Source: an uncultured Erysipelotrichaceae bacterium
Lineage (GTDB): Bacteria; Bacillota_I; Bacilli_A; Erysipelotrichales; Erysipelotrichaceae
Reading direction: 5' to 3'
DNA: 48,996 nt
Assembly: GCA_900314905.1 (NCBI GenBank)
Contig: OMXA01000014.1
Location: 1-48,996 of the forward strand
Shown here piece after piece: positions 1 to 48,996 of the stretch (positions within the stretch are counted from its first letter, which is position 1; every line of letters begins with the position of its first letter). A program made the translations under genes and the position numbers. The notes beneath the pieces were generated by a model, which was not told where the DNA came from, ran no database searches, and saw only the letters and a program-made list of their open reading frames with translations.

Positions 1-22
1 GAGTATGAATATCTTTTACCAT
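1..22 (-). CDS. 5' end of a truncated minus-strand gene
   Basis: Only seven codons (MVKDIHT) lie inside the window; the rest is off the left edge. The call rests on the ribosome binding site: reading the minus strand, AAGGAG is followed by seven bases and then ATG, which is ideal spacing. It lies downstream of the membrane-protein gene ending at 95, in the same direction, and no clear terminator separates the two, so they may be co-transcribed. Function cannot be judged. Confidence 0.5.
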
Positions 23-94
23 GATCCTTCTCCTTAGCCTCTCTCTAGGATAGGGTCTTCGGCAGCCTTCAACAAGTTGCAGTCCTATTGACGC

Positions 95-1369
95 TTACAG
101 TTCGTCATTGATATGAGCCATTGTCTGAATGTAATAGTCCTCTTCTTCCGGACTCAGTTCGCTCTCATCGACTGCATCAAGTTTATCCATCATATCAGCA
201 TACTGACTCATGAATTCCGCGTACTTCGTCATCATCGTCAGATCTGAACTGTCATAGCTCCGCATGAACTCCCAGTAGGAATCAAAGAATGCTTCATAGC
301 TGTCCATCGCTTCCTTGAACTCGGGACGGATTCCGGAAGCAGCGGCTGATGACGCCTCCGGGGCAGAAGTCACTGCCGGAATCTGGGTCCTTTCCTGAAC
401 AGGCGACGCTTCTGCAGAAGGTTCTGAAGTCGACGTTGAGGCTGCTTCGTGCACTTCCAGAAGCAGATCCATCACATTTCCTGTTTTTCTGCGCAGAGTG
501 ACTTGTGCACCGCCTGCGGAAGTGCCGCTGAAGAAATTCTCATCGCTCATATAGTCCTGATCAAAGCCTGCGTTTTTCACTTCTGAAGCATAGGAACGGA
601 GCACTTCGCGGTCTATATCCGGAATCAGAATATGCAGGGTGTCTGAGGTATCTCTCTCAATGCATCCTCTGCTTACCGGAGGCGCCGGCAGCAACGACGC
701 CAGATCGCTGATCGGCCAGGTGAAATCGCTGTAGTCAGCAGGAGCTTGCAGACTGATCACCATTTCATCTGTGAAACAAGTTAGTTCCAGAACATATCCT
801 TCGCTGTCAGCAGCAGAATAATAATCTGTTTCATTGTCGGCATCGACGGTAAACCCGTTCTCCTTGCAGGCGAGTGTATATTCCTGAGCCTTGCGTTCAT
901 CATAATCTTCCGCCGTAATGAATAATTCTTCATCCGTGCTTAAGAAAACGGTTCCGAACTTCGTGTCAGCTTCCGGAATGCGGGCGGCCAGATCCGTTTC
1001 TGGCCAGACCAGCTGATTCCGCGCTTTCGCATTAAGCATTCTGAGATAGGGAACTGAAAGCACTGCGGACACCGCAAGGAAGATCGTCGCCGGCACCCTG
1101 CTAAGAGCCGGACTCCGTTTCGTGCCGGAAAGAATTCCCATCACGAGCAATGCGGTCTGTACCAGTGCAATCAGGACTACGATCGGCTTTTTCTCGAAGA
1201 ATCCTATGATCATGCCGAGAATCGCCAGAATCATCAGAATGATGATCCAGCGGCAGATCTTCGAATGATGGAACACCATAGTCACTTCTTTCTCATTTTC
1301 TTTCAGCCTGTCTTTGTATTCCTGTTTCTTCGGTTCTGCTTCTTCTATATGATCTGTTAAGGTTTTCAT
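95..1369 (-). CDS. Membrane protein with extracytoplasmic domain, DUF6591-like C-terminus
   Basis: A 424-residue protein of unknown function. After about 40 charged cytoplasmic residues it has hydrophobic segments near residues 40-58, 62-80 and 90-108. A long acidic region follows, then a Ser/Ala/Thr/Pro-rich linker, then a helical acidic end with repeated aromatic-Met spacing (YEAFFDSYWEFM, YAEFMSQYADMM). That end resembles the DUF6591-type domain of Bacillota surface proteins; this is family memory, not a search. I chose the ATG at 1369 because GGAGG sits eight bases before it; ATGs 6 and 15 bases further upstream overlap or precede that ribosome binding site. The predicted topology places the C-terminal part outside the cell. 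Confidence 0.7.
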   Translation of the reverse strand: MKTLTDHIEEAEPKKQEYKDRLKENEKEVTMVFHHSKICRWIIILMILAILGMIIGFFEKKPIVVLIALVQTALLVMGILSGTKRSPALSRVPATIFLAVSAVLSVPYLRMLNAKARNQLVWPETDLAARIPEADTKFGTVFLSTDEELFITAEDYDERKAQEYTLACKENGFTVDADNETDYYSAADSEGYVLELTCFTDEMVISLQAPADYSDFTWPISDLASLLPAPPVSRGCIERDTSDTLHILIPDIDREVLRSYASEVKNAGFDQDYMSDENFFSGTSAGGAQVTLRRKTGNVMDLLLEVHEAASTSTSEPSAEASPVQERTQIPAVTSAPEASSAAASGIRPEFKEAMDSYEAFFDSYWEFMRSYDSSDLTMMTKYAEFMSQYADMMDKLDAVDESELSPEEEDYYIQTMAHINDEL

Positions 1370-1569
1370 CTTCATTTCCTCCATAACAGGACTTGTTCAT
1401 TCTGCGAACCTGCTGGACGATTACCCATGCCAGGGAAAATCACAGATTATGAAAAAGATGCTATGATAAGAACAGTCACCAGTTCTCAGCTGCCCTAACG
1501 GCAGAAATACCGCAATCAAATTTCAGATCACACGGGAATTTATGCTATTGAAAGACAGGAGGAACGAAT

Positions 1570-1767
1570 ATGTACCCGGATCCGAAGCTAGACCAGAAAA
1601 ATGTGATCACAAAGAATGAAGCGTTCCAGAAAGAATATGACTCCGGAAGAAATCAGAAATCGGAAACGAATCATGCTGACTTCAGACAAGGACAGAGAGA
1701 CCGGAAAGTACTGGCAATTGTTCTTGCGGTGATTGCAGTTCTGATGATTCTTTCACGGATTTTCTGA
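1570..1767 (+). CDS. Small tail-anchored membrane protein
   Basis: A 65-residue protein I do not recognise. The first 45 residues are polar and charged, and the last 20 form one hydrophobic segment (VLAIVLAVIAVLMILSRIF), which suggests a tail-anchored inner-membrane protein with its N-terminus in the cytoplasm. AGGAGG at 1557-1562 lies seven bases before the ATG, which supports real translation. It is transcribed away from the membrane-protein gene at 95-1369 and followed by a gene-poor kilobase. No terminator was recognised just after its stop. Confidence 0.6.
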   Translation: MYPDPKLDQKNVITKNEAFQKEYDSGRNQKSETNHADFRQGQRDRKVLAIVLAVIAVLMILSRIF

Positions 1768-2462
1768 TCCAGAAAGAAAAACCGAGGGGAGGGGGGACAG
1801 ACCTTTAAGAAGAATAGCAGAAATAGCCTAGCTTCGAACCAATGGACAAAGCTTACCCACGATGTTCATCGGATTTCATCATGCAGAATACTTCGAATTC
1901 TCAGAAAACAGTAGGTAATAGGCAACATCTGCTGCAACGAACCGGAATAGGAGAAGAACGAGTCTGATATTTTAGTGATTTTTTTCACATATATGATTCC
2001 AGGAAAATCACTGAAACGATCCGGAGAAATGATCTGAAGGTTCGAGTCCAGGGATCTGATTGAAAGAAGTTCAGCGGAACCGAATTCCCTCGAAGCAGAT
2101 TAGAAGCGTCAGAGAGGATCAAGAAATCAAAACATCCGAAATAACGTTAAGCGATCTCAGCAAAATGATACGATGGCCAGAAATCGGATCCGGAATTATT
2201 ACAGCTGAAAAGCTGAACGTGAGCTCGCAATGATCAAAATAGCCGAAGGCATTGCAGGACCCTTAAGGCAGATTCAGACCCCATCTGATTCCAGAATCGC
2301 CGTATAAAAAAAGAGCCGGTGAACGATACCTCTTCGTCCCGAAATATGATGGAAAGTTCAGGATCCTGAATCATCTGCGATATTCCCAAAATAGTAGTGT
2401 CTCAATAACGGCTGTCTATTGACGGGCTGAATCTTTGATTGATAATGAAATTATGATTTTTC

Positions 2463-2480
2463 GCATAATGTATATTATGC
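2463..2480. repeat. Short perfect inverted repeat
   Basis: GCATAAT and ATTATGC form perfect 7-base arms around a 4-base centre (GTAT). It lies in the A/T-rich part of the gene-poor gap. It has the look of a dimeric repressor site, but no promoter was recognised next to it. Confidence 0.4.
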
Positions 2481-2527
2481 AATCTTTTTATAAGAGTTCT
2501 CTTTGATATTTCAATCATATTTGTCAG

Positions 2528-2611
2528 TTTCCAACCTTACCCTTAATCTTCCAACTTTATCCTTAATGAAAAGAATCACCCAAAAATTTTCTTTCCAAGT
2601 TTATCGTTAAT
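2528..2611. repeat. Three imperfect 20-base direct repeats
   Basis: Copies start at 2528, 2548 and 2592 and follow the pattern TTTCCAACYTTAYCCTTAAT with few differences. The first two are head-to-tail without a gap; the third lies 24 bases after the second. Multiple short repeats of this kind are known at the ends of IS21-family elements and as operators or iterons. No transposase remains nearby, so the origin is open. Confidence 0.6.
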
Positions 2612-2799
2612 CTGCGTCAAATAAAAAAGCCTTCACCGGGCTAAAGTAACGGAAATTACTATTTGACCACCATTCTATTCTTCGGATAAATTTAAAGCAC
2701 ATCTGATATCAGCCGGCAATTCAGAGACAAGCGATCCGGATGCTGATCACTGCTTGGATAAACAAGCCGGTTTCCATACCAGAACCACGCAAGTCGGGT

Positions 2800-2821
2800 T
2801 ATAATATCATTCGGCTGGAGG
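2800..2821 (+). promoter_or_regulatory. -10 element and ribosome binding site for the 2829 gene
   Basis: A perfect TATAAT at 2800-2805 is followed by GGAGG at 2817-2821, seven bases before the ATG at 2829. No good -35 was found at standard spacing. Confidence 0.5.
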
Positions 2822-2828
2822 AAACGTG

Positions 2829-3230
2829 ATGGATAGGAAAACAGCGTGGAAAACAAGACGTGCGGTATTCTATGGAGCATATTGTCTGATCATTGCGCTG
2901 CTCACGTTCCTCGCATCTCTTTATCTGCGCAGCAATCCGGCTGCAGCTGCCGATCGATCTGATTTCTTTTATCGGATGTTCCGCTACTGCTTGATTATCT
3001 TTGCGGTGACCGTCCCGTTTCTTAGCATCATCGGGTTCATCAATGGTCTTCAGGGAATGCATCGTCATCAGGGGAAGCTGAAATACCGCATTTTCGGGAT
3101 TGCTTCGTGCGGAATCTTTGCTGCTCTGACCATATATATGTTCTGCTGCATTGCGGTTCCTCTTCTGACGGATTACAAGCATGTTCTGAAGCTGGATCTT
3201 GTCAGTCTCCTGATGGAATGGCTCTTATGA
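2829..3230 (+). CDS. Small multi-spanning membrane protein, unknown function
   Basis: A 133-residue protein with three or four hydrophobic segments (about residues 12-32, 48-70, 88-112), a short basic N-terminus and no recognised catalytic motif. Two start codons sit side by side, GTG at 2826 and ATG at 2829; GGAGG at 2817-2821 is seven bases from the ATG, so that start is preferred. It resembles small DUF-type membrane proteins of Bacillota, but I cannot name a family. It converges on xerD and shares a bidirectional terminator with it. Confidence 0.65.
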   Translation: MDRKTAWKTRRAVFYGAYCLIIALLTFLASLYLRSNPAAAADRSDFFYRMFRYCLIIFAVTVPFLSIIGFINGLQGMHRHQGKLKYRIFGIASCGIFAALTIYMFCCIAVPLLTDYKHVLKLDLVSLLMEWLL

Positions 3231-3235
3231 AAAAC

Positions 3236-3268
3236 GAGATGCGGGAATGCATCTCATTTTTGTTTTTT
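3236..3268. terminator. Bidirectional terminator between the 2829 gene and xerD
   Basis: GAGATGC at 3236-3242 pairs with GCATCTC at 3249-3255 around a 6-base loop. T-rich DNA follows on the plus strand, and five Ts follow on the minus strand. The hairpin overlaps the xerD stop codon. Confidence 0.75.
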
Positions 3269-4198
3269 CTGTTTCTTCCATGGTCTGACTTCAATATTCC
3301 CGAGATCTTCATTCAATTCGCCAGGATGATATGCATCATAGCTTTTCCGGAGTGTCTCATTGCCAGTATGGGTATAGATCTGCGTTGTTGAGATGGAGCT
3401 ATGTCCGAGCATCTCCTGAATCGAGCGCAGGTCTGCACCTCCTTCCAGCATATGCGTGGCATAGCTGTGACGCAGCTTATGCGGAGTGAGTTTCTTTTTC
3501 ATGCCAAGTTCTGCTTTTTTTCTTCGCATGACTTCTTCGACCGACTGGGTCGTGACTCTTCTGCCGAGCCGGTTCACGAAAAAAAGATTGGACTTCTTCT
3601 TTTCATTCAGAGGCCTTACCACATCACGGTAATGCTTCAGAATCGGGATGCTGCCATAGGGGATCGGAACAATCCGTTCTTTATTCCCCTTTCCTTCCAC
3701 CCTCACAAAGCCGGTTTCCAGATCTACCCGATTCAGTGTCAAGCCGACAGCTTCAGATACTCTTAACCCGCAGGAATAGATGATTTCGAGAATGGCATGA
3801 TACAGACATTGACGCGGATCGGAATCATCAAAGCTGCCAAGCAGGTTTCTGATTTCTTCAACAGTTCCATAAACCGGAAGCCTGGAAGGTCCGCGATGAA
3901 CTTCCAGGCTGATGGTAGGATCCGGAATCTCATAAAGAAATGAAAGAAAATGATGAAACGAGCGGATGCTCGATGCCATCCGGGCAATGGAAGAAGGAGC
4001 TTTGTGCTCTGACTGCATTGTGATAAATGTTTCGACATCAGATGGTCTGATATCATCCGTATCACAGATTCCCTGCTCTTTCAGATAGTTCAGATACAGT
4101 CCCAGATCCTGCAGGTAAGAACTGACCGTGCGCGGACTCTTGCCTTCATTCATCGTAAGCTGTACTCGATAGCGCTCCAGAGCCTGTTCAGTCTTCAT
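3254..4198 (-). CDS. xerD: Tyrosine recombinase, XerC/XerD family
   Basis: A 314-residue site-specific recombinase, likely for resolving chromosome dimers at dif. An N-terminal SAM-like core-binding domain spans about 1-90 and the catalytic domain about 100-285. Catalytic residues are visible: R136 (GLRVSEA), K160 (EGKGNKER), H230 and R233 (HKLRH), H256 (LGHSS) and the nucleophile Y265 (TQIYTH). No integrase-type DNA-binding extension or phage genes are nearby, which favours a housekeeping role. Its start overlaps the end of dinB by 11 bases, so it is the last gene of the nusB-xerD operon. The extreme C-terminus (KKQKKQK) is encoded by the terminator region. XerD rather than XerC is my reading of overall similarity. 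Confidence 0.85.
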   Translation of the reverse strand: MKTEQALERYRVQLTMNEGKSPRTVSSYLQDLGLYLNYLKEQGICDTDDIRPSDVETFITMQSEHKAPSSIARMASSIRSFHHFLSFLYEIPDPTISLEVHRGPSRLPVYGTVEEIRNLLGSFDDSDPRQCLYHAILEIIYSCGLRVSEAVGLTLNRVDLETGFVRVEGKGNKERIVPIPYGSIPILKHYRDVVRPLNEKKKSNLFFVNRLGRRVTTQSVEEVMRRKKAELGMKKKLTPHKLRHSYATHMLEGGADLRSIQEMLGHSSISTTQIYTHTGNETLRKSYDAYHPGELNEDLGNIEVRPWKKQKKQK

Positions 4199-5357
4199 GG
4201 TGCTCCTTCAGGAGGGCACTTGCCCGCTTCAGCCGCAGACCGCCCAGTTCTTCATTCAGATCGCTGAGGATGCTGGCAGTTTCTTCTTTTTCAGATTCTT
4301 CCAGATTGAAAAGATTGCGGTCTTCCTGCTCTGAATGGAATTCGCTTACCGTAAGTCCCAGCAGCCGGACCGGATCCTGTTCCCAGTTCTCATTGAACAG
4401 ACGGATTCCCTGTTCAAACAGATCATCTGCTTTCCAGATCGGATGATCTGCATGCATGGAACGATCTGCATTGGAAAAATCAGCATAGCGGATCCGGATC
4501 GATACGAGAGATCCCCTCTTTCTTGCTTCTGCAAGTCTTTTCGACAGTCTTCTGGAAAGCGTGCGCAGCATTCCGCGCAGTTCATCATAGTCTGTAACAT
4601 CCTCGAGGAACGTCTCGCTCACTCCCATGGATTTCGGATCAGTCTCCAGTTCAATCTGCCGGTCATCATGCCCATTCGCACGGGCAATCATCTGTTCGGT
4701 ATTCTTCCCGAAAATCATCCGAAGCTGTTCCGGATCCTTCCATTGTGCCAGGTCTCCGATCGTGCGGATGCCGAGTTCTTCCAGATATGGCAGTGTCTTC
4801 TTTCCGACCCCGCGCATATCTCCGATCGTCAATGGCCAGAGCTTCTGCGGCACTTCGCGGATCCGGAGTACCGTAATCCCCATCGGCTTCTTCATATCAG
4901 AAGCCATCTTAGCAAGGAAAAGATTCGGACCGATGCCGATGGAGCACGGCAGGCCAAGCTCGTCTCTCACCCGATGCTGAAGCTGAAACGCAAGATCCAG
5001 AGGACGCGGAAAATGAAGGATGGCATCGGTCATATCTGCATAGCATTCATCAATGCTCGCCTGCTCCACGATCTGCGTATAGCTTCTGACAATTGCCATG
5101 AATTCATTGCTCAGCTCTTCATAATAATTGAAATGAGGTGCCACGACAGCAAGATCACGGCAGAGATTCCTTGCCTCTGCAATCGGCATTGCACTGTGCA
5201 CCCCATAAGCTCTTGCTTCATAGCTTGCGGTAGAAACCACGCTGCGGCGTGTCTGTCCTGACACTGCCAGCGGCTTCCCTCTCAGTGTCGGGTCCAGCAG
5301 ACATTCGGCATTTGCAAAGAAAGCATTCAGATCAATATGAAAATAAACCCTCGACAT
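4188..5357 (-). CDS. dinB: DNA polymerase IV (Y-family translesion polymerase)
   Basis: A 389-residue error-prone polymerase that bypasses DNA lesions. The metal-binding D9 (HIDLNAFFA) and the D103-E104 pair (SIDECYADMTD) are present. A thumb with helix-hairpin-helix (MRGVGKKTLPYLEELGI) and a little-finger domain follow. A possible beta-clamp motif (QEDRNLF) lies near residue 345, ahead of an unusually acidic tail. It starts three bases after recN ends and overlaps xerD, so it belongs to the same transcript. Confidence 0.95.
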   Translation of the reverse strand: MSRVYFHIDLNAFFANAECLLDPTLRGKPLAVSGQTRRSVVSTASYEARAYGVHSAMPIAEARNLCRDLAVVAPHFNYYEELSNEFMAIVRSYTQIVEQASIDECYADMTDAILHFPRPLDLAFQLQHRVRDELGLPCSIGIGPNLFLAKMASDMKKPMGITVLRIREVPQKLWPLTIGDMRGVGKKTLPYLEELGIRTIGDLAQWKDPEQLRMIFGKNTEQMIARANGHDDRQIELETDPKSMGVSETFLEDVTDYDELRGMLRTLSRRLSKRLAEARKRGSLVSIRIRYADFSNADRSMHADHPIWKADDLFEQGIRLFNENWEQDPVRLLGLTVSEFHSEQEDRNLFNLEESEKEETASILSDLNEELGGLRLKRASALLKEHHED

Positions 5358-5360
5358 GCC

Positions 5361-7007
5361 TTACTCCTGACTGGATCGATACAGTTCTCTTGCGGCTGCC
5401 CTGGAAGCGTCTGTGACCTTGCCGCTGGAAATCAGTGCAAGCTGCTCGACGAATTCTTTCTGCTTCAGCACGGTCACATGCGTATGCGTACGCCCGGAAG
5501 ATTCTTCCTTGGACACCAGATAGGCATGCTTTGCACAGGCAGCGACCGGTGCGAGATGGGTTACGCTGAATACCTGGCAGTCCTGTGAGATCGCCTTCAT
5601 CTTCTTTCCGATCGCTCCGGCGACTGGTCCGCTGACACCGGTATCGATTTCATCAAATATCACCGTCTGGATCCCCTGGAGCTTAGAGAAGATCTGTTTC
5701 AGCCCAAGCATCAGCCGGCTCAGTTCTCCGCCGCTGGCTGTTCTCGATAGCGGCTTGAGATCCTCGCCCTGATTCATGGAAATCAGAAATTCTACCCGGT
5801 CTATTCCGGATGCAGATGGCTTAGCAGAAACAATTTCCGTATGGAAACGCGCATTCGGCAACACAAGATCCTTCAGATTGTCTGCAACTGCAGAATCCAG
5901 AGAAGGAGCTCCTTTCCTCCGCAATTCAGAAAGCTGCTTTGCTGATTTCTCATAGACCGCATACGCATCATGGATCTTTTCATCCATCCGCTCCAGATAC
6001 TCTTTCCGATGGGAAATCCGCTCGACCTGTTCTTCCAGTTCTTTCTTCTTCTCCAGGATATCCTGGATCGTACGTCCGTATTTCCGCTTCATCTTCTGGA
6101 TCGTAAACAGGCGTTCTTCCATCTCGTTGACATCATCTTCGGAAAGATCCATATCTTCCAGAGTCTTCCTGAGCGTGTCCACCGCATCATTCAGATTGTA
6201 ATAGCTGTCGCTGATCTCTGTCTTTGCCTCAGCAAGCACATCACTGTCTTCCAGTGCCTGAACGGAACGATTGAGTTCATACAGCGGTTCGCTGATCGAA
6301 TGATCAAACAGATCCAGTATCCCGTTCAGCTTATCAAACGAAGCTTTGACTGTCTTGTACTGCTTTTCTTTCGCAAGAAGTTCTTCTTCCTCTTCTTCCG
6401 AAAGCCCTGCTTCCTCAATCTCGGAGATCTCGAAATTGAAATACTCCAGGTCATTCTCATTATAGGTTTCTGTCAGCGCCGCATCCCGTTCCTTCACGAG
6501 CCTGTCATAGACCGAAAAAGAATCAGACACCTGCTTCAGCAAAGCAGAATCATTCAGGTACTGATCCAAGAGATGGATATGCGAGCCCGCATTCAGCAGA
6601 TACTGACTGTCCCGCTGTCCGTGAATGTCAATCTCATTCTGAAGAACATCCTTCAGAAGCGACAGCGTTGCAATGCGATGATCAATCCGGACAGTGCTCT
6701 TGCCGCCTGCAGTAATCTCCCTCGTGAATGTCACTTCATCCGGCTCTGCTTCAAAGCCGGCATCCGCAAGAACAGCACATGCATGCGGATTCCGGGTCAG
6801 ATCGAACGTCCCTTCGACAATTGCTTTTTCAGCACCTCTGGAAACCAGTGAAGCACTTGCACGGTCGGCTTTCAATAGACTGATCGCATCGATCAGGATT
6901 GATTTTCCAGCCCCGGTCTCACCGATAAACGCACTGAATCCGTCATCAAAATCCAGATTCAGTTCATCAATCAGGACAAAATTCCGAATATAAAGGTGTC
7001 TGATCAT
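5361..7007 (-). CDS. recN: DNA repair ATPase RecN
   Basis: A 548-residue SMC-like protein of double-strand-break repair. Walker A is GETGAGKS at 29-36. Long coiled-coil arms fill about 150-370. The ABC signature (SGGELSRLMLGLKQ) and Walker B (TVIFDEIDTGVSG) lie near 430-470. Its start overlaps the end of dxs by four bases. In many Bacillota tlyA and argR stand between dxs and recN; here they are absent. Confidence 0.95.
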   Translation of the reverse strand: MIRHLYIRNFVLIDELNLDFDDGFSAFIGETGAGKSILIDAISLLKADRASASLVSRGAEKAIVEGTFDLTRNPHACAVLADAGFEAEPDEVTFTREITAGGKSTVRIDHRIATLSLLKDVLQNEIDIHGQRDSQYLLNAGSHIHLLDQYLNDSALLKQVSDSFSVYDRLVKERDAALTETYNENDLEYFNFEISEIEEAGLSEEEEEELLAKEKQYKTVKASFDKLNGILDLFDHSISEPLYELNRSVQALEDSDVLAEAKTEISDSYYNLNDAVDTLRKTLEDMDLSEDDVNEMEERLFTIQKMKRKYGRTIQDILEKKKELEEQVERISHRKEYLERMDEKIHDAYAVYEKSAKQLSELRRKGAPSLDSAVADNLKDLVLPNARFHTEIVSAKPSASGIDRVEFLISMNQGEDLKPLSRTASGGELSRLMLGLKQIFSKLQGIQTVIFDEIDTGVSGPVAGAIGKKMKAISQDCQVFSVTHLAPVAACAKHAYLVSKEESSGRTHTHVTVLKQKEFVEQLALISSGKVTDASRAAARELYRSSQE

Positions 7008-8863
7008 AACAACTCCATCAATTTCTCATAGAGCGAATTCAGGTCGATTCCTTCATCTCTGCGCAGCAGATTCACTGCTCCCTGCTGCACGTATTCATCC
7101 CCGATCCCCATCCGGGTAAGATTCATCGTCTGATGGCTGTCGCACAGATACTCAAGAATGGAAGCCGCAAGACCGGATTCCTTGAGATCAGTCTCAAACA
7201 CGATGACCGGAATCCTGCGCTTTGCAAACTGATCAATGCAGCCAGTATCAATCGGCTTGAAGAACCGGCAGTTCACCACAGTGACCGGAAGATCATTGAC
7301 CTGGATCTTGCTCAGAATCCGATCCACATCCGGGCCATAGGCAAATACTGCTGCCTTGTTTCCCGGAGCATCATGGAAGACACTCCAGCTTCCTACCTGG
7401 ATCAATTCCGCAGCAGGGAGCTGCCTGCAGCTGATCTCCCCGCGCGGATAGCGGATCGCAAACGGATGTCTGGAGGCAAATGCAGTCTTCAGGAGAGACC
7501 TCGCCTCAGCAGCATCTTTCGGCTGCGAAAGAATCAGGTTCGGAATCGGTTTCAGGAAACCGATATCAAAAACGCCATGGTGAGTTTCGCCGTCCTCGCC
7601 GACCAGGCCTGCCCGGTCGATGCCGATCACTACCGGCAGATCCTGCCGGCAGATATCATGGTTGATTTCATCATAAGCACGCTGCAGGAAAGAACTGTAG
7701 ACCGCCATGAACGGATGCATGCCGGAAATGGAAAGCCCGGCCGCAAAGGTTGCAGTATGTTCTTCCGCAATGCCGCAGTCAAAAGAACGCTCCGGATATT
7801 TCGCAAAGAATTCATTCAGTGCGCTGCCATTGATCATTGCCGGAGTGAGTGCGACAATCGACTGATCCTGCTCCGCAAGTTCTGTTACAGTGTCCGCGAT
7901 CAGAGCAGACCAGGAACGGAAGCCTGCCGGAGTTTCATGAAGCTGCTTGCCGGTATTGATATCAAACGGACCGACTCCATGCCATACGCCTTTGCGGTCT
8001 TTCTCACATGGAGCATATCCTCTGCCTTTCTGGGTGATCACATGAACCACCACCGGTCCTCCATGTTCTCTTGCCACCGTCAGCACCCGGATCAGATCCC
8101 GGATATTATGACCGTCAACCGGTCCCATGTATTCCAGATTGAATTCCCCGAAAATTCCCTGATCCACCAGGGAATTCTTGACGGAATCCTTGAAGTTCTT
8201 CATGCCATGATACATGACTTTGCCGAACTCGCTCTGATTCAGGCCGACTTTCATATTGTTCTTGAATTCATTATAGCTTCGGCCTGCCCGGAGTCTTGCA
8301 AAGCCTCTCGTCATAGCTCCGACATTGCGGGAAATAGACATGTTATTGTCATTGAAGACAATCACCATATCGCGATGTTCCGAGCCGATCTCGTTCAGGG
8401 CCTCCATGGCCAGACCAGACCCGAGCGCACCATCGCCGATGACTGGAACAATGCTGTAATGATCATGGTGAAGATCTCTGGCAACCGCCATGCCCAGGGC
8501 CGCGCTGAGACTCGTGCTGGAATGTCCTGCTTCCCAGACATCATGCTCGCTTTCCCGGCATTTCTCAAACCCGGAGATGCCGCCGTACTGACGAAGCGTC
8601 GGAAACTCGGCTGCTCTGCCTGTCAGGATCTTATGCGTATAGCACTGGTGACCGACATCAAAGAAGATCTTGTCTACCGGAGAATGAAACACATAATGGA
8701 GCGCAATGGTCAGCTCGATGACTCCGAGATTGCTGGCCAGATGCCCTCCTGTTTTTGAAATATTCTCGATAAGAAAAGTCCTGATCTGTGCAGCAAGTTC
8801 GTTCAGTTCGCTGACACTCATGTCTTTCAGGAATTCAGGATTCTGAATCTTCGTAAGATCCAT
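7004..8863 (-). CDS. dxs: 1-deoxy-D-xylulose-5-phosphate synthase
   Basis: A 619-residue thiamine-diphosphate enzyme that condenses pyruvate and glyceraldehyde 3-phosphate, the first step of the MEP isoprenoid pathway. Seen: catalytic H41 (GGHLASN), the ThDP motif GDG at 143-145 with the downstream NDNNMS, the second transketolase domain with the catalytic Glu (CGIAEEHTA), GEDGETHHG, and a C-terminal domain. Length is normal. AGGAG lies before the start, inside the end of ispA. It supplies the pathway whose C5 units are used by the IspA encoded just upstream. Confidence 0.97.
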   Translation of the reverse strand: MDLTKIQNPEFLKDMSVSELNELAAQIRTFLIENISKTGGHLASNLGVIELTIALHYVFHSPVDKIFFDVGHQCYTHKILTGRAAEFPTLRQYGGISGFEKCRESEHDVWEAGHSSTSLSAALGMAVARDLHHDHYSIVPVIGDGALGSGLAMEALNEIGSEHRDMVIVFNDNNMSISRNVGAMTRGFARLRAGRSYNEFKNNMKVGLNQSEFGKVMYHGMKNFKDSVKNSLVDQGIFGEFNLEYMGPVDGHNIRDLIRVLTVAREHGGPVVVHVITQKGRGYAPCEKDRKGVWHGVGPFDINTGKQLHETPAGFRSWSALIADTVTELAEQDQSIVALTPAMINGSALNEFFAKYPERSFDCGIAEEHTATFAAGLSISGMHPFMAVYSSFLQRAYDEINHDICRQDLPVVIGIDRAGLVGEDGETHHGVFDIGFLKPIPNLILSQPKDAAEARSLLKTAFASRHPFAIRYPRGEISCRQLPAAELIQVGSWSVFHDAPGNKAAVFAYGPDVDRILSKIQVNDLPVTVVNCRFFKPIDTGCIDQFAKRRIPVIVFETDLKESGLAASILEYLCDSHQTMNLTRMGIGDEYVQQGAVNLLRRDEGIDLNSLYEKLMELL

Positions 8864-8876
8864 AGAAAAAGCACTC

Positions 8877-9716
8877 CTACTTTCTGCGCTTCTGCATCCC
8901 CTCTAGACGTCTGATCAGCGCATCGGACTCAAATTCTGTCATCTGACGGATCTGCTCCATACTGCTTGCATAGAGCTGATTCATCAGACTTTCAGCCTGC
9001 TCCATCCCCAGAAGAGAGACTGATGTAACTTTCTCATTGCGGGCATCAGAATTGCTCTTGCCAAGTTCTTCTGCAGTTTCCGTAGCATCCATGATGTCAT
9101 CCTGCACCTGGAATGCAAGGCCAATGGTATCACCGACCTTATGCCATGCCTCTATTGTAGCATCATCCCGGCCGGATATCACGGCAGCGATCATGAATGG
9201 CGCTGAAAACAGGCATCCGGTCTTATAGCGATGGACTTTTCTGAGATCTTCCCAGGCAGTGATCTGATCTTCTTCTGTCGTATCCAGGCACTGTCCGTAA
9301 ACCATTCCGGAAGGACCAGCCATCCTGCTCAGAATGCCGATGGAACGCACAACCCGCTCTGCTGGCTCCCTGCTTTCGGAAGCAATCTCAAAGGCATACG
9401 TCAGAAGACCATCTCCAGCCAGAATTGCAGTTGCTTCATCAAATTGCTTGTGGCAGCTCGGCTTGCCTCTGCGTAAGTCATCATTATCCATGGCCGGAAG
9501 ATCATCATGAATCAGCGAATACGTCTGAATCAGTTCCAGGGCGACAGCAAACTCATTGCCGCGCTCCATCTCCAGCCCATAGCCGGCAAGCACATCATAC
9601 AGAAACATCGGGCGAAGACGCTTTCCTCCGCTCATCAGAGAATACTCCATCGCATCTCTGGTCCGGCTCTCCGTCACTCGCCGGATCGTCTGCTGCAGCA
9701 GGTCTTCAAAGTTCAT
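8877..9716 (-). CDS. ispA: Polyprenyl synthetase, probable farnesyl diphosphate synthase
   Basis: A 279-residue prenyl chain-elongating enzyme. The first aspartate-rich motif is DDLPAMDNDD at 71-80 and the second is DDIMD at 206-210; GGKRLRP near 30-36 is the substrate-binding segment. Farnesyl diphosphate is the usual product of this subgroup, but geranylgeranyl diphosphate cannot be excluded by eye. Its ATG overlaps the xseB stop (ATGA), an arrangement common in Bacillota. Confidence 0.92.
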   Translation of the reverse strand: MNFEDLLQQTIRRVTESRTRDAMEYSLMSGGKRLRPMFLYDVLAGYGLEMERGNEFAVALELIQTYSLIHDDLPAMDNDDLRRGKPSCHKQFDEATAILAGDGLLTYAFEIASESREPAERVVRSIGILSRMAGPSGMVYGQCLDTTEEDQITAWEDLRKVHRYKTGCLFSAPFMIAAVISGRDDATIEAWHKVGDTIGLAFQVQDDIMDATETAEELGKSNSDARNEKVTSVSLLGMEQAESLMNQLYASSMEQIRQMTEFESDALIRRLEGMQKRRK

Positions 9717-9922
9717 TGTGCTTCCTCTGCGTTCTTTCCGCTGAGTTCTTCCACCTTTTTTTCAAAGGCGGACAGCTGGGTCTGACAGCTCTTCACGAGA
9801 TTCAGTCCTTCTTCAAACAGTGCGATGGTTTCTTCCAGAGGTTTCTCATTAGATTCCAGCTGGCTGACAATTTCCTCCAGTCTGGCCATCGATTGCTCAA
9901 ATGTCATTTCTTTCTTTGCCAT
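9713..9922 (-). CDS. xseB: Exodeoxyribonuclease VII small subunit
   Basis: A 69-residue helical subunit (MAKKEMTFEQSMARLEEI...) that binds the XseA arms. I chose the ATG at 9922 over one at 9979 because AAAGGAG stands before it and the family begins at this point. The gene overlaps the end of xseA by 26 bases and ispA by four. Confidence 0.93.
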   Translation of the reverse strand: MAKKEMTFEQSMARLEEIVSQLESNEKPLEETIALFEEGLNLVKSCQTQLSAFEKKVEELSGKNAEEAQ

Positions 9923-11261
9923 GATCAGTCTCCTTTTCTGATACAGCTTCCACGGTTCCCCGGAAACTGCCTGTTCCAAGCAACACCATGACCTCTTCTC
10001 CCGGCGATAATTCCTCTGCAGAGCGGACTGCTTTCTGATCTTTCATCGTGATGCTGTAGCCTCGGCTCAGCACTTTCAGCGGACTGTATGCATCCAACAG
10101 CGACGCATTGCGGTTCAGGCGTTCTCTGCTCATGACTGCATCCGCCCTGGCGGCAGAATTCAGATTCTGAGATGTTTCCTGAAGCTTCAGCCGGGCATCT
10201 GAAATCCTTTCCCCTGCTGAGAGCACCAAGGCATGACGGCTCTCTTCGAGCGATTGATTCAGCCGGTAAGAAACGGTGCCGAGAAGTCTTCGGAATTCAA
10301 CCGCCAGCGTATTCAATCTAAGCTGAGGCTCGGAATACAGACGCATCGGATTCCGGAAGAGCGGAGATTCTGAAAGCGTATCAAGCGCTTTCTGCTCCTT
10401 TTCCATACGATGATTCATATCCACGATCAGCCTGGAGCGCAGCGAGGAAAGAGATGCCTCAACCTCCCGGATATCCGGACTGCAGCGTTCTGCGGCCCCA
10501 GTCGGGGTCGGTGCTCTCAGATCAGCAACAAAGTCTGCAATCGTGAAATCAACTTCATGACCGACTCCGGTGATGATCGGAGTATTCAGCTGATAGATGG
10601 TTCTGGCAAGCTGTTCGTCATTGAACGACCAGAGATCTTCAATGGAACCTCCTCCTCTTACGAGCAGAATCACATCAAATCCCATCAGATCTGCCTTCTT
10701 CAGAGCATTGATGATCTGAGCAGCACTCTCAGTGCCCTGAACAAGCACCGGGAACTCGGTGATCGAAGCGATCGGCCATCTTCGCCCGAGCGTATTCAGC
10801 ACATCTGCACGGGCAGCGGTATTCTTCCCGGTCACCAGCGCAATGCGCATCGGATAAGGCGGAATCGGCTTCTTATGAGAATCCTCAAACAATCCTTCTT
10901 CCGCAAGCTTTGCCTTGAGCGCTTCATACTGCAGAAACAGATCACCGATCCCTGCAGGCTTCATGCCGGTGACAAGCAGCTGCATTTCGCCTCTGCCTTC
11001 ATAGACTGAGACATCTGCCTGGACAATAACCTTGTCACCGTCTTTCGGCATCCAGGTCATCCTCCGGTTGGAGCCGGCAAACATCACGCAGCGCATCTGC
11101 GCACCGGCATCCTTGATCGAAAAATACCAGTGCCCGCTGCGATAGGCACTGAAGTTGGAGATTTCGCCTTCGACCAGGATCCCCTGGATCAGCGCATCAC
11201 TTTCAAGCTTGCCTTTCAGGTAGCGGACCAGGGCGGTGACTGTTACCGTCCGCTGGCTCAT
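9897..11261 (-). CDS. xseA: Exodeoxyribonuclease VII large subunit
   Basis: A 454-residue catalytic subunit that degrades single-stranded DNA from both ends. An OB-fold covers about 5-100 (VEGEISNF...GHWYFSIKD), followed by the catalytic domain with RGGGSIEDLWSFN and GHEVDFTIADFVADLRAPTPTGAAE, then the long helical arms that carry XseB. It starts within the nusB stop (four-base overlap), so the two are translationally linked. Confidence 0.96.
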   Translation of the reverse strand: MSQRTVTVTALVRYLKGKLESDALIQGILVEGEISNFSAYRSGHWYFSIKDAGAQMRCVMFAGSNRRMTWMPKDGDKVIVQADVSVYEGRGEMQLLVTGMKPAGIGDLFLQYEALKAKLAEEGLFEDSHKKPIPPYPMRIALVTGKNTAARADVLNTLGRRWPIASITEFPVLVQGTESAAQIINALKKADLMGFDVILLVRGGGSIEDLWSFNDEQLARTIYQLNTPIITGVGHEVDFTIADFVADLRAPTPTGAAERCSPDIREVEASLSSLRSRLIVDMNHRMEKEQKALDTLSESPLFRNPMRLYSEPQLRLNTLAVEFRRLLGTVSYRLNQSLEESRHALVLSAGERISDARLKLQETSQNLNSAARADAVMSRERLNRNASLLDAYSPLKVLSRGYSITMKDQKAVRSAEELSPGEEVMVLLGTGSFRGTVEAVSEKETDHGKERNDI

Positions 11262-11635
11262 ATGCGGTCAAGCACTCCGTTGATCAGCTTGAATGAATCC
11301 GGATCGCAGTATTTCTTGGCAAGCCGGACATATTCATCGATGATCACGGCAGCCTCGATCTGCTTGAGATCAAATTCCGCACAGCCGCAGAGCAGGATTG
11401 CCTGCTCCAGGTATCCGAGTCGATCAAACGTCCATCCTTCCAGCACGCGGTCGATATAGCCGTGATACCGGTCGGTATTGGCAATGGCAGTATGGATCAC
11501 CTCAGAAATATATGGATCTTCAGAAAGGGCTCCCTCGGGAAAGTTATCCTGGATCAGCTCTTCCGGGTCTCTTTGAACGACAAGGTTCTGATAGACCGTG
11601 ATCATTGCTTTTTCTCTGTTTTCGTGACGGTTCAT
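11258..11635 (-). CDS. nusB: Transcription antitermination factor NusB
   Basis: A 125-residue all-helical protein that joins NusE in rRNA antitermination. The N-terminal REKAMITVYQ segment and the end, AVIIDEYVRLAKKYCDPDSFKLINGVLD, are typical of the family. CGGAGG precedes the ATG. It is the first gene of the minus operon ending at xerD; the upstream side is a short divergent spacer to the DUF5662-like gene. A TAGAAT/TATGAT -10-like stretch lies just upstream, without a clear -35. Confidence 0.93.
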   Translation of the reverse strand: MNRHENREKAMITVYQNLVVQRDPEELIQDNFPEGALSEDPYISEVIHTAIANTDRYHGYIDRVLEGWTFDRLGYLEQAILLCGCAEFDLKQIEAAVIIDEYVRLAKKYCDPDSFKLINGVLDRI

Positions 11636-11709
11636 GGATTCCTCCGGGGTTTATTCTATCATAATGACCGCTGTTTCTGTGAGGTTCTGAACCATTTGAA
11701 CGATTCGAT

Positions 11710-11739
11710 TTGCAAGTGATTCAGAGAAAGAATTACAAT
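11710..11739 (+). promoter_or_regulatory. Leaderless-type promoter of the DUF5662-like gene
   Basis: TTGCAA (11710-11715), an 18-base spacer and TACAAT (11734-11739) end only nine bases before the ATG at 11749. That predicts a 5' leader of about three bases. No Shine-Dalgarno sequence lies between. Confidence 0.5.
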
Positions 11740-11748
11740 AACCGCTGT

Positions 11749-12312
11749 ATGAGCGAAGCGAAGAAGAACATGTCTTTCTGGCAGAGATTTTCCGGCCACC
11801 TGAAAACCGTGCATCACCACCGTTCCCTGGTACGGAAATACTGTTTTGCCTGCGGTCTTTACTGGCAGGGACTGATCCATGATCTCTCCAAGTACAGCCC
11901 GGCGGAATTCATTCCTTCCGTGCACTACTACCAGGGATGGAGAAGTCCTTATCCTGCCGAGAAGAAGGAAAAAGGATACTCTATGGGCTGGCTCCATCAT
12001 AAAGGCAGAAACCCGCATCATTGGGAATACTGGTATGACACGATCGGCGGAGTATGGCAGCCGATCAGGATGCCGTACCGCTATCTGATCGAAAGCATCT
12101 GCGATCGGATCGCCGCAAGCCGTACCTATCATAAAGCATCCTATCAGAGTTCTGATGCGCTGAATTACTTCCTCAAGCACCATGGCGATCAGTACATGCA
12201 TCCGGAAACTGCGAAGGAAATGGAGAAGATCCTCCGCATGATTGCAGAAAACGGAGAAGAAGATACCTTCCGGAAAATCCGCCAGTCAATAAAAGAACAC
12301 CGCCAGATCTAG
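11749..12312 (+). CDS. DUF5662 family protein
   Basis: A 187-residue soluble protein rich in His and aromatic residues (KTVHHHRSLV, HDLSKYSPAEF, HHKGRNPHHWEYW). It resembles the DUF5662 family, for which I know no function. The spaced His/Asp pairs, including HDLSKY and HHWEYW, look like a helical metal-binding fold of HD-phosphohydrolase type, which is inference. The ATG at 11749 follows a promoter-like sequence almost directly and has no ribosome binding site. Its TAG stop overlaps the TAG stop of convergent oppF in the shared CTAG at 12309-12312. Confidence 0.75.
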   Translation: MSEAKKNMSFWQRFSGHLKTVHHHRSLVRKYCFACGLYWQGLIHDLSKYSPAEFIPSVHYYQGWRSPYPAEKKEKGYSMGWLHHKGRNPHHWEYWYDTIGGVWQPIRMPYRYLIESICDRIAASRTYHKASYQSSDALNYFLKHHGDQYMHPETAKEMEKILRMIAENGEEDTFRKIRQSIKEHRQI

Positions 12313-13292
12313 CGATGTTCTTTTTCTTCTTCCAGAAAACATGCGGTCCAGTGTCCTGGTTCATGTTCGATCAGATCCGGTTCTTCCTTCCGGCAGCGAT
12401 CTGATGCAAATGGACAGCGGCCGGCAAACCGGCAGTGCTTCGGAGGATCAATCGGGCTCGGCACTTCTCCTTCAAGACGGATGCGCTTCTTTCTCCGCTG
12501 GGCTTCGGCTTCCGGATCAGGAACGGGAACGGCTGACATCAGGGCTTTCGTATACGGATGCCGCGGATCAGAATACAGTTCTTCCGAGCTTGCAAGTTCC
12601 ACGATCCGGCCCAGATACATGACTGCAACGCGATCAGAGATATGGCGGACCATTGAAAGATCATGCGCCACGAACAGGTAGCTGAGATGCAGTTCCTTCT
12701 GCAGCCTCTGCAGCATGTTCACAACCTGCGCCTGGATGCTCACATCCAGAGCCGAAATCGGTTCATCCAGAATCAGCACCTTCGGATTGAGTGCAAGTGC
12801 TCTGGCAATGCCGATCCGCTGACGCTGACCGCCGGAAAACTCATGGATGAAGCGATTGGCATGCTCTGCATTCAGATCCACCATTTCCAGCAGTTCATAA
12901 ATGCGCTGCGTGCGTTCTGCTTTCGAAGAGACCATGTGGTGGATATCAAGCCCCTCCGCAATGATATCTCCGACTGTCATGCGAGGGTCAAGCGAAGCAT
13001 ACGGATCCTGAAAGACCATCTGTGCTTCTTTGCGGAACTGCATCAGTTCCTTGCCTTTCAGCTCTGCAGTATCCCTTCCATGGTAAAGCACCTGGCCTGC
13101 GGTAGGCTGATACATCCCGATCAGCGTCCTGGCGCAGGTAGTCTTGCCGCAGCCGCTTTCTCCAACCAGTCCTAATGTTTCGCCTGCGTGAATCTGAAAG
13201 GATACCTCATCCACCGCATGAAGCACATGCCCCTTGCCGGCAGGAAAATACTTCTTCAGACTCTTCGCTTCCAGCACGACTTCTTCAGACAT
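12309..13292 (-). CDS. oppF: Oligopeptide ABC transporter ATP-binding protein OppF
   Basis: A 327-residue ATPase that powers peptide uptake as partner of OppD. Seen: Walker A GESGCGKTT, Q-loop VFQDPYASLDPR, signature SGGQRQRIGIARAL, Walker B VLILDEP and the H-loop VAHDLS. The C-terminal oligopeptide-transporter domain carries CRFAGRCPFASDRC. Its start overlaps oppD by eight bases. It is the last gene of the operon, and no hairpin terminator follows before the convergent DUF5662-like gene. Confidence 0.95.
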   Translation of the reverse strand: MSEEVVLEAKSLKKYFPAGKGHVLHAVDEVSFQIHAGETLGLVGESGCGKTTCARTLIGMYQPTAGQVLYHGRDTAELKGKELMQFRKEAQMVFQDPYASLDPRMTVGDIIAEGLDIHHMVSSKAERTQRIYELLEMVDLNAEHANRFIHEFSGGQRQRIGIARALALNPKVLILDEPISALDVSIQAQVVNMLQRLQKELHLSYLFVAHDLSMVRHISDRVAVMYLGRIVELASSEELYSDPRHPYTKALMSAVPVPDPEAEAQRRKKRIRLEGEVPSPIDPPKHCRFAGRCPFASDRCRKEEPDLIEHEPGHWTACFLEEEKEHR

Positions 13293-14313
13293 GGAAATCC
13301 TCCTTCATAAACGGAGCATCAGCCGGTGCATGTTCCAGTGCATACAGCCAGCAGGATGCTTCATGGTCTGCCTCGAACCGATAAGCCGGAGGCTGTCTGT
13401 TCAGACATGCCTGCATGCAGTACTGGCAGCGGGTGCAGAAGCCGCACCCTGCCGGCGGATTCAGAAGATCAGGCGGAGTACCCGCAATCGCCGTAAGTTC
13501 CTCCCCGCGATCCTGATCCAGGCGAGGCACTGCCCTCAACAGAGCATTCGTATACGGATGGCGCGGATGATGGAAAATCTCGTGTGCAGAGCCATGTTCA
13601 GCAATCTGGCCGGCATACATGACCGCAATACGATCCGCAATGCTGGCAACCACGCCGAGATCATGGGTGATCAGAATCACGCTTGTCCCGTTTTCTTTCT
13701 GCAGATTGCGGATCAGATCAATGATCTGCGACTGAATCGTCACGTCCAGTGCAGTCGTCGGCTCATCGGCAACCAGGAGTTTCGGCTTGTTGGCAAATGC
13801 AATCGCAATCATGACCCGCTGACGCATGCCGCCGGAAAGCTGATGAGGATACTGCCGGATCCGTTCCTCAGGCTGAGAGATCCCTACTTTCCGCAGCAGC
13901 TCAATGGCCTCTGCTTCCGCTGCCTGCTTTGAAATCCGGTTATGATGAACCAGCGTTTCAATGATCTGCCTGCCGATGGTCATAGTCGGATTCAGCGAGA
14001 CCATCGCATCCTGGAATACGATAGCCGCATCGCCGCCATGGTAAGCCTGCATGCGCTTTTCCGAGAATTTCAGGATATCCTGTCCTTCAAAGAAGATATG
14101 ACTCTCCGGATCGATGATCCCAGGCCGGTGCGTCAGTCCCATGACAGTTCTTGCGGTAACAGATTTCCCGCACCCGGATTCTCCGACGATGGCAAGGGTC
14201 TCTCCCTGTTTCAGATCAAAACTGACCCCGCGGACCGCCTGCACGATTCCGGCCGGCGTGCGGAAGCTGACCTTCAGATTCTGAACCTGAAGCAGAATCG
14301 GATTCTCACTCAT
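13285..14313 (-). CDS. oppD: Oligopeptide ABC transporter ATP-binding protein OppD
   Basis: A 342-residue ATPase with Walker A GESGCGKS, Q-loop VFQDAMVSLNP, signature SGGMRQRVMIAIAF, Walker B LLVADEP and H-loop ITHDLG. The C-terminal domain is unusually Cys-rich: CGFCTRCQYCMQAC has five Cys in 14 residues, where OppD proteins typically have three or four. This region is the reported iron-sulfur site in some peptide transporters, so cluster binding is possible. Three bases separate it from oppC. Confidence 0.95.
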   Translation of the reverse strand: MSENPILLQVQNLKVSFRTPAGIVQAVRGVSFDLKQGETLAIVGESGCGKSVTARTVMGLTHRPGIIDPESHIFFEGQDILKFSEKRMQAYHGGDAAIVFQDAMVSLNPTMTIGRQIIETLVHHNRISKQAAEAEAIELLRKVGISQPEERIRQYPHQLSGGMRQRVMIAIAFANKPKLLVADEPTTALDVTIQSQIIDLIRNLQKENGTSVILITHDLGVVASIADRIAVMYAGQIAEHGSAHEIFHHPRHPYTNALLRAVPRLDQDRGEELTAIAGTPPDLLNPPAGCGFCTRCQYCMQACLNRQPPAYRFEADHEASCWLYALEHAPADAPFMKEDFHV

Positions 14314-14316
14314 GAC

Positions 14317-15264
14317 TCATCCCTGCCTTTCTTCGGTCCGCGGATCCAGCGCATCGCGCAGACCATCGCCGAGCAGATTGAAGGCCAGGACGATAATGCA
14401 CAGCACCAGACACGGAAAAATCAGCTGCCATGGATAGAACTGCATCTTGGTCTTGCCATCGGAAATCAGAACGCCAAGCGAAATCACATCTCCGGACAGC
14501 CCCATGCCGAGAAACGACAGCGAGGCTTCGGTGAAAATATAGCTCGGAATACTCGAGCAGAGATCCAGAATCAGGATGCCGATCGTATTCGGAAGCAGAT
14601 GCTGGCGGATGACTCTGCCTGCAGAAGCACCGAGCAGCTGAGCAGCCTGAACATATTCCGATTCCCTCAGCTGCATGATCTGCCCTCTGACAGTTCTTGC
14701 GGTAGCACACCAGGAAGTGACGCACATCGCGACAAGCAGTCCGCCGATATTCTTGCCGATGACCATCATGATCAGCAGCGTGATCAGAAGATACGGGAAC
14801 GAATCGATGACTTCGATGATGCGCATCATCACTGCATCGACCTTGCCGCCGAAGTAAGCCATAATGCCGCCATATGCGCTGCCGACCAGAAGCTGGATCG
14901 CAGAACAGACCAGGGCAACCAGGATCGAAAGACGAGCCCCGATCCATACTCTGCTCCAGAGGTCTCTGCCAAGTCCGTCAGTTCCGAACCAGTAGGTTCC
15001 ATCAGGTGCAATGTTCTTCGCTTTTGCATTGATGCTGAGATACTCGGCATTGCTCATGCGCGGTCCGAAGAGAACCAGCACCAGCATGACAAGAAGCAGG
15101 ATCATCGAGAAGACTGCTACCGGATTATGAAACAGACGGCGCCTTGCCCCCTGCCAGAAGGTCTGCACTGGTCTTGCGATCTGTTCCCGGTTCTTCTGTG
15201 CCGAAACAGTCCGGACGGATTCTTCCTGAGAAAGGACAGGTGCTGTTCCATCTGCTGCTATCAT
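14317..15264 (-). CDS. oppC: Oligopeptide ABC transporter permease OppC
   Basis: A 315-residue inner-membrane permease with about six membrane spans. The N-terminal OppC segment (FWQGARRRLFHNPVAVFSMI) precedes the first span. The coupling-loop motif reads EYVQAAQLLGASAGRVIRQHLLPN, and the end is LGDGLRDALDPR, both characteristic of OppC/DppC. Its ATG overlaps the last base of oppB. Confidence 0.95.
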   Translation of the reverse strand: MIAADGTAPVLSQEESVRTVSAQKNREQIARPVQTFWQGARRRLFHNPVAVFSMILLLVMLVLVLFGPRMSNAEYLSINAKAKNIAPDGTYWFGTDGLGRDLWSRVWIGARLSILVALVCSAIQLLVGSAYGGIMAYFGGKVDAVMMRIIEVIDSFPYLLITLLIMMVIGKNIGGLLVAMCVTSWCATARTVRGQIMQLRESEYVQAAQLLGASAGRVIRQHLLPNTIGILILDLCSSIPSYIFTEASLSFLGMGLSGDVISLGVLISDGKTKMQFYPWQLIFPCLVLCIIVLAFNLLGDGLRDALDPRTEERQG

Positions 15265-16223
15265 CAGTGCTTTCCTCCTTCCAGACGGATTCTCGGGTCA
15301 ACCACCGTATAGAGAATATCGGTGATGAACACCACAAAGATGTAAAGAGCGGCGATGATCACGGTCTCCCCCATGACAATCGGAACATCCTGGGCAGCGA
15401 CCGCATTGACATAATAGAGACCGAGCCCGGGAATCGAAAAGACACTCTCAATGAAGAAGCTTCCGGTGATGCACATGGCAACGCTCATCGGAAGACGGGT
15501 GATGATCGGAATCATCGAATTCCGCAGCACATGATGCAGGATGACTTCTCTCCGGCTGAGGCCTTTTGATTCTGCGGTAAGCACGTATTCCTGATTCATG
15601 ACATCGAGCATCGAAGTCTTGAGCAGTCTCGAATAGCTGGCAATATAGCCGAAGCAGCCAGCCAGGGTCGGCAGGACCGTATACTTCCATCCGGAAGTCC
15701 AGACATGGGTGCTTGGCCAGCCGATCACCGGAAACCATTTCAGCTTTGCCGCAAAGACTGCCTGCAGCAGCAGCGCAAATACGAGGCTCGGCACGGAAAT
15801 CAGGAGAATCGACAGGACCACGACAAAGTAATCCCAGAAGGTCCCTTTCTTCACTGCCGCAAGGATGCCGAGCAGAATCCCGACAGAAACCCCGAGAATC
15901 ATCTGCTGCAGACCTAACCTTGCGCTGACCGGTCCTTTTTCAGCAATGATGGACTGAACTGTTTCTCCCTGGTAGATGATCGACTCTCCGAAGTCGCCGT
16001 GCGCAAGTCCTTTCATCGTGATGACGTAGCGTTCCATGACTGGCTTATCGAGTCCGTATTTCGCATACATGCGTTCCGCAACCTGTTCCGGAAGCTTGTC
16101 AACCCGGGCGCTCAGCGCATCTCCAGGAGTCAGGGCAAGCAGGAAGAATGTCGCAGTCGCAATCAGAAACAGCGTCAGGATCGAGGTCAGAAACCGCTTG
16201 AGTATATATTTTGCAAATTTCAT
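15264..16223 (-). CDS. oppB: Oligopeptide ABC transporter permease OppB
   Basis: A 319-residue permease with six predicted membrane spans. The family start MKFAKYILKR was chosen because GGGAG lies just before it and the preceding 19 possible codons are not OppB-like. The coupling motif EYVLTAESKGLSRREVILHHVLRN and the end DPRIRLEG fit OppB/DppB. A stem-loop stands in the spacer between oppA and this gene. Confidence 0.95.
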   Translation of the reverse strand: MKFAKYILKRFLTSILTLFLIATATFFLLALTPGDALSARVDKLPEQVAERMYAKYGLDKPVMERYVITMKGLAHGDFGESIIYQGETVQSIIAEKGPVSARLGLQQMILGVSVGILLGILAAVKKGTFWDYFVVVLSILLISVPSLVFALLLQAVFAAKLKWFPVIGWPSTHVWTSGWKYTVLPTLAGCFGYIASYSRLLKTSMLDVMNQEYVLTAESKGLSRREVILHHVLRNSMIPIITRLPMSVAMCITGSFFIESVFSIPGLGLYYVNAVAAQDVPIVMGETVIIAALYIFVVFITDILYTVVDPRIRLEGGKH

Positions 16224-16245
16224 GAATTCTCCCGAAAAGAATGAA

Positions 16246-16275
16246 GGAAGACAGAAACCCCTGTTCCTGTCTTCC
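16246..16275 (-). promoter_or_regulatory. Intercistronic stem-loop between oppA and oppB
   Basis: GGAAGACAG (16246-16254) pairs perfectly with CTGTCTTCC (16267-16275) around a 12-base loop. The minus strand continues with a weak T-rich run. Such hairpins after a binding-protein gene commonly give partial termination or protect its mRNA, so that OppA is made in excess over the membrane subunits. Confidence 0.6.
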
Positions 16276-16285
16276 GGCAAAAGAC

Positions 16286-18040
16286 TCAGTGCTTGACAAT
16301 ATAAGCTCTTGAGAACTCAACATCTGCGCCGAACAGCGGGAAGCTGAGTCCCTTCACATAGCTCTGCGCATAGATCTGCGCATTCTCGAAATACAGCGGG
16401 CATACCCCTGCCTGATCCATCAGAATCGTTTCTGCCTGCGTGAACAGATCCGCTCGTTCGCTCTCATCCAGACTGGAATCAGCCTGTTCCATCAGCGCAT
16501 CATAGTCTGCGTTGCTGAAGCCGCCCATGAACTTTCCATAAGGACTAGTGGAAGTGAACAGATCCAGGAAATTAGCCGGATCGTCATAGTCTGCAAACCA
16601 GCCCATGACATAGAAGTCATACTGATAGCTGTCACGCGCTGCCTTCCAGGTCGAGACATCCGGATAAACCTCAACGTCCAGAGTAACGCCAAGCTTATCA
16701 GCAAGCTGCTGCTTATACCATTCATTCTCGTTTGCAGTGAGGGTCGAGCTGTCATAGATGATAGTCGTCAGCGTGACATCCTCCGGAGTTCCGGAAACAC
16801 CAGCTTCTTTCATTCCTTCCTGGAACAGCGCCTTCAGCGCATCCGGATCCTCGGCAAGCTTTTTGTCTTCATCGCTCAGCAGAAGATCCCCGGCAACGGA
16901 ACGGTATTCCTCGCCATTGACCGTGATGCCATTCGGAACGAGTCCGTAAGCAGGCGTGGAAAGACCGCTCTGGAACATCTCATTGAATTCCTCACGATCA
17001 AACGCAAGCATGATGGCCTTGCGTACTTTTGCATTCAGCATCAGTCCGGAAGGACCGCCTTTTCCTTCTTCATGCATGTCAAACGAGATATACGTAGAAG
17101 ATGGAGAATTGCTTACCACATGTTCAAACGTTCCATCATCCACGAGCGGCTGCCACTGATCAACATACTCAAGATCCGTCAGCTTCAGCACGTCTACCTG
17201 CTGGGATTCCATCAGCTGTGCCTGAGTAGCAGTTTCATCCACCACGCGGAGGTTGACCTGAGTCAGCTTCACATTGTCTTTGTCCCAGTACTGATCATTC
17301 TTCGTCAGCGTCATCGAGTTTTCCAGAACCCGATCGGAGATCACGAACGGTCCGTTAAAGACATGCAGCGTATAATCATTCGTCCAGTCTTTGCCAGCCG
17401 CCTCTGCCGCATCAATCAGATCCTTCCAGATCGGATACATCGGCACCATGCCTGCTTTCTTGATGAAAGAAGGATCCGGGGCAGCAAGCACCGCAACCAG
17501 CGTATCATCATCCGGAGCAGAAACCTGAACATCCTCGGCCGAACCAGTTCCGTCATAGTATGCTTCTGCCCCAGCAATTCCGGACGCAAGGAAGTAATAC
17601 GGGAACGCATTTTCAGCCGTCAGAAGGCGGATCCAGGAATCAACGTAGTTCTGAGCAGTGACTGGCTGGCCATCGCTCCATTTTGCGTCTTTCCGCAGAT
17701 GGAACGTATAGGTAAGATTGTCGTCACTGATTTCATAGCTCGTGCAGCCAGCATTCTCGTTCTGGTCCACTCCGTTTTCATCGGTGAAGGTGCGGAACAG
17801 TCCTTCCTGCACTTCCGTAAGAACCTGCATCTCATTCGAATTGCGGGCATCATTGACATCGAGCAGGCTGAGATCCGTATATACGAGATTCAGAACCTGA
17901 TCATCAGCGAGTTCTTCACTGCCGCCTGCGGCCGATGCTGCACCAGCAGTCGAGGCAGTTTCCGCCGCGGAAGAATCTCCGCATGCGGCAAGGCTTAATA
18001 CCATGGCCGTGACCAGCACGGCGCCGAAAACCTTTTTCAT
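16286..18040 (-). CDS. oppA: Peptide-binding lipoprotein OppA
   Basis: A 584-residue substrate-binding protein of family 5 (SBP_bac_5). The signal peptide ends in the lipobox LAAC with the lipidated C20 (LSLAACGDSS), so it is anchored on the outer face of the membrane. An Ala/Ser/Glu linker follows. The core shows YTFHLRKDAKWSDGQPVTAQNYVDSWIR in pieces typical of oligopeptide binders and ends with LYFENAQIYAQ. The substrate cannot be read from sequence. It is the first gene of the operon and lies behind a regulated leader with a Cys-rich peptide. Confidence 0.93.
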   Translation of the reverse strand: MKKVFGAVLVTAMVLSLAACGDSSAAETASTAGAASAAGGSEELADDQVLNLVYTDLSLLDVNDARNSNEMQVLTEVQEGLFRTFTDENGVDQNENAGCTSYEISDDNLTYTFHLRKDAKWSDGQPVTAQNYVDSWIRLLTAENAFPYYFLASGIAGAEAYYDGTGSAEDVQVSAPDDDTLVAVLAAPDPSFIKKAGMVPMYPIWKDLIDAAEAAGKDWTNDYTLHVFNGPFVISDRVLENSMTLTKNDQYWDKDNVKLTQVNLRVVDETATQAQLMESQQVDVLKLTDLEYVDQWQPLVDDGTFEHVVSNSPSSTYISFDMHEEGKGGPSGLMLNAKVRKAIMLAFDREEFNEMFQSGLSTPAYGLVPNGITVNGEEYRSVAGDLLLSDEDKKLAEDPDALKALFQEGMKEAGVSGTPEDVTLTTIIYDSSTLTANENEWYKQQLADKLGVTLDVEVYPDVSTWKAARDSYQYDFYVMGWFADYDDPANFLDLFTSTSPYGKFMGGFSNADYDALMEQADSSLDESERADLFTQAETILMDQAGVCPLYFENAQIYAQSYVKGLSFPLFGADVEFSRAYIVKH

Positions 18041-18083
18041 ATTTCTTCTTTTCCTTCCCTGTCTCTGAAACGATGTAGATACA

Positions 18084-18112
18084 TAAAAAAAGGAAGTATC
18101 ATCAGACTTCCT
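18084..18112 (-). terminator. Attenuator terminator in the opp leader
   Basis: On the minus strand AGGAAGT (complement of 18106-18112) pairs with ACTTCCT (18091-18097) around an 8-base loop, followed by about seven Ts. It stands some 50 bases before oppA, inside the transcribed leader, so it would stop transcription before the first structural gene. Confidence 0.7.
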
Positions 18113-18158
18113 GACAGAATGCCGGCACAGATGAAAAAACCAGAGCAGATTCCGTCAG
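18111..18158 (-). promoter_or_regulatory. Putative antiterminator stem in the opp leader
   Basis: In the RNA, CUGACGGAAU (18149-18158) can pair with AUUCUGUCAG (18111-18120): ten base pairs with one G-U. The 3' arm shares its last two bases with the terminator stem, so the two structures exclude each other. The 5' arm begins at the stop codon of the leader peptide, where a terminating ribosome would cover it. Confidence 0.6.
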
Positions 18159-18190
18159 TATTCCAGCTCACCCCTGCAACAGCACTTCAT
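18155..18190 (-). CDS. Leader peptide MKCCCRGELEY upstream of oppA
   Basis: An 11-codon reading frame with three successive Cys codons (TGC TGT TGC) as codons 3-5. AAGGAGG at 18198-18204 lies seven bases before its ATG, a near-ideal ribosome binding site, and a consensus promoter lies directly upstream. Its stop is at the 5' arm of the proposed antiterminator. Length, codon bias and position match leader peptides of classical amino-acid attenuators. The inferred role is sensing charged tRNA-Cys for control of the opp operon. Confidence 0.65.
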   Translation of the reverse strand: MKCCCRGELEY

Positions 18191-18217
18191 GACACTTCCT
18201 CCTTTATGCTTGCAAGG

Positions 18218-18246
18218 ATTCTACTTCTGCATTGATCTGATGTCAA
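18218..18246 (-). promoter_or_regulatory. Promoter of the opp operon
   Basis: Minus-strand TTGACA (18241-18246), a 17-base spacer and TAGAAT (18218-18223) form a near-perfect housekeeping promoter. The predicted start near 18211 gives a leader of about 170 bases before oppA. Confidence 0.8.
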
Positions 18247-18425
18247 CTGAAACTATCAGATGTCTCTTGGAGCAGATTCTATCTGATGCACGGCATTTTC
18301 AGGCACATGCAGATCGCGGAAGGAAAGGAGGCCAGACGGAACAGCCATCCGAAGAAATGAACCATCAGGTCAAAGAGGATCAGCGAGAAGTCATAGCAGC
18401 AAACCGGAGATCCCCGTATGATAAA

Positions 18426-18593
18426 TCATGCCGGCAGAATCATGCAAGCATGGTTCTGATCTGCTCTATCGCTTCTGCCGCCGTATCGAGGATTCAGCGG
18501 CTGAGGATCAGAGACCGACTGGAGCCTGGCAGCTTTGCAGCACGTCCTTTGACCGGCTGGCGAAAAGACAGAACCGAACCAGGAGGCTGACAT
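18426..18593 (-). CDS. Possible small ORF with strong ribosome binding site
   Basis: A 55-codon frame starting MSASWFGSVF after AGGAGG at close spacing. The composition looks random, it has no recognised domain, and the AGGAGG also forms half of an inverted repeat (18581-18603). The region 18247-18620 otherwise holds nothing I can identify. It is listed only because of the ribosome binding site. Confidence 0.15.
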   Translation of the reverse strand: MSASWFGSVFSPAGQRTCCKAARLQSVSDPQPLNPRYGGRSDRADQNHACMILPA

Positions 18594-18618
18594 GATTCCT
18601 CCTGTCCCATTCCAGAAA

Positions 18619-18646
18619 AGAAAAAACGCACAGACATCTGCCTGCG
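18619..18646 (-). terminator. Terminator after guaB
   Basis: Minus-strand CGCA and CAGA (with a GG bulge) pair with TCTG and TGCG over a two-base loop, followed by six Ts. It begins about 12 bases after the guaB stop. Confidence 0.6.
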
Positions 18647-18657
18647 CGCCTTTCCGC

Positions 18658-20166
18658 TTACTTATTGAATGAAGTATCCTTGTGCTTGACCATGACGTCG
18701 TGGGCTCCGCCTTCCACAATCGAAGTAGCAGAGACGAGCGTGAGTCTTGCCTTGTGCTGCAGCTCCGGAATATCGAGTGCCCCGCAGTTGCACATCGTGG
18801 ACTTGATCTTGGAGGTGGTCATCAGCACGTTATCATGCAGGAAGCCCGCATAAGGAACATAGGAATCAACGCCTTCCTCAAAGGAAAGCTTCTTGCCCTG
18901 GCCGAGATCGTATCTTCCCCAGTTGCGGGCTCGGTTGGAACCTTCCCCCCAGTATTCCTTGACATAGGAACCATTGATCATCAGCTTTTCGCCAGGTGCT
19001 TCTTCAAAGCGGGAGAAATAGCGTCCCAGCATGACGAAGTCCGCGCCCATCGCAAGGGCAAGAATAATATGGTAGTCATAGACGATGCCGCCGTCAGAGC
19101 AGATCGGGATATAAGTTCCGGTCTTCTCGAAGTATGCATCTCTTGCCTTGGCGACTTCCTGAACTGCGGTTGCCTGGCCTCTGCCGATGCCTTTGGTCTC
19201 ACGGGTGATGCAGATACTGCCGCCGCCGATGCCGATCTTGATGAAATCCGCACCTGCATCGGCAAGGTAATTGAAGCCATCCGGATCGACGACATTGCCT
19301 GCCCCGATCTTCACGGAATCCCCATAGTGCTCTCTGATCCAGTGAATCGTCTTTGCCTGCCAGCAGGTATAGCCATCGGAAGAATCAATGACCAGAATAT
19401 CTACGCCCGCATCGAGAAGTGCAGGAACCCGTTCTTCATAATCACGGGTATTGATGCCTGCCCCGACCATGAAGCGTTTTTCATGATCGAGCAGTTCATT
19501 CGGATGAGCTTTGTGACTCTCATAGTCCTTGCGGAATACGAGATAGACCAGATGATCATTTTCATCAACCAGCGGAAGCGTGTTGAGCTTGTGTTCCCAG
19601 ATCAGATCATTGCAGGTGCTGAGATTATCCGTGGAACGGCCGACAATCAGTTTCTCGCGCGGAGTCATGAACTCTTTCACCTTCGCATCAAGGTCGGCAT
19701 GTCCGATCCGGTAGTCACGGCTGGTGATCATGCCCAGTAGCTTGCCATTCGCAGTGCCGTCTTCGGTGACTGCCATGGTGCTGTGTCCGGTCTTATCGAG
19801 CAGTTCCAGCATCTCGCCGATGGTAGTATCAGGGGTTACGTTGGAATCAGATGGAACATAGCCTGCTTTATAATTCTTGACTCTCGCAACCATCGCTGCC
19901 TGTTCGGCAATCGGCTGAGAACCGAAGATGAAGGAGATGCCGCCTTCCTTGGCTAAGGCAATGGCAAGACGGTCGCCGGAAACGGACTGCATGACCGCAG
20001 ATACCATCGGGATGTTCAGCGAGATGGAAGGTTCCTCCCCTTTTCTGAATTTCACCAATGGGGTTTTCAGAGATACATTCTGAGGAATATTCTGTTCTTC
20101 GGTCAGACCTGGTACCAGAAGATATTCACTGAATGTATGAGATGCTTCCTGATAATAAGTTGCCAT
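18658..20166 (-). CDS. guaB: IMP dehydrogenase, Tritrichomonas-like type
   Basis: A 502-residue enzyme that oxidises IMP to XMP, the committed step to GMP. It has the TIM-barrel core with a CBS-domain insertion (about 105-220). The active-site loop is [19 protein letters not shown] with catalytic C319, and the flap [13 protein letters not shown] supplies R418 and Y419. These are the residue numbers I recall for the Tritrichomonas foetus enzyme, and the alignment by memory is close from end to end (start MA-YY, ending STMCNCGAL..., VEGGAHDV). GGGAGG precedes the ATG. It is divergent from proS with overlapping promoters. Confidence 0.93.
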
Positions 20167-20199
20167 GCAGTTTCTTTTTCCTCCCTAGTTATTTGGTAC

Positions 20200-20227
20200 A
20201 TTATAACTCACAACTTCATTCTGTAAA
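20200..20227 (-). promoter_or_regulatory. Promoter of guaB
   Basis: Minus-strand TTTACA (20222-20227), a 16-base spacer and TATAAT (20200-20205). It overlaps the upstream part of the proS promoter on the other strand, so the two genes may compete for polymerase. Confidence 0.6.
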
Positions 20228-20230
20228 TGG

Positions 20231-20236
20231 TATAAT
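20231..20236 (+). promoter_or_regulatory. -10 element of proS
   Basis: A perfect TATAAT 24 bases before the proS ATG, followed by the ribosome binding site AGAGG. No convincing -35 is present at normal spacing. Confidence 0.5.
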
Positions 20237-20260
20237 CAGACCCGATAAAGAGGACATTTT

Positions 20261-21973
20261 ATGAGATTGAAGAACAGTTTCTTCTACACCCTGAGGGAGG
20301 ATGTGAAAGACGAAGATTCCATCAGCGGGAATCTTCTGGTAAGGGCAGGATATATCCGCAAAAGCTCGGCTGGCGTATATATGCAGATGCCGCTTGGTTT
20401 CCGGGTCATCAGCAAAATCGAGGCAATTATCCGCGATGAGATGGATCGCACCGGCTGCCAGGAGCTTCTGATGCCGGCACTGATCCCGGAGGAAGTCTAT
20501 GTAGCTTCCGGCAGACGGGCTGGCTTCGGCAAAGATATGTTCACGCTGAAAGACCGCAAGGGGATGCCTTACTGCTTAGGCCCGACCCATGAAGAACTGT
20601 TTGCCGCAGCTGCGAAGATGCAGATCCGTTCCTATAAGGATATGCCGTTCTCGCTGTATCAGATTGAAACGAAGTTCCGCGATGAGCCGCGGCCGCGCTA
20701 TGGTCTGGTCCGGGTCAGAGAATTTGCGATGAAAGATGCGTATACGTTTGATAAAGACGAGGCAGGACTCGATGCTGCTTATGCAAAGCAGTTCCAGGCT
20801 TACAAGAATATCATGGACCGCCTGCATCTGAACTATAAGATCGTCCGGGCAGATACCGGAGTGATGGGCGGATTGCTCTCCGAGGAATTCCAGGCAGTTA
20901 CCCCGCTTGGGGAAGATATCCTCGTGCTCTGCGACAGCTGCGATTTTTCCAGCAATATCGAGGTCGCTCCCTGTGTTCCGGAGAAGCCCGCAGAAGAAGA
21001 AGCGGAACTTGAGAAAGAACTCATTGAGACCCCGAACAGCAGAACAATCGAAGAAGTTGTCAGCTTCCTGCATAAGGATGTCAGGAAGTTCGTGAAGACG
21101 CTGATCTACAATGTCGACGGAAAGCCGGTCGCAGTCATGGTGCGCGGGGATCGTGATGTGAATGAAGTCAAGCTCCGCAAGCTCTATCAGGCAGACAGCG
21201 TGGAACTGGCAGATCCGGAAATGGTCCGGGAAGCAACCGGCGCAGAGATCGGCTTTGCCGGTCCGATCGGCATCCGCTGCGAACTGGTTGCGGATCCGGA
21301 AGTCACCTATATGCAGAACTTTGTCGTCGGCGCAAACAAGACCGGATATCACTACACGAATGTGAACCAGAAAGACTTCAGGCCAGACAAGGTAGCTGAT
21401 GTGAGGAATATCATGGAAGGTGATATCTGCCCGAAGTGCGGCGGCAGGATTCACTTTGCCCATGGCATTGAATGCGGCAATACCTTCAAGCTCGGCACGA
21501 AGTATTCCAAAGCTATGGATCTGCAGTATCTCGATGCAGAGAACAAGCTTCAGTATGTCTGGATGGGAAGCTATGGCATCGGTCCTGGCCGCTGCATGGC
21601 TGCGCTGGTAGAACAGAATCATGATGACAATGGCATCGCCTGGCCGGCAGACATCGCTCCGTATGCGGCATCGATCGTCATCATCTCTACGAAAGATGAG
21701 GTGCAGAATCAGACCGCCGAAAAGCTTTACCAGGAACTGCAGGATCTCGGAGTTGATACGATTCTGGATGATCGTGATGCCCGTCCTGGTGTCAAATTCA
21801 AGGATATGGATCTGATCGGCATTCCTTTCCGGATCACGGTCGGCCGCGGTGCAAAAGACGGAATCGTGGAATTCAAGCCGAGAAATGGAGAGGCTGAAGA
21901 ACTTCCCGCTGAAGATGCTGCAAGGAAAGTCAAGGAGCTTCTTGAAGCAAGCCGCGTGAAAGTCCAGCATTGA
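20261..21973 (+). CDS. proS: Prolyl-tRNA synthetase
   Basis: A 570-residue class II synthetase of the bacterial type, charging tRNA-Pro. Class II motif 1 is near 40-65, motif 2 is FRDEPRPRYGLVRVREFAMKD in the 130-155 region, and motif 3 is GSYGIGPGRCMAAL near 430-445. The editing (INS) domain that removes mischarged Ala fills about 225-385. The anticodon-binding domain ends the protein. The insertion segment carries CDSC and CPKC pairs. No T-box is seen; the leader is short. Confidence 0.97.
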   Translation: MRLKNSFFYTLREDVKDEDSISGNLLVRAGYIRKSSAGVYMQMPLGFRVISKIEAIIRDEMDRTGCQELLMPALIPEEVYVASGRRAGFGKDMFTLKDRKGMPYCLGPTHEELFAAAAKMQIRSYKDMPFSLYQIETKFRDEPRPRYGLVRVREFAMKDAYTFDKDEAGLDAAYAKQFQAYKNIMDRLHLNYKIVRADTGVMGGLLSEEFQAVTPLGEDILVLCDSCDFSSNIEVAPCVPEKPAEEEAELEKELIETPNSRTIEEVVSFLHKDVRKFVKTLIYNVDGKPVAVMVRGDRDVNEVKLRKLYQADSVELADPEMVREATGAEIGFAGPIGIRCELVADPEVTYMQNFVVGANKTGYHYTNVNQKDFRPDKVADVRNIMEGDICPKCGGRIHFAHGIECGNTFKLGTKYSKAMDLQYLDAENKLQYVWMGSYGIGPGRCMAALVEQNHDDNGIAWPADIAPYAASIVIISTKDEVQNQTAEKLYQELQDLGVDTILDDRDARPGVKFKDMDLIGIPFRITVGRGAKDGIVEFKPRNGEAEELPAEDAARKVKELLEASRVKVQH

Positions 21974-21980
21974 TCTGAAA

Positions 21981-22009
21981 AGCAGAGGAGAATACTCCTC
22001 TGCTTTTTC
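21981..22009 (+). terminator. Terminator of proS
   Basis: AGCAGAGGAG and CTCCTCTGCT form a perfect 10-base stem with an AATA loop, followed by TTTT. It begins eight bases after the proS stop. Confidence 0.9.
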
Positions 22010-22013
22010 GAAC

Positions 22014-22038
22014 TCCCGGATCGTCCGGGACTTTTTTT
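22014..22038 (+). terminator. Second terminator after proS
   Basis: TCCCGGA and TCCGGGA around a three-base loop, then C and seven Ts. It is a backup just downstream of the first terminator. Confidence 0.85.
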
Positions 22039-22044
22039 GATCAG

Positions 22045-22076
22045 AAAAGTCCGCCCTGCAGAACTGCAGAGCGGAC
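22045..22076 (-). terminator. Terminator of the hydrogenase operon
   Basis: Minus-strand GTCCGC-T-CTGCAG pairs with CTGCAG-G-GCGGAC (22049-22076) around TT, followed by TTTT. It begins about 16 bases after the hydA stop. Confidence 0.8.
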
Positions 22077-22092
22077 AGGAGAATGAGGAAGA

Positions 22093-23859
22093 TCAGTCGC
22101 TGAAGATATGGAAGCGCTGCTTCGGTGTGTAAGTCGTATGGAGCAGTTCTTCTGCAAGCTCACTGCCTGGAGCGCCAAGGAAGTCTTCATAGGCTTTCTG
22201 GATCTGCGGGTTGTCAGAGCTGACCCGGACCTCGCACGAAGCGTCTTCTTCATAGAGAGCCTTCATGCGAAGTTCTTTATAGCCATACCCTAGCTTCCCG
22301 TTCTTGATGGAAGCAGGAATGATAGACTGACCGCCGCCGTTCAGACAGCCGCCCGGGCAGCCCATGACTTCGATGAAGGTATACTTGGAAGTTCCATTCT
22401 TCACTTCTTCCAGAAGCGGTTTTGCTGCAGTCATGCTGGAAGTGATGGCAATCCAGAGCTTGGTTCCGCCAAGTTCTACCTGTGCTTCCTTTACCCCTTC
22501 CATGCCGCGGCATGCCATGAAGTCCACTTTCTCAAGCTTATGCCCATCCAGCTTCTGCTTGACCGTACGGAGCGCTGCTTCCATGACACCGCCGGTTGCA
22601 CCGAAGATGACGCCGGCACCGGAATAATCGCCCATGAGATCCTGATCGAATTCTTCATCCGGGAGTTCATTGAAGTCAATGCCGAAGAGCTTGATCAGTC
22701 TTCCGCATTCTCTGGTGGTAAGAACTGCATCGACATCCGGATATTCCTGGGTCTTGCACTCCGGACGATGAATCTCGGATTTCTTTGCCGTGCATGGCAT
22801 GATGGACACGACATAGATATCTTTCGGATTCACATGATGCTTCTTAGCCCAGTAGCTCTTGATCATCGCTCCCATCATCATATGCGGAGACTTTGCCGTG
22901 GAAAGATGCGGCAGCAGTTCTGGATATTCATATTCGATGTAGCGGATCCAGCCAGGCGAACAGGACGTGAACATCGGCAGCACACCGCCATGATTCAGAC
23001 GTTCCAGCAGCTCATTGCCCTCTTCCATGATGGTGAGGTCGGCAGCGAAGTTGGTATCATAGACACGATCGAACCCGCATCTTCTCAAGGCTGCAGCCAT
23101 CCTGCCGGTGACTCTGGTTCCGATCGGAAGGCCGAACTCTTCGCCGAGCGATGCCCGGACTGCCGGAGCCGTCTGCACGATGACAACCTTTTCCGGATCA
23201 TTCAGTGCATTGACCACATCCGTGATATTCTCTTTTTCCGTCAATGCGCCAGTCGGGCAGTTGATCACGCACTGGCCGCACTGCATGCAGTCGACATCTT
23301 TCATGCTCTTGCCATAGATCGGGGCGACAATGGTCTTGAAGCCGCGGTTTTCCAAGCCGAGGATGCCGAGTCCCTGAACCTTGCGGCAGGTCTCGATGCA
23401 GCGCTCGCAGAGCACGCATTTCGTCGTATCACGGACAATTCCGTAAGAGAAGTCATCATAGGAAGGCTTCGTATGCTCGCCTTCGAATTTATCCGTTCGA
23501 ATCCCCAGCTCTTCTGCAAGCGTCTGCAGTTCGCAGTTCTGATTGCGCTTGCAGGACAGGCAGTTCTTGCTGTGGTTGGACATGATCAGTTCGACTGTGT
23601 TGCGCCGGCCGGCCAGAGCCCGTTCGCTGTTGGTCCATACTTCCATGCCTTCGCTGACCGGAGTGGTGCATGCACTTAGCAGAGAACGCGCTTTCTTGAC
23701 TTCGACCAGGCATACCCGGCAGTTGCCGGATTTGTTGATATTTCTCAGATAGCAGAGCGTAGGAATCCTGATGCCGGCATTGCGAGCGGCTTCCAGAACC
23801 GTCTGACCTGCTTCTGCTGTTACGCTGCGGTTATTGATCTTCAGATGTACTTCAGTCAT
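22093..23859 (-). CDS. hydA: NAD-linked [FeFe]-hydrogenase catalytic subunit HydA
   Basis: A 588-residue cytoplasmic enzyme that makes or oxidises H2. An N-terminal [2Fe-2S] domain has C36, C47, C50 and C64. A His-ligated cluster follows (H96, C100, C103, C109), then two [4Fe-4S] clusters (C148/151/154/158 and C191/194/197/201). The H-cluster domain shows TSCSPGW (C300), MPCTAKK (C356) and EVMGCPGGCLNGGGQ (C501, C505). The first motif has Ser where many enzymes have a second Cys (TSCCP); I believe this variant is common in NAD-linked enzymes. It is last in the operon, with HydB just upstream. Together with HydB and HydC it should form the electron-bifurcating complex that couples NADH and reduced ferredoxin to H2. 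Confidence 0.95.
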   Translation of the reverse strand: MTEVHLKINNRSVTAEAGQTVLEAARNAGIRIPTLCYLRNINKSGNCRVCLVEVKKARSLLSACTTPVSEGMEVWTNSERALAGRRNTVELIMSNHSKNCLSCKRNQNCELQTLAEELGIRTDKFEGEHTKPSYDDFSYGIVRDTTKCVLCERCIETCRKVQGLGILGLENRGFKTIVAPIYGKSMKDVDCMQCGQCVINCPTGALTEKENITDVVNALNDPEKVVIVQTAPAVRASLGEEFGLPIGTRVTGRMAAALRRCGFDRVYDTNFAADLTIMEEGNELLERLNHGGVLPMFTSCSPGWIRYIEYEYPELLPHLSTAKSPHMMMGAMIKSYWAKKHHVNPKDIYVVSIMPCTAKKSEIHRPECKTQEYPDVDAVLTTRECGRLIKLFGIDFNELPDEEFDQDLMGDYSGAGVIFGATGGVMEAALRTVKQKLDGHKLEKVDFMACRGMEGVKEAQVELGGTKLWIAITSSMTAAKPLLEEVKNGTSKYTFIEVMGCPGGCLNGGGQSIIPASIKNGKLGYGYKELRMKALYEEDASCEVRVSSDNPQIQKAYEDFLGAPGSELAEELLHTTYTPKQRFHIFSD

Positions 23860-23877
23860 TGTCAGGGTTCTCCTTTC

Positions 23878-25674
23878 CTAGGACCGTTCCACTGCACCGA
23901 ACCGGCAGACGGTCATGCAGGTACCGCACTTGATGCACTTGGACGGATCGATCCGGAACGCTTCCTTCCCGGCGACACCGGTAATTGCATCAACCGGACA
24001 GTTCCTTGCACACATGGAGCACTTGCGGCAGTTATCCGGGTTGATCTTGTAAGTAAGCAAAGCTTTGCAGACTCCTGCAGGGCAGCGCTTCTCCTTGATA
24101 TGAGCCTCATATTCCCCTCGGAAATGCTGCAGAGTGGAAAGAATCGGGTTCGGTGCTGTCTGACCGAGACCGCAGAGTGCAGTATCCTTGATCTCATAGC
24201 AGAGCTTCTCCATCTCATCGAGCATTTCCATGGTGCCTTCGCCTTTCGTGATCTTCGTCAGCATCTCCAGCAGGCGCTTCGTTCCAACCCGGCATGGCGT
24301 GCACTTTCCGCAGGATTCTTCAACGATGAATTCCATATAGAACCTGGCAACATCAACCATGCAGTTATCTTCATCAAGGACGATCATGCCGCCGGATCCC
24401 ATCATGGAACCTGCCTGGATCAGTGATTCATAATCAATCGGCGTATCCAGTTCTTTTTCCGTCAGGCATCCTCCGGAAGGACCGCCGGTCTGGACTGCCT
24501 TGAATTCCTTGTTGTTCGGGCAGCCGCCGCCGATCTCATAGATGATCTCGCGGAGTGTTGTCCCCATCGGAACCTCTACAAGCCCCGTATTCCTGATCTT
24601 TCCGCCAAGCGCGAAGACCTTGGTTCCCTTGGACTTTTCCGTGCCGATGGAAGCGTACCAGTCAGCGCCTTTATTGATGATCTGCGGAACATTCGCAAGC
24701 GTTTCGACATTGTTGATGCTGGTCGGCTTGCCCCAGACCCCGGAAACAGCCGGGAATGGCGGCTTCGGGCGCGGCATGCCTCTCTGTCCTTCAATGCTTG
24801 CAATCAATGCGGTTTCTTCGCCGCATACAAAGGCACCTGCACCAAGACGGATCTCGATATCGAAATTGAAGCCGGTACCGAAGATATTGTTTCCAAGCAG
24901 GTTCAGATCTTCAGCCTGCTTGATGGCAATCTTCAGACGATGCACGGCAATCGGGTATTCCGCGCGGACATAGATATAGCCCTTCTGAGCACCGACTGCA
25001 TAAGCCATGATGGCCATGCCTTCCAGGACTGCATTCGGATCGCCTTCGAGAATCGAACGATCCATGAAAGCACCTGGATCGCCTTCATCGGCGTTGCAGA
25101 TGACATATTTCTCCGTTCCGGGCGCATCTTTCTCAAACTGCCACTTCACCCCCGTCGGGAATCCTGCTCCGCCTCTTCCGCGCAGGCCGGACTTCTTCAT
25201 GACATCGATGACTTCCTGAGGTGTCATCGTGGTCAGTGCCTTGCCCAGGGCTTCATAGCCATCCATGGCAATATATTCCGTGATGTCTTCCGGATTGATC
25301 TTGCCGCAATTGCGCAGTGCAATCCGTTCCTGCTTCTTGTAGAAGTTGATCTTGTCGATCTCCAGGATCTTCTCATGCGTCTCACGGTCCTCATCGCTGA
25401 GTTCGAGATCCTTGACAACTCTTCCTTTGTAGAGATGCTCGGAGACGATGCGCTCGACATCTTCCGGCTTCACATGGGAATAGAATACCTTGTCCGGATA
25501 GACAGCAACAATCGGTCCCTTCTGACATAAGCCGAAGCAGCCGGTCTTGACCACTTTCACTTCATCCTGAAGTCCGAATTTCTGAATCTCTTCGATGAAA
25601 TTATCGTAGATTTTCGCGGACTGGCTGGCAGTGCAGCCGGTGCCTGCGCAGCAGAGTACATTCGTACGGATCAT
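23878..25674 (-). CDS. hydB: Hydrogenase flavin subunit HydB (NuoF-like)
   Basis: A 598-residue diaphorase subunit. An N-terminal thioredoxin-fold [2Fe-2S] domain has C9, C14, C46 and C50. The NAD/FMN-binding core follows with GRGGAGFPTG at 166-175 and NADEGDPGAF. A [4Fe-4S] site is at C455, C458, C461 and C501. A C-terminal ferredoxin domain has two clusters (C549/552/555/559 and C580/583/586/590). It is the site of NAD(H) reaction and presumed bifurcation in HydABC enzymes. AGGAGG precedes the start; 18 bases separate it from hydA. Confidence 0.95.
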   Translation of the reverse strand: MIRTNVLCCAGTGCTASQSAKIYDNFIEEIQKFGLQDEVKVVKTGCFGLCQKGPIVAVYPDKVFYSHVKPEDVERIVSEHLYKGRVVKDLELSDEDRETHEKILEIDKINFYKKQERIALRNCGKINPEDITEYIAMDGYEALGKALTTMTPQEVIDVMKKSGLRGRGGAGFPTGVKWQFEKDAPGTEKYVICNADEGDPGAFMDRSILEGDPNAVLEGMAIMAYAVGAQKGYIYVRAEYPIAVHRLKIAIKQAEDLNLLGNNIFGTGFNFDIEIRLGAGAFVCGEETALIASIEGQRGMPRPKPPFPAVSGVWGKPTSINNVETLANVPQIINKGADWYASIGTEKSKGTKVFALGGKIRNTGLVEVPMGTTLREIIYEIGGGCPNNKEFKAVQTGGPSGGCLTEKELDTPIDYESLIQAGSMMGSGGMIVLDEDNCMVDVARFYMEFIVEESCGKCTPCRVGTKRLLEMLTKITKGEGTMEMLDEMEKLCYEIKDTALCGLGQTAPNPILSTLQHFRGEYEAHIKEKRCPAGVCKALLTYKINPDNCRKCSMCARNCPVDAITGVAGKEAFRIDPSKCIKCGTCMTVCRFGAVERS

Positions 25675-25680
25675 ATACGA

Positions 25681-26058
25681 TCAAGCCTCCTGTGCCTTCT
25701 TTGCGGCATCAACCGTATATTCTTCTACGATGTGCCCCTTGCCGATGTGCTCTTCAAGAACCTTTGCTGCCTTTTCCGGTGTCATGTGGACATAGGTGGT
25801 ATGCTCGCCATCTTTGCCATACACCTCGACGATCGGCTCATAGACGCACATGCCGATACATCCGGTCTGCGTCACCACGCAATCGTAGCTGTGCGCAGCA
25901 GTCTCTTCTACCAGACGCTTGAGCACCGGTCTTGCGCCGGCAGCGATTCCGCAGGTGGCCATGCCGACAACCACACGGTAACCTTTTTCACTGTCTCGCA
26001 TCTCGACCTTCTTTAAAGCAGCTTCTCTCATTTTCTTGAGATCTTCCAGACTCTTCAT
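25681..26058 (-). CDS. [2Fe-2S] thioredoxin-like ferredoxin, HydD-like
   Basis: A 125-residue protein with a thioredoxin-like [2Fe-2S] fold. Candidate ligands are C36 (MATCGIAAGA), C60, C67 and C71 (QTGCIGMCVYEP). By position, between a GHKL ATPase and HydB, it matches HydD of the Acetobacterium woodii hydrogenase operon, where the order hydC-hydE-hydD-hydB-hydA is reported. It is probably an electron-transfer subunit of the same complex. Its ATG overlaps the stop of the upstream gene. Confidence 0.8.
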   Translation of the reverse strand: MKSLEDLKKMREAALKKVEMRDSEKGYRVVVGMATCGIAAGARPVLKRLVEETAAHSYDCVVTQTGCIGMCVYEPIVEVYGKDGEHTTYVHMTPEKAAKVLEEHIGKGHIVEEYTVDAAKKAQEA

Positions 26059-26609
26059 TCGTTCTCCTCCTTGATCTGCTTTATTCCTTCGCTGATGTAT
26101 TCTTTCATCCAGAGCAGGACTTCAGGCGTCTGCAGGGGCACACCTGCCAGCTGTTTCCTGATCTCTTCGGATTCAAAGACAAATTCATTCTGATCAGTGC
26201 AGTAGCGCAATACGTAGTCGATGGAATCATCTGCTGAGATGCAGTCCATCATCATCTCACCAAGATCTCCCATTTCCGGTGTATCAATGCAGTCTCTCTG
26301 CACAGAAGCAGAAACGATCGTTCCCTTTCCAACTTCACTTTCAATCTCGAACCTGCCATTGCACTGCTCTGTCATTCCTTTCAGAAATGCCACTCCCATG
26401 CCGACTCTTCGGGTCTTTCGCGTTGTCGTGAATGGGTCTGATACGCTTGCGGCAAGTTCCGGACTCATTCCCTTCCCATCATCCTGAACGATCATCTCAA
26501 TCACATTCTCTATCCGGCTATCCCGGATCTTCACAAGAATATGCTTTGCACCAGCCTGGATGCTGTTCATCAGGATCTCAAGAATCTGCATTGCCAGATC
26601 CTGCATCAT
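26055..26609 (-). CDS. GHKL-type ATP-binding protein, HydE-like
   Basis: A 184-residue protein with a histidine-kinase-type ATPase fold and no sensor or phospho-acceptor domain. The N-box is in ILEILMNSIQAGA, the G1 box is DDGKGM, and VGMGVAFLKGM and GKGT are the later boxes. The C-terminal 70 residues are an unrecognised acidic helical region. It matches the position of A. woodii hydE. GGAGG precedes both a GTG at 26612 and this ATG; the ATG has the better spacing. It overlaps the PHP gene stop (TGATG). A regulatory or assembly role is inferred. Confidence 0.75.
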   Translation of the reverse strand: MMQDLAMQILEILMNSIQAGAKHILVKIRDSRIENVIEMIVQDDGKGMSPELAASVSDPFTTTRKTRRVGMGVAFLKGMTEQCNGRFEIESEVGKGTIVSASVQRDCIDTPEMGDLGEMMMDCISADDSIDYVLRYCTDQNEFVFESEEIRKQLAGVPLQTPEVLLWMKEYISEGIKQIKEENE

Positions 26610-27307
26610 CACCGTTTCCTCCAGAGCCTTTCCAGCGTCTCTTCTGACATCTGATGTTCCCGTTCTGAGATATCAATCAGCCGATGGGCATCGCTGTCGA
26701 TCAGCCAGATCGTATCTTTCTCCCTCATCCATGGATGCAGGTTCAGTACTTCTTCTTTCTCCTTCTCGTTTCGAAGTTCAAGGGCATCATAATCGAGTTC
26801 CTCCGGAATGAATCCAAGCTGATTCATGATGCTGTTCTCTCTGCCCATCACATGGGCAGGAACGGCAATCCCCGAACATGCATGAATCGCATCGATGCAT
26901 TCCTCCAGTGCGGCATTCAGGGAAACCAGCAGCAATCGTTTCTCGATGCCGATCTGCTCATCCATCCCATTCAGGATTTCCTGGCTTCCGAAGTAGTCCG
27001 GATCATTCGGGATCTGCGGCATCACCTCATCAATCCAGGTCTGAAGATTCCGGCAGTCTTCCAGGCTCCTGAAGAGCGCCAGGAGATGAACTTCTTCCAT
27101 GCTCTGCAGTTCAGCACCGTAAAGAAGGCGGATTCCGGTTTTTGCAGAGGCTGCCTCCATGCCAGGCTGCTGGCGGCAGGAGTTATGATCGCTGACGGCG
27201 ATCAGATCCAGACCTTTCAGCATTGCCATATTGCAGATGTTGTTCGGAGTCATCTCTGCTTCCGCGCATGGCGACAGGCAGCTGTGGATATGCAGGTCGT
27301 AGTACAT
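26609..27307 (-). CDS. PHP-domain phosphoesterase
   Basis: A 232-residue metal-dependent hydrolase of the polymerase-and-histidinol-phosphatase family. The metal ligands are present: DLHIHS at residues 4-9, SDHN near 40, GAEL near 65, PAHV near 150 and DSDAH near 205. This is a complete active site, so catalysis is expected; the substrate is unknown, with nucleotide or phosphoprotein signals as possible targets. Its position inside the hydrogenase operon, among ATPases and DRTGG proteins, suggests a signalling role. Confidence 0.8.
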   Translation of the reverse strand: MYYDLHIHSCLSPCAEAEMTPNNICNMAMLKGLDLIAVSDHNSCRQQPGMEAASAKTGIRLLYGAELQSMEEVHLLALFRSLEDCRNLQTWIDEVMPQIPNDPDYFGSQEILNGMDEQIGIEKRLLLVSLNAALEECIDAIHACSGIAVPAHVMGRENSIMNQLGFIPEELDYDALELRNEKEKEEVLNLHPWMREKDTIWLIDSDAHRLIDISEREHQMSEETLERLWRKR

Positions 27308-27636
27308 CAGAGCAGCCTGGATAGCGTGACTGCTGTTTCATAAACCGGAAGCCCGCTTTCCAGAATCACGATGTGCTCTTCTTCGGCTTTTTTGATCAGG
27401 TCCTCCGGAACAGAAGCTCCGTCCGCAATGATGATGCAGGAGAATTCCCTGAGAGCGGCAACGGCGATGATGTTGCGATGCACCTGCACCGTGATCCATG
27501 CCTGGCCAGGCTGGCCTTTTCCCATCACCCAGCTGAGCAGGTCGCCGGCATATCCCCCGGTGATGTTAACGGTCAGATCGAGGTCCGGAGTGTCATTCTT
27601 CCAGCCGGTTGTATCAAGGAGTTCCCTGATGGTCAT
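27307..27636 (-). CDS. DRTGG-domain protein (second copy)
   Basis: A 109-residue single-domain protein. The central DLTVNITGGYAGDLLSWVMG, then IAVAALREFSCIIIADG and the end GLPVYETAVTLSRLL fit the DRTGG fold, which elsewhere is fused to CBS domains or phosphotransacetylase. I chose the ATG at 27636 because GGAGG lies six bases before it and abuts an ATG at 27642. It overlaps the end of the hydrogenase-like gene. Ligand binding is presumed; the ligand is unknown. Confidence 0.7.
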   Translation of the reverse strand: MTIRELLDTTGWKNDTPDLDLTVNITGGYAGDLLSWVMGKGQPGQAWITVQVHRNIIAVAALREFSCIIIADGASVPEDLIKKAEEEHIVILESGLPVYETAVTLSRLL

Positions 27637-28822
27637 GTTCATCCTCCTTCATCGCTGCACGGATTCTGCAGTCATCCAGTGTCTTGTTTCCTTTGACAAT
27701 CTCTTCGGCCATGATCCGGCAGGTCTGCATGCCGCAGGCACTGCAGTCAAAGCCAGGAAGCTTCTCGAGCTGTTCATTGACTTTCTGGAAGAATTCAATC
27801 TTCTCCGAGAATGTCCTCTGATCTTCACTCGTGCGGCAGACGCTGTCGCTGTACAGATCATCGAGAGGAATCTCTGAGATCGGCCGCTCGCCCTTGGAAG
27901 TCAGCTCGTAGATGTTGTTCCGGGTCAGAAAGCTGTTGCCCCAGAGCAGATGACCGCCGATGCAGCCATTGAAACAAGGAAACAGATACAGCAGACGATA
28001 CGTATTCAGCTGTCCGAATTCTTCGAGGGACAGCACGGAATTGATTTTCTCAAAGCCATCGGCAATCAGATATTCCGGTTTCTGCGCCATGGCTGCAGGA
28101 TTGCAGGACTGCAGTCCTTCCCGAGAGAACAGAACTGCATCCCTGCCTTTCTTCATGTTCTGGCGTATTTTCGGAAAAATATCGACAATCGCCAGGGCAT
28201 GGTCTGTTTCAAATTCGAAATTACCGTAAGGATATTTTGCCAGAGCAAGCTTCGCTTCGCATTCGCAGCAGCTGAAGATCCCGACTCTGCCATGATTCTG
28301 ATGAGTCCTGCGGATCATCTTTGCAGCAGCTTCACTTGGATAGATCAGCGGAGCAAGGTTATCCAGCAGCATCGGATAGACCGTCTCAATCAGACGGTTG
28401 ACAGCAGGACAGAAGGAAGCGATGACACTCTGACTGCCGAATTCATCTGCCAGCATCTTCGTTTCATGCATGATCTGTCCTTCTGTGGGAGAGAGATCGA
28501 CAACTTCATCAAACCCAAGCATCCGGATGGCGTGGAAGAGATCTTCTGCTTCTTCTCTTGTCCGGCAGGAATTGCTCAGTGCCGATGGCACCATGCAGAC
28601 CGTATAATCATAGGAATGGATATCCTCAAGCGTGCTCCCCTGGGAAAGCAGCCCTTTATTATGGCAGCTGCGGATGCACCTGCCGCAGTTGATGCAGCGC
28701 TCAGAGTTCACAAGAATTCTGCCATGTTCCATTGAAAGCGCACTGGTCGGGCACGACTTCACGCATTTCAGGCACTTCACGCACCGGGACAATGTGTAAG
28801 TGACAACGGTTCTGGCTTTCAT
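27614..28822 (-). CDS. Hydrogenase-like iron-sulfur protein with degenerate H-cluster domain
   Basis: A 402-residue protein. It has two N-terminal [4Fe-4S] clusters (C14/17/20/24 and C43/46/49/53), then an [Fe]-hydrogenase large-subunit-type domain (about 70-300), and a C-terminal CxxC-type [4Fe-4S] domain (C360, C363, C368, C385). In the hydrogenase domain the probable cluster ligands remain: C138 (SFCPAV), C185/C186 (SCCECEAK), C283 and C287 (PCFNGCIGG). The residue before C138 is Phe where active enzymes carry the proton-relay Cys, and the Lys of the second motif is not conserved in place. It is therefore probably a redox or H2 sensor rather than a hydrogenase. It lies between an RsbW-like ATPase and a DRTGG protein in overlapping frames. 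Confidence 0.75.
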   Translation of the reverse strand: MKARTVVTYTLSRCVKCLKCVKSCPTSALSMEHGRILVNSERCINCGRCIRSCHNKGLLSQGSTLEDIHSYDYTVCMVPSALSNSCRTREEAEDLFHAIRMLGFDEVVDLSPTEGQIMHETKMLADEFGSQSVIASFCPAVNRLIETVYPMLLDNLAPLIYPSEAAAKMIRRTHQNHGRVGIFSCCECEAKLALAKYPYGNFEFETDHALAIVDIFPKIRQNMKKGRDAVLFSREGLQSCNPAAMAQKPEYLIADGFEKINSVLSLEEFGQLNTYRLLYLFPCFNGCIGGHLLWGNSFLTRNNIYELTSKGERPISEIPLDDLYSDSVCRTSEDQRTFSEKIEFFQKVNEQLEKLPGFDCSACGMQTCRIMAEEIVKGNKTLDDCRIRAAMKEDEHDHQGTP

Positions 28823-29247
28823 GGAGTCTGACGGAAGCAGAGCTTCAGAGTTGTTCCGGAGGGCGACGTCCGGATGTCAAACTGGTCGGAAACCCGTCTG
28901 ATATTCGGCAAGCCCATGCCGGCACCGAAGCCGAGCTCTCTTGCCTTTTCGCTTGCAGTTGACCAGCCAGGTGTCATTGCCTTTTCGAGATCCGGGATTC
29001 CCGGACCCGGATCAGCAAAGAGAAGAGAAACTGTCCCGTCTTCCATGACCTCCATCGTGATTTTCCCGCCATAGGCATGGATGATCATGTTGATCTCTGC
29101 TTCATAGCTTGCTACCGCAACCCTGCGAAGCACTCTGGGAGGATAGCCGATCTGGCTCAGCGTCTGCTTGATATGGCTGCTTGCCTCTCCGGCATGAGCA
29201 TAGTCATCCTGGACCACCTGATATTCCCGATGCAGAACTGCGCTCAT
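28819..29247 (-). CDS. RsbW-like ATP-binding regulatory protein
   Basis: A 142-residue GHKL ATPase of the anti-sigma-factor type. Seen: the N-box region VAVASYEAEINMIIHAYGG, then FADPGPGIPD, and the lid with GFGAGMGLPNIRRVSD. No sigma factor or anti-anti-sigma gene lies in the window, so the target is unknown. It overlaps the DRTGG gene upstream and the hydrogenase-like gene downstream by four bases each, so the three are probably translated together. Confidence 0.75.
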   Translation of the reverse strand: MSAVLHREYQVVQDDYAHAGEASSHIKQTLSQIGYPPRVLRRVAVASYEAEINMIIHAYGGKITMEVMEDGTVSLLFADPGPGIPDLEKAMTPGWSTASEKARELGFGAGMGLPNIRRVSDQFDIRTSPSGTTLKLCFRQTP

Positions 29248-29600
29248 ATGCCATGCAGTCCTTTCTCATAAAGAATGCCGCACGTCTCATACATCGTGAG
29301 ATCCGTGGCAAAGAGGCTGAGATTCATCTCATCGGCAATCGCCAGATCGCGATCGGAAAGATGCTTGCCGCGCACGATAATCACAAGGTTCACATCCAGC
29401 ATCTCGGCAGTGCGCAGCACTTGTGCATTGCAGAGACCGCTGATCAGCACCGTCGTCTCCGGAGACTGCTGGATCATTGCTAGGGCATCGCTCATCAGAT
29501 CGGTCGCAAAAGCTGCAGAATACTCTTTTTTCCCCCATCCGGCATCTGCTGAATAGAGCATGACTGCATGGATCGCTTCAATGATCTCATCTGCCCGCAT
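29244..29600 (-). CDS. DRTGG-domain protein (first copy)
   Basis: A 118-residue protein with a DRTGG-like core: AFATDLMSDALAMIQ, TVLISGLCNAQVLRTAEML, NLVIIVRGKHLSDRDLAIA and the end TMYETCGILYEKGL. It is a distant paralogue of the protein encoded at 27307-27636; both end in a YETxxxL motif. It lies directly after hydC. Ligand and partner are unknown. Confidence 0.7.
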   Translation of the reverse strand: MRADEIIEAIHAVMLYSADAGWGKKEYSAAFATDLMSDALAMIQQSPETTVLISGLCNAQVLRTAEMLDVNLVIIVRGKHLSDRDLAIADEMNLSLFATDLTMYETCGILYEKGLHGI

Positions 29601-29609
29601 AGAATTTCC

Positions 29610-30098
29610 TCAGGAAGCTGCTTCCGCAGAACGGATCCGCCCGACTTCTTCATCCAGCCGCGCAATGGTGCACTGGCCGATGGTTTTTCCGTCAATCACG
29701 CATACCGGAGCAAGCCCGCATGCCCCTAAGCATCTGGTCGCATCCAGGGAGAACATGCCGTCTTCCGAAGTCTTGTTGATGGCAGCGCCTGTCAGTTTCA
29801 TCGCTTCATCAATCAGCGCCTGACTGCCTTTGACATAGCATGCGGTTCCAAGGCATACATTGATGACATGCCTGCCTTTAGGCTGAGTGGTGAACTGCGC
29901 ATAGAAGCAGACGACGCCATAGATGTCGGCGACGCTCTGATGCGTTGCATCAGCAATTTTCTCCATTGCTTCAAATGGGATATACCCGAGGGAATCCTGC
30001 ACTTCATGCAGCATGACAATCGCAGGACCTGGTTCGCCGCGATGACGTTCGACGATCTGATCGATTGCTTTCAGGCTTTCCTGATTCAAACGTTCCAT
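29610..30098 (-). CDS. hydC: Hydrogenase subunit HydC (NuoE-like)
   Basis: A 162-residue [2Fe-2S] subunit with a thioredoxin fold. Ligands are C82 and C87 (VCLGTACYV) and C123 and C127 (TRCLGACG). The N-terminal helical part (GYIPFEAMEKIADATHQS) is typical of NuoE. I chose the ATG at 30098, which gives the family's usual length and follows GGGAG. It is the first gene of the operon, separated from hydB and hydA by seven genes. Confidence 0.93.
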   Translation of the reverse strand: MERLNQESLKAIDQIVERHRGEPGPAIVMLHEVQDSLGYIPFEAMEKIADATHQSVADIYGVVCFYAQFTTQPKGRHVINVCLGTACYVKGSQALIDEAMKLTGAAINKTSEDGMFSLDATRCLGACGLAPVCVIDGKTIGQCTIARLDEEVGRIRSAEAAS

Positions 30099-30173
30099 TA
30101 TTCTGGAATCTCCCTTCTGATCAGAACCCCAAAATGCGGTGTGCATTTTTCAGATTCTGTAGTACCTGTGATT

Positions 30174-30179
30174 ATTATA
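30174..30179 (-). promoter_or_regulatory. -10 element of the hydrogenase operon
   Basis: A perfect minus-strand TATAAT about 75 bases before hydC. No -35 close to consensus is found at 16-18 bases, which suggests an activator-dependent promoter. A 7-base stem (AAAATGC/GCATTTT, 30131-30149) lies in the predicted leader. Confidence 0.45.
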
Positions 30180-30253
30180 CTGAAATCCTGAATTGAATAC
30201 CATAACTCATCGCTGATTTCGTTTCTATAAGTACCATTTCACAATCATAAAAG

Positions 30254-30263
30254 GGAACGTTCC
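30254..30263. repeat. Ten-base palindrome upstream of the hydrogenase promoter
   Basis: GGAACGTTCC is a perfect palindrome about 75 bases upstream of the -10 element. It is a possible activator or repressor site; the spacer 30099-30332 holds nothing else apart from the promoter and the neighbouring terminator. Confidence 0.3.
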
Positions 30264-30292
30264 TGGTCATCGTCGGCATGCATGCAGAGACA

Positions 30293-30321
30293 TGAAAAAA
30301 GGTGTCTCTTCTGGAGACACC
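30293..30321 (-). terminator. Terminator after the TM1266-family gene
   Basis: Minus-strand GGTGTCTC pairs with GAGACACC (30301-30321) around a short loop, followed by six Ts. It closes the thrS transcription unit ahead of the hydrogenase promoter. Confidence 0.85.
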
Positions 30322-30332
30322 CATGAATCCGA

Positions 30333-30584
30333 TCATGCTTTGGAGTATGCAGTACGGACCGTAAGGCCTTCAATCGCACCAAGCTTGCCAGTCAGAGCAG
30401 AGATGCGGTCATTCGGAGCATCAACCGCCACGCTGATCAGCGAAAGATTCTTCTTAGGATACGGAATGCCCATGCGGCCAATGATGCAGTCGCCGTATTC
30501 ATGAAGAATTTCATTGAGCATGGATGCAGATTCGCGATTATCGACAACGATTGCGATCACCGCAATGCGATTAGCACCTTCCAT
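30333..30584 (-). CDS. TM1266-family iron-only hydrogenase system regulator (ACT fold)
   Basis: An 83-residue ACT-like protein (RIAVIAIVVDNRESASMLNEIL, then IIGRMGIPYPKKNLSLISVAVDA). It matches the small family found beside [FeFe]-hydrogenase structural or maturation genes and annotated as a putative hydrogenase system regulator. It starts five bases after the thrS stop, so it is probably co-transcribed with thrS rather than with the hydrogenase operon. The mechanism of the family is not known to me. Confidence 0.8.
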   Translation of the reverse strand: MEGANRIAVIAIVVDNRESASMLNEILHEYGDCIIGRMGIPYPKKNLSLISVAVDAPNDRISALTGKLGAIEGLTVRTAYSKA

Positions 30585-30589
30585 GCAGA

Positions 30590-32362
30590 TCAGAGCCCTT
30601 TCGAAGCAATCTCGTCAGCAGCTCTGCTGCAGAATTCATCGAAGCTCATCTTTACAGCATCCTTGGAACCATAGCGGCGGACCGTGACAGCATGTTCATT
30701 GACTTCACCTTCACCGACTACGATCTCAACCGGAATCTTGCTGGTCTGTGCTTCACGGACACGATAGCCAAGTTTCTCATTGCGGGAATCGACTGACACA
30801 CGCATGCCTCTTGCCTTGAGCTGATGCTCAAGCTCTTCGGCATAGTTCAGCTGGCTTTCAGATTCTCCGGAAACCGGAAGAATCACGATCTGCTTCGGAG
30901 CCAGCCAGAGCGGCAGAACGCCTTTGGTCTCTTCGAGCAGGAATGCGATGAACCGATCGAGAGAACCGAGAATTGCACGATGGATGACCACCGGACGCTT
31001 CTTCGTGCCATCACTGTCGACATATTCCAGTTCAAACCGTTCCGGCAGCTGGTAGTCAAGCTGAATGGTGGAAAGCGTCACGTCGTGGCCGATGGCACTG
31101 CGGACCTGAACATCGATCTTCGGTCCGTAGAACGCGGCTTCGCCCTTGGCTTCATAGTACTTCACGCCCATCTCTTTCAGCACTTCGCGAAGCTCGGTCT
31201 CGCTGCGCTCCCAGAGCTCATCATTGCCGAAGTACTTGGCCGCATTGTCCGGATCTCTTAAGGAAAGGCGGAAGCTGTATTCCTTGAAACTGAAGTCTTT
31301 GTAGACATCGAGGATCAGCTTCGTGACTGCCTTGATCTCAGAACCGATCTGATCCGGACGGCAGAAGATATGAGAGTCATTCTGCGTGAAAGCACGTGCC
31401 CGCTCGATGCCAGTCAGCGCACCAGATGCCTCGAAGCGGAAGTCGTTGGCAATCTCTGCAATCCGGACCGGAAGATCGCGGTAGGAATGCAGCGTGTTCT
31501 TGTAGATCATCATATGCTCCGGGCAGTTCATCGGACGAAGCACGTAAGCATTATCCGGATCTCTGCGATCCTGCATTGCTGGGAACATATCATCCTTGTA
31601 ATGATCCCAGTGACCGGAGATCTTATAGAGCTTGACGTTTGCAACAGACGGGGTCATGACATGGATATAGCCCTGGTCAAGTTCCTTATCCATGATGTAA
31701 TCGGACAGAATTCTGCGGACGGTGAAACCATTCGGCAGATACATCGGCAAGCCAGCTCCGACGACATCCGAGAACATGAACATCTGCAGTTCCTTGCCGA
31801 GCTTGCGGTGGTCTCTTGCCTTCGCATCTTCCAGCTCTGAGAGATACGCATCCAGCTCCTCCTGAGTCGGGAAGCAGACCCCGTAGATTCTCTGCAGAAC
31901 CTTGTTATGCTCATCGCCCTTCCAGTATGCACCGGAATGCTTCAGAAGCTTGAAATAGCGGCACATCCTGGTATTGTCGACATGCGGGCCGCGGCAGAGA
32001 TCCGTATAATCGCCCTGCGTGTAGCAGGAGATGACCTGTTCCTGATCATCCATGCGGCTGATCAGATCGAGCTTGTACGGATCATCCTTGAACATCTCCA
32101 GGGCTTCTGCCTTCGTGATTTCGTGACGGACAATCTTCTTGCCATCTTTGGCAAGCTTCTTCATCTCTTTCTCGATTTTCGGCAGATCTTCATCGCGGAT
32201 CACCTCATCGCCCAGATCGATGTCATAATAGAATCCTTCTTCGACAACCGGGCCGACCCAGAACTTTGCCTGCGGATACAGATGCTTCACGGCCTGTGCC
32301 ATCAGATGGGCACAGCTGTGATTGAGAACATGAAGTTTCTCATCTTCCTTGAAATTGATCAT
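30590..32362 (-). CDS. thrS: Threonyl-tRNA synthetase lacking the TGS domain
   Basis: A 590-residue class II synthetase. The protein begins directly at the editing domain (HVLNHSCAHLMAQAVKHLYPQ), so the N-terminal TGS domain of about 60 residues found in most ThrS is missing. The editing site continues with HEITKAEAL and GPHVDNT. The catalytic core has the zinc Cys in RPMNCPEHMMIYK and motif 3 near HRAILGSLDRFIAFLLEE, followed by the anticodon-binding domain. The ATG at 32362 follows AAAGGAG; frames further upstream are T-box leader, not protein. It is regulated by that T-box. Confidence 0.93.
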   Translation of the reverse strand: MINFKEDEKLHVLNHSCAHLMAQAVKHLYPQAKFWVGPVVEEGFYYDIDLGDEVIRDEDLPKIEKEMKKLAKDGKKIVRHEITKAEALEMFKDDPYKLDLISRMDDQEQVISCYTQGDYTDLCRGPHVDNTRMCRYFKLLKHSGAYWKGDEHNKVLQRIYGVCFPTQEELDAYLSELEDAKARDHRKLGKELQMFMFSDVVGAGLPMYLPNGFTVRRILSDYIMDKELDQGYIHVMTPSVANVKLYKISGHWDHYKDDMFPAMQDRRDPDNAYVLRPMNCPEHMMIYKNTLHSYRDLPVRIAEIANDFRFEASGALTGIERARAFTQNDSHIFCRPDQIGSEIKAVTKLILDVYKDFSFKEYSFRLSLRDPDNAAKYFGNDELWERSETELREVLKEMGVKYYEAKGEAAFYGPKIDVQVRSAIGHDVTLSTIQLDYQLPERFELEYVDSDGTKKRPVVIHRAILGSLDRFIAFLLEETKGVLPLWLAPKQIVILPVSGESESQLNYAEELEHQLKARGMRVSVDSRNEKLGYRVREAQTSKIPVEIVVGEGEVNEHAVTVRRYGSKDAVKMSFDEFCSRAADEIASKGL

Positions 32363-32380
32363 CATAATCTCCTTTGAATA

Positions 32381-32602
32381 AGAAAAGCGTCCTCCTACGA
32401 AGGACGCTGAACGAGCGCGGTACCACCTTGTTTCCCGGACTTTCTCCGGACTCCTCATTCTCCTTTTAACGCAGGATGGCGGGATCCGATTGAGGACCTG
32501 CTCCCAGGCGGTAAATTCTGTGCTCATCAGTTTCCTCTCATCATCCGGAAACCTTTCTGATCCGAGCGTACAGAACTGTTGTCCTGTTCATCGCATTTGT
32601 GA
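32381..32602 (-). promoter_or_regulatory. T-box riboswitch of thrS
   Basis: The T-box motif AAGGTGGTACCGCG occupies 32416-32429. It is followed by the terminator stem GCGTCCT/AGGACGC (32387-32407) with a short T run. Upstream is the stem I region, with GAGAGGAAACTGATGAGC features and a likely Thr specifier ACC at 32510-32512 after GAATTT. Uncharged tRNA-Thr should bind and allow transcription of thrS and the gene behind it. Confidence 0.93.
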
Positions 32603-32606
32603 CTCT

Positions 32607-32635
32607 GTTATACTCCGGGCCCGGGAATCTGTCAA
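32607..32635 (-). promoter_or_regulatory. Promoter of thrS
   Basis: Minus-strand TTGACA (32630-32635), a 17-base spacer and TATAAC (32607-32612). The TGA of TTGACA is the stop codon of glpK. Confidence 0.8.
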
Positions 32636-34134
32636 TCTTCTGCCGGAAACATCCTGGCTGCCTGAACCGCTTTCTGCCAGCGGGCATACAGATGCTCGGA
32701 TTCCTCTCTGGTCATCTGCGGTGCATAGACTGTGCGATTCTTCTTTGATTCTGCCGTCAGTTCCTCCGGATTCTTCCAGAACCCGACGCCGAGGCCCGCC
32801 AGATGAGCCGCCCCCATTGCGGTCGTTTCAATATTTCCAGGCCGCTGCACTTCACACTGCAGCAGATCGCTCTGGAACTGCATCAGGTAGCTGTTGGCGC
32901 TTGCCCCGCCGTCTACCTTCAGATAAGGGATCTTTCTTCCGCAGTCATGTTCCATGGAATCCAGAACATCTCTGGTCTGGAAGGCCAGGGATTCGAGCGT
33001 GGCTTTCGTGATATCTGCCTTTGTAGTTCCTCTCGTGATTCCGAATAGTGCCCCCCGGCAGCGGTCATCCCAGTATGGTGCGCCGAGCCCGACAAACGCC
33101 GGCACGAGAATCACGCCGGAATTCTTCGATGCCGACATCGCAAGTTCCTCTGACTGCGAGGATTTCTCAAAGAACTCCATCTGGTCCCGCAGCCACTGAA
33201 TCGCAGATCCTGCCACAAATACGGATCCTTCCAGGGCATAGGTGATCTTTCCCTGGTAGCCCCAGGCAATCGTCGTGACCAGTCCATGTTCGCTGCGATG
33301 CGGAACAGATCCGGTGTTCATGAGCAGGAAGCACCCGGTTCCGTAGGTATTCTTGACGCTTCCTTCCTCGAAGCAGTTCTGTCCGAACAGAGCTGCCTGC
33401 TGATCGCCTGCAACCCCGGCAATCGGGATTTCCTGTCCGAAGAAATGATATGGTGCGGTCAGTGCAAATACACCGCTGCTGTCTTTGACTTCCGGCAGCA
33501 TCGTCATCGGGATATTCAGAATCTGGCACAGTTCTTCATCCCACTTCTTCTCGAAGATGTTATAAAGCAAAGTGCGGCTGGCATTGGAATAATCGGTCAC
33601 ATGTGCTTTCATGCCGGACAGGCAATAGATCAGCCAGGAATCGATGGTCCCGGCATATAGTTTTCCCTGCTCGGCAAGCTTCTGTGCACCTGGCACGTGA
33701 TCAAGCATCCAGCGGATCTTCGTTGCCGAGAAATACGGGTCGATGCGCAGGCCTGTCTTTGAGCGGAAAAGCTCTTCATATCCCTGTTTCTTCAGAGAAT
33801 CGCAGATGTCTGCCGTCTGGCGCGACTGCCAGACTACGGCATTGCAGATGGGAAGACCAGTATCCTTGTTCCAGATGACAGTCGTCTCGCGCTGATTCGT
33901 GATGCCGATGCCAGCAACCTGCGACGGCTGGATGCCGGATTTCTGCAGACAGCTTGCCATAACGGAAAGCACTGACAGCCAGATCTCATTGGCATCATGC
34001 TCGACCCATCCGGGATGGCGGAAGTACTGCGTGAATTCTTTCTGGGCACTGGAAATGATCCTGCTTTCATGATCGAAGAGTACTGCCCGAGAGCTGGTAG
34101 TCCCCTGGTCAATTGCCATAATGTATTGTTCCAT
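32632..34134 (-). CDS. glpK: Glycerol kinase
   Basis: A 500-residue FGGY-family kinase making glycerol 3-phosphate. Seen: [13 protein letters not shown] at the N-terminus, [10 protein letters not shown], the adenosine-binding [14 protein letters not shown], and [17 protein letters not shown]. The ATG at 34134 follows AGAGGAG by six bases. No glpF or glpD stands beside it. A long inverted repeat lies between the promoter and the ribosome binding site. Confidence 0.96.
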
Positions 34135-34147
34135 GAATCGCTCCTCT

Positions 34148-34176
34148 GCCATGCATGCAGAAAAGAAATGCATGGC
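34148..34176 (-). promoter_or_regulatory. Inverted repeat in the glpK leader
   Basis: GCCATGCAT (34148-34156) and ATGCATGGC (34168-34176) are perfect 9-base arms around 11 bases. It lies between the glpK promoter and ribosome binding site. No T run follows, so it is not a terminator; a repressor operator or an mRNA hairpin is more likely. Confidence 0.6.
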
Positions 34177-34191
34177 TCTTTTTCTGTCTTC

Positions 34192-34220
34192 ACTATACGA
34201 AATGAGATTTTCAAAATCAA
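34192..34220 (-). promoter_or_regulatory. Promoter of glpK
   Basis: Minus-strand TTGATT (34215-34220), a 17-base spacer and TATAGT (34192-34197). Confidence 0.65.
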
Positions 34221-34224
34221 GCAA

Positions 34225-34614
34225 TTCAGGAGACAGATACCGCGATCTGTACGGAAAAGATACTCCTGCGCTTGCACAGAAGCAGAAGAACTCATCTGGA
34301 AAGAAAACGTGATGCCGGGTTTCTCGGATCTTCTATTTTCTGGCAATCCGACTGAAGCAAGTAAACCTGGAAGTCTCGTTCTCTGAATTCCTTCAGGGTT
34401 TCCACCTGCTATGGCTTCCTCGCACTACGCCTGATTCGATGCCGCCAGGTTTCGCCTGGGCAGCTTTTCCGTCTCACGAACGCGCCATGAATTCTCACGG
34501 AGTGAGACTTGCAGCCTTTTCTTGGCGCATCTGCTTTTTTTCGCTCAGCAGTTTCTTCATTCTCAGACCGAAGGCAAGCCTTCCCCTATTTCAGATACGT
34601 ATCAGGAACAGGCC
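34225..34614. other. Non-coding, hairpin-rich gap between ppdK and glpK
   Basis: No credible gene. Nested inverted repeats are dense between about 34370 and 34540. CCAGG/CCTGG lies around TTTCG near 34450. GCGCCA near 34485 and TGGCGC near 34520 enclose TCTCAC/GTGAGA. CTGAA/TTCAG lies near 34385. On the plus strand the outer stem is followed a few bases later by seven Ts (about 34531-34537). This could be a structured RNA of unknown class; I could not match it to RNase P, SRP, tmRNA, 6S or a riboswitch. Confidence 0.4.
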
Positions 34615-34665
34615 GCAAAAAAAAGCCGGAAGCTTCATGATGTCTGAGACATCAGAAGCTTCACA
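34615..34665 (-). terminator. Terminator of ppdK
   Basis: Minus-strand GAAGCTTC-TGATGTCT pairs with AGACATCA-(T)-GAAGCTTC (34629-34662), a stem of about 16 bases with one bulge, then CGGC and eight Ts. Confidence 0.85.
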
Positions 34666-34684
34666 GCCTTTCACTGATCAGAGA

Positions 34685-37531
34685 TTACTTTGCCTTGCGG
34701 CCAGCTTTTCTGCCGGCTTTCTTTGCAGCGGTCTTTCTGACTGCCGTCTTCTTGGAAGCTGTCTTCTTTGCAGAAGTCTTCTTAGCGACCGGCTTCTTGG
34801 CAGCAGCTTTCTTAGCAGGAGCCTTCTTCGCAGCAGTCTTGCGACCTGTCTTCTTGGCAGGCTTTGCTGCAGCCTTCTCTGCCTTCTTTGCAGCATCGAC
34901 GCGGATCGCAGCCTGAGCAGCAGCCAGACGAGCCAGCGGGACACGGTAAGGTGAGCAGGAAACATAGTCCAGATTCAGCGTCTGGAAGAACTGGATGGAA
35001 ACAGGATCGCCGCCATGTTCGCCGCAGACACCAAGATGGATATCCGGACGTGTAGCACGGCCATGCTCAGCAGCCCAGCGGACCAGCTTGCCTACTCCAT
35101 TCACATCGATGTGAGCGAACGGATCGCTGTCATAAATGTGCTTGTCATAGTAATCCTTGAGGAACTTGCCAGCATCGTCTCTGGAGAAACCGAAGGTCAT
35201 CTGCGTCAGGTCATTCGTTCCGAAGGAGAAGAACTCAGCAGTTTCAGCAAGCTCGCCGGCATTGATTGCACCGCGCGGAACTTCAATCATCGTGCCGATA
35301 TGGTAGTTCATCTTGACCTTGGCAGCAGCGATCGTCTCATCTGCAGTCTTGCGGATGATATCAGCTACATAGTCAAGTTCTTTCTTCTCACCGACCAGCG
35401 GTACCATGATTTCCGGTTCCAGGTGCCATGTACGATGCTTCTTGTTGATGGCAATTGCAGCATTGATGATTGCTCTTGTCTGCATGACGCCGATTTCCGG
35501 ATAAGTGACATCCAGACGGCATCCGCGGTGGCCCATCATCGGGTTGAATTCCTTGAGAGCAACATCAGCAGCTTCAACGTCTTCAACGGTGATGCCCATC
35601 TTGTCAGCGACTTCCTTGATTGCTTCCGGAGTCTGCGGCAGGAACTCATGCAGAGGCGGATCAAGCAGACGTACCGTGACGCTGCGGCCCTTCATTGCCT
35701 CGAAGATTCCTTCGAAATCTTCTGTCTGATACGGCTCGAGGAGATCCAGAGCCTGCTTGCGCTGTTCCGGAGTTGTGGATACGCAGAGCATGCGGATTGC
35801 CTCGATACGCTCCTTGGAATTGAAGAACATATGCTCCGTACGGACAAGACCGACACCTTCTGCACCGAACTCAACTGCCTTTGCAGCATCTTCCGGGGTA
35901 TCAGCATTCGTGCGGATCTTCATCGTGCGGCGCTCATCCGCCCACTTCATGAACTTTGCGAAGTTCCCGGAAATGGTTGCCGGAACACTCTTGACTTCGC
36001 CGCGGTATACGAGACCGGTATTACCATCGACGGAGATGATGTCGCCTTCCTTGAAGACTTCTCCGTTAATTGTGAACTGCTTGTTCTCTTCGTCAACCTT
36101 GATATCACCGCATCCGGATACGCAGCATGCGCCCATGCCGCGGGCAACGACGGCAGCGTGGCTGGTCATGCCGCCGCGGACCGTGACGATTGCCTGGGAG
36201 ACGTGCATCCCGGCGATATCTTCCGGAGAGGTTTCCAGACGGACCAGGACAACTTTCTTGCCAGCAGCTGCCTGCTCTTCTGCTTCCTTGGCAGTGAATA
36301 CGATTGCACCGCAGCCTGCGCCCGGAGCAGCAGCGAGACCTTTGGCAATGACGTCCTTTGCCTTGTTCTTGAGATCTGCCTTATCGAAGGTCGGATGCAG
36401 CAGATCATCGAGCTGCTTCGGCTCTACCATGAGCAGAGCTTCATCCTTCGTGATGAGCTTCTCATTGACCATGTCAACCGCAATCTTCAGAGCAGCATTG
36501 GCAGTACGTTTGCCATTGCGGCACTGCAGCATGAACAGCTTGCCATGTTCAATCGTGAACTCCATATCCTGCAGATCATGATAATGATGCTCGAGCAGAG
36601 TGGAGATTCTTGCGAATTCCTTGTAGGCAGCCGGCATCGTCTTCTTCAGATGATCGATCGGCTCCGGAGTGCGGACGCCGGCAACGACATCCTCACCCTG
36701 TGCATTCATCAGGAACTCACCGAACAGCTTGTTCTCGCCGGTTGCAGGGTTGCGGGAGAATGCGACACCAGTGCCGCAGTCATTGCCCATGTTTCCGAAT
36801 ACCATTTCCATGACGGAAACTGCAGTTCCCCAGTCATCCGGGATATCATTCATGCGGCGGTAGTAGATCGCACGCTCGTTATTCCAGGAACGGAACACTG
36901 CCATGATGGCACGGTTGAGCTGAACGATCGGATCCTGCGGGAACTCTTCGCCGAGATTCTGCTTGTAGAATTCCTTGAACTCCTTGGTGAGTTCAACCAT
37001 ATCATCGGCATCCAGCTCGACATCCTGCTTGACACCCTTCTTTTCCTTCATGGCATCAATCAGTTCTTCGAACCTTGCCTTGCTGAGACCCATGACGACA
37101 TCGCCGAACATCTGGATGAAACGGCGATAGGAATCATAAGCGAACCGCTTGTTCTGAGTCTTCTCTTCCACAACCTGAACCACTTCATCATTCATGCCCA
37201 GGTTCAGAATCGTATCCATCATGCCAGGCATGGATGCCCGTGCACCGGAACGAACCGAAACCAGCAGCGGGTTCTTCTTGTCCCCCAGCTTCTTGCCGGT
37301 CGTCTTCTGGAGCCATGCAGTATATTTGTCAATCTGCTTCTGGATCTCCGGAGCGATGGTTTCGTTGTCGTGATAATACTGAATGCAGGCTTCCGTCGTG
37401 ATCGTGAATCCGGACGGAACCGGCAGTCCGATGTTGCTCATCTCAGCAAGGTTTGCACCTTTTCCGCCGAGCAGCTCACGCATCTTTCCGTTGCCTTCTG
37501 AAAACTTGTAGACGTACTTCTTAACAGCCAT
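34685..37531 (-). CDS. ppdK: Pyruvate phosphate dikinase with Lys/Ala-rich C-terminal tail
   Basis: A 948-residue enzyme interconverting pyruvate, ATP and phosphate with PEP, AMP and pyrophosphate. The nucleotide-binding domain has GGKGANLAEM and SVRSGARASMPGMMDT. The phosphohistidine domain has catalytic H458 (GGMTSHAAVVARG). The PEP domain ends with the catalytic Cys in GVCGEHGGDP (near 835). The family normally stops near 875-880. Here a tail of about 69 residues follows (from about 880), with about 25 Lys, 4 Arg and 23 Ala by my count and a single acidic residue, built of AAKK/PAKK/SAKK units like histone H1. AGGGAGG precedes the start. Confidence 0.95.
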   Translation of the reverse strand: MAVKKYVYKFSEGNGKMRELLGGKGANLAEMSNIGLPVPSGFTITTEACIQYYHDNETIAPEIQKQIDKYTAWLQKTTGKKLGDKKNPLLVSVRSGARASMPGMMDTILNLGMNDEVVQVVEEKTQNKRFAYDSYRRFIQMFGDVVMGLSKARFEELIDAMKEKKGVKQDVELDADDMVELTKEFKEFYKQNLGEEFPQDPIVQLNRAIMAVFRSWNNERAIYYRRMNDIPDDWGTAVSVMEMVFGNMGNDCGTGVAFSRNPATGENKLFGEFLMNAQGEDVVAGVRTPEPIDHLKKTMPAAYKEFARISTLLEHHYHDLQDMEFTIEHGKLFMLQCRNGKRTANAALKIAVDMVNEKLITKDEALLMVEPKQLDDLLHPTFDKADLKNKAKDVIAKGLAAAPGAGCGAIVFTAKEAEEQAAAGKKVVLVRLETSPEDIAGMHVSQAIVTVRGGMTSHAAVVARGMGACCVSGCGDIKVDEENKQFTINGEVFKEGDIISVDGNTGLVYRGEVKSVPATISGNFAKFMKWADERRTMKIRTNADTPEDAAKAVEFGAEGVGLVRTEHMFFNSKERIEAIRMLCVSTTPEQRKQALDLLEPYQTEDFEGIFEAMKGRSVTVRLLDPPLHEFLPQTPEAIKEVADKMGITVEDVEAADVALKEFNPMMGHRGCRLDVTYPEIGVMQTRAIINAAIAINKKHRTWHLEPEIMVPLVGEKKELDYVADIIRKTADETIAAAKVKMNYHIGTMIEVPRGAINAGELAETAEFFSFGTNDLTQMTFGFSRDDAGKFLKDYYDKHIYDSDPFAHIDVNGVGKLVRWAAEHGRATRPDIHLGVCGEHGGDPVSIQFFQTLNLDYVSCSPYRVPLARLAAAQAAIRVDAAKKAEKAAAKPAKKTGRKTAAKKAPAKKAAAKKPVAKKTSAKKTASKKTAVRKTAAKKAGRKAGRKAK

Positions 37532-37578
37532 AAAGCCTCCCTTTTAAAGTATGAAAACAATTGAATTTCACAGTTGTG

Positions 37579-37607
37579 ATTATAAAACATGTGAATTTAA
37601 TAAACAA
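37579..37607 (-). promoter_or_regulatory. Promoter of ppdK
   Basis: Minus-strand TTGTTT (37602-37607), a 17-base spacer and TATAAT (37579-37584). An inverted repeat TCACA-GT-TGTGA (37568-37579) overlaps the -10 and the predicted start site, a typical repressor position. Confidence 0.65.
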
Positions 37608-37713
37608 GGCAATGAGAGCGATTTCTGTATGCGTTCCCAGGGATTTCAGAATTTCACTTCACTCCTAATCCTTCTTCCTGTAAACATGCTTGCATGTTCA
37701 GACGGGCCGTTGC

Positions 37714-37739
37714 AGAAAAAAGAGAGCATATCTGCTCTC
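37714..37739 (-). terminator. Terminator of the alpha/beta hydrolase gene
   Basis: Minus-strand GAGAGCA pairs with TGCTCTC (37722-37739) around a four-base loop, followed by six Ts. It begins about five bases after the stop codon. Confidence 0.85.
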
Positions 37740-37743
37740 AGGT

Positions 37744-38691
37744 TTATTCCGGAATAAAGCGGCCGATGAAGTTCCAGACAGTTTCCCAGTAATCCTTCTG
37801 GCGGAATGCCTCGGCATGTCCGCATGGGAAGGTATGAATCTCTTTCTCAGATCCGCAGGCGCTGTAGCATTCATGAACCATCTGCGGCGGAACTGCCTGA
37901 TCCATCTCGCCATGCAGAAACAGCATCGGCACATGCGCTGAGCGCAGCTGGCGCTTCGTATCGATATCATAGAAAGAGAAATGCAGGAACTGCTTCACAT
38001 AGAAATCCACGCAGGGCATGAATGGTCTTGATGGAATCTTCATGCTCTGATCGCTCAAGTAGATGAGTTCTTCCTTGAGATCGGAATAGCCGCTGTCTTC
38101 GATTGCGCACTTCACATTGTCCGGCAGATAGTCTCCGGCAGCGTTCATGACGGAAGTTCCTCCCATGGAGACTCCGAACAGCGCAATCACCGCTTCCGGG
38201 TCAATGCTGGTAAGGTAGCCGATCCAGCTGATCAGATCGTAATGCTCCGGCCAGCCGAGCCCGGTATAGTTTCCCGCAGAAAGACCGCAGCCTCTGCTGT
38301 CCGGCATCATCAGGTTGTATCCCTTCTCCGACGCCTTCTCTGCATAGGACAGCATATCCTTGGCACAGGAATGATAGCCATGAGCGAAGATCATCCATTT
38401 ATGGCTGTCCGGATGCGTGGTCAGGCGCATCGCATGAAGAGTCACGCCATCATAGCTCTGGATCGTATCATCGCTGCGCTTTGCGGATTCCAGGAATTTC
38501 GTGTTCGAATCCTGTTCCGTCTGATCCGGGCTGATGGAATTGCCGGGCAGCTTGTAGCGGGAATGACTGAGATCGAATGCTTCCCGGAAGATGCAGTAAG
38601 CGGCTGCTGCATAGGCTGCCGTCCCTGCAGCCGCAGCTGCGCCGATCGTCTTCAGGACCGGATGATCGTTCTTATTCTCATTTCTGCTCAT
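37744..38691 (-). CDS. Membrane-anchored alpha/beta hydrolase
   Basis: A 315-residue serine hydrolase. An Ala-rich hydrophobic segment at about 15-36 (GAAAAAGTAAYAAAAYCIF) is an uncleaved signal anchor or signal peptide. The fold shows HGYHSC (oxyanion region), the nucleophile S175 in GVSMGG, D264 (HGEMDQAVPP) and H292 (CGHAEA). The family is often annotated as an esterase or peptidase of the S9-like group; the substrate is unknown. GGAGG precedes the start at long spacing. Confidence 0.85.
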   Translation of the reverse strand: MSRNENKNDHPVLKTIGAAAAAGTAAYAAAAYCIFREAFDLSHSRYKLPGNSISPDQTEQDSNTKFLESAKRSDDTIQSYDGVTLHAMRLTTHPDSHKWMIFAHGYHSCAKDMLSYAEKASEKGYNLMMPDSRGCGLSAGNYTGLGWPEHYDLISWIGYLTSIDPEAVIALFGVSMGGTSVMNAAGDYLPDNVKCAIEDSGYSDLKEELIYLSDQSMKIPSRPFMPCVDFYVKQFLHFSFYDIDTKRQLRSAHVPMLFLHGEMDQAVPPQMVHECYSACGSEKEIHTFPCGHAEAFRQKDYWETVWNFIGRFIPE

Positions 38692-38734
38692 ATTCTTGCC
38701 AACCTCCGATGATAGAAACTGCTTTTCTTCCGTC

Positions 38735-38740
38735 AGTATA
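38735..38740 (-). promoter_or_regulatory. -10 element of the alpha/beta hydrolase gene
   Basis: Minus-strand TATACT just after the valS stop. No clear -35 is seen, so some transcription may come from valS. Confidence 0.35.
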
Positions 38741-38749
38741 GCACAGCTT

Positions 38750-41362
38750 TCACGAATTCAGCGAAGCGAGACGTTCCTTCACGAGGGCAAGCTGCTTTTC
38801 GTAGTCTGCCTGCTTCTTCTGTTCCAGCTCTACCTTTTCTTTCGGAGCCTTGGCCAGGAAGCCGGCATTGGAGAGGATCCCGGCAGAACGCTTCAGCTCT
38901 CCTTCGAGGCGCTTTGCTTCGGCATTGAGTTTTGCCTTTTCCTTTCCCGGATCCAGCAGTTCAGAGCTCGGAATATAGAAGGAACCATTCGGAACCGTCT
39001 GCACGGAAAGATCGCCGCTCAGAGATTCTGTCCAGGTTGTCTTGGCCATTCGTTCCATCATCGCTGCCTGATTGGCATCGACCGGAATCACATTGCCATC
39101 CAGATCGCGGATCATGACATCAAGATGTGCCGACGGCTTGAGGTCGCTGGCTGCCTTGATCTCACGGATCTTGGCAATGATTGAGATGATGCGGTCCATG
39201 GACGCAAGATCGCTCTTTGGAAGGTCGCGGATCGGTTCAGGCCAGGATTCCAGGCAGATGCTTTCCTTCTCATGCGGCATCTTCTGGTAGATTTCCTCGG
39301 TCACAAACGGCATGAACGGGTGCAGCAGACGGACAATCGTATTCAGCGTAACTAACAGCGTGCTCTGCGCAGCCTTGCGGACCTTTTCATTTTCGCTGGC
39401 CAGCGAGGCTTTGGACATTTCGATATACCAGCTGCAGAAATCATCCCAGACAAAGCTGTAAAGCTCATTGCCGACCAGAGCGAATTCATACTTCTCCATA
39501 TTCTCCGTCACATGCCCAAGAACCAGATTCATCTTGTTCAGGATCCAGGCATCGGAAGCACTCAGATTGCTGAGATCGATCTCTTCCATCGTCATGTCTT
39601 CCGGAAGATTCATCAGAACGAAGCGGGAAGCGTTCCAGATCTTGTTGATGAAGTTCCAGGAAGCTTCGACTTTCTCCGGGATATAGCGCATGTCCTGGCC
39701 AGGGGTGCTGTTGGTAGTCAGGAAGAAGCGAAGCGAATCGACTCCGTACTGATCGATGACCTGCATCGGGTCGATGCCGTTGCCGAGCGACTTCGACATC
39801 TTTCTGCCCTGGCTGTCACGGATCAGGCCATGAATCAGGACATCCCTGAACGGACGCTGCCTGGTGAAGTGGCGGGCCTGGAAAGCCATGCGGGCAACCC
39901 AGAAGAAGATGATGTCATAGCCGGTTACCATCGTGCTGGTCGGATAGTAACGTTCATAATCCGGCGTATCTTCCGGCCAGCCCAGCGTCGCAAATGGCCA
40001 GAGCGCACTCGAGAACCAGGTATCGAGCACATCTTCATCCTGGATCCAGTTCTCCGGATCCTTCGGATCTTCTTCGCCGACATACGTTTCGCCAGTCGCC
40101 TTGCTGTACCATGCCGGAATGCGGTGACCCCACCAGAGCTGGCGGGAGATGCACCAGTCCTCAATGTTCTCAAGCCACTGGGTGAAGACTCTCTCGAAGC
40201 GTTCCGGATAGAAGCTGATCTTCTGGTCCGGATCCTGCTGATTCTTCAGCACGTCCTCCGCCAGCGGCTTCATCTTCACGAACCACTGCTGAGAGAGATA
40301 AGGCTCGACGACGCAATGCGTGCGCTCGGAATGACCGACGCTGTGCACGATGTCTTCGATCCGGATCAGATTTCCTTCTTTCCGGATCTTTTCGATGACC
40401 GCATCTCTTGCTTCATAGCGGTCCATGCCCCTGAATTCGCCGCAGAGCTCATTCATCGTGCCATCCGGGTTCATGCAGATCGGCTTAGGCAGATTGTGAC
40501 GCTCGGCAATCGCAAAGTCATTCGGATCATGGGCAGGAGTGCACTTCATGATGGCGGTGCCGAAGTCCATATCGATATAATCATCGCCGATGATCGGCAG
40601 CGTCTCGCCATTGGCAGGATTGATCGTATGCTTGCCGATCAGGTGCTGATAGCGCTTGTCATTCGGATTCACGACCACGCACACATCGCCGAACATCGTC
40701 TCCGGACGAGTGGTCGCAACGTGGAACTCCTCGCCGGTCTCGACAACCTGATAGCGCATGTAGTACATCTTGCCAGGATCATCCTGATAATAGACCTCAA
40801 TATTGCTGAGGGCAGTGCGGGCTTCCGGATCCCAGTTGATGATCCGCCAGCCGCGATAGATCAGGCCTTCGTTATACAGAGTCACGAATACATGGCGGAC
40901 TGCTTTGTTGAAGCCTTCATCCATCGTGAACCGCTCTCGGCTGTAATCCAGGCTGTTGCCAAGCTTCGCCCACTGCTTCCGGATCGTGGAAGCATATTCT
41001 TCTTTCCATTCCCAGGCTCTTTCCAGGAACTTCTCACGGCCGATATCATAGCGTGAGATGCCTTCCGATTTCAGGCGCGCATCCACTTTTGCCTGAGTTG
41101 CGATACCGGCATGATCCATGCCAGGCAGATACAGCATGTCATAGCCCTGCATCCGCTTGTATCGGGCAATGATATCCTGCAGCGTATTGTCCCAGGCATG
41201 GCCGATGTGCAGGATGCCAGTCACATTAGGGGGCGGAATCACAATCGTGAACGGGTCTTTCGATTTGTCGCCGGCGGTGAAGTATCCTTCCTTCACCCAG
41301 TGATCATACTTTCCTTCCTCCACTGCCTTGTGGTCGTATTTCGATGCGAGATTCTCTTTCAT
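38750..41362 (-). CDS. valS: Valyl-tRNA synthetase
   Basis: An 870-residue class I synthetase. The HIGH motif is in PPNVTGILHIGHAWDNTL near 45-60 and KMSKS is in GRKMSKSLGNG near 525. The editing (CP1) domain, anticodon-binding domain and a C-terminal coiled coil (AKLNAEAKRLEGELKRS) are in the expected order. GGAGG precedes the ATG. Expression is controlled by the T-box directly upstream. Confidence 0.97.
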   Translation of the reverse strand: MKENLASKYDHKAVEEGKYDHWVKEGYFTAGDKSKDPFTIVIPPPNVTGILHIGHAWDNTLQDIIARYKRMQGYDMLYLPGMDHAGIATQAKVDARLKSEGISRYDIGREKFLERAWEWKEEYASTIRKQWAKLGNSLDYSRERFTMDEGFNKAVRHVFVTLYNEGLIYRGWRIINWDPEARTALSNIEVYYQDDPGKMYYMRYQVVETGEEFHVATTRPETMFGDVCVVVNPNDKRYQHLIGKHTINPANGETLPIIGDDYIDMDFGTAIMKCTPAHDPNDFAIAERHNLPKPICMNPDGTMNELCGEFRGMDRYEARDAVIEKIRKEGNLIRIEDIVHSVGHSERTHCVVEPYLSQQWFVKMKPLAEDVLKNQQDPDQKISFYPERFERVFTQWLENIEDWCISRQLWWGHRIPAWYSKATGETYVGEEDPKDPENWIQDEDVLDTWFSSALWPFATLGWPEDTPDYERYYPTSTMVTGYDIIFFWVARMAFQARHFTRQRPFRDVLIHGLIRDSQGRKMSKSLGNGIDPMQVIDQYGVDSLRFFLTTNSTPGQDMRYIPEKVEASWNFINKIWNASRFVLMNLPEDMTMEEIDLSNLSASDAWILNKMNLVLGHVTENMEKYEFALVGNELYSFVWDDFCSWYIEMSKASLASENEKVRKAAQSTLLVTLNTIVRLLHPFMPFVTEEIYQKMPHEKESICLESWPEPIRDLPKSDLASMDRIISIIAKIREIKAASDLKPSAHLDVMIRDLDGNVIPVDANQAAMMERMAKTTWTESLSGDLSVQTVPNGSFYIPSSELLDPGKEKAKLNAEAKRLEGELKRSAGILSNAGFLAKAPKEKVELEQKKQADYEKQLALVKERLASLNS

Positions 41363-41385
41363 AATCAGATCCTCCGAAGATCAAT

Positions 41386-41602
41386 AAAAGCGTCCCTCTT
41401 ATGAAGGACGCTGACGTCTGCGTGGTACCACCTTGCTTGCTTCTCGAACTGCGTAACGTGCATTCCCCGGTTTCTCTTACTGAAACGGTTCAGAGAAACA
41501 GCTCCCGGATGACTTCGTTCCTTCCTGCATGCACTTCCTTCTCATCTCTATGGAAGCTCGCTTTCCATGCGGCGGAAGAACTTACTTGTTCCGCTCTTTG
41601 CT
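41386..41602 (-). promoter_or_regulatory. T-box riboswitch of valS
   Basis: The T-box motif AAGGTGGTACCAC occupies 41422-41434. The terminator stem AGCGTCC/GGACGCT (41389-41412) with TTTT follows. The stem I region upstream contains a likely Val specifier GTC at 41511-41513 in GAACGAAGTCATCC. It responds to uncharged tRNA-Val. Confidence 0.93.
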
Positions 41603-42298
41603 GTCTGTATTATACCTGTGCCTCTGATGCTTTTCAATTCGTTTTTCAGAATGCTCCATCGCTTCTTTTTCCAGCGCTTCGTTTTCAGCTTTCAGCACAG
41701 CCAGCCGCTCTGCCAGCGCTTTCTGCTCAGCAGCTTTCTGCCTGGCTTTTTCCTGGGCAGCGAATTCTTCCGGCGTGATCAGGGTCACATGCGAAAGATC
41801 AATGGATTCCTGCGGCTGCTTTCTCTCCGGCTCCTGCTGAGGTGATTTCTTCCGGGCACGTTTCTTTGATTTCTTCTCCCTCTTTCCTTCTGAAGCTGCA
41901 GGGCTCTCTGGTTCCTGGACCGCCCGGATCAGAGCGGTATCGTCGATGCCGTTCTTCTTCTCCATCTCTCTCAGCATGCGGGTTTCCGGTTCTTCACGGG
42001 GGATGCCCGGCTTCCTTGGCTGCATTTCTTCCCCGCCGCGATCCGGGACCAGGAAATCTTCACGGAACCAGCGCTCTTTCATGTTCTGATTGATGAGGTG
42101 TGAAGTCAGCTTTTCATCCGCCAGCAGCAGAACGATCATAGCGGCAAGATAGGCATAGGGAGAAACTTCCAGAATCATGAACACGATATCAATCACGAGA
42201 TATCCGATGGCGAACAATCCGAGATAGACCAGAAGCACAGCCGCAAAATATCTGCGCTTCATGCGGCCAAGCTGGCTGCGGGGATTCTTTTTCTGCAT
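41582..42298 (-). CDS. Membrane protein with long charged cytoplasmic tail
   Basis: A 238-residue protein I do not recognise. Two hydrophobic segments lie at about 18-42 and 46-62, followed by a strongly charged, Lys/Glu-rich region with predicted coiled coil near 185-225 (AQEKARQKAAEQKALAERLA...). Its 3' end contains the valS promoter. The ATG lacks a ribosome binding site and stands six bases after a -10 element, so the mRNA is probably leaderless. It is divergent from the SRAP gene. Confidence 0.65.
   Translation of the reverse strand: MQKKNPRSQLGRMKRRYFAAVLLVYLGLFAIGYLVIDIVFMILEVSPYAYLAAMIVLLLADEKLTSHLINQNMKERWFREDFLVPDRGGEEMQPRKPGIPREEPETRMLREMEKKNGIDDTALIRAVQEPESPAASEGKREKKSKKRARKKSPQQEPERKQPQESIDLSHVTLITPEEFAAQEKARQKAAEQKALAERLAVLKAENEALEKEAMEHSEKRIEKHQRHRYNTDSKERNK
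41609..41637 (-). promoter_or_regulatory. Promoter of valS
   Basis: Minus-strand TTGAAA (41632-41637), a 17-base spacer and TATAAT (41609-41614). It lies inside the last codons of the upstream membrane-protein gene. Confidence 0.8.
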
Positions 42299-42304
42299 GT
42301 GCTC

Positions 42305-42333
42305 ATTTTATCCTAACGCATTTTTTCGTTCAA
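42305..42333 (-). promoter_or_regulatory. Leaderless-type promoter of the 238-residue membrane protein
   Basis: Minus-strand TTGAAC (42328-42333), a 17-base spacer and TAAAAT (42305-42310). Six bases (GAGCAC) separate it from the ATG, so transcription should begin at the start codon itself. Confidence 0.55.
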
Positions 42334-42353
42334 TCCCGGGTCAAAAGATGCGC

Positions 42354-42359
42354 TACACT
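42354..42359 (+). promoter_or_regulatory. Leaderless-type -10 element of the SRAP gene
   Basis: TACACT ends six bases before the ATG at 42366. A TTCAAT at 42329-42334 could be a distant -35 (19-base spacer) and overlaps the -35 of the divergent gene. No Shine-Dalgarno sequence is present. Confidence 0.45.
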
Positions 42360-42365
42360 GATGAT

Positions 42366-42929
42366 ATGTGCGGAAGATATCAGTTCTATGATCAGCGCAA
42401 TGAAGAAGTGCGCAGGATGATTGAAACCGTGAAACAGCAGATGCCGGAACCGGAGTTCCGGAAGCTTTCGCTTTCCGAGGTGTTTCCCGGTCAGATGGTG
42501 CTCACGGAAGTTTTCGGCCACTCTGACGGAAAATTCCATGTATGTCCCATGATCTGGGGATATCCTGGAAAAGGAAAGCTGATCATTAACGGCAGATCGG
42601 AAACCGCGGACGTGTCGAGGTTCTTCGCCGGTTCCTCCCGGTGCATCATTCCTGCTTCGGGATATTACGAATGGACCGAGAATCCGCGGCAGAAGTATTA
42701 CATTGTGAGAACAGAAGGCATGGCGTATCTTGGCGCTCTGTGCCGCAGAGAAGCAGATGGATGGCGGTTCGTGATTCTGACGGAAGCTGCTCAGGGATTC
42801 CAGAAAGAGATTCATGACCGCATGCCCCTGATGTTCTCGAAAGAAGATGCGAAGAACTGGCTGAAAGGCATCGATTATAAAAGGATGCTCAGCGCATCCC
42901 TGAAAGACCGGAAAGCCGTTAAGGTCTAG
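42366..42929 (+). CDS. SOS response-associated peptidase (SRAP, YedK/HMCES family)
   Basis: A 187-residue protein that cross-links to abasic sites in single-stranded DNA through its N-terminal Cys. The start is fixed by the invariant MCGRY: C2 becomes the first residue after Met removal. Other active-site residues are N75 (NGRSET), E102 (GYYEW) and H150 (HDRMPLM). In-frame codons upstream of this ATG are not part of the family. Its stop overlaps the ruvB stop in the shared CTAG at 42926-42929. Confidence 0.9.
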
Positions 42930-43948
42930 AATAAGGTTTCCTGCTGCCCGGACATTCTGATGCCGAGGTGCTGATAGGCTTTCGCGGTTGCCTGGCGTCC
43001 TCTTGAGGTACGGTTGATGAAGCCGATCTGAATCAGATACGGTTCATAGACATCTTCGAGCGTCGTCGTCTCTTCGCTGATCGAATTTGCCAGAGCTTCC
43101 AGACCGACCGGGCCGCCATGGAACCGTTCGATGATGCCGCGCAGATAGCGGATATCCACTTCATCCAGGCCGAGTGTATCGATATGGAGCCGATCCAGAG
43201 ACTCCTGGGCAATCTGGCTGGAAATGACACCATGGTTCAGCACCTGCGCAAAGTCGCGGATTCGTCTCAGAAGGCGGTTGGCAATGCGCGGCGTTCCCCT
43301 GGAACGGCGGGCAATTTCCGCTACCGCTGCCTCTTCAATCTCAACATTGAAGACTCTCGCAGAGCGGCGGATAATCTGACCGAGCTGCTCATTGGTGTAA
43401 TAGTCAAGCTTGGACACGATGCCGAAGCGATCCCTGAGCGGTGCGCTCAGATCGCCTGCTCTGGTGGTTGCCCCGACCAGCGTGAACGGCGGCAGATCCA
43501 GCCGGACGCTTCGCGAAGCCCCTTCGCCTCCGCCGACCATGACATCAATGCAGAAATCTTCCATCGCCGGGTACAGTATTTCCTCGACTGGCTTAGGCAG
43601 ACGATGAATCTCGTCGATGAACAGCACATCGCCAGGTTCCAGCACCGAGAGAATCGAGGCAAGATCTCCGCCTTTGACGATGCTCGGGCCGCTGGCGGTG
43701 ACAACATGGGTATGCATCTCATTGGCCAGGATGTAGGCAAGCGTTGTCTTGCCGAGTCCTGGCGGACCATACAGCAGCACATGATCCAGAGACTCGTTGC
43801 GCTGCAATGCGGCCTGGATAAATACCTTGAGATTCTTCTTCAGATCATCCTGGCCGATATATTCGTCCAGGCTTTTCGGGCGGATGCTCTCCTCTTCCTC
43901 GCCTGCTTCTGCTTCCGCAGACATCAGGCGTTCGGTTTCTTCAGACAT
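42926..43948 (-). CDS. ruvB: Holliday junction helicase RuvB
   Basis: A 340-residue AAA+ motor for branch migration. Seen: [18 protein letters not shown], Walker [10 protein letters not shown], Walker B DEIHR, the sensor region [17 protein letters not shown], and the winged-helix end [26 protein letters not shown] precedes the start. Eleven bases separate it from ruvA, so they form one unit. Confidence 0.97.
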
Positions 43949-43959
43949 GCGTGACCTCC

Positions 43960-44547
43960 TCAGCGGTTCTTCCTCAGAAACTGCAGGCCGATCCGGAGAT
44001 ATTCTTCGGTTGTCCTGCCCGGTTCCCGGGACATATAATCAGCCGCCGCACTGATCTCATTCGGGCGGAAGCCGAAGTTCGCAAGCCCTTCGCAGGCCTC
44101 CTGGATCGCCACCGGCATCGCCGGGCCTTTGTTCTCAGATTTCACGGTGTCCGCAGGCACAAGCTTGCCCTTGAGATCAAGCACGATCTGGCTGGCCGTC
44201 TTGGCCCCGATGCCAGGCAGCTTCTTCAGCTCCGCGACATTGCCGGTTTCAATCGCTTTGATGATTGCGGCATAGTCTTTCTTTGCAAGCATGCTGATGG
44301 CAGTGCGCGGACCGAGTCCCTTGACCTTGATCAGGCGCAGGAACAGTTCTTTCTCCTCGCGGCTGGAAAAGCCGAACAGGCTCAGTTCCTGTTCGGTGTA
44401 ATGCAGATAGGTATAGACTTTCACTTCCTCATTCAGATGAATCTGATCGATATGAGGGTAATAGATCTGCCAGCCCATGCCGTCATGATTCAGCACGATG
44501 CTGTCGGCATTATAGCTGTCAATGATCCCATCAATGAATGCAATCAT
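43960..44547 (-). CDS. ruvA: Holliday junction protein RuvA
   Basis: A 195-residue junction-binding subunit. The N-terminal OB-fold begins [19 protein letters not shown]. Two helix-hairpin-helix motifs follow ([13 protein letters not shown] and [17 protein letters not shown]). The C-terminal RuvB-contact domain ends with [14 protein letters not shown]. It lies eight bases after obg in the same direction. Confidence 0.96.
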
Positions 44548-44555
44548 GCGTTCTC

Positions 44556-45827
44556 CTAATCTCTGAAGTCCATGATATAGCTGCCGACGATGACCTGGTC
44601 GCCATTCTCAGCTCCAGCCTCTCTGAGCGCTTTATCAATGCCCATCTTCTGCAAGGTTGCCGCAAATGCATAAGTGTCTTCTTCCTTGTTGAAATCCACC
44701 GCATCCGCCAGCCGGTCAACCTTGTCACTCTGCACCTTCCATTTCCGGTTGCCGAGATTGATGATCTCAAAATCCGGACGTTTCGGGGTATAGCGATACA
44801 CGACGACCTCTTCCTTCGGGGTGTTCTCTGCTTCTGCTTTTCTTGCTTCAGAGATCGCATCCATCGCTGCATAAAGCACCGCATCAAGGCCTTCGTGTTT
44901 CATCGTGCTTGTCTCATAGATCTTCAGATCCGGATGAGCCGCCCGGAATTTCTTCAGATTCTCCTCTGCTCCTTCGGCATCCATCTTGTTGGCAGCGATG
45001 ATCTGAGGTTTCTCAGCAAGTTCTGCATCATAAGACGCAAGTTCCTGATTGATGATGTCGTAATCCTCAAGCGGGCTGCGTTCTTCGCCGCTCATATCCA
45101 GAACATGGATCAGCACGCGGCAGCGGCGGATATGCCTCAGGAACTCGTCGCCGAGTCCCTTCCCTGAGGCAGCGCCTTCAATCAGACCAGGCATATCAGC
45201 CAGGACGAAAGATCTGCCGTCTTTCAGCGTCACGACTCCGATATTCGGTTCCAGCGTCGTGAATGGATATGCGGCGATCTGGGGACGGGCTGCAGTGACC
45301 ACGGAAAGGAATGTGGACTTGCCGACGGAAGGAAATCCGATCAGGCCGGCATCCGCCAGAAGTCTGAGCTCCAGCTGAAGCTCGAAGCTCTGGCCGGTTT
45401 CACCAGGCTGTGCATATTCCGGCGCATCGTTTCTGGCCGTAGCGAAATGAGCATTGCCCAGGCCGCCTCTGCCCCCTTTTGCAATCAGCACGATCTGATG
45501 CGGTTTTACAAGATCCGCCATCAGATCGCCATTCTTCGCATTGCGTACCATCGTGCCGAGCGGCACTTTGATGATGACATCATCGCCATCCGCTCCATGC
45601 ATCTTCTTGATGAGACCAGGTGCTCCATTCCCTGCTTTCACGGATTTCGTATAGCGAAGTTTGGTCAGGGTGGTCTCGTTGGTATCCACTTCAATATAGA
45701 CGTTTCCGCCTTTGCCGCCGTCGCCCCCGAACGGGCCGCCGTTTGCGTAGAATTTTTCATGTCTCCAGGCAACGCAGCCTTTGCCGCCGTCGCCTGCTTT
45801 CACGCGGATTCTGATCAGGTCAATCAT
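44556..45827 (-). CDS. obg: GTPase Obg/CgtA
   Basis: A 423-residue ribosome-assembly GTPase. The Gly-rich Obg domain covers 1-158 (VKAGDGGKGCVAWRHEK, GGDGGKGGNVY). The G domain has GFPSVGKST, DMPGLIEGA and NKMD. The C-terminal OCT domain runs from about 345. It is the first gene of obg-ruvA-ruvB, with a -10 element at 45851. Confidence 0.97.
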   Translation of the reverse strand: MIDLIRIRVKAGDGGKGCVAWRHEKFYANGGPFGGDGGKGGNVYIEVDTNETTLTKLRYTKSVKAGNGAPGLIKKMHGADGDDVIIKVPLGTMVRNAKNGDLMADLVKPHQIVLIAKGGRGGLGNAHFATARNDAPEYAQPGETGQSFELQLELRLLADAGLIGFPSVGKSTFLSVVTAARPQIAAYPFTTLEPNIGVVTLKDGRSFVLADMPGLIEGAASGKGLGDEFLRHIRRCRVLIHVLDMSGEERSPLEDYDIINQELASYDAELAEKPQIIAANKMDAEGAEENLKKFRAAHPDLKIYETSTMKHEGLDAVLYAAMDAISEARKAEAENTPKEEVVVYRYTPKRPDFEIINLGNRKWKVQSDKVDRLADAVDFNKEEDTYAFAATLQKMGIDKALREAGAENGDQVIVGSYIMDFRD

Positions 45828-45850
45828 GCTGTCAGGCCTCCTCTCCTCGT

Positions 45851-45856
45851 ATTATA
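45851..45856 (-). promoter_or_regulatory. -10 element of obg-ruvA-ruvB
   Basis: A perfect minus-strand TATAAT 23 bases before the obg ATG, with GGAGG between. No clear -35 is seen. Confidence 0.45.
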
Positions 45857-45896
45857 CAGGTTTTCTGAAGAATTCCCTGCGGTTCGTAGATTCCCG

Positions 45897-45921
45897 CAAA
45901 AAAGAGAGCATCGCTGCTCTC
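45897..45921 (-). terminator. Terminator of rplU-prp-rpmA
   Basis: Minus-strand GAGAGCA pairs with TGCTCTC (45904-45921) around four bases, followed by six Ts. Confidence 0.88.
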
Positions 45922-45948
45922 CTGTTCCGATTGCTAGAGACGTCAAGC

Positions 45949-46233
45949 TCAGGCCTGCGGGTAAACCGAAACCTGCTTCTTGTCCTTGCCGAGACGCTCG
46001 TACTTCACAACACCGGAAGCCGTAGCGAACAGCGTATCGTCGCCGCCTCTGCCTACGTTCTTGCCCGGGTAGATCTTCGTGCCTCTCTGGCGGTAAATGA
46101 TGGAACCTGCAGAGCAGTACTGTCCATCTGCAACCTTTGCACCGAGTCTGCGGCCTGCAGAATCACGGCCGTTCTTTGTGGAAGAAACACCTTTCTTCGA
46201 TGCAAAGAACTGAATATCAAGTGTGAACTTCAT
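45949..46233 (-). CDS. rpmA: Ribosomal protein L27 with cleavable N-terminal extension
   Basis: A 94-residue protein of the large subunit near the peptidyl-transferase centre. The start [15 protein letters not shown] carries the Bacillota-type extension that is cut after the FFA region by the protease Prp, encoded directly upstream. I chose the ATG at 46233 because GGAGGTG stands before it. The conserved SSTKNGRDS and GRRLGAK follow. Confidence 0.96.
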
Positions 46234-46237
46234 GGAA

Positions 46238-46549
46238 TTACACCTCCGTTTTTTCAATTCTGACGTACTTCTGATTTGTTTCCTCGATTGTCTGCAGCTG
46301 AATGAGACCGGTTTTCAGAATCGTTTCTGTCATCTGATCCGGTGTCACCGTGCGGATTTCAATCAGATTATCTTCCAGCTTCAGCTCTGCATCCGATCCC
46401 ATCTGGTCCAGTGCATTCAGAAGCCCGAAAGAAACTGCGCTGACTGCTGCACACACCAGATCTTTTCCTTTCTCAGCCGATCCGGAATGTCCGGTGACAG
46501 AAAGAGAAAGAATCAGAGATCCATGCAGAGAAGCGCGGATGCGGATCAT
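46238..46549 (-). CDS. prp: Ribosomal-processing cysteine protease Prp
   Basis: A 103-residue protease that removes the L27 extension. The catalytic dyad is visible: H21 in [11 protein letters not shown] and C33 in [10 protein letters not shown]. It sits between rplU and rpmA, the standard order in Bacillota, and its last codons contain the rpmA ribosome binding site. Confidence 0.93.
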
Positions 46550-46550
46550 C

Positions 46551-46862
46551 TCAGCCCTCGATTGCTTCGATGGTCAGCTTGGTATACGGCTGACGGTGAC
46601 CCTGACGAGCGCGGGTAGAACCCTTCTTGGCCTTGTACTTGAAGATGCGGATCTTCTTTTCCTTGCCCTGCTTTTCTACCTTTGCCGTAACCTTTGCACC
46701 CTCTACATACGGAGTGCCGATCTTGGTTGCTGCATCGCTGATGAGGCAGACTTTGTCAAAGACGACTTCGGATCCCGGCTCTGCATCGAGTTTCTCAACA
46801 TAGATGACCTGATCCTTTTCTACCTTTACCTGCTTACCGCCTGTTTCGATAATTGCGTACAT
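46551..46862 (-). CDS. rplU: Ribosomal protein L21
   Basis: A 103-residue large-subunit protein binding 23S rRNA. It starts [18 protein letters not shown], and the end [21 protein letters not shown] is typical. AGGAGGTG precedes the start. It is the first gene of rplU-prp-rpmA. Confidence 0.97.
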
Positions 46863-46967
46863 TCAATACACCTCCTGTCATTATCTTAAGACGCGCCATG
46901 GAGGGGACGTTTCCGTGCTTTACCCTGTTCTGAGCGGTTACAGACCTCCGGCAAGAGGACTGATAAC
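46863..46967 (-). promoter_or_regulatory. Probable L21 leader RNA
   Basis: The transcribed leader of about 105 bases before rplU contains paired segments (for example CCTC near 46955 with GAGG near 46945 in minus orientation). An L21 leader element is known in this position in Bacillota. I did not verify its consensus base by base. Confidence 0.35.
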
Positions 46968-46973
46968 AGCAGT

Positions 46974-47002
46974 ATATTAGCAGGTTCAAACTCGACGGTC
47001 AA
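46974..47002 (-). promoter_or_regulatory. Promoter of rplU-prp-rpmA
   Basis: Minus-strand TTGACC (46997-47002), a 17-base spacer and TAATAT (46974-46979). Confidence 0.7.
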
Positions 47003-47079
47003 TGAAAAAGTCCATGAAAGCAGGACAGAATCCATATCCATATTTCCAGAGGATTTCTTCCGATTCCTTTCTGATCCTT

Positions 47080-47085
47080 TATAAT
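47080..47085 (+). promoter_or_regulatory. Leaderless-type -10 element of the 47094 gene
   Basis: A perfect TATAAT ends eight bases before the ATG. The bases between (ACTCCCGT) contain no purine-rich ribosome binding site. A weak TTCCGA lies 16 bases upstream. Confidence 0.5.
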
Positions 47086-47093
47086 ACTCCCGT

Positions 47094-48515
47094 ATGAAAA
47101 AACTCAATCACTTTTCCAGAGGAATTCTTGAGAGGCAGCTGAGCAATGATTCCTTAAGCAGCCAGATCCCCTTTCATATGCCCGGGCATAAGCGGCAGAT
47201 CGCGTCAACTGGAGCCATTGATTTTTCGCTGGACTTCACAGAAATTCCGGGAACGGATGATCTGCACCACGCTTCCGGAATTCTGAAAGATGCCATGTCC
47301 CGTACTGCCGATTTATACCATTCTGAGCACACCTGGTATCTCGTCAATGGCAGCACGTGCGGCAATCTTGCCGGCATATTCGCGATGACAAAGGAAGGAG
47401 GCGAAGTGATCGCCGCCCGCAACTGCCATCGCTCAGTCTATCATGCCCTGCAGCTGAGAAACCTGAAGGTCCACTGGATCATGCCTTCCTATATTCCGGA
47501 ATATGAAATCTACGGATCTGTTTCTCCATCTGATGTCCGCGAAGCACTGGACCGCTACCCGGACTCTGAAGCAGTCATTCTGACCAGTCCGACCTATGAA
47601 GGAGTCCTCAGCGATGTCCATGCCATTGCAGAGCTTGCACATCGCCGGAATATTCCCTTGTTTGTCGATGAAGCACATGGAGCCCACCTGTTTCTGAAAG
47701 GATTTCCTGAAGGTGCCTTGAAAGCAGGCGCGGATGTCGTCGTGCAGAGTCCGCACAAGACGCTGTTCAGCGCGACGCAGAGTGCCTGGATGCATCTGAA
47801 CGGAACCCTGGTGAAGAAAGAAGAAATTGAAAAGCAGCTAGCCATCTTCGAGACTTCTTCTCCTTCCTATCCGCTGATGATGAGCCTCGATGGATGCACC
47901 GCATTGTGGGCGGCAAATCAGGCGGAATATGCTGAAACATGGCTGCAGAATCTCCATCTCTTCGAAGAGCTGACTTCTTCTCTGAAGCATATCCGGATTC
48001 TCCAGCATCCTGCCTCAGAACCTCACCCAGGCATCTTTGCCTATGATCCGAGCAAGCTTCTGATCCAAACTTCTCTTTGCGGAGCAGATTTTCTGAATGA
48101 GCTCCATGATACCTATCACTGTACGATGGAAATGGCAGAAGGCCATCATGTGCTGGCAATGACAAGTGCTGCGGATGATCCGGAAGATCTCCGTGCGCTT
48201 GCCAGGGCATTGAACGAAGCAGACGGAAAGCTGGAAGAAGAGAGATCGGAAGATTCCCTTGAGATCACGCTTCCAATCGCCCGCATGAGCATTCACGATG
48301 CCATTGAAGCAGATCATGAAACAATCCCTCTGGAAGAATCTCCAGGTCACACGGCAGGCGAATATCTCTTTCTCTATCCGCCCGGAATCCCGCTCATCGT
48401 CCCTGGCGAAACGGTAACGGAAGAGCAGCTTTGCCTGCTGGAAAAAAAAGCAGAAGAAGGCTATGAAATCCGCTCCAGTCAATCAGAACCAGGGTATATG
48501 AAAACATGCCGATGA
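47094..48515 (+). CDS. Orn/Lys/Arg decarboxylase-family PLP enzyme
   Basis: A 473-residue fold-type I PLP protein. Seen: PFHMPGHKR near 26-33, EIPGTDDLHHASG, the cofactor Asp192 (FVDEAHGAH), and the Schiff-base Lys222 (SPHKTLFSATQ). The C-terminal decarboxylase domain ends with PPGIPLIVPGE. It is shorter than the large inducible decarboxylases and lacks their N-terminal wing domain, like the YaaO/SpeA-type proteins of Bacillota. Arginine or lysine are plausible substrates; the family name alone does not decide. It stands alone with its own terminator. Confidence 0.88.
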   Translation: MKKLNHFSRGILERQLSNDSLSSQIPFHMPGHKRQIASTGAIDFSLDFTEIPGTDDLHHASGILKDAMSRTADLYHSEHTWYLVNGSTCGNLAGIFAMTKEGGEVIAARNCHRSVYHALQLRNLKVHWIMPSYIPEYEIYGSVSPSDVREALDRYPDSEAVILTSPTYEGVLSDVHAIAELAHRRNIPLFVDEAHGAHLFLKGFPEGALKAGADVVVQSPHKTLFSATQSAWMHLNGTLVKKEEIEKQLAIFETSSPSYPLMMSLDGCTALWAANQAEYAETWLQNLHLFEELTSSLKHIRILQHPASEPHPGIFAYDPSKLLIQTSLCGADFLNELHDTYHCTMEMAEGHHVLAMTSAADDPEDLRALARALNEADGKLEEERSEDSLEITLPIARMSIHDAIEADHETIPLEESPGHTAGEYLFLYPPGIPLIVPGETVTEEQLCLLEKKAEEGYEIRSSQSEPGYMKTCR

Positions 48516-48529
48516 CCGGCATGTTTTCT
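48501..48529. terminator. Bidirectional terminator after the decarboxylase-family gene
   Basis: AAAACATGCCG and CGGCATGTTTT form an 11-base stem around five bases, with the stop codon in the loop region. The As and Ts of the stem provide T runs in both directions, so it can also serve the convergent maturase gene. Confidence 0.8.
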
Positions 48530-48555
48530 GATCCTTTCGGAAGAAACCGGATGCT

Positions 48556-48996
48556 TCAGCATCTTGCGGAAGACTCGCAGTCTTCCTCGCAGTCTTTCCC
48601 GCATGAAGATTCTTCTGTCTTCCCTGCGGCCGCCTTGATTTCCGGATCCATGGCTTCAGCAACCTTGATCATGATCGCGCACTCAATCCGCTTGCGGAAG
48701 ATTCTGCATCCATATTCATAGGTGCCATGAATATCGCCAGTTGCGTGATAGGCATTTGCTGCACAGCCGCCGGAGCAGTACAGCTTTGCCCAGCAGCCGG
48801 CACAATCAGGCCGGGCATAGACATTGCACTGACGGAATTCGTCGCGAAGCGGCTGATTCGTGATGCCGTTCCAGATATCGCCGAGACGGTATGCTTCATC
48901 GCCGACGAACTGGTGGCATGGATAGAGATCTCCCCAGGCCGTGACTGCGACATATTCAGTGCCGGATCCGCAGCCGGAAATGCGCTTGTAGATGCA
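48556..48996 (-). CDS. scfB: C-terminal part of the SCIFF-peptide radical SAM maturase
   Basis: The last 146 codons of a gene whose start lies beyond the right edge. The visible part is a SPASM-type domain with many cysteines: PCHQFVGDEAYRLGDIWNG, then CAGCWAKLYCSGGCAANAYH and YGCRIFRKRIECAIMI. These match the maturase that forms thioether links in the six-cysteine SCIFF peptide of anaerobic Bacillota (CteB-like). The protein ends with an additional Cys/acidic tail (SSCGKDCEEDCESSARC) that I do not recall from the family. The SCIFF peptide gene would be expected just upstream, outside the window. Confidence 0.85.
   Translation of the reverse strand, partial: CIYKRISGCGSGTEYVAVTAWGDLYPCHQFVGDEAYRLGDIWNGITNQPLRDEFRQCNVYARPDCAGCWAKLYCSGGCAANAYHATGDIHGTYEYGCRIFRKRIECAIMIKVAEAMDPEIKAAAGKTEESSCGKDCEEDCESSARC

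Follow-up and report, generated by a model that had tools for sequence, protein, structure and literature searches.

The polycysteine ORFs of mycobacteria are said to have been termed leaderless by Canestrari in 2020. Translation attenuation has been described for these ORFs (PMC13236596), and candidate Cys leader peptides have been noted at actinobacterial cys/cbs operons (PMC1262725). In Rhodobacterales, uORFC-8-2 lies upstream of cysS and is presented with 145 unique examples, in which the Cys codons are usually codons 14-15; ribosome-mediated attenuation was proposed for it (PMC8632094). His leader-peptide attenuators with 3-5 consecutive His codons are described from Erysipelotrichales, Eubacteriales and the B. 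cereus group (PMC9413887). Cys leader peptides are already in print, as are leader-peptide attenuators in Bacillota, Erysipelotrichales included. In the titles and abstract openings of the literature searched, no Cys attenuator of opp was named.

The locus analysed here lies ahead of an opp-type operon on contig C22 of a 2.14-Mb genome in 76 contigs. The T-boxes of this genome and the way genomes group suggest a Bacillota order similar to Erysipelotrichales. The whole stretch of DNA, 48,996 nucleotides long, is called the window.

Organization of the Leader and Its Setting

The coordinates of the features are collected in Table 1. Five opp-type ABC genes, coding for a solute-binding protein, two permeases and two ATPases, follow one another on the minus strand from 18040 to 12309, and Pfam cut-offs were passed. 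Considering that, among the NCBIfam transporter matches listed, none attains its curated cut-off, the oligopeptide substrate is a family-level guess. The terminator-like hairpin past guaB would fit a separate transcription unit for opp. Between 17950 and 18700 there was one promoter-like site, at 18246-18218, where shuffled sequences averaged 0.5; opp therefore probably has its own start and, judging by the promoter spacing, the RNA probably begins at about 18211. In the same interval there were three terminator-like sites including that of the leader, with 0.9 expected.

Table 1. Features of the leader region, its neighbours and the T-box matches. Positions are those of the window unless a contig is named.
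Feature	Position	Strand	Remarks
guaB	18658-20166	minus	918.5 bits to PRK07107
Terminator-like hairpin, directly 3′ of guaB	18620-18655	minus	Sequence scan
Sigma-70-type promoter	18218-18246	minus	TTGACA-17-TAGAAT, 11/12; -35 18246-18241, -10 18223-18218
Leader SD and start codon	18188-18205	minus	AAAGGAGGAAGTGTCATG; SD AAAGGAGGAAG, ATG at 18190
Leader ORF	18155-18190	minus	MKCCCRGELEY, 11 codons and stop; Cys codons 3-5 at 18184-18176
10-bp stem, 5′ arm	18149-18158	minus	CTGACGGAAT
10-bp stem, 3′ arm	18111-18120	minus	ATTCTGTCAG; terminator overlap 18112-18111 only
Predicted intrinsic terminator	18085-18112	minus	7-bp stem 18112-18106 / 18097-18091, -7.0 kcal/mol
oppA-type family-5 solute-binding protein (SBP)	16286-18040	minus	Pfam SBP_bac_5 above cut-off; NCBIfam cut-offs unmet
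oppB-type permease	15264-16280	minus	Top NCBIfam Opp3B, under cut-off
oppC-type permease	14317-15264	minus	Top NCBIfam Opp3C, under cut-off
oppD-type ATPase	13285-14313	minus	
oppF-type ATPase	12309-13292	minus	
T-box match at thrS (30590-32527)	32397-32600	minus	82.4 bits, gathering score 93
T-box match at valS (38750-41362)	41401-41607	minus	83.1 bits, gathering score 93
T-box match directly before opp-type SBP gene	C18:12469-12714		SBP match from 12809; 80.9 bits, E 5.1e-18; cut-off 93
T-box match directly before opp-type SBP gene	C36:79939-80149		SBP match from 80232; 89.8 bits, E 2.6e-20; cut-off 93

The first-pass annotation had described a promoter, a near-ideal ribosome binding site, the 11-codon peptide and a terminator with about seven Ts, and all of them were recovered at the minus-strand positions it gave. 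The promoter agrees with the consensus at 11 of 12 positions, and the terminator consists of AGGAAGT, an 8-nt loop and ACTTCCT (18112-18091), with a seven-T run at 18091-18085. Several traits of a leader-peptide attenuator are present and in the proper order, namely an SD-preceded ORF just 3′ of the promoter in which codons of a single amino acid are repeated and then, by sequence and folding, a predicted intrinsic terminator between this ORF and the opp genes. The rarity of the codon run was estimated on ATG ORFs of 5-40 codons, inside or outside genes, with an SD-like word upstream, omitting 57 loci that had been fetched via Cys patterns or the leader search. Cys-Cys-Cys occurred in 3 of 1271 such ORFs when the leader was counted (2 of the 1270 others). 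The leader is a real, non-random unit upstream of the opp-type operon.

A 21-codon frame, MILPFFMYLHRFRDREGKEEI, begins within the terminator loop and runs on the minus strand from 18102 to 18037, where its TGA overlaps the oppA start (ATGA). It could reflect translational coupling to oppA, or chance.

Two Predicted Partners for the Terminator 3′ Arm

It had been claimed that the terminator 3′ arm can pair over ten bases with the ribosome-binding region of the peptide. The pairing is real and longer, since 18205-18189 pairs with 18086-18102 in 17 contiguous bp (G-U allowed) that cover both the 3′ arm and the U-tract. The duplex reaches -26.0 kcal/mol versus -7.0 kcal/mol for the terminator hairpin, and in folding the two are mutually exclusive. 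This pairing dominates the fold of the whole leader (-51.1 kcal/mol, a value that 5 of 200 shuffles also attained). The leader start, AGGAAGTGTCATGA, and the terminator 5′ arm, AGGAAGTCTGATGA, are identical at 12 of 14 positions, which explains why one 3′ arm fits both partners.

To allow for purine-rich SDs and U-rich tails, a duplex control was built with 56 SDs and 35 terminators from pieces of the same genome, chosen by rough rules. None of the 56 other SDs reached -26.0 against the leader 3′ arm (best -17.8, median -10.65), nor did any of 34 other terminators against the leader SD (best -17.6) or any of the 1960 cross pairs (best -25.6). When the SD region was shuffled, one sequence in 5000 equalled the natural duplex. 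A point against the switch proposed below is that composition alone lets SDs pair with terminator tails, as the median and the best cross pair show. Folding with single footprints gave capture of the 3′ arm by the SD even for an RNA cut at 18096, too short for more than two terminator pairs; the value was 0.83 with no ribosome and 0.54 with one on the stop codon.

Ribosome Position and Predicted Termination

The effect of the ribosome was modelled at equilibrium by masking footprints, nine sizes per codon, in transcripts ending at 18090 or 18086. With no ribosome the terminator stood at 0.00 and the SD:3′-arm helix at 1.00. For a lone ribosome, the mean terminator values (18090/18086) by A-site were 0.47/0.47 at Lys2, 0.60/0.51 at Cys3, 0.42/0.32 at Cys4 and 0.18/0.08 at Cys5, falling to 0.00 from Arg6 to the stop; the Cys4 value at end 18090 varies from 0.01 to 0.74 with the footprint, and the values also shift with the transcript end, some of them again when the transcript is extended to 18041. 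Whenever the SD was free, either with no ribosome or with the A-site past Cys5, the terminator did not exceed 0.02, while with the SD covered its mean went from 0.47 (Lys2) up to 0.98 (Leu9). When the SD was also covered (three sizes), the terminator was 0.67-0.73 at Cys3-5 versus 0.89-0.98 from Leu9 to the stop. The direction claimed earlier, with less termination on stalling at the Cys codons, is thus predicted only if the SD is always covered, and then as a modest change; for a lone ribosome the predicted direction is reversed.

Coverage of the SD is insufficient by itself, because a 70S ribosome at the AUG, with its single footprint to 18176, gave 0.04 at end 18090 despite the covered SD; here AGGGGUG of the peptide frame captures the 3′ arm. 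With one ribosome at the stop codon and a second one behind it, transcripts ending at 18090 and 18092 gave 0.72 and 0.32, respectively. Equilibrium folding exaggerates long-range pairing, the local hairpin being favoured kinetically, and kinetics could alter these values for the leader. Also against the switch, the U-tract portion of the helix is inside RNA polymerase at the moment of the termination decision.

As the best explanation we tentatively put forward a translation-coupled transcription attenuator with an SD:terminator switch, a serious possibility. The transcript would open, from about 18211, with the SD and AUG of the peptide, and the terminator 3′ arm would have two exclusive partners, the local AGGAAGT or the SD-AUG segment. 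Pairing with AGGAAGT would form the terminator and end transcription; pairing with SD-AUG would give the 17-bp helix, leaving no terminator and burying the leader start. The decision would lie in whether a ribosome covers the SD as the 3′ arm emerges, in such a way that steady leader translation would lead to termination and a free SD to read-through into opp. The occupancy of the SD would be tied to the supply of Cys-tRNA through the three Cys codons just past the start. The analysis establishes the parts, their exclusive pairings and the rarity of these against controls; we infer that the pairings occur in vivo and govern opp, with cysteine a plausible signal.

A more specific form of this proposal, in which the SD and start codon of the leader serve as antiterminator strand, nearly copied in the terminator 5′ arm, and a starved ribosome at Cys3-5 parks on its own SD, is unlikely. 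If it held, the leader would sense ribosome initiation and clearance and not the masking of a downstream stem, and the sign of the cysteine response could even oppose that of classical attenuation.

Distribution of the Leader and Amino Acid Control in the Same Genome

An ordinary leader, in which a fortuitous short ORF precedes a partly efficient terminator that fixes a constant opp level without amino acid sensing, is somewhat unlikely; the comparison with relatives speaks for it. Among 71 genomes of the genus, the present one included, a close oppB is carried only by G189 (OppB 84%) and G302 (71%), and the next oppB among the matches listed is the C42 copy of the same genome, at 44%. On the G189 contig oppA is cut to its last 40 residues. 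The syntenic oppA of G302 is 37% identical, and in the interval 4400-4760, which takes in the 123 bases upstream of this gene, scanning gave no promoter-like or terminator-like site. These 123 bases contain no Cys run; a 7-codon frame, MKIACRA, is present there without an SD. Conservation in relatives had been named by the first-pass annotation as a test of its reading; the reading fails this test in G302, the sole readable syntenic ortholog (n = 1), from which the leader is absent.

Searches with the DNA and with codon patterns point the same way. When 210 leader bases were searched across the family, 246 of 273 genomes matched at E up to 1; among the matches listed, none outside the place of the window exceeded 44 bases and the best other E was 1.7e-4, and these matches were treated as noise. 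Across the order, a pattern of GGAGG, ATG, a gap of at most 9 bases and Cys-Cys-Cys, which does not hold frame, was found in 75 of 295 genomes, and its reversed control also matches. Among these matches the window alone reads Met-Lys-Cys-Cys-Cys, and an opp-like gene followed at none of the seven places inspected. With CGN/AGN added after the run, a search at the level of the phylum gave 11 of 392 genomes, of which nine were by eye out of frame and one was the window; the remaining in-frame case lies inside a long reading frame resembling, by eye, a P-type ATPase, so that the in-frame pattern occurs in 2 of 392 genomes. These pattern searches gave no second Cys leader before opp within the genomes covered. 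A search of genome contigs with OppD gave 80 loci with a best identity of 58%, too distant for leader alignment; these and the other loci collected were scanned solely for Cys-rich, SD-preceded short ORFs. In the stretches from C18, C42, C36 and C25 an SD-preceded Cys-Cys-Cys short ORF was absent.

Two other short ORFs were observed in the course of these scans. Near 14970 on C18 (L200:2971, plus strand), between two oppA-like genes, there is an SD-preceded ORF with four Cys, MLCWRTVCIHGCEAELDCK. MSCCCLGRK, also preceded by an SD, has its ATG 93 nt before hflX and recurs unchanged in two genomes that share another genus of the family (L204:1029-1058, plus strand; L205 from 3241, minus strand); its conservation is weak evidence, since 183 of the 190 surrounding bases agree.

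Against an ordinary leader stands the rarity of both the Cys-Cys-Cys run and the SD:3′-arm helix, together with the T-box matches before two sister opp-type loci of the same genome (Table 1), which suggest that amino acid control of opp-type operons is normal in this organism. The genome has 18 T-box matches, 9 of them above the cut-off. The earlier statement that such control in Bacillota is usually by T-box fits these two loci and needs qualifying in view of the leader-peptide attenuators published for Bacillota (PMC9413887). Within the window, the T-box match at thrS overlaps the called start of the gene, and the true start is therefore probably further in. A cysE-like/cysK pair is found at C47 (cysK above cut-off, cysE-like at 154 bits versus 210.65), and the organism therefore probably makes cysteine from serine.

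The Stem at the Stop Codon

The first-pass annotation had proposed classical attenuation by Cys, in which stalling at the Cys codons would free 18158-18149 and a 10-bp stem with 18120-18111 would block the terminator. The pairing is present, with one G-U, and its geometry fits: on reaching the stop codon the ribosome would cover the 5′ arm, and the leading edge of a ribosome at Cys5 stops short of 18158 and leaves the arm free. A comparable stem is also rare: among 20000 shuffles, 170 had ten or more base pairs linking the stop region to the terminator 5′ arm, and 506 had them when any start within the spacer was allowed. The fold of 18163-18085 with the 5′ arm free has -21.0 kcal/mol, and 76 of 2000 shuffles were as low.

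The role of antiterminator was not sustained. The stem shares two bases with the terminator, and the minimum-energy fold of 18163-18085 holds the full 7-bp terminator together with 7 pairs of the 10-bp stem, which has an inner extension, and forcing the terminator carries zero cost. Folding with and without the 5′ arm masked, as had been suggested, moved the outermost terminator pair 18112-18091 from 0.36 with the arm free to 0.65 with the arm masked, a shift of the size that an overlap of two bases allows. The pair 18111-18092 barely moved (0.73 to 0.74, a change of 0.015, equalled or bettered in 759 of 2000 shuffles). The logic of ribosome masking has little to act on. The stem was rejected as an antiterminator, being nearly compatible with the terminator in one fold, and it may be at most a weak modulator. 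The classical scheme can further claim the lower terminator values at Cys3-5 than from Leu9 to the stop with the SD covered, but it is overridden by a free SD. We regard it as improbable.

The SD:3′-arm helix could instead act after transcription, silencing leader translation or shielding the 5′ end of the read-through mRNA. The full length of the helix needs the U-tract to be out of the polymerase; against this, folding gives capture of the arm in transcripts as short as those with ends at 18096 and 18092, and we give the proposal a slim chance. A degenerate T-box or other known riboswitch at the leader has a negligible probability, in spite of the T-box matches ahead of the SBP genes at C36 and C18, since there were zero Rfam gathering-level matches across the window, the RF00230 search of the genome gave no match at the leader, and with E up to 10 the interval 17950-18350 gave four chance matches to eukaryotic microRNA/lncRNA families (best E 0.49), by which, as far as such searches are sensitive, a T-box, S-box or other Rfam element is excluded.

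Comparison with Known Systems

If the SD:terminator switch works as proposed, a peptide transporter would be under leader-peptide (Cys) control while two sister opp-type loci show T-box matches. Its design would be simple, the ribosome-binding site itself rivalling the terminator. The leader would resemble the opp T-boxes of its own genome in that both would link a transporter of this kind to amino acid supply. In a T-box the tRNA binds the RNA directly and a leader peptide is absent.

The leader shares with uORFC-8-2 a short ORF upstream of the target gene in which Cys codons stand in tandem; uORFC-8-2 also has, in the account given there, a stem over the codons and a U-run consistent with an intrinsic terminator (PMC8632094). 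Unlike uORFC-8-2 as described in that source, the present leader precedes opp, has its Cys codons at positions 3-5 and is a single example (PMC8632094). The actinobacterial cys/cbs leaders likewise have a run of Cys codons in a short ORF, and they precede sulfur-related genes (PMC1262725). Their Cys codons lie near the stop and, in what that source says of Mycobacterium, a conserved terminator hairpin is lacking (PMC1262725), whereas the opp leader has a strong SD and a predicted intrinsic terminator. The His attenuators of Bacillota, a group that uses T-boxes as well, also combine a terminator with a leader peptide and alternative hairpins (PMC9413887), of which the hairpins of the opp leader are predicted; the His attenuators differ in serving his operons and in being known, according to the same source, from groups of related species (PMC9413887). 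Finally, the vmlR leader of B. subtilis also carries a uORF, and there the antiterminator and terminator are exclusive and the position of the ribosome decides between them (PMC9226507). In vmlR, as that paper presents it, the stalling is caused by antibiotic on a tripeptide and the switch is an anti-antiterminator hairpin (PMC9226507).
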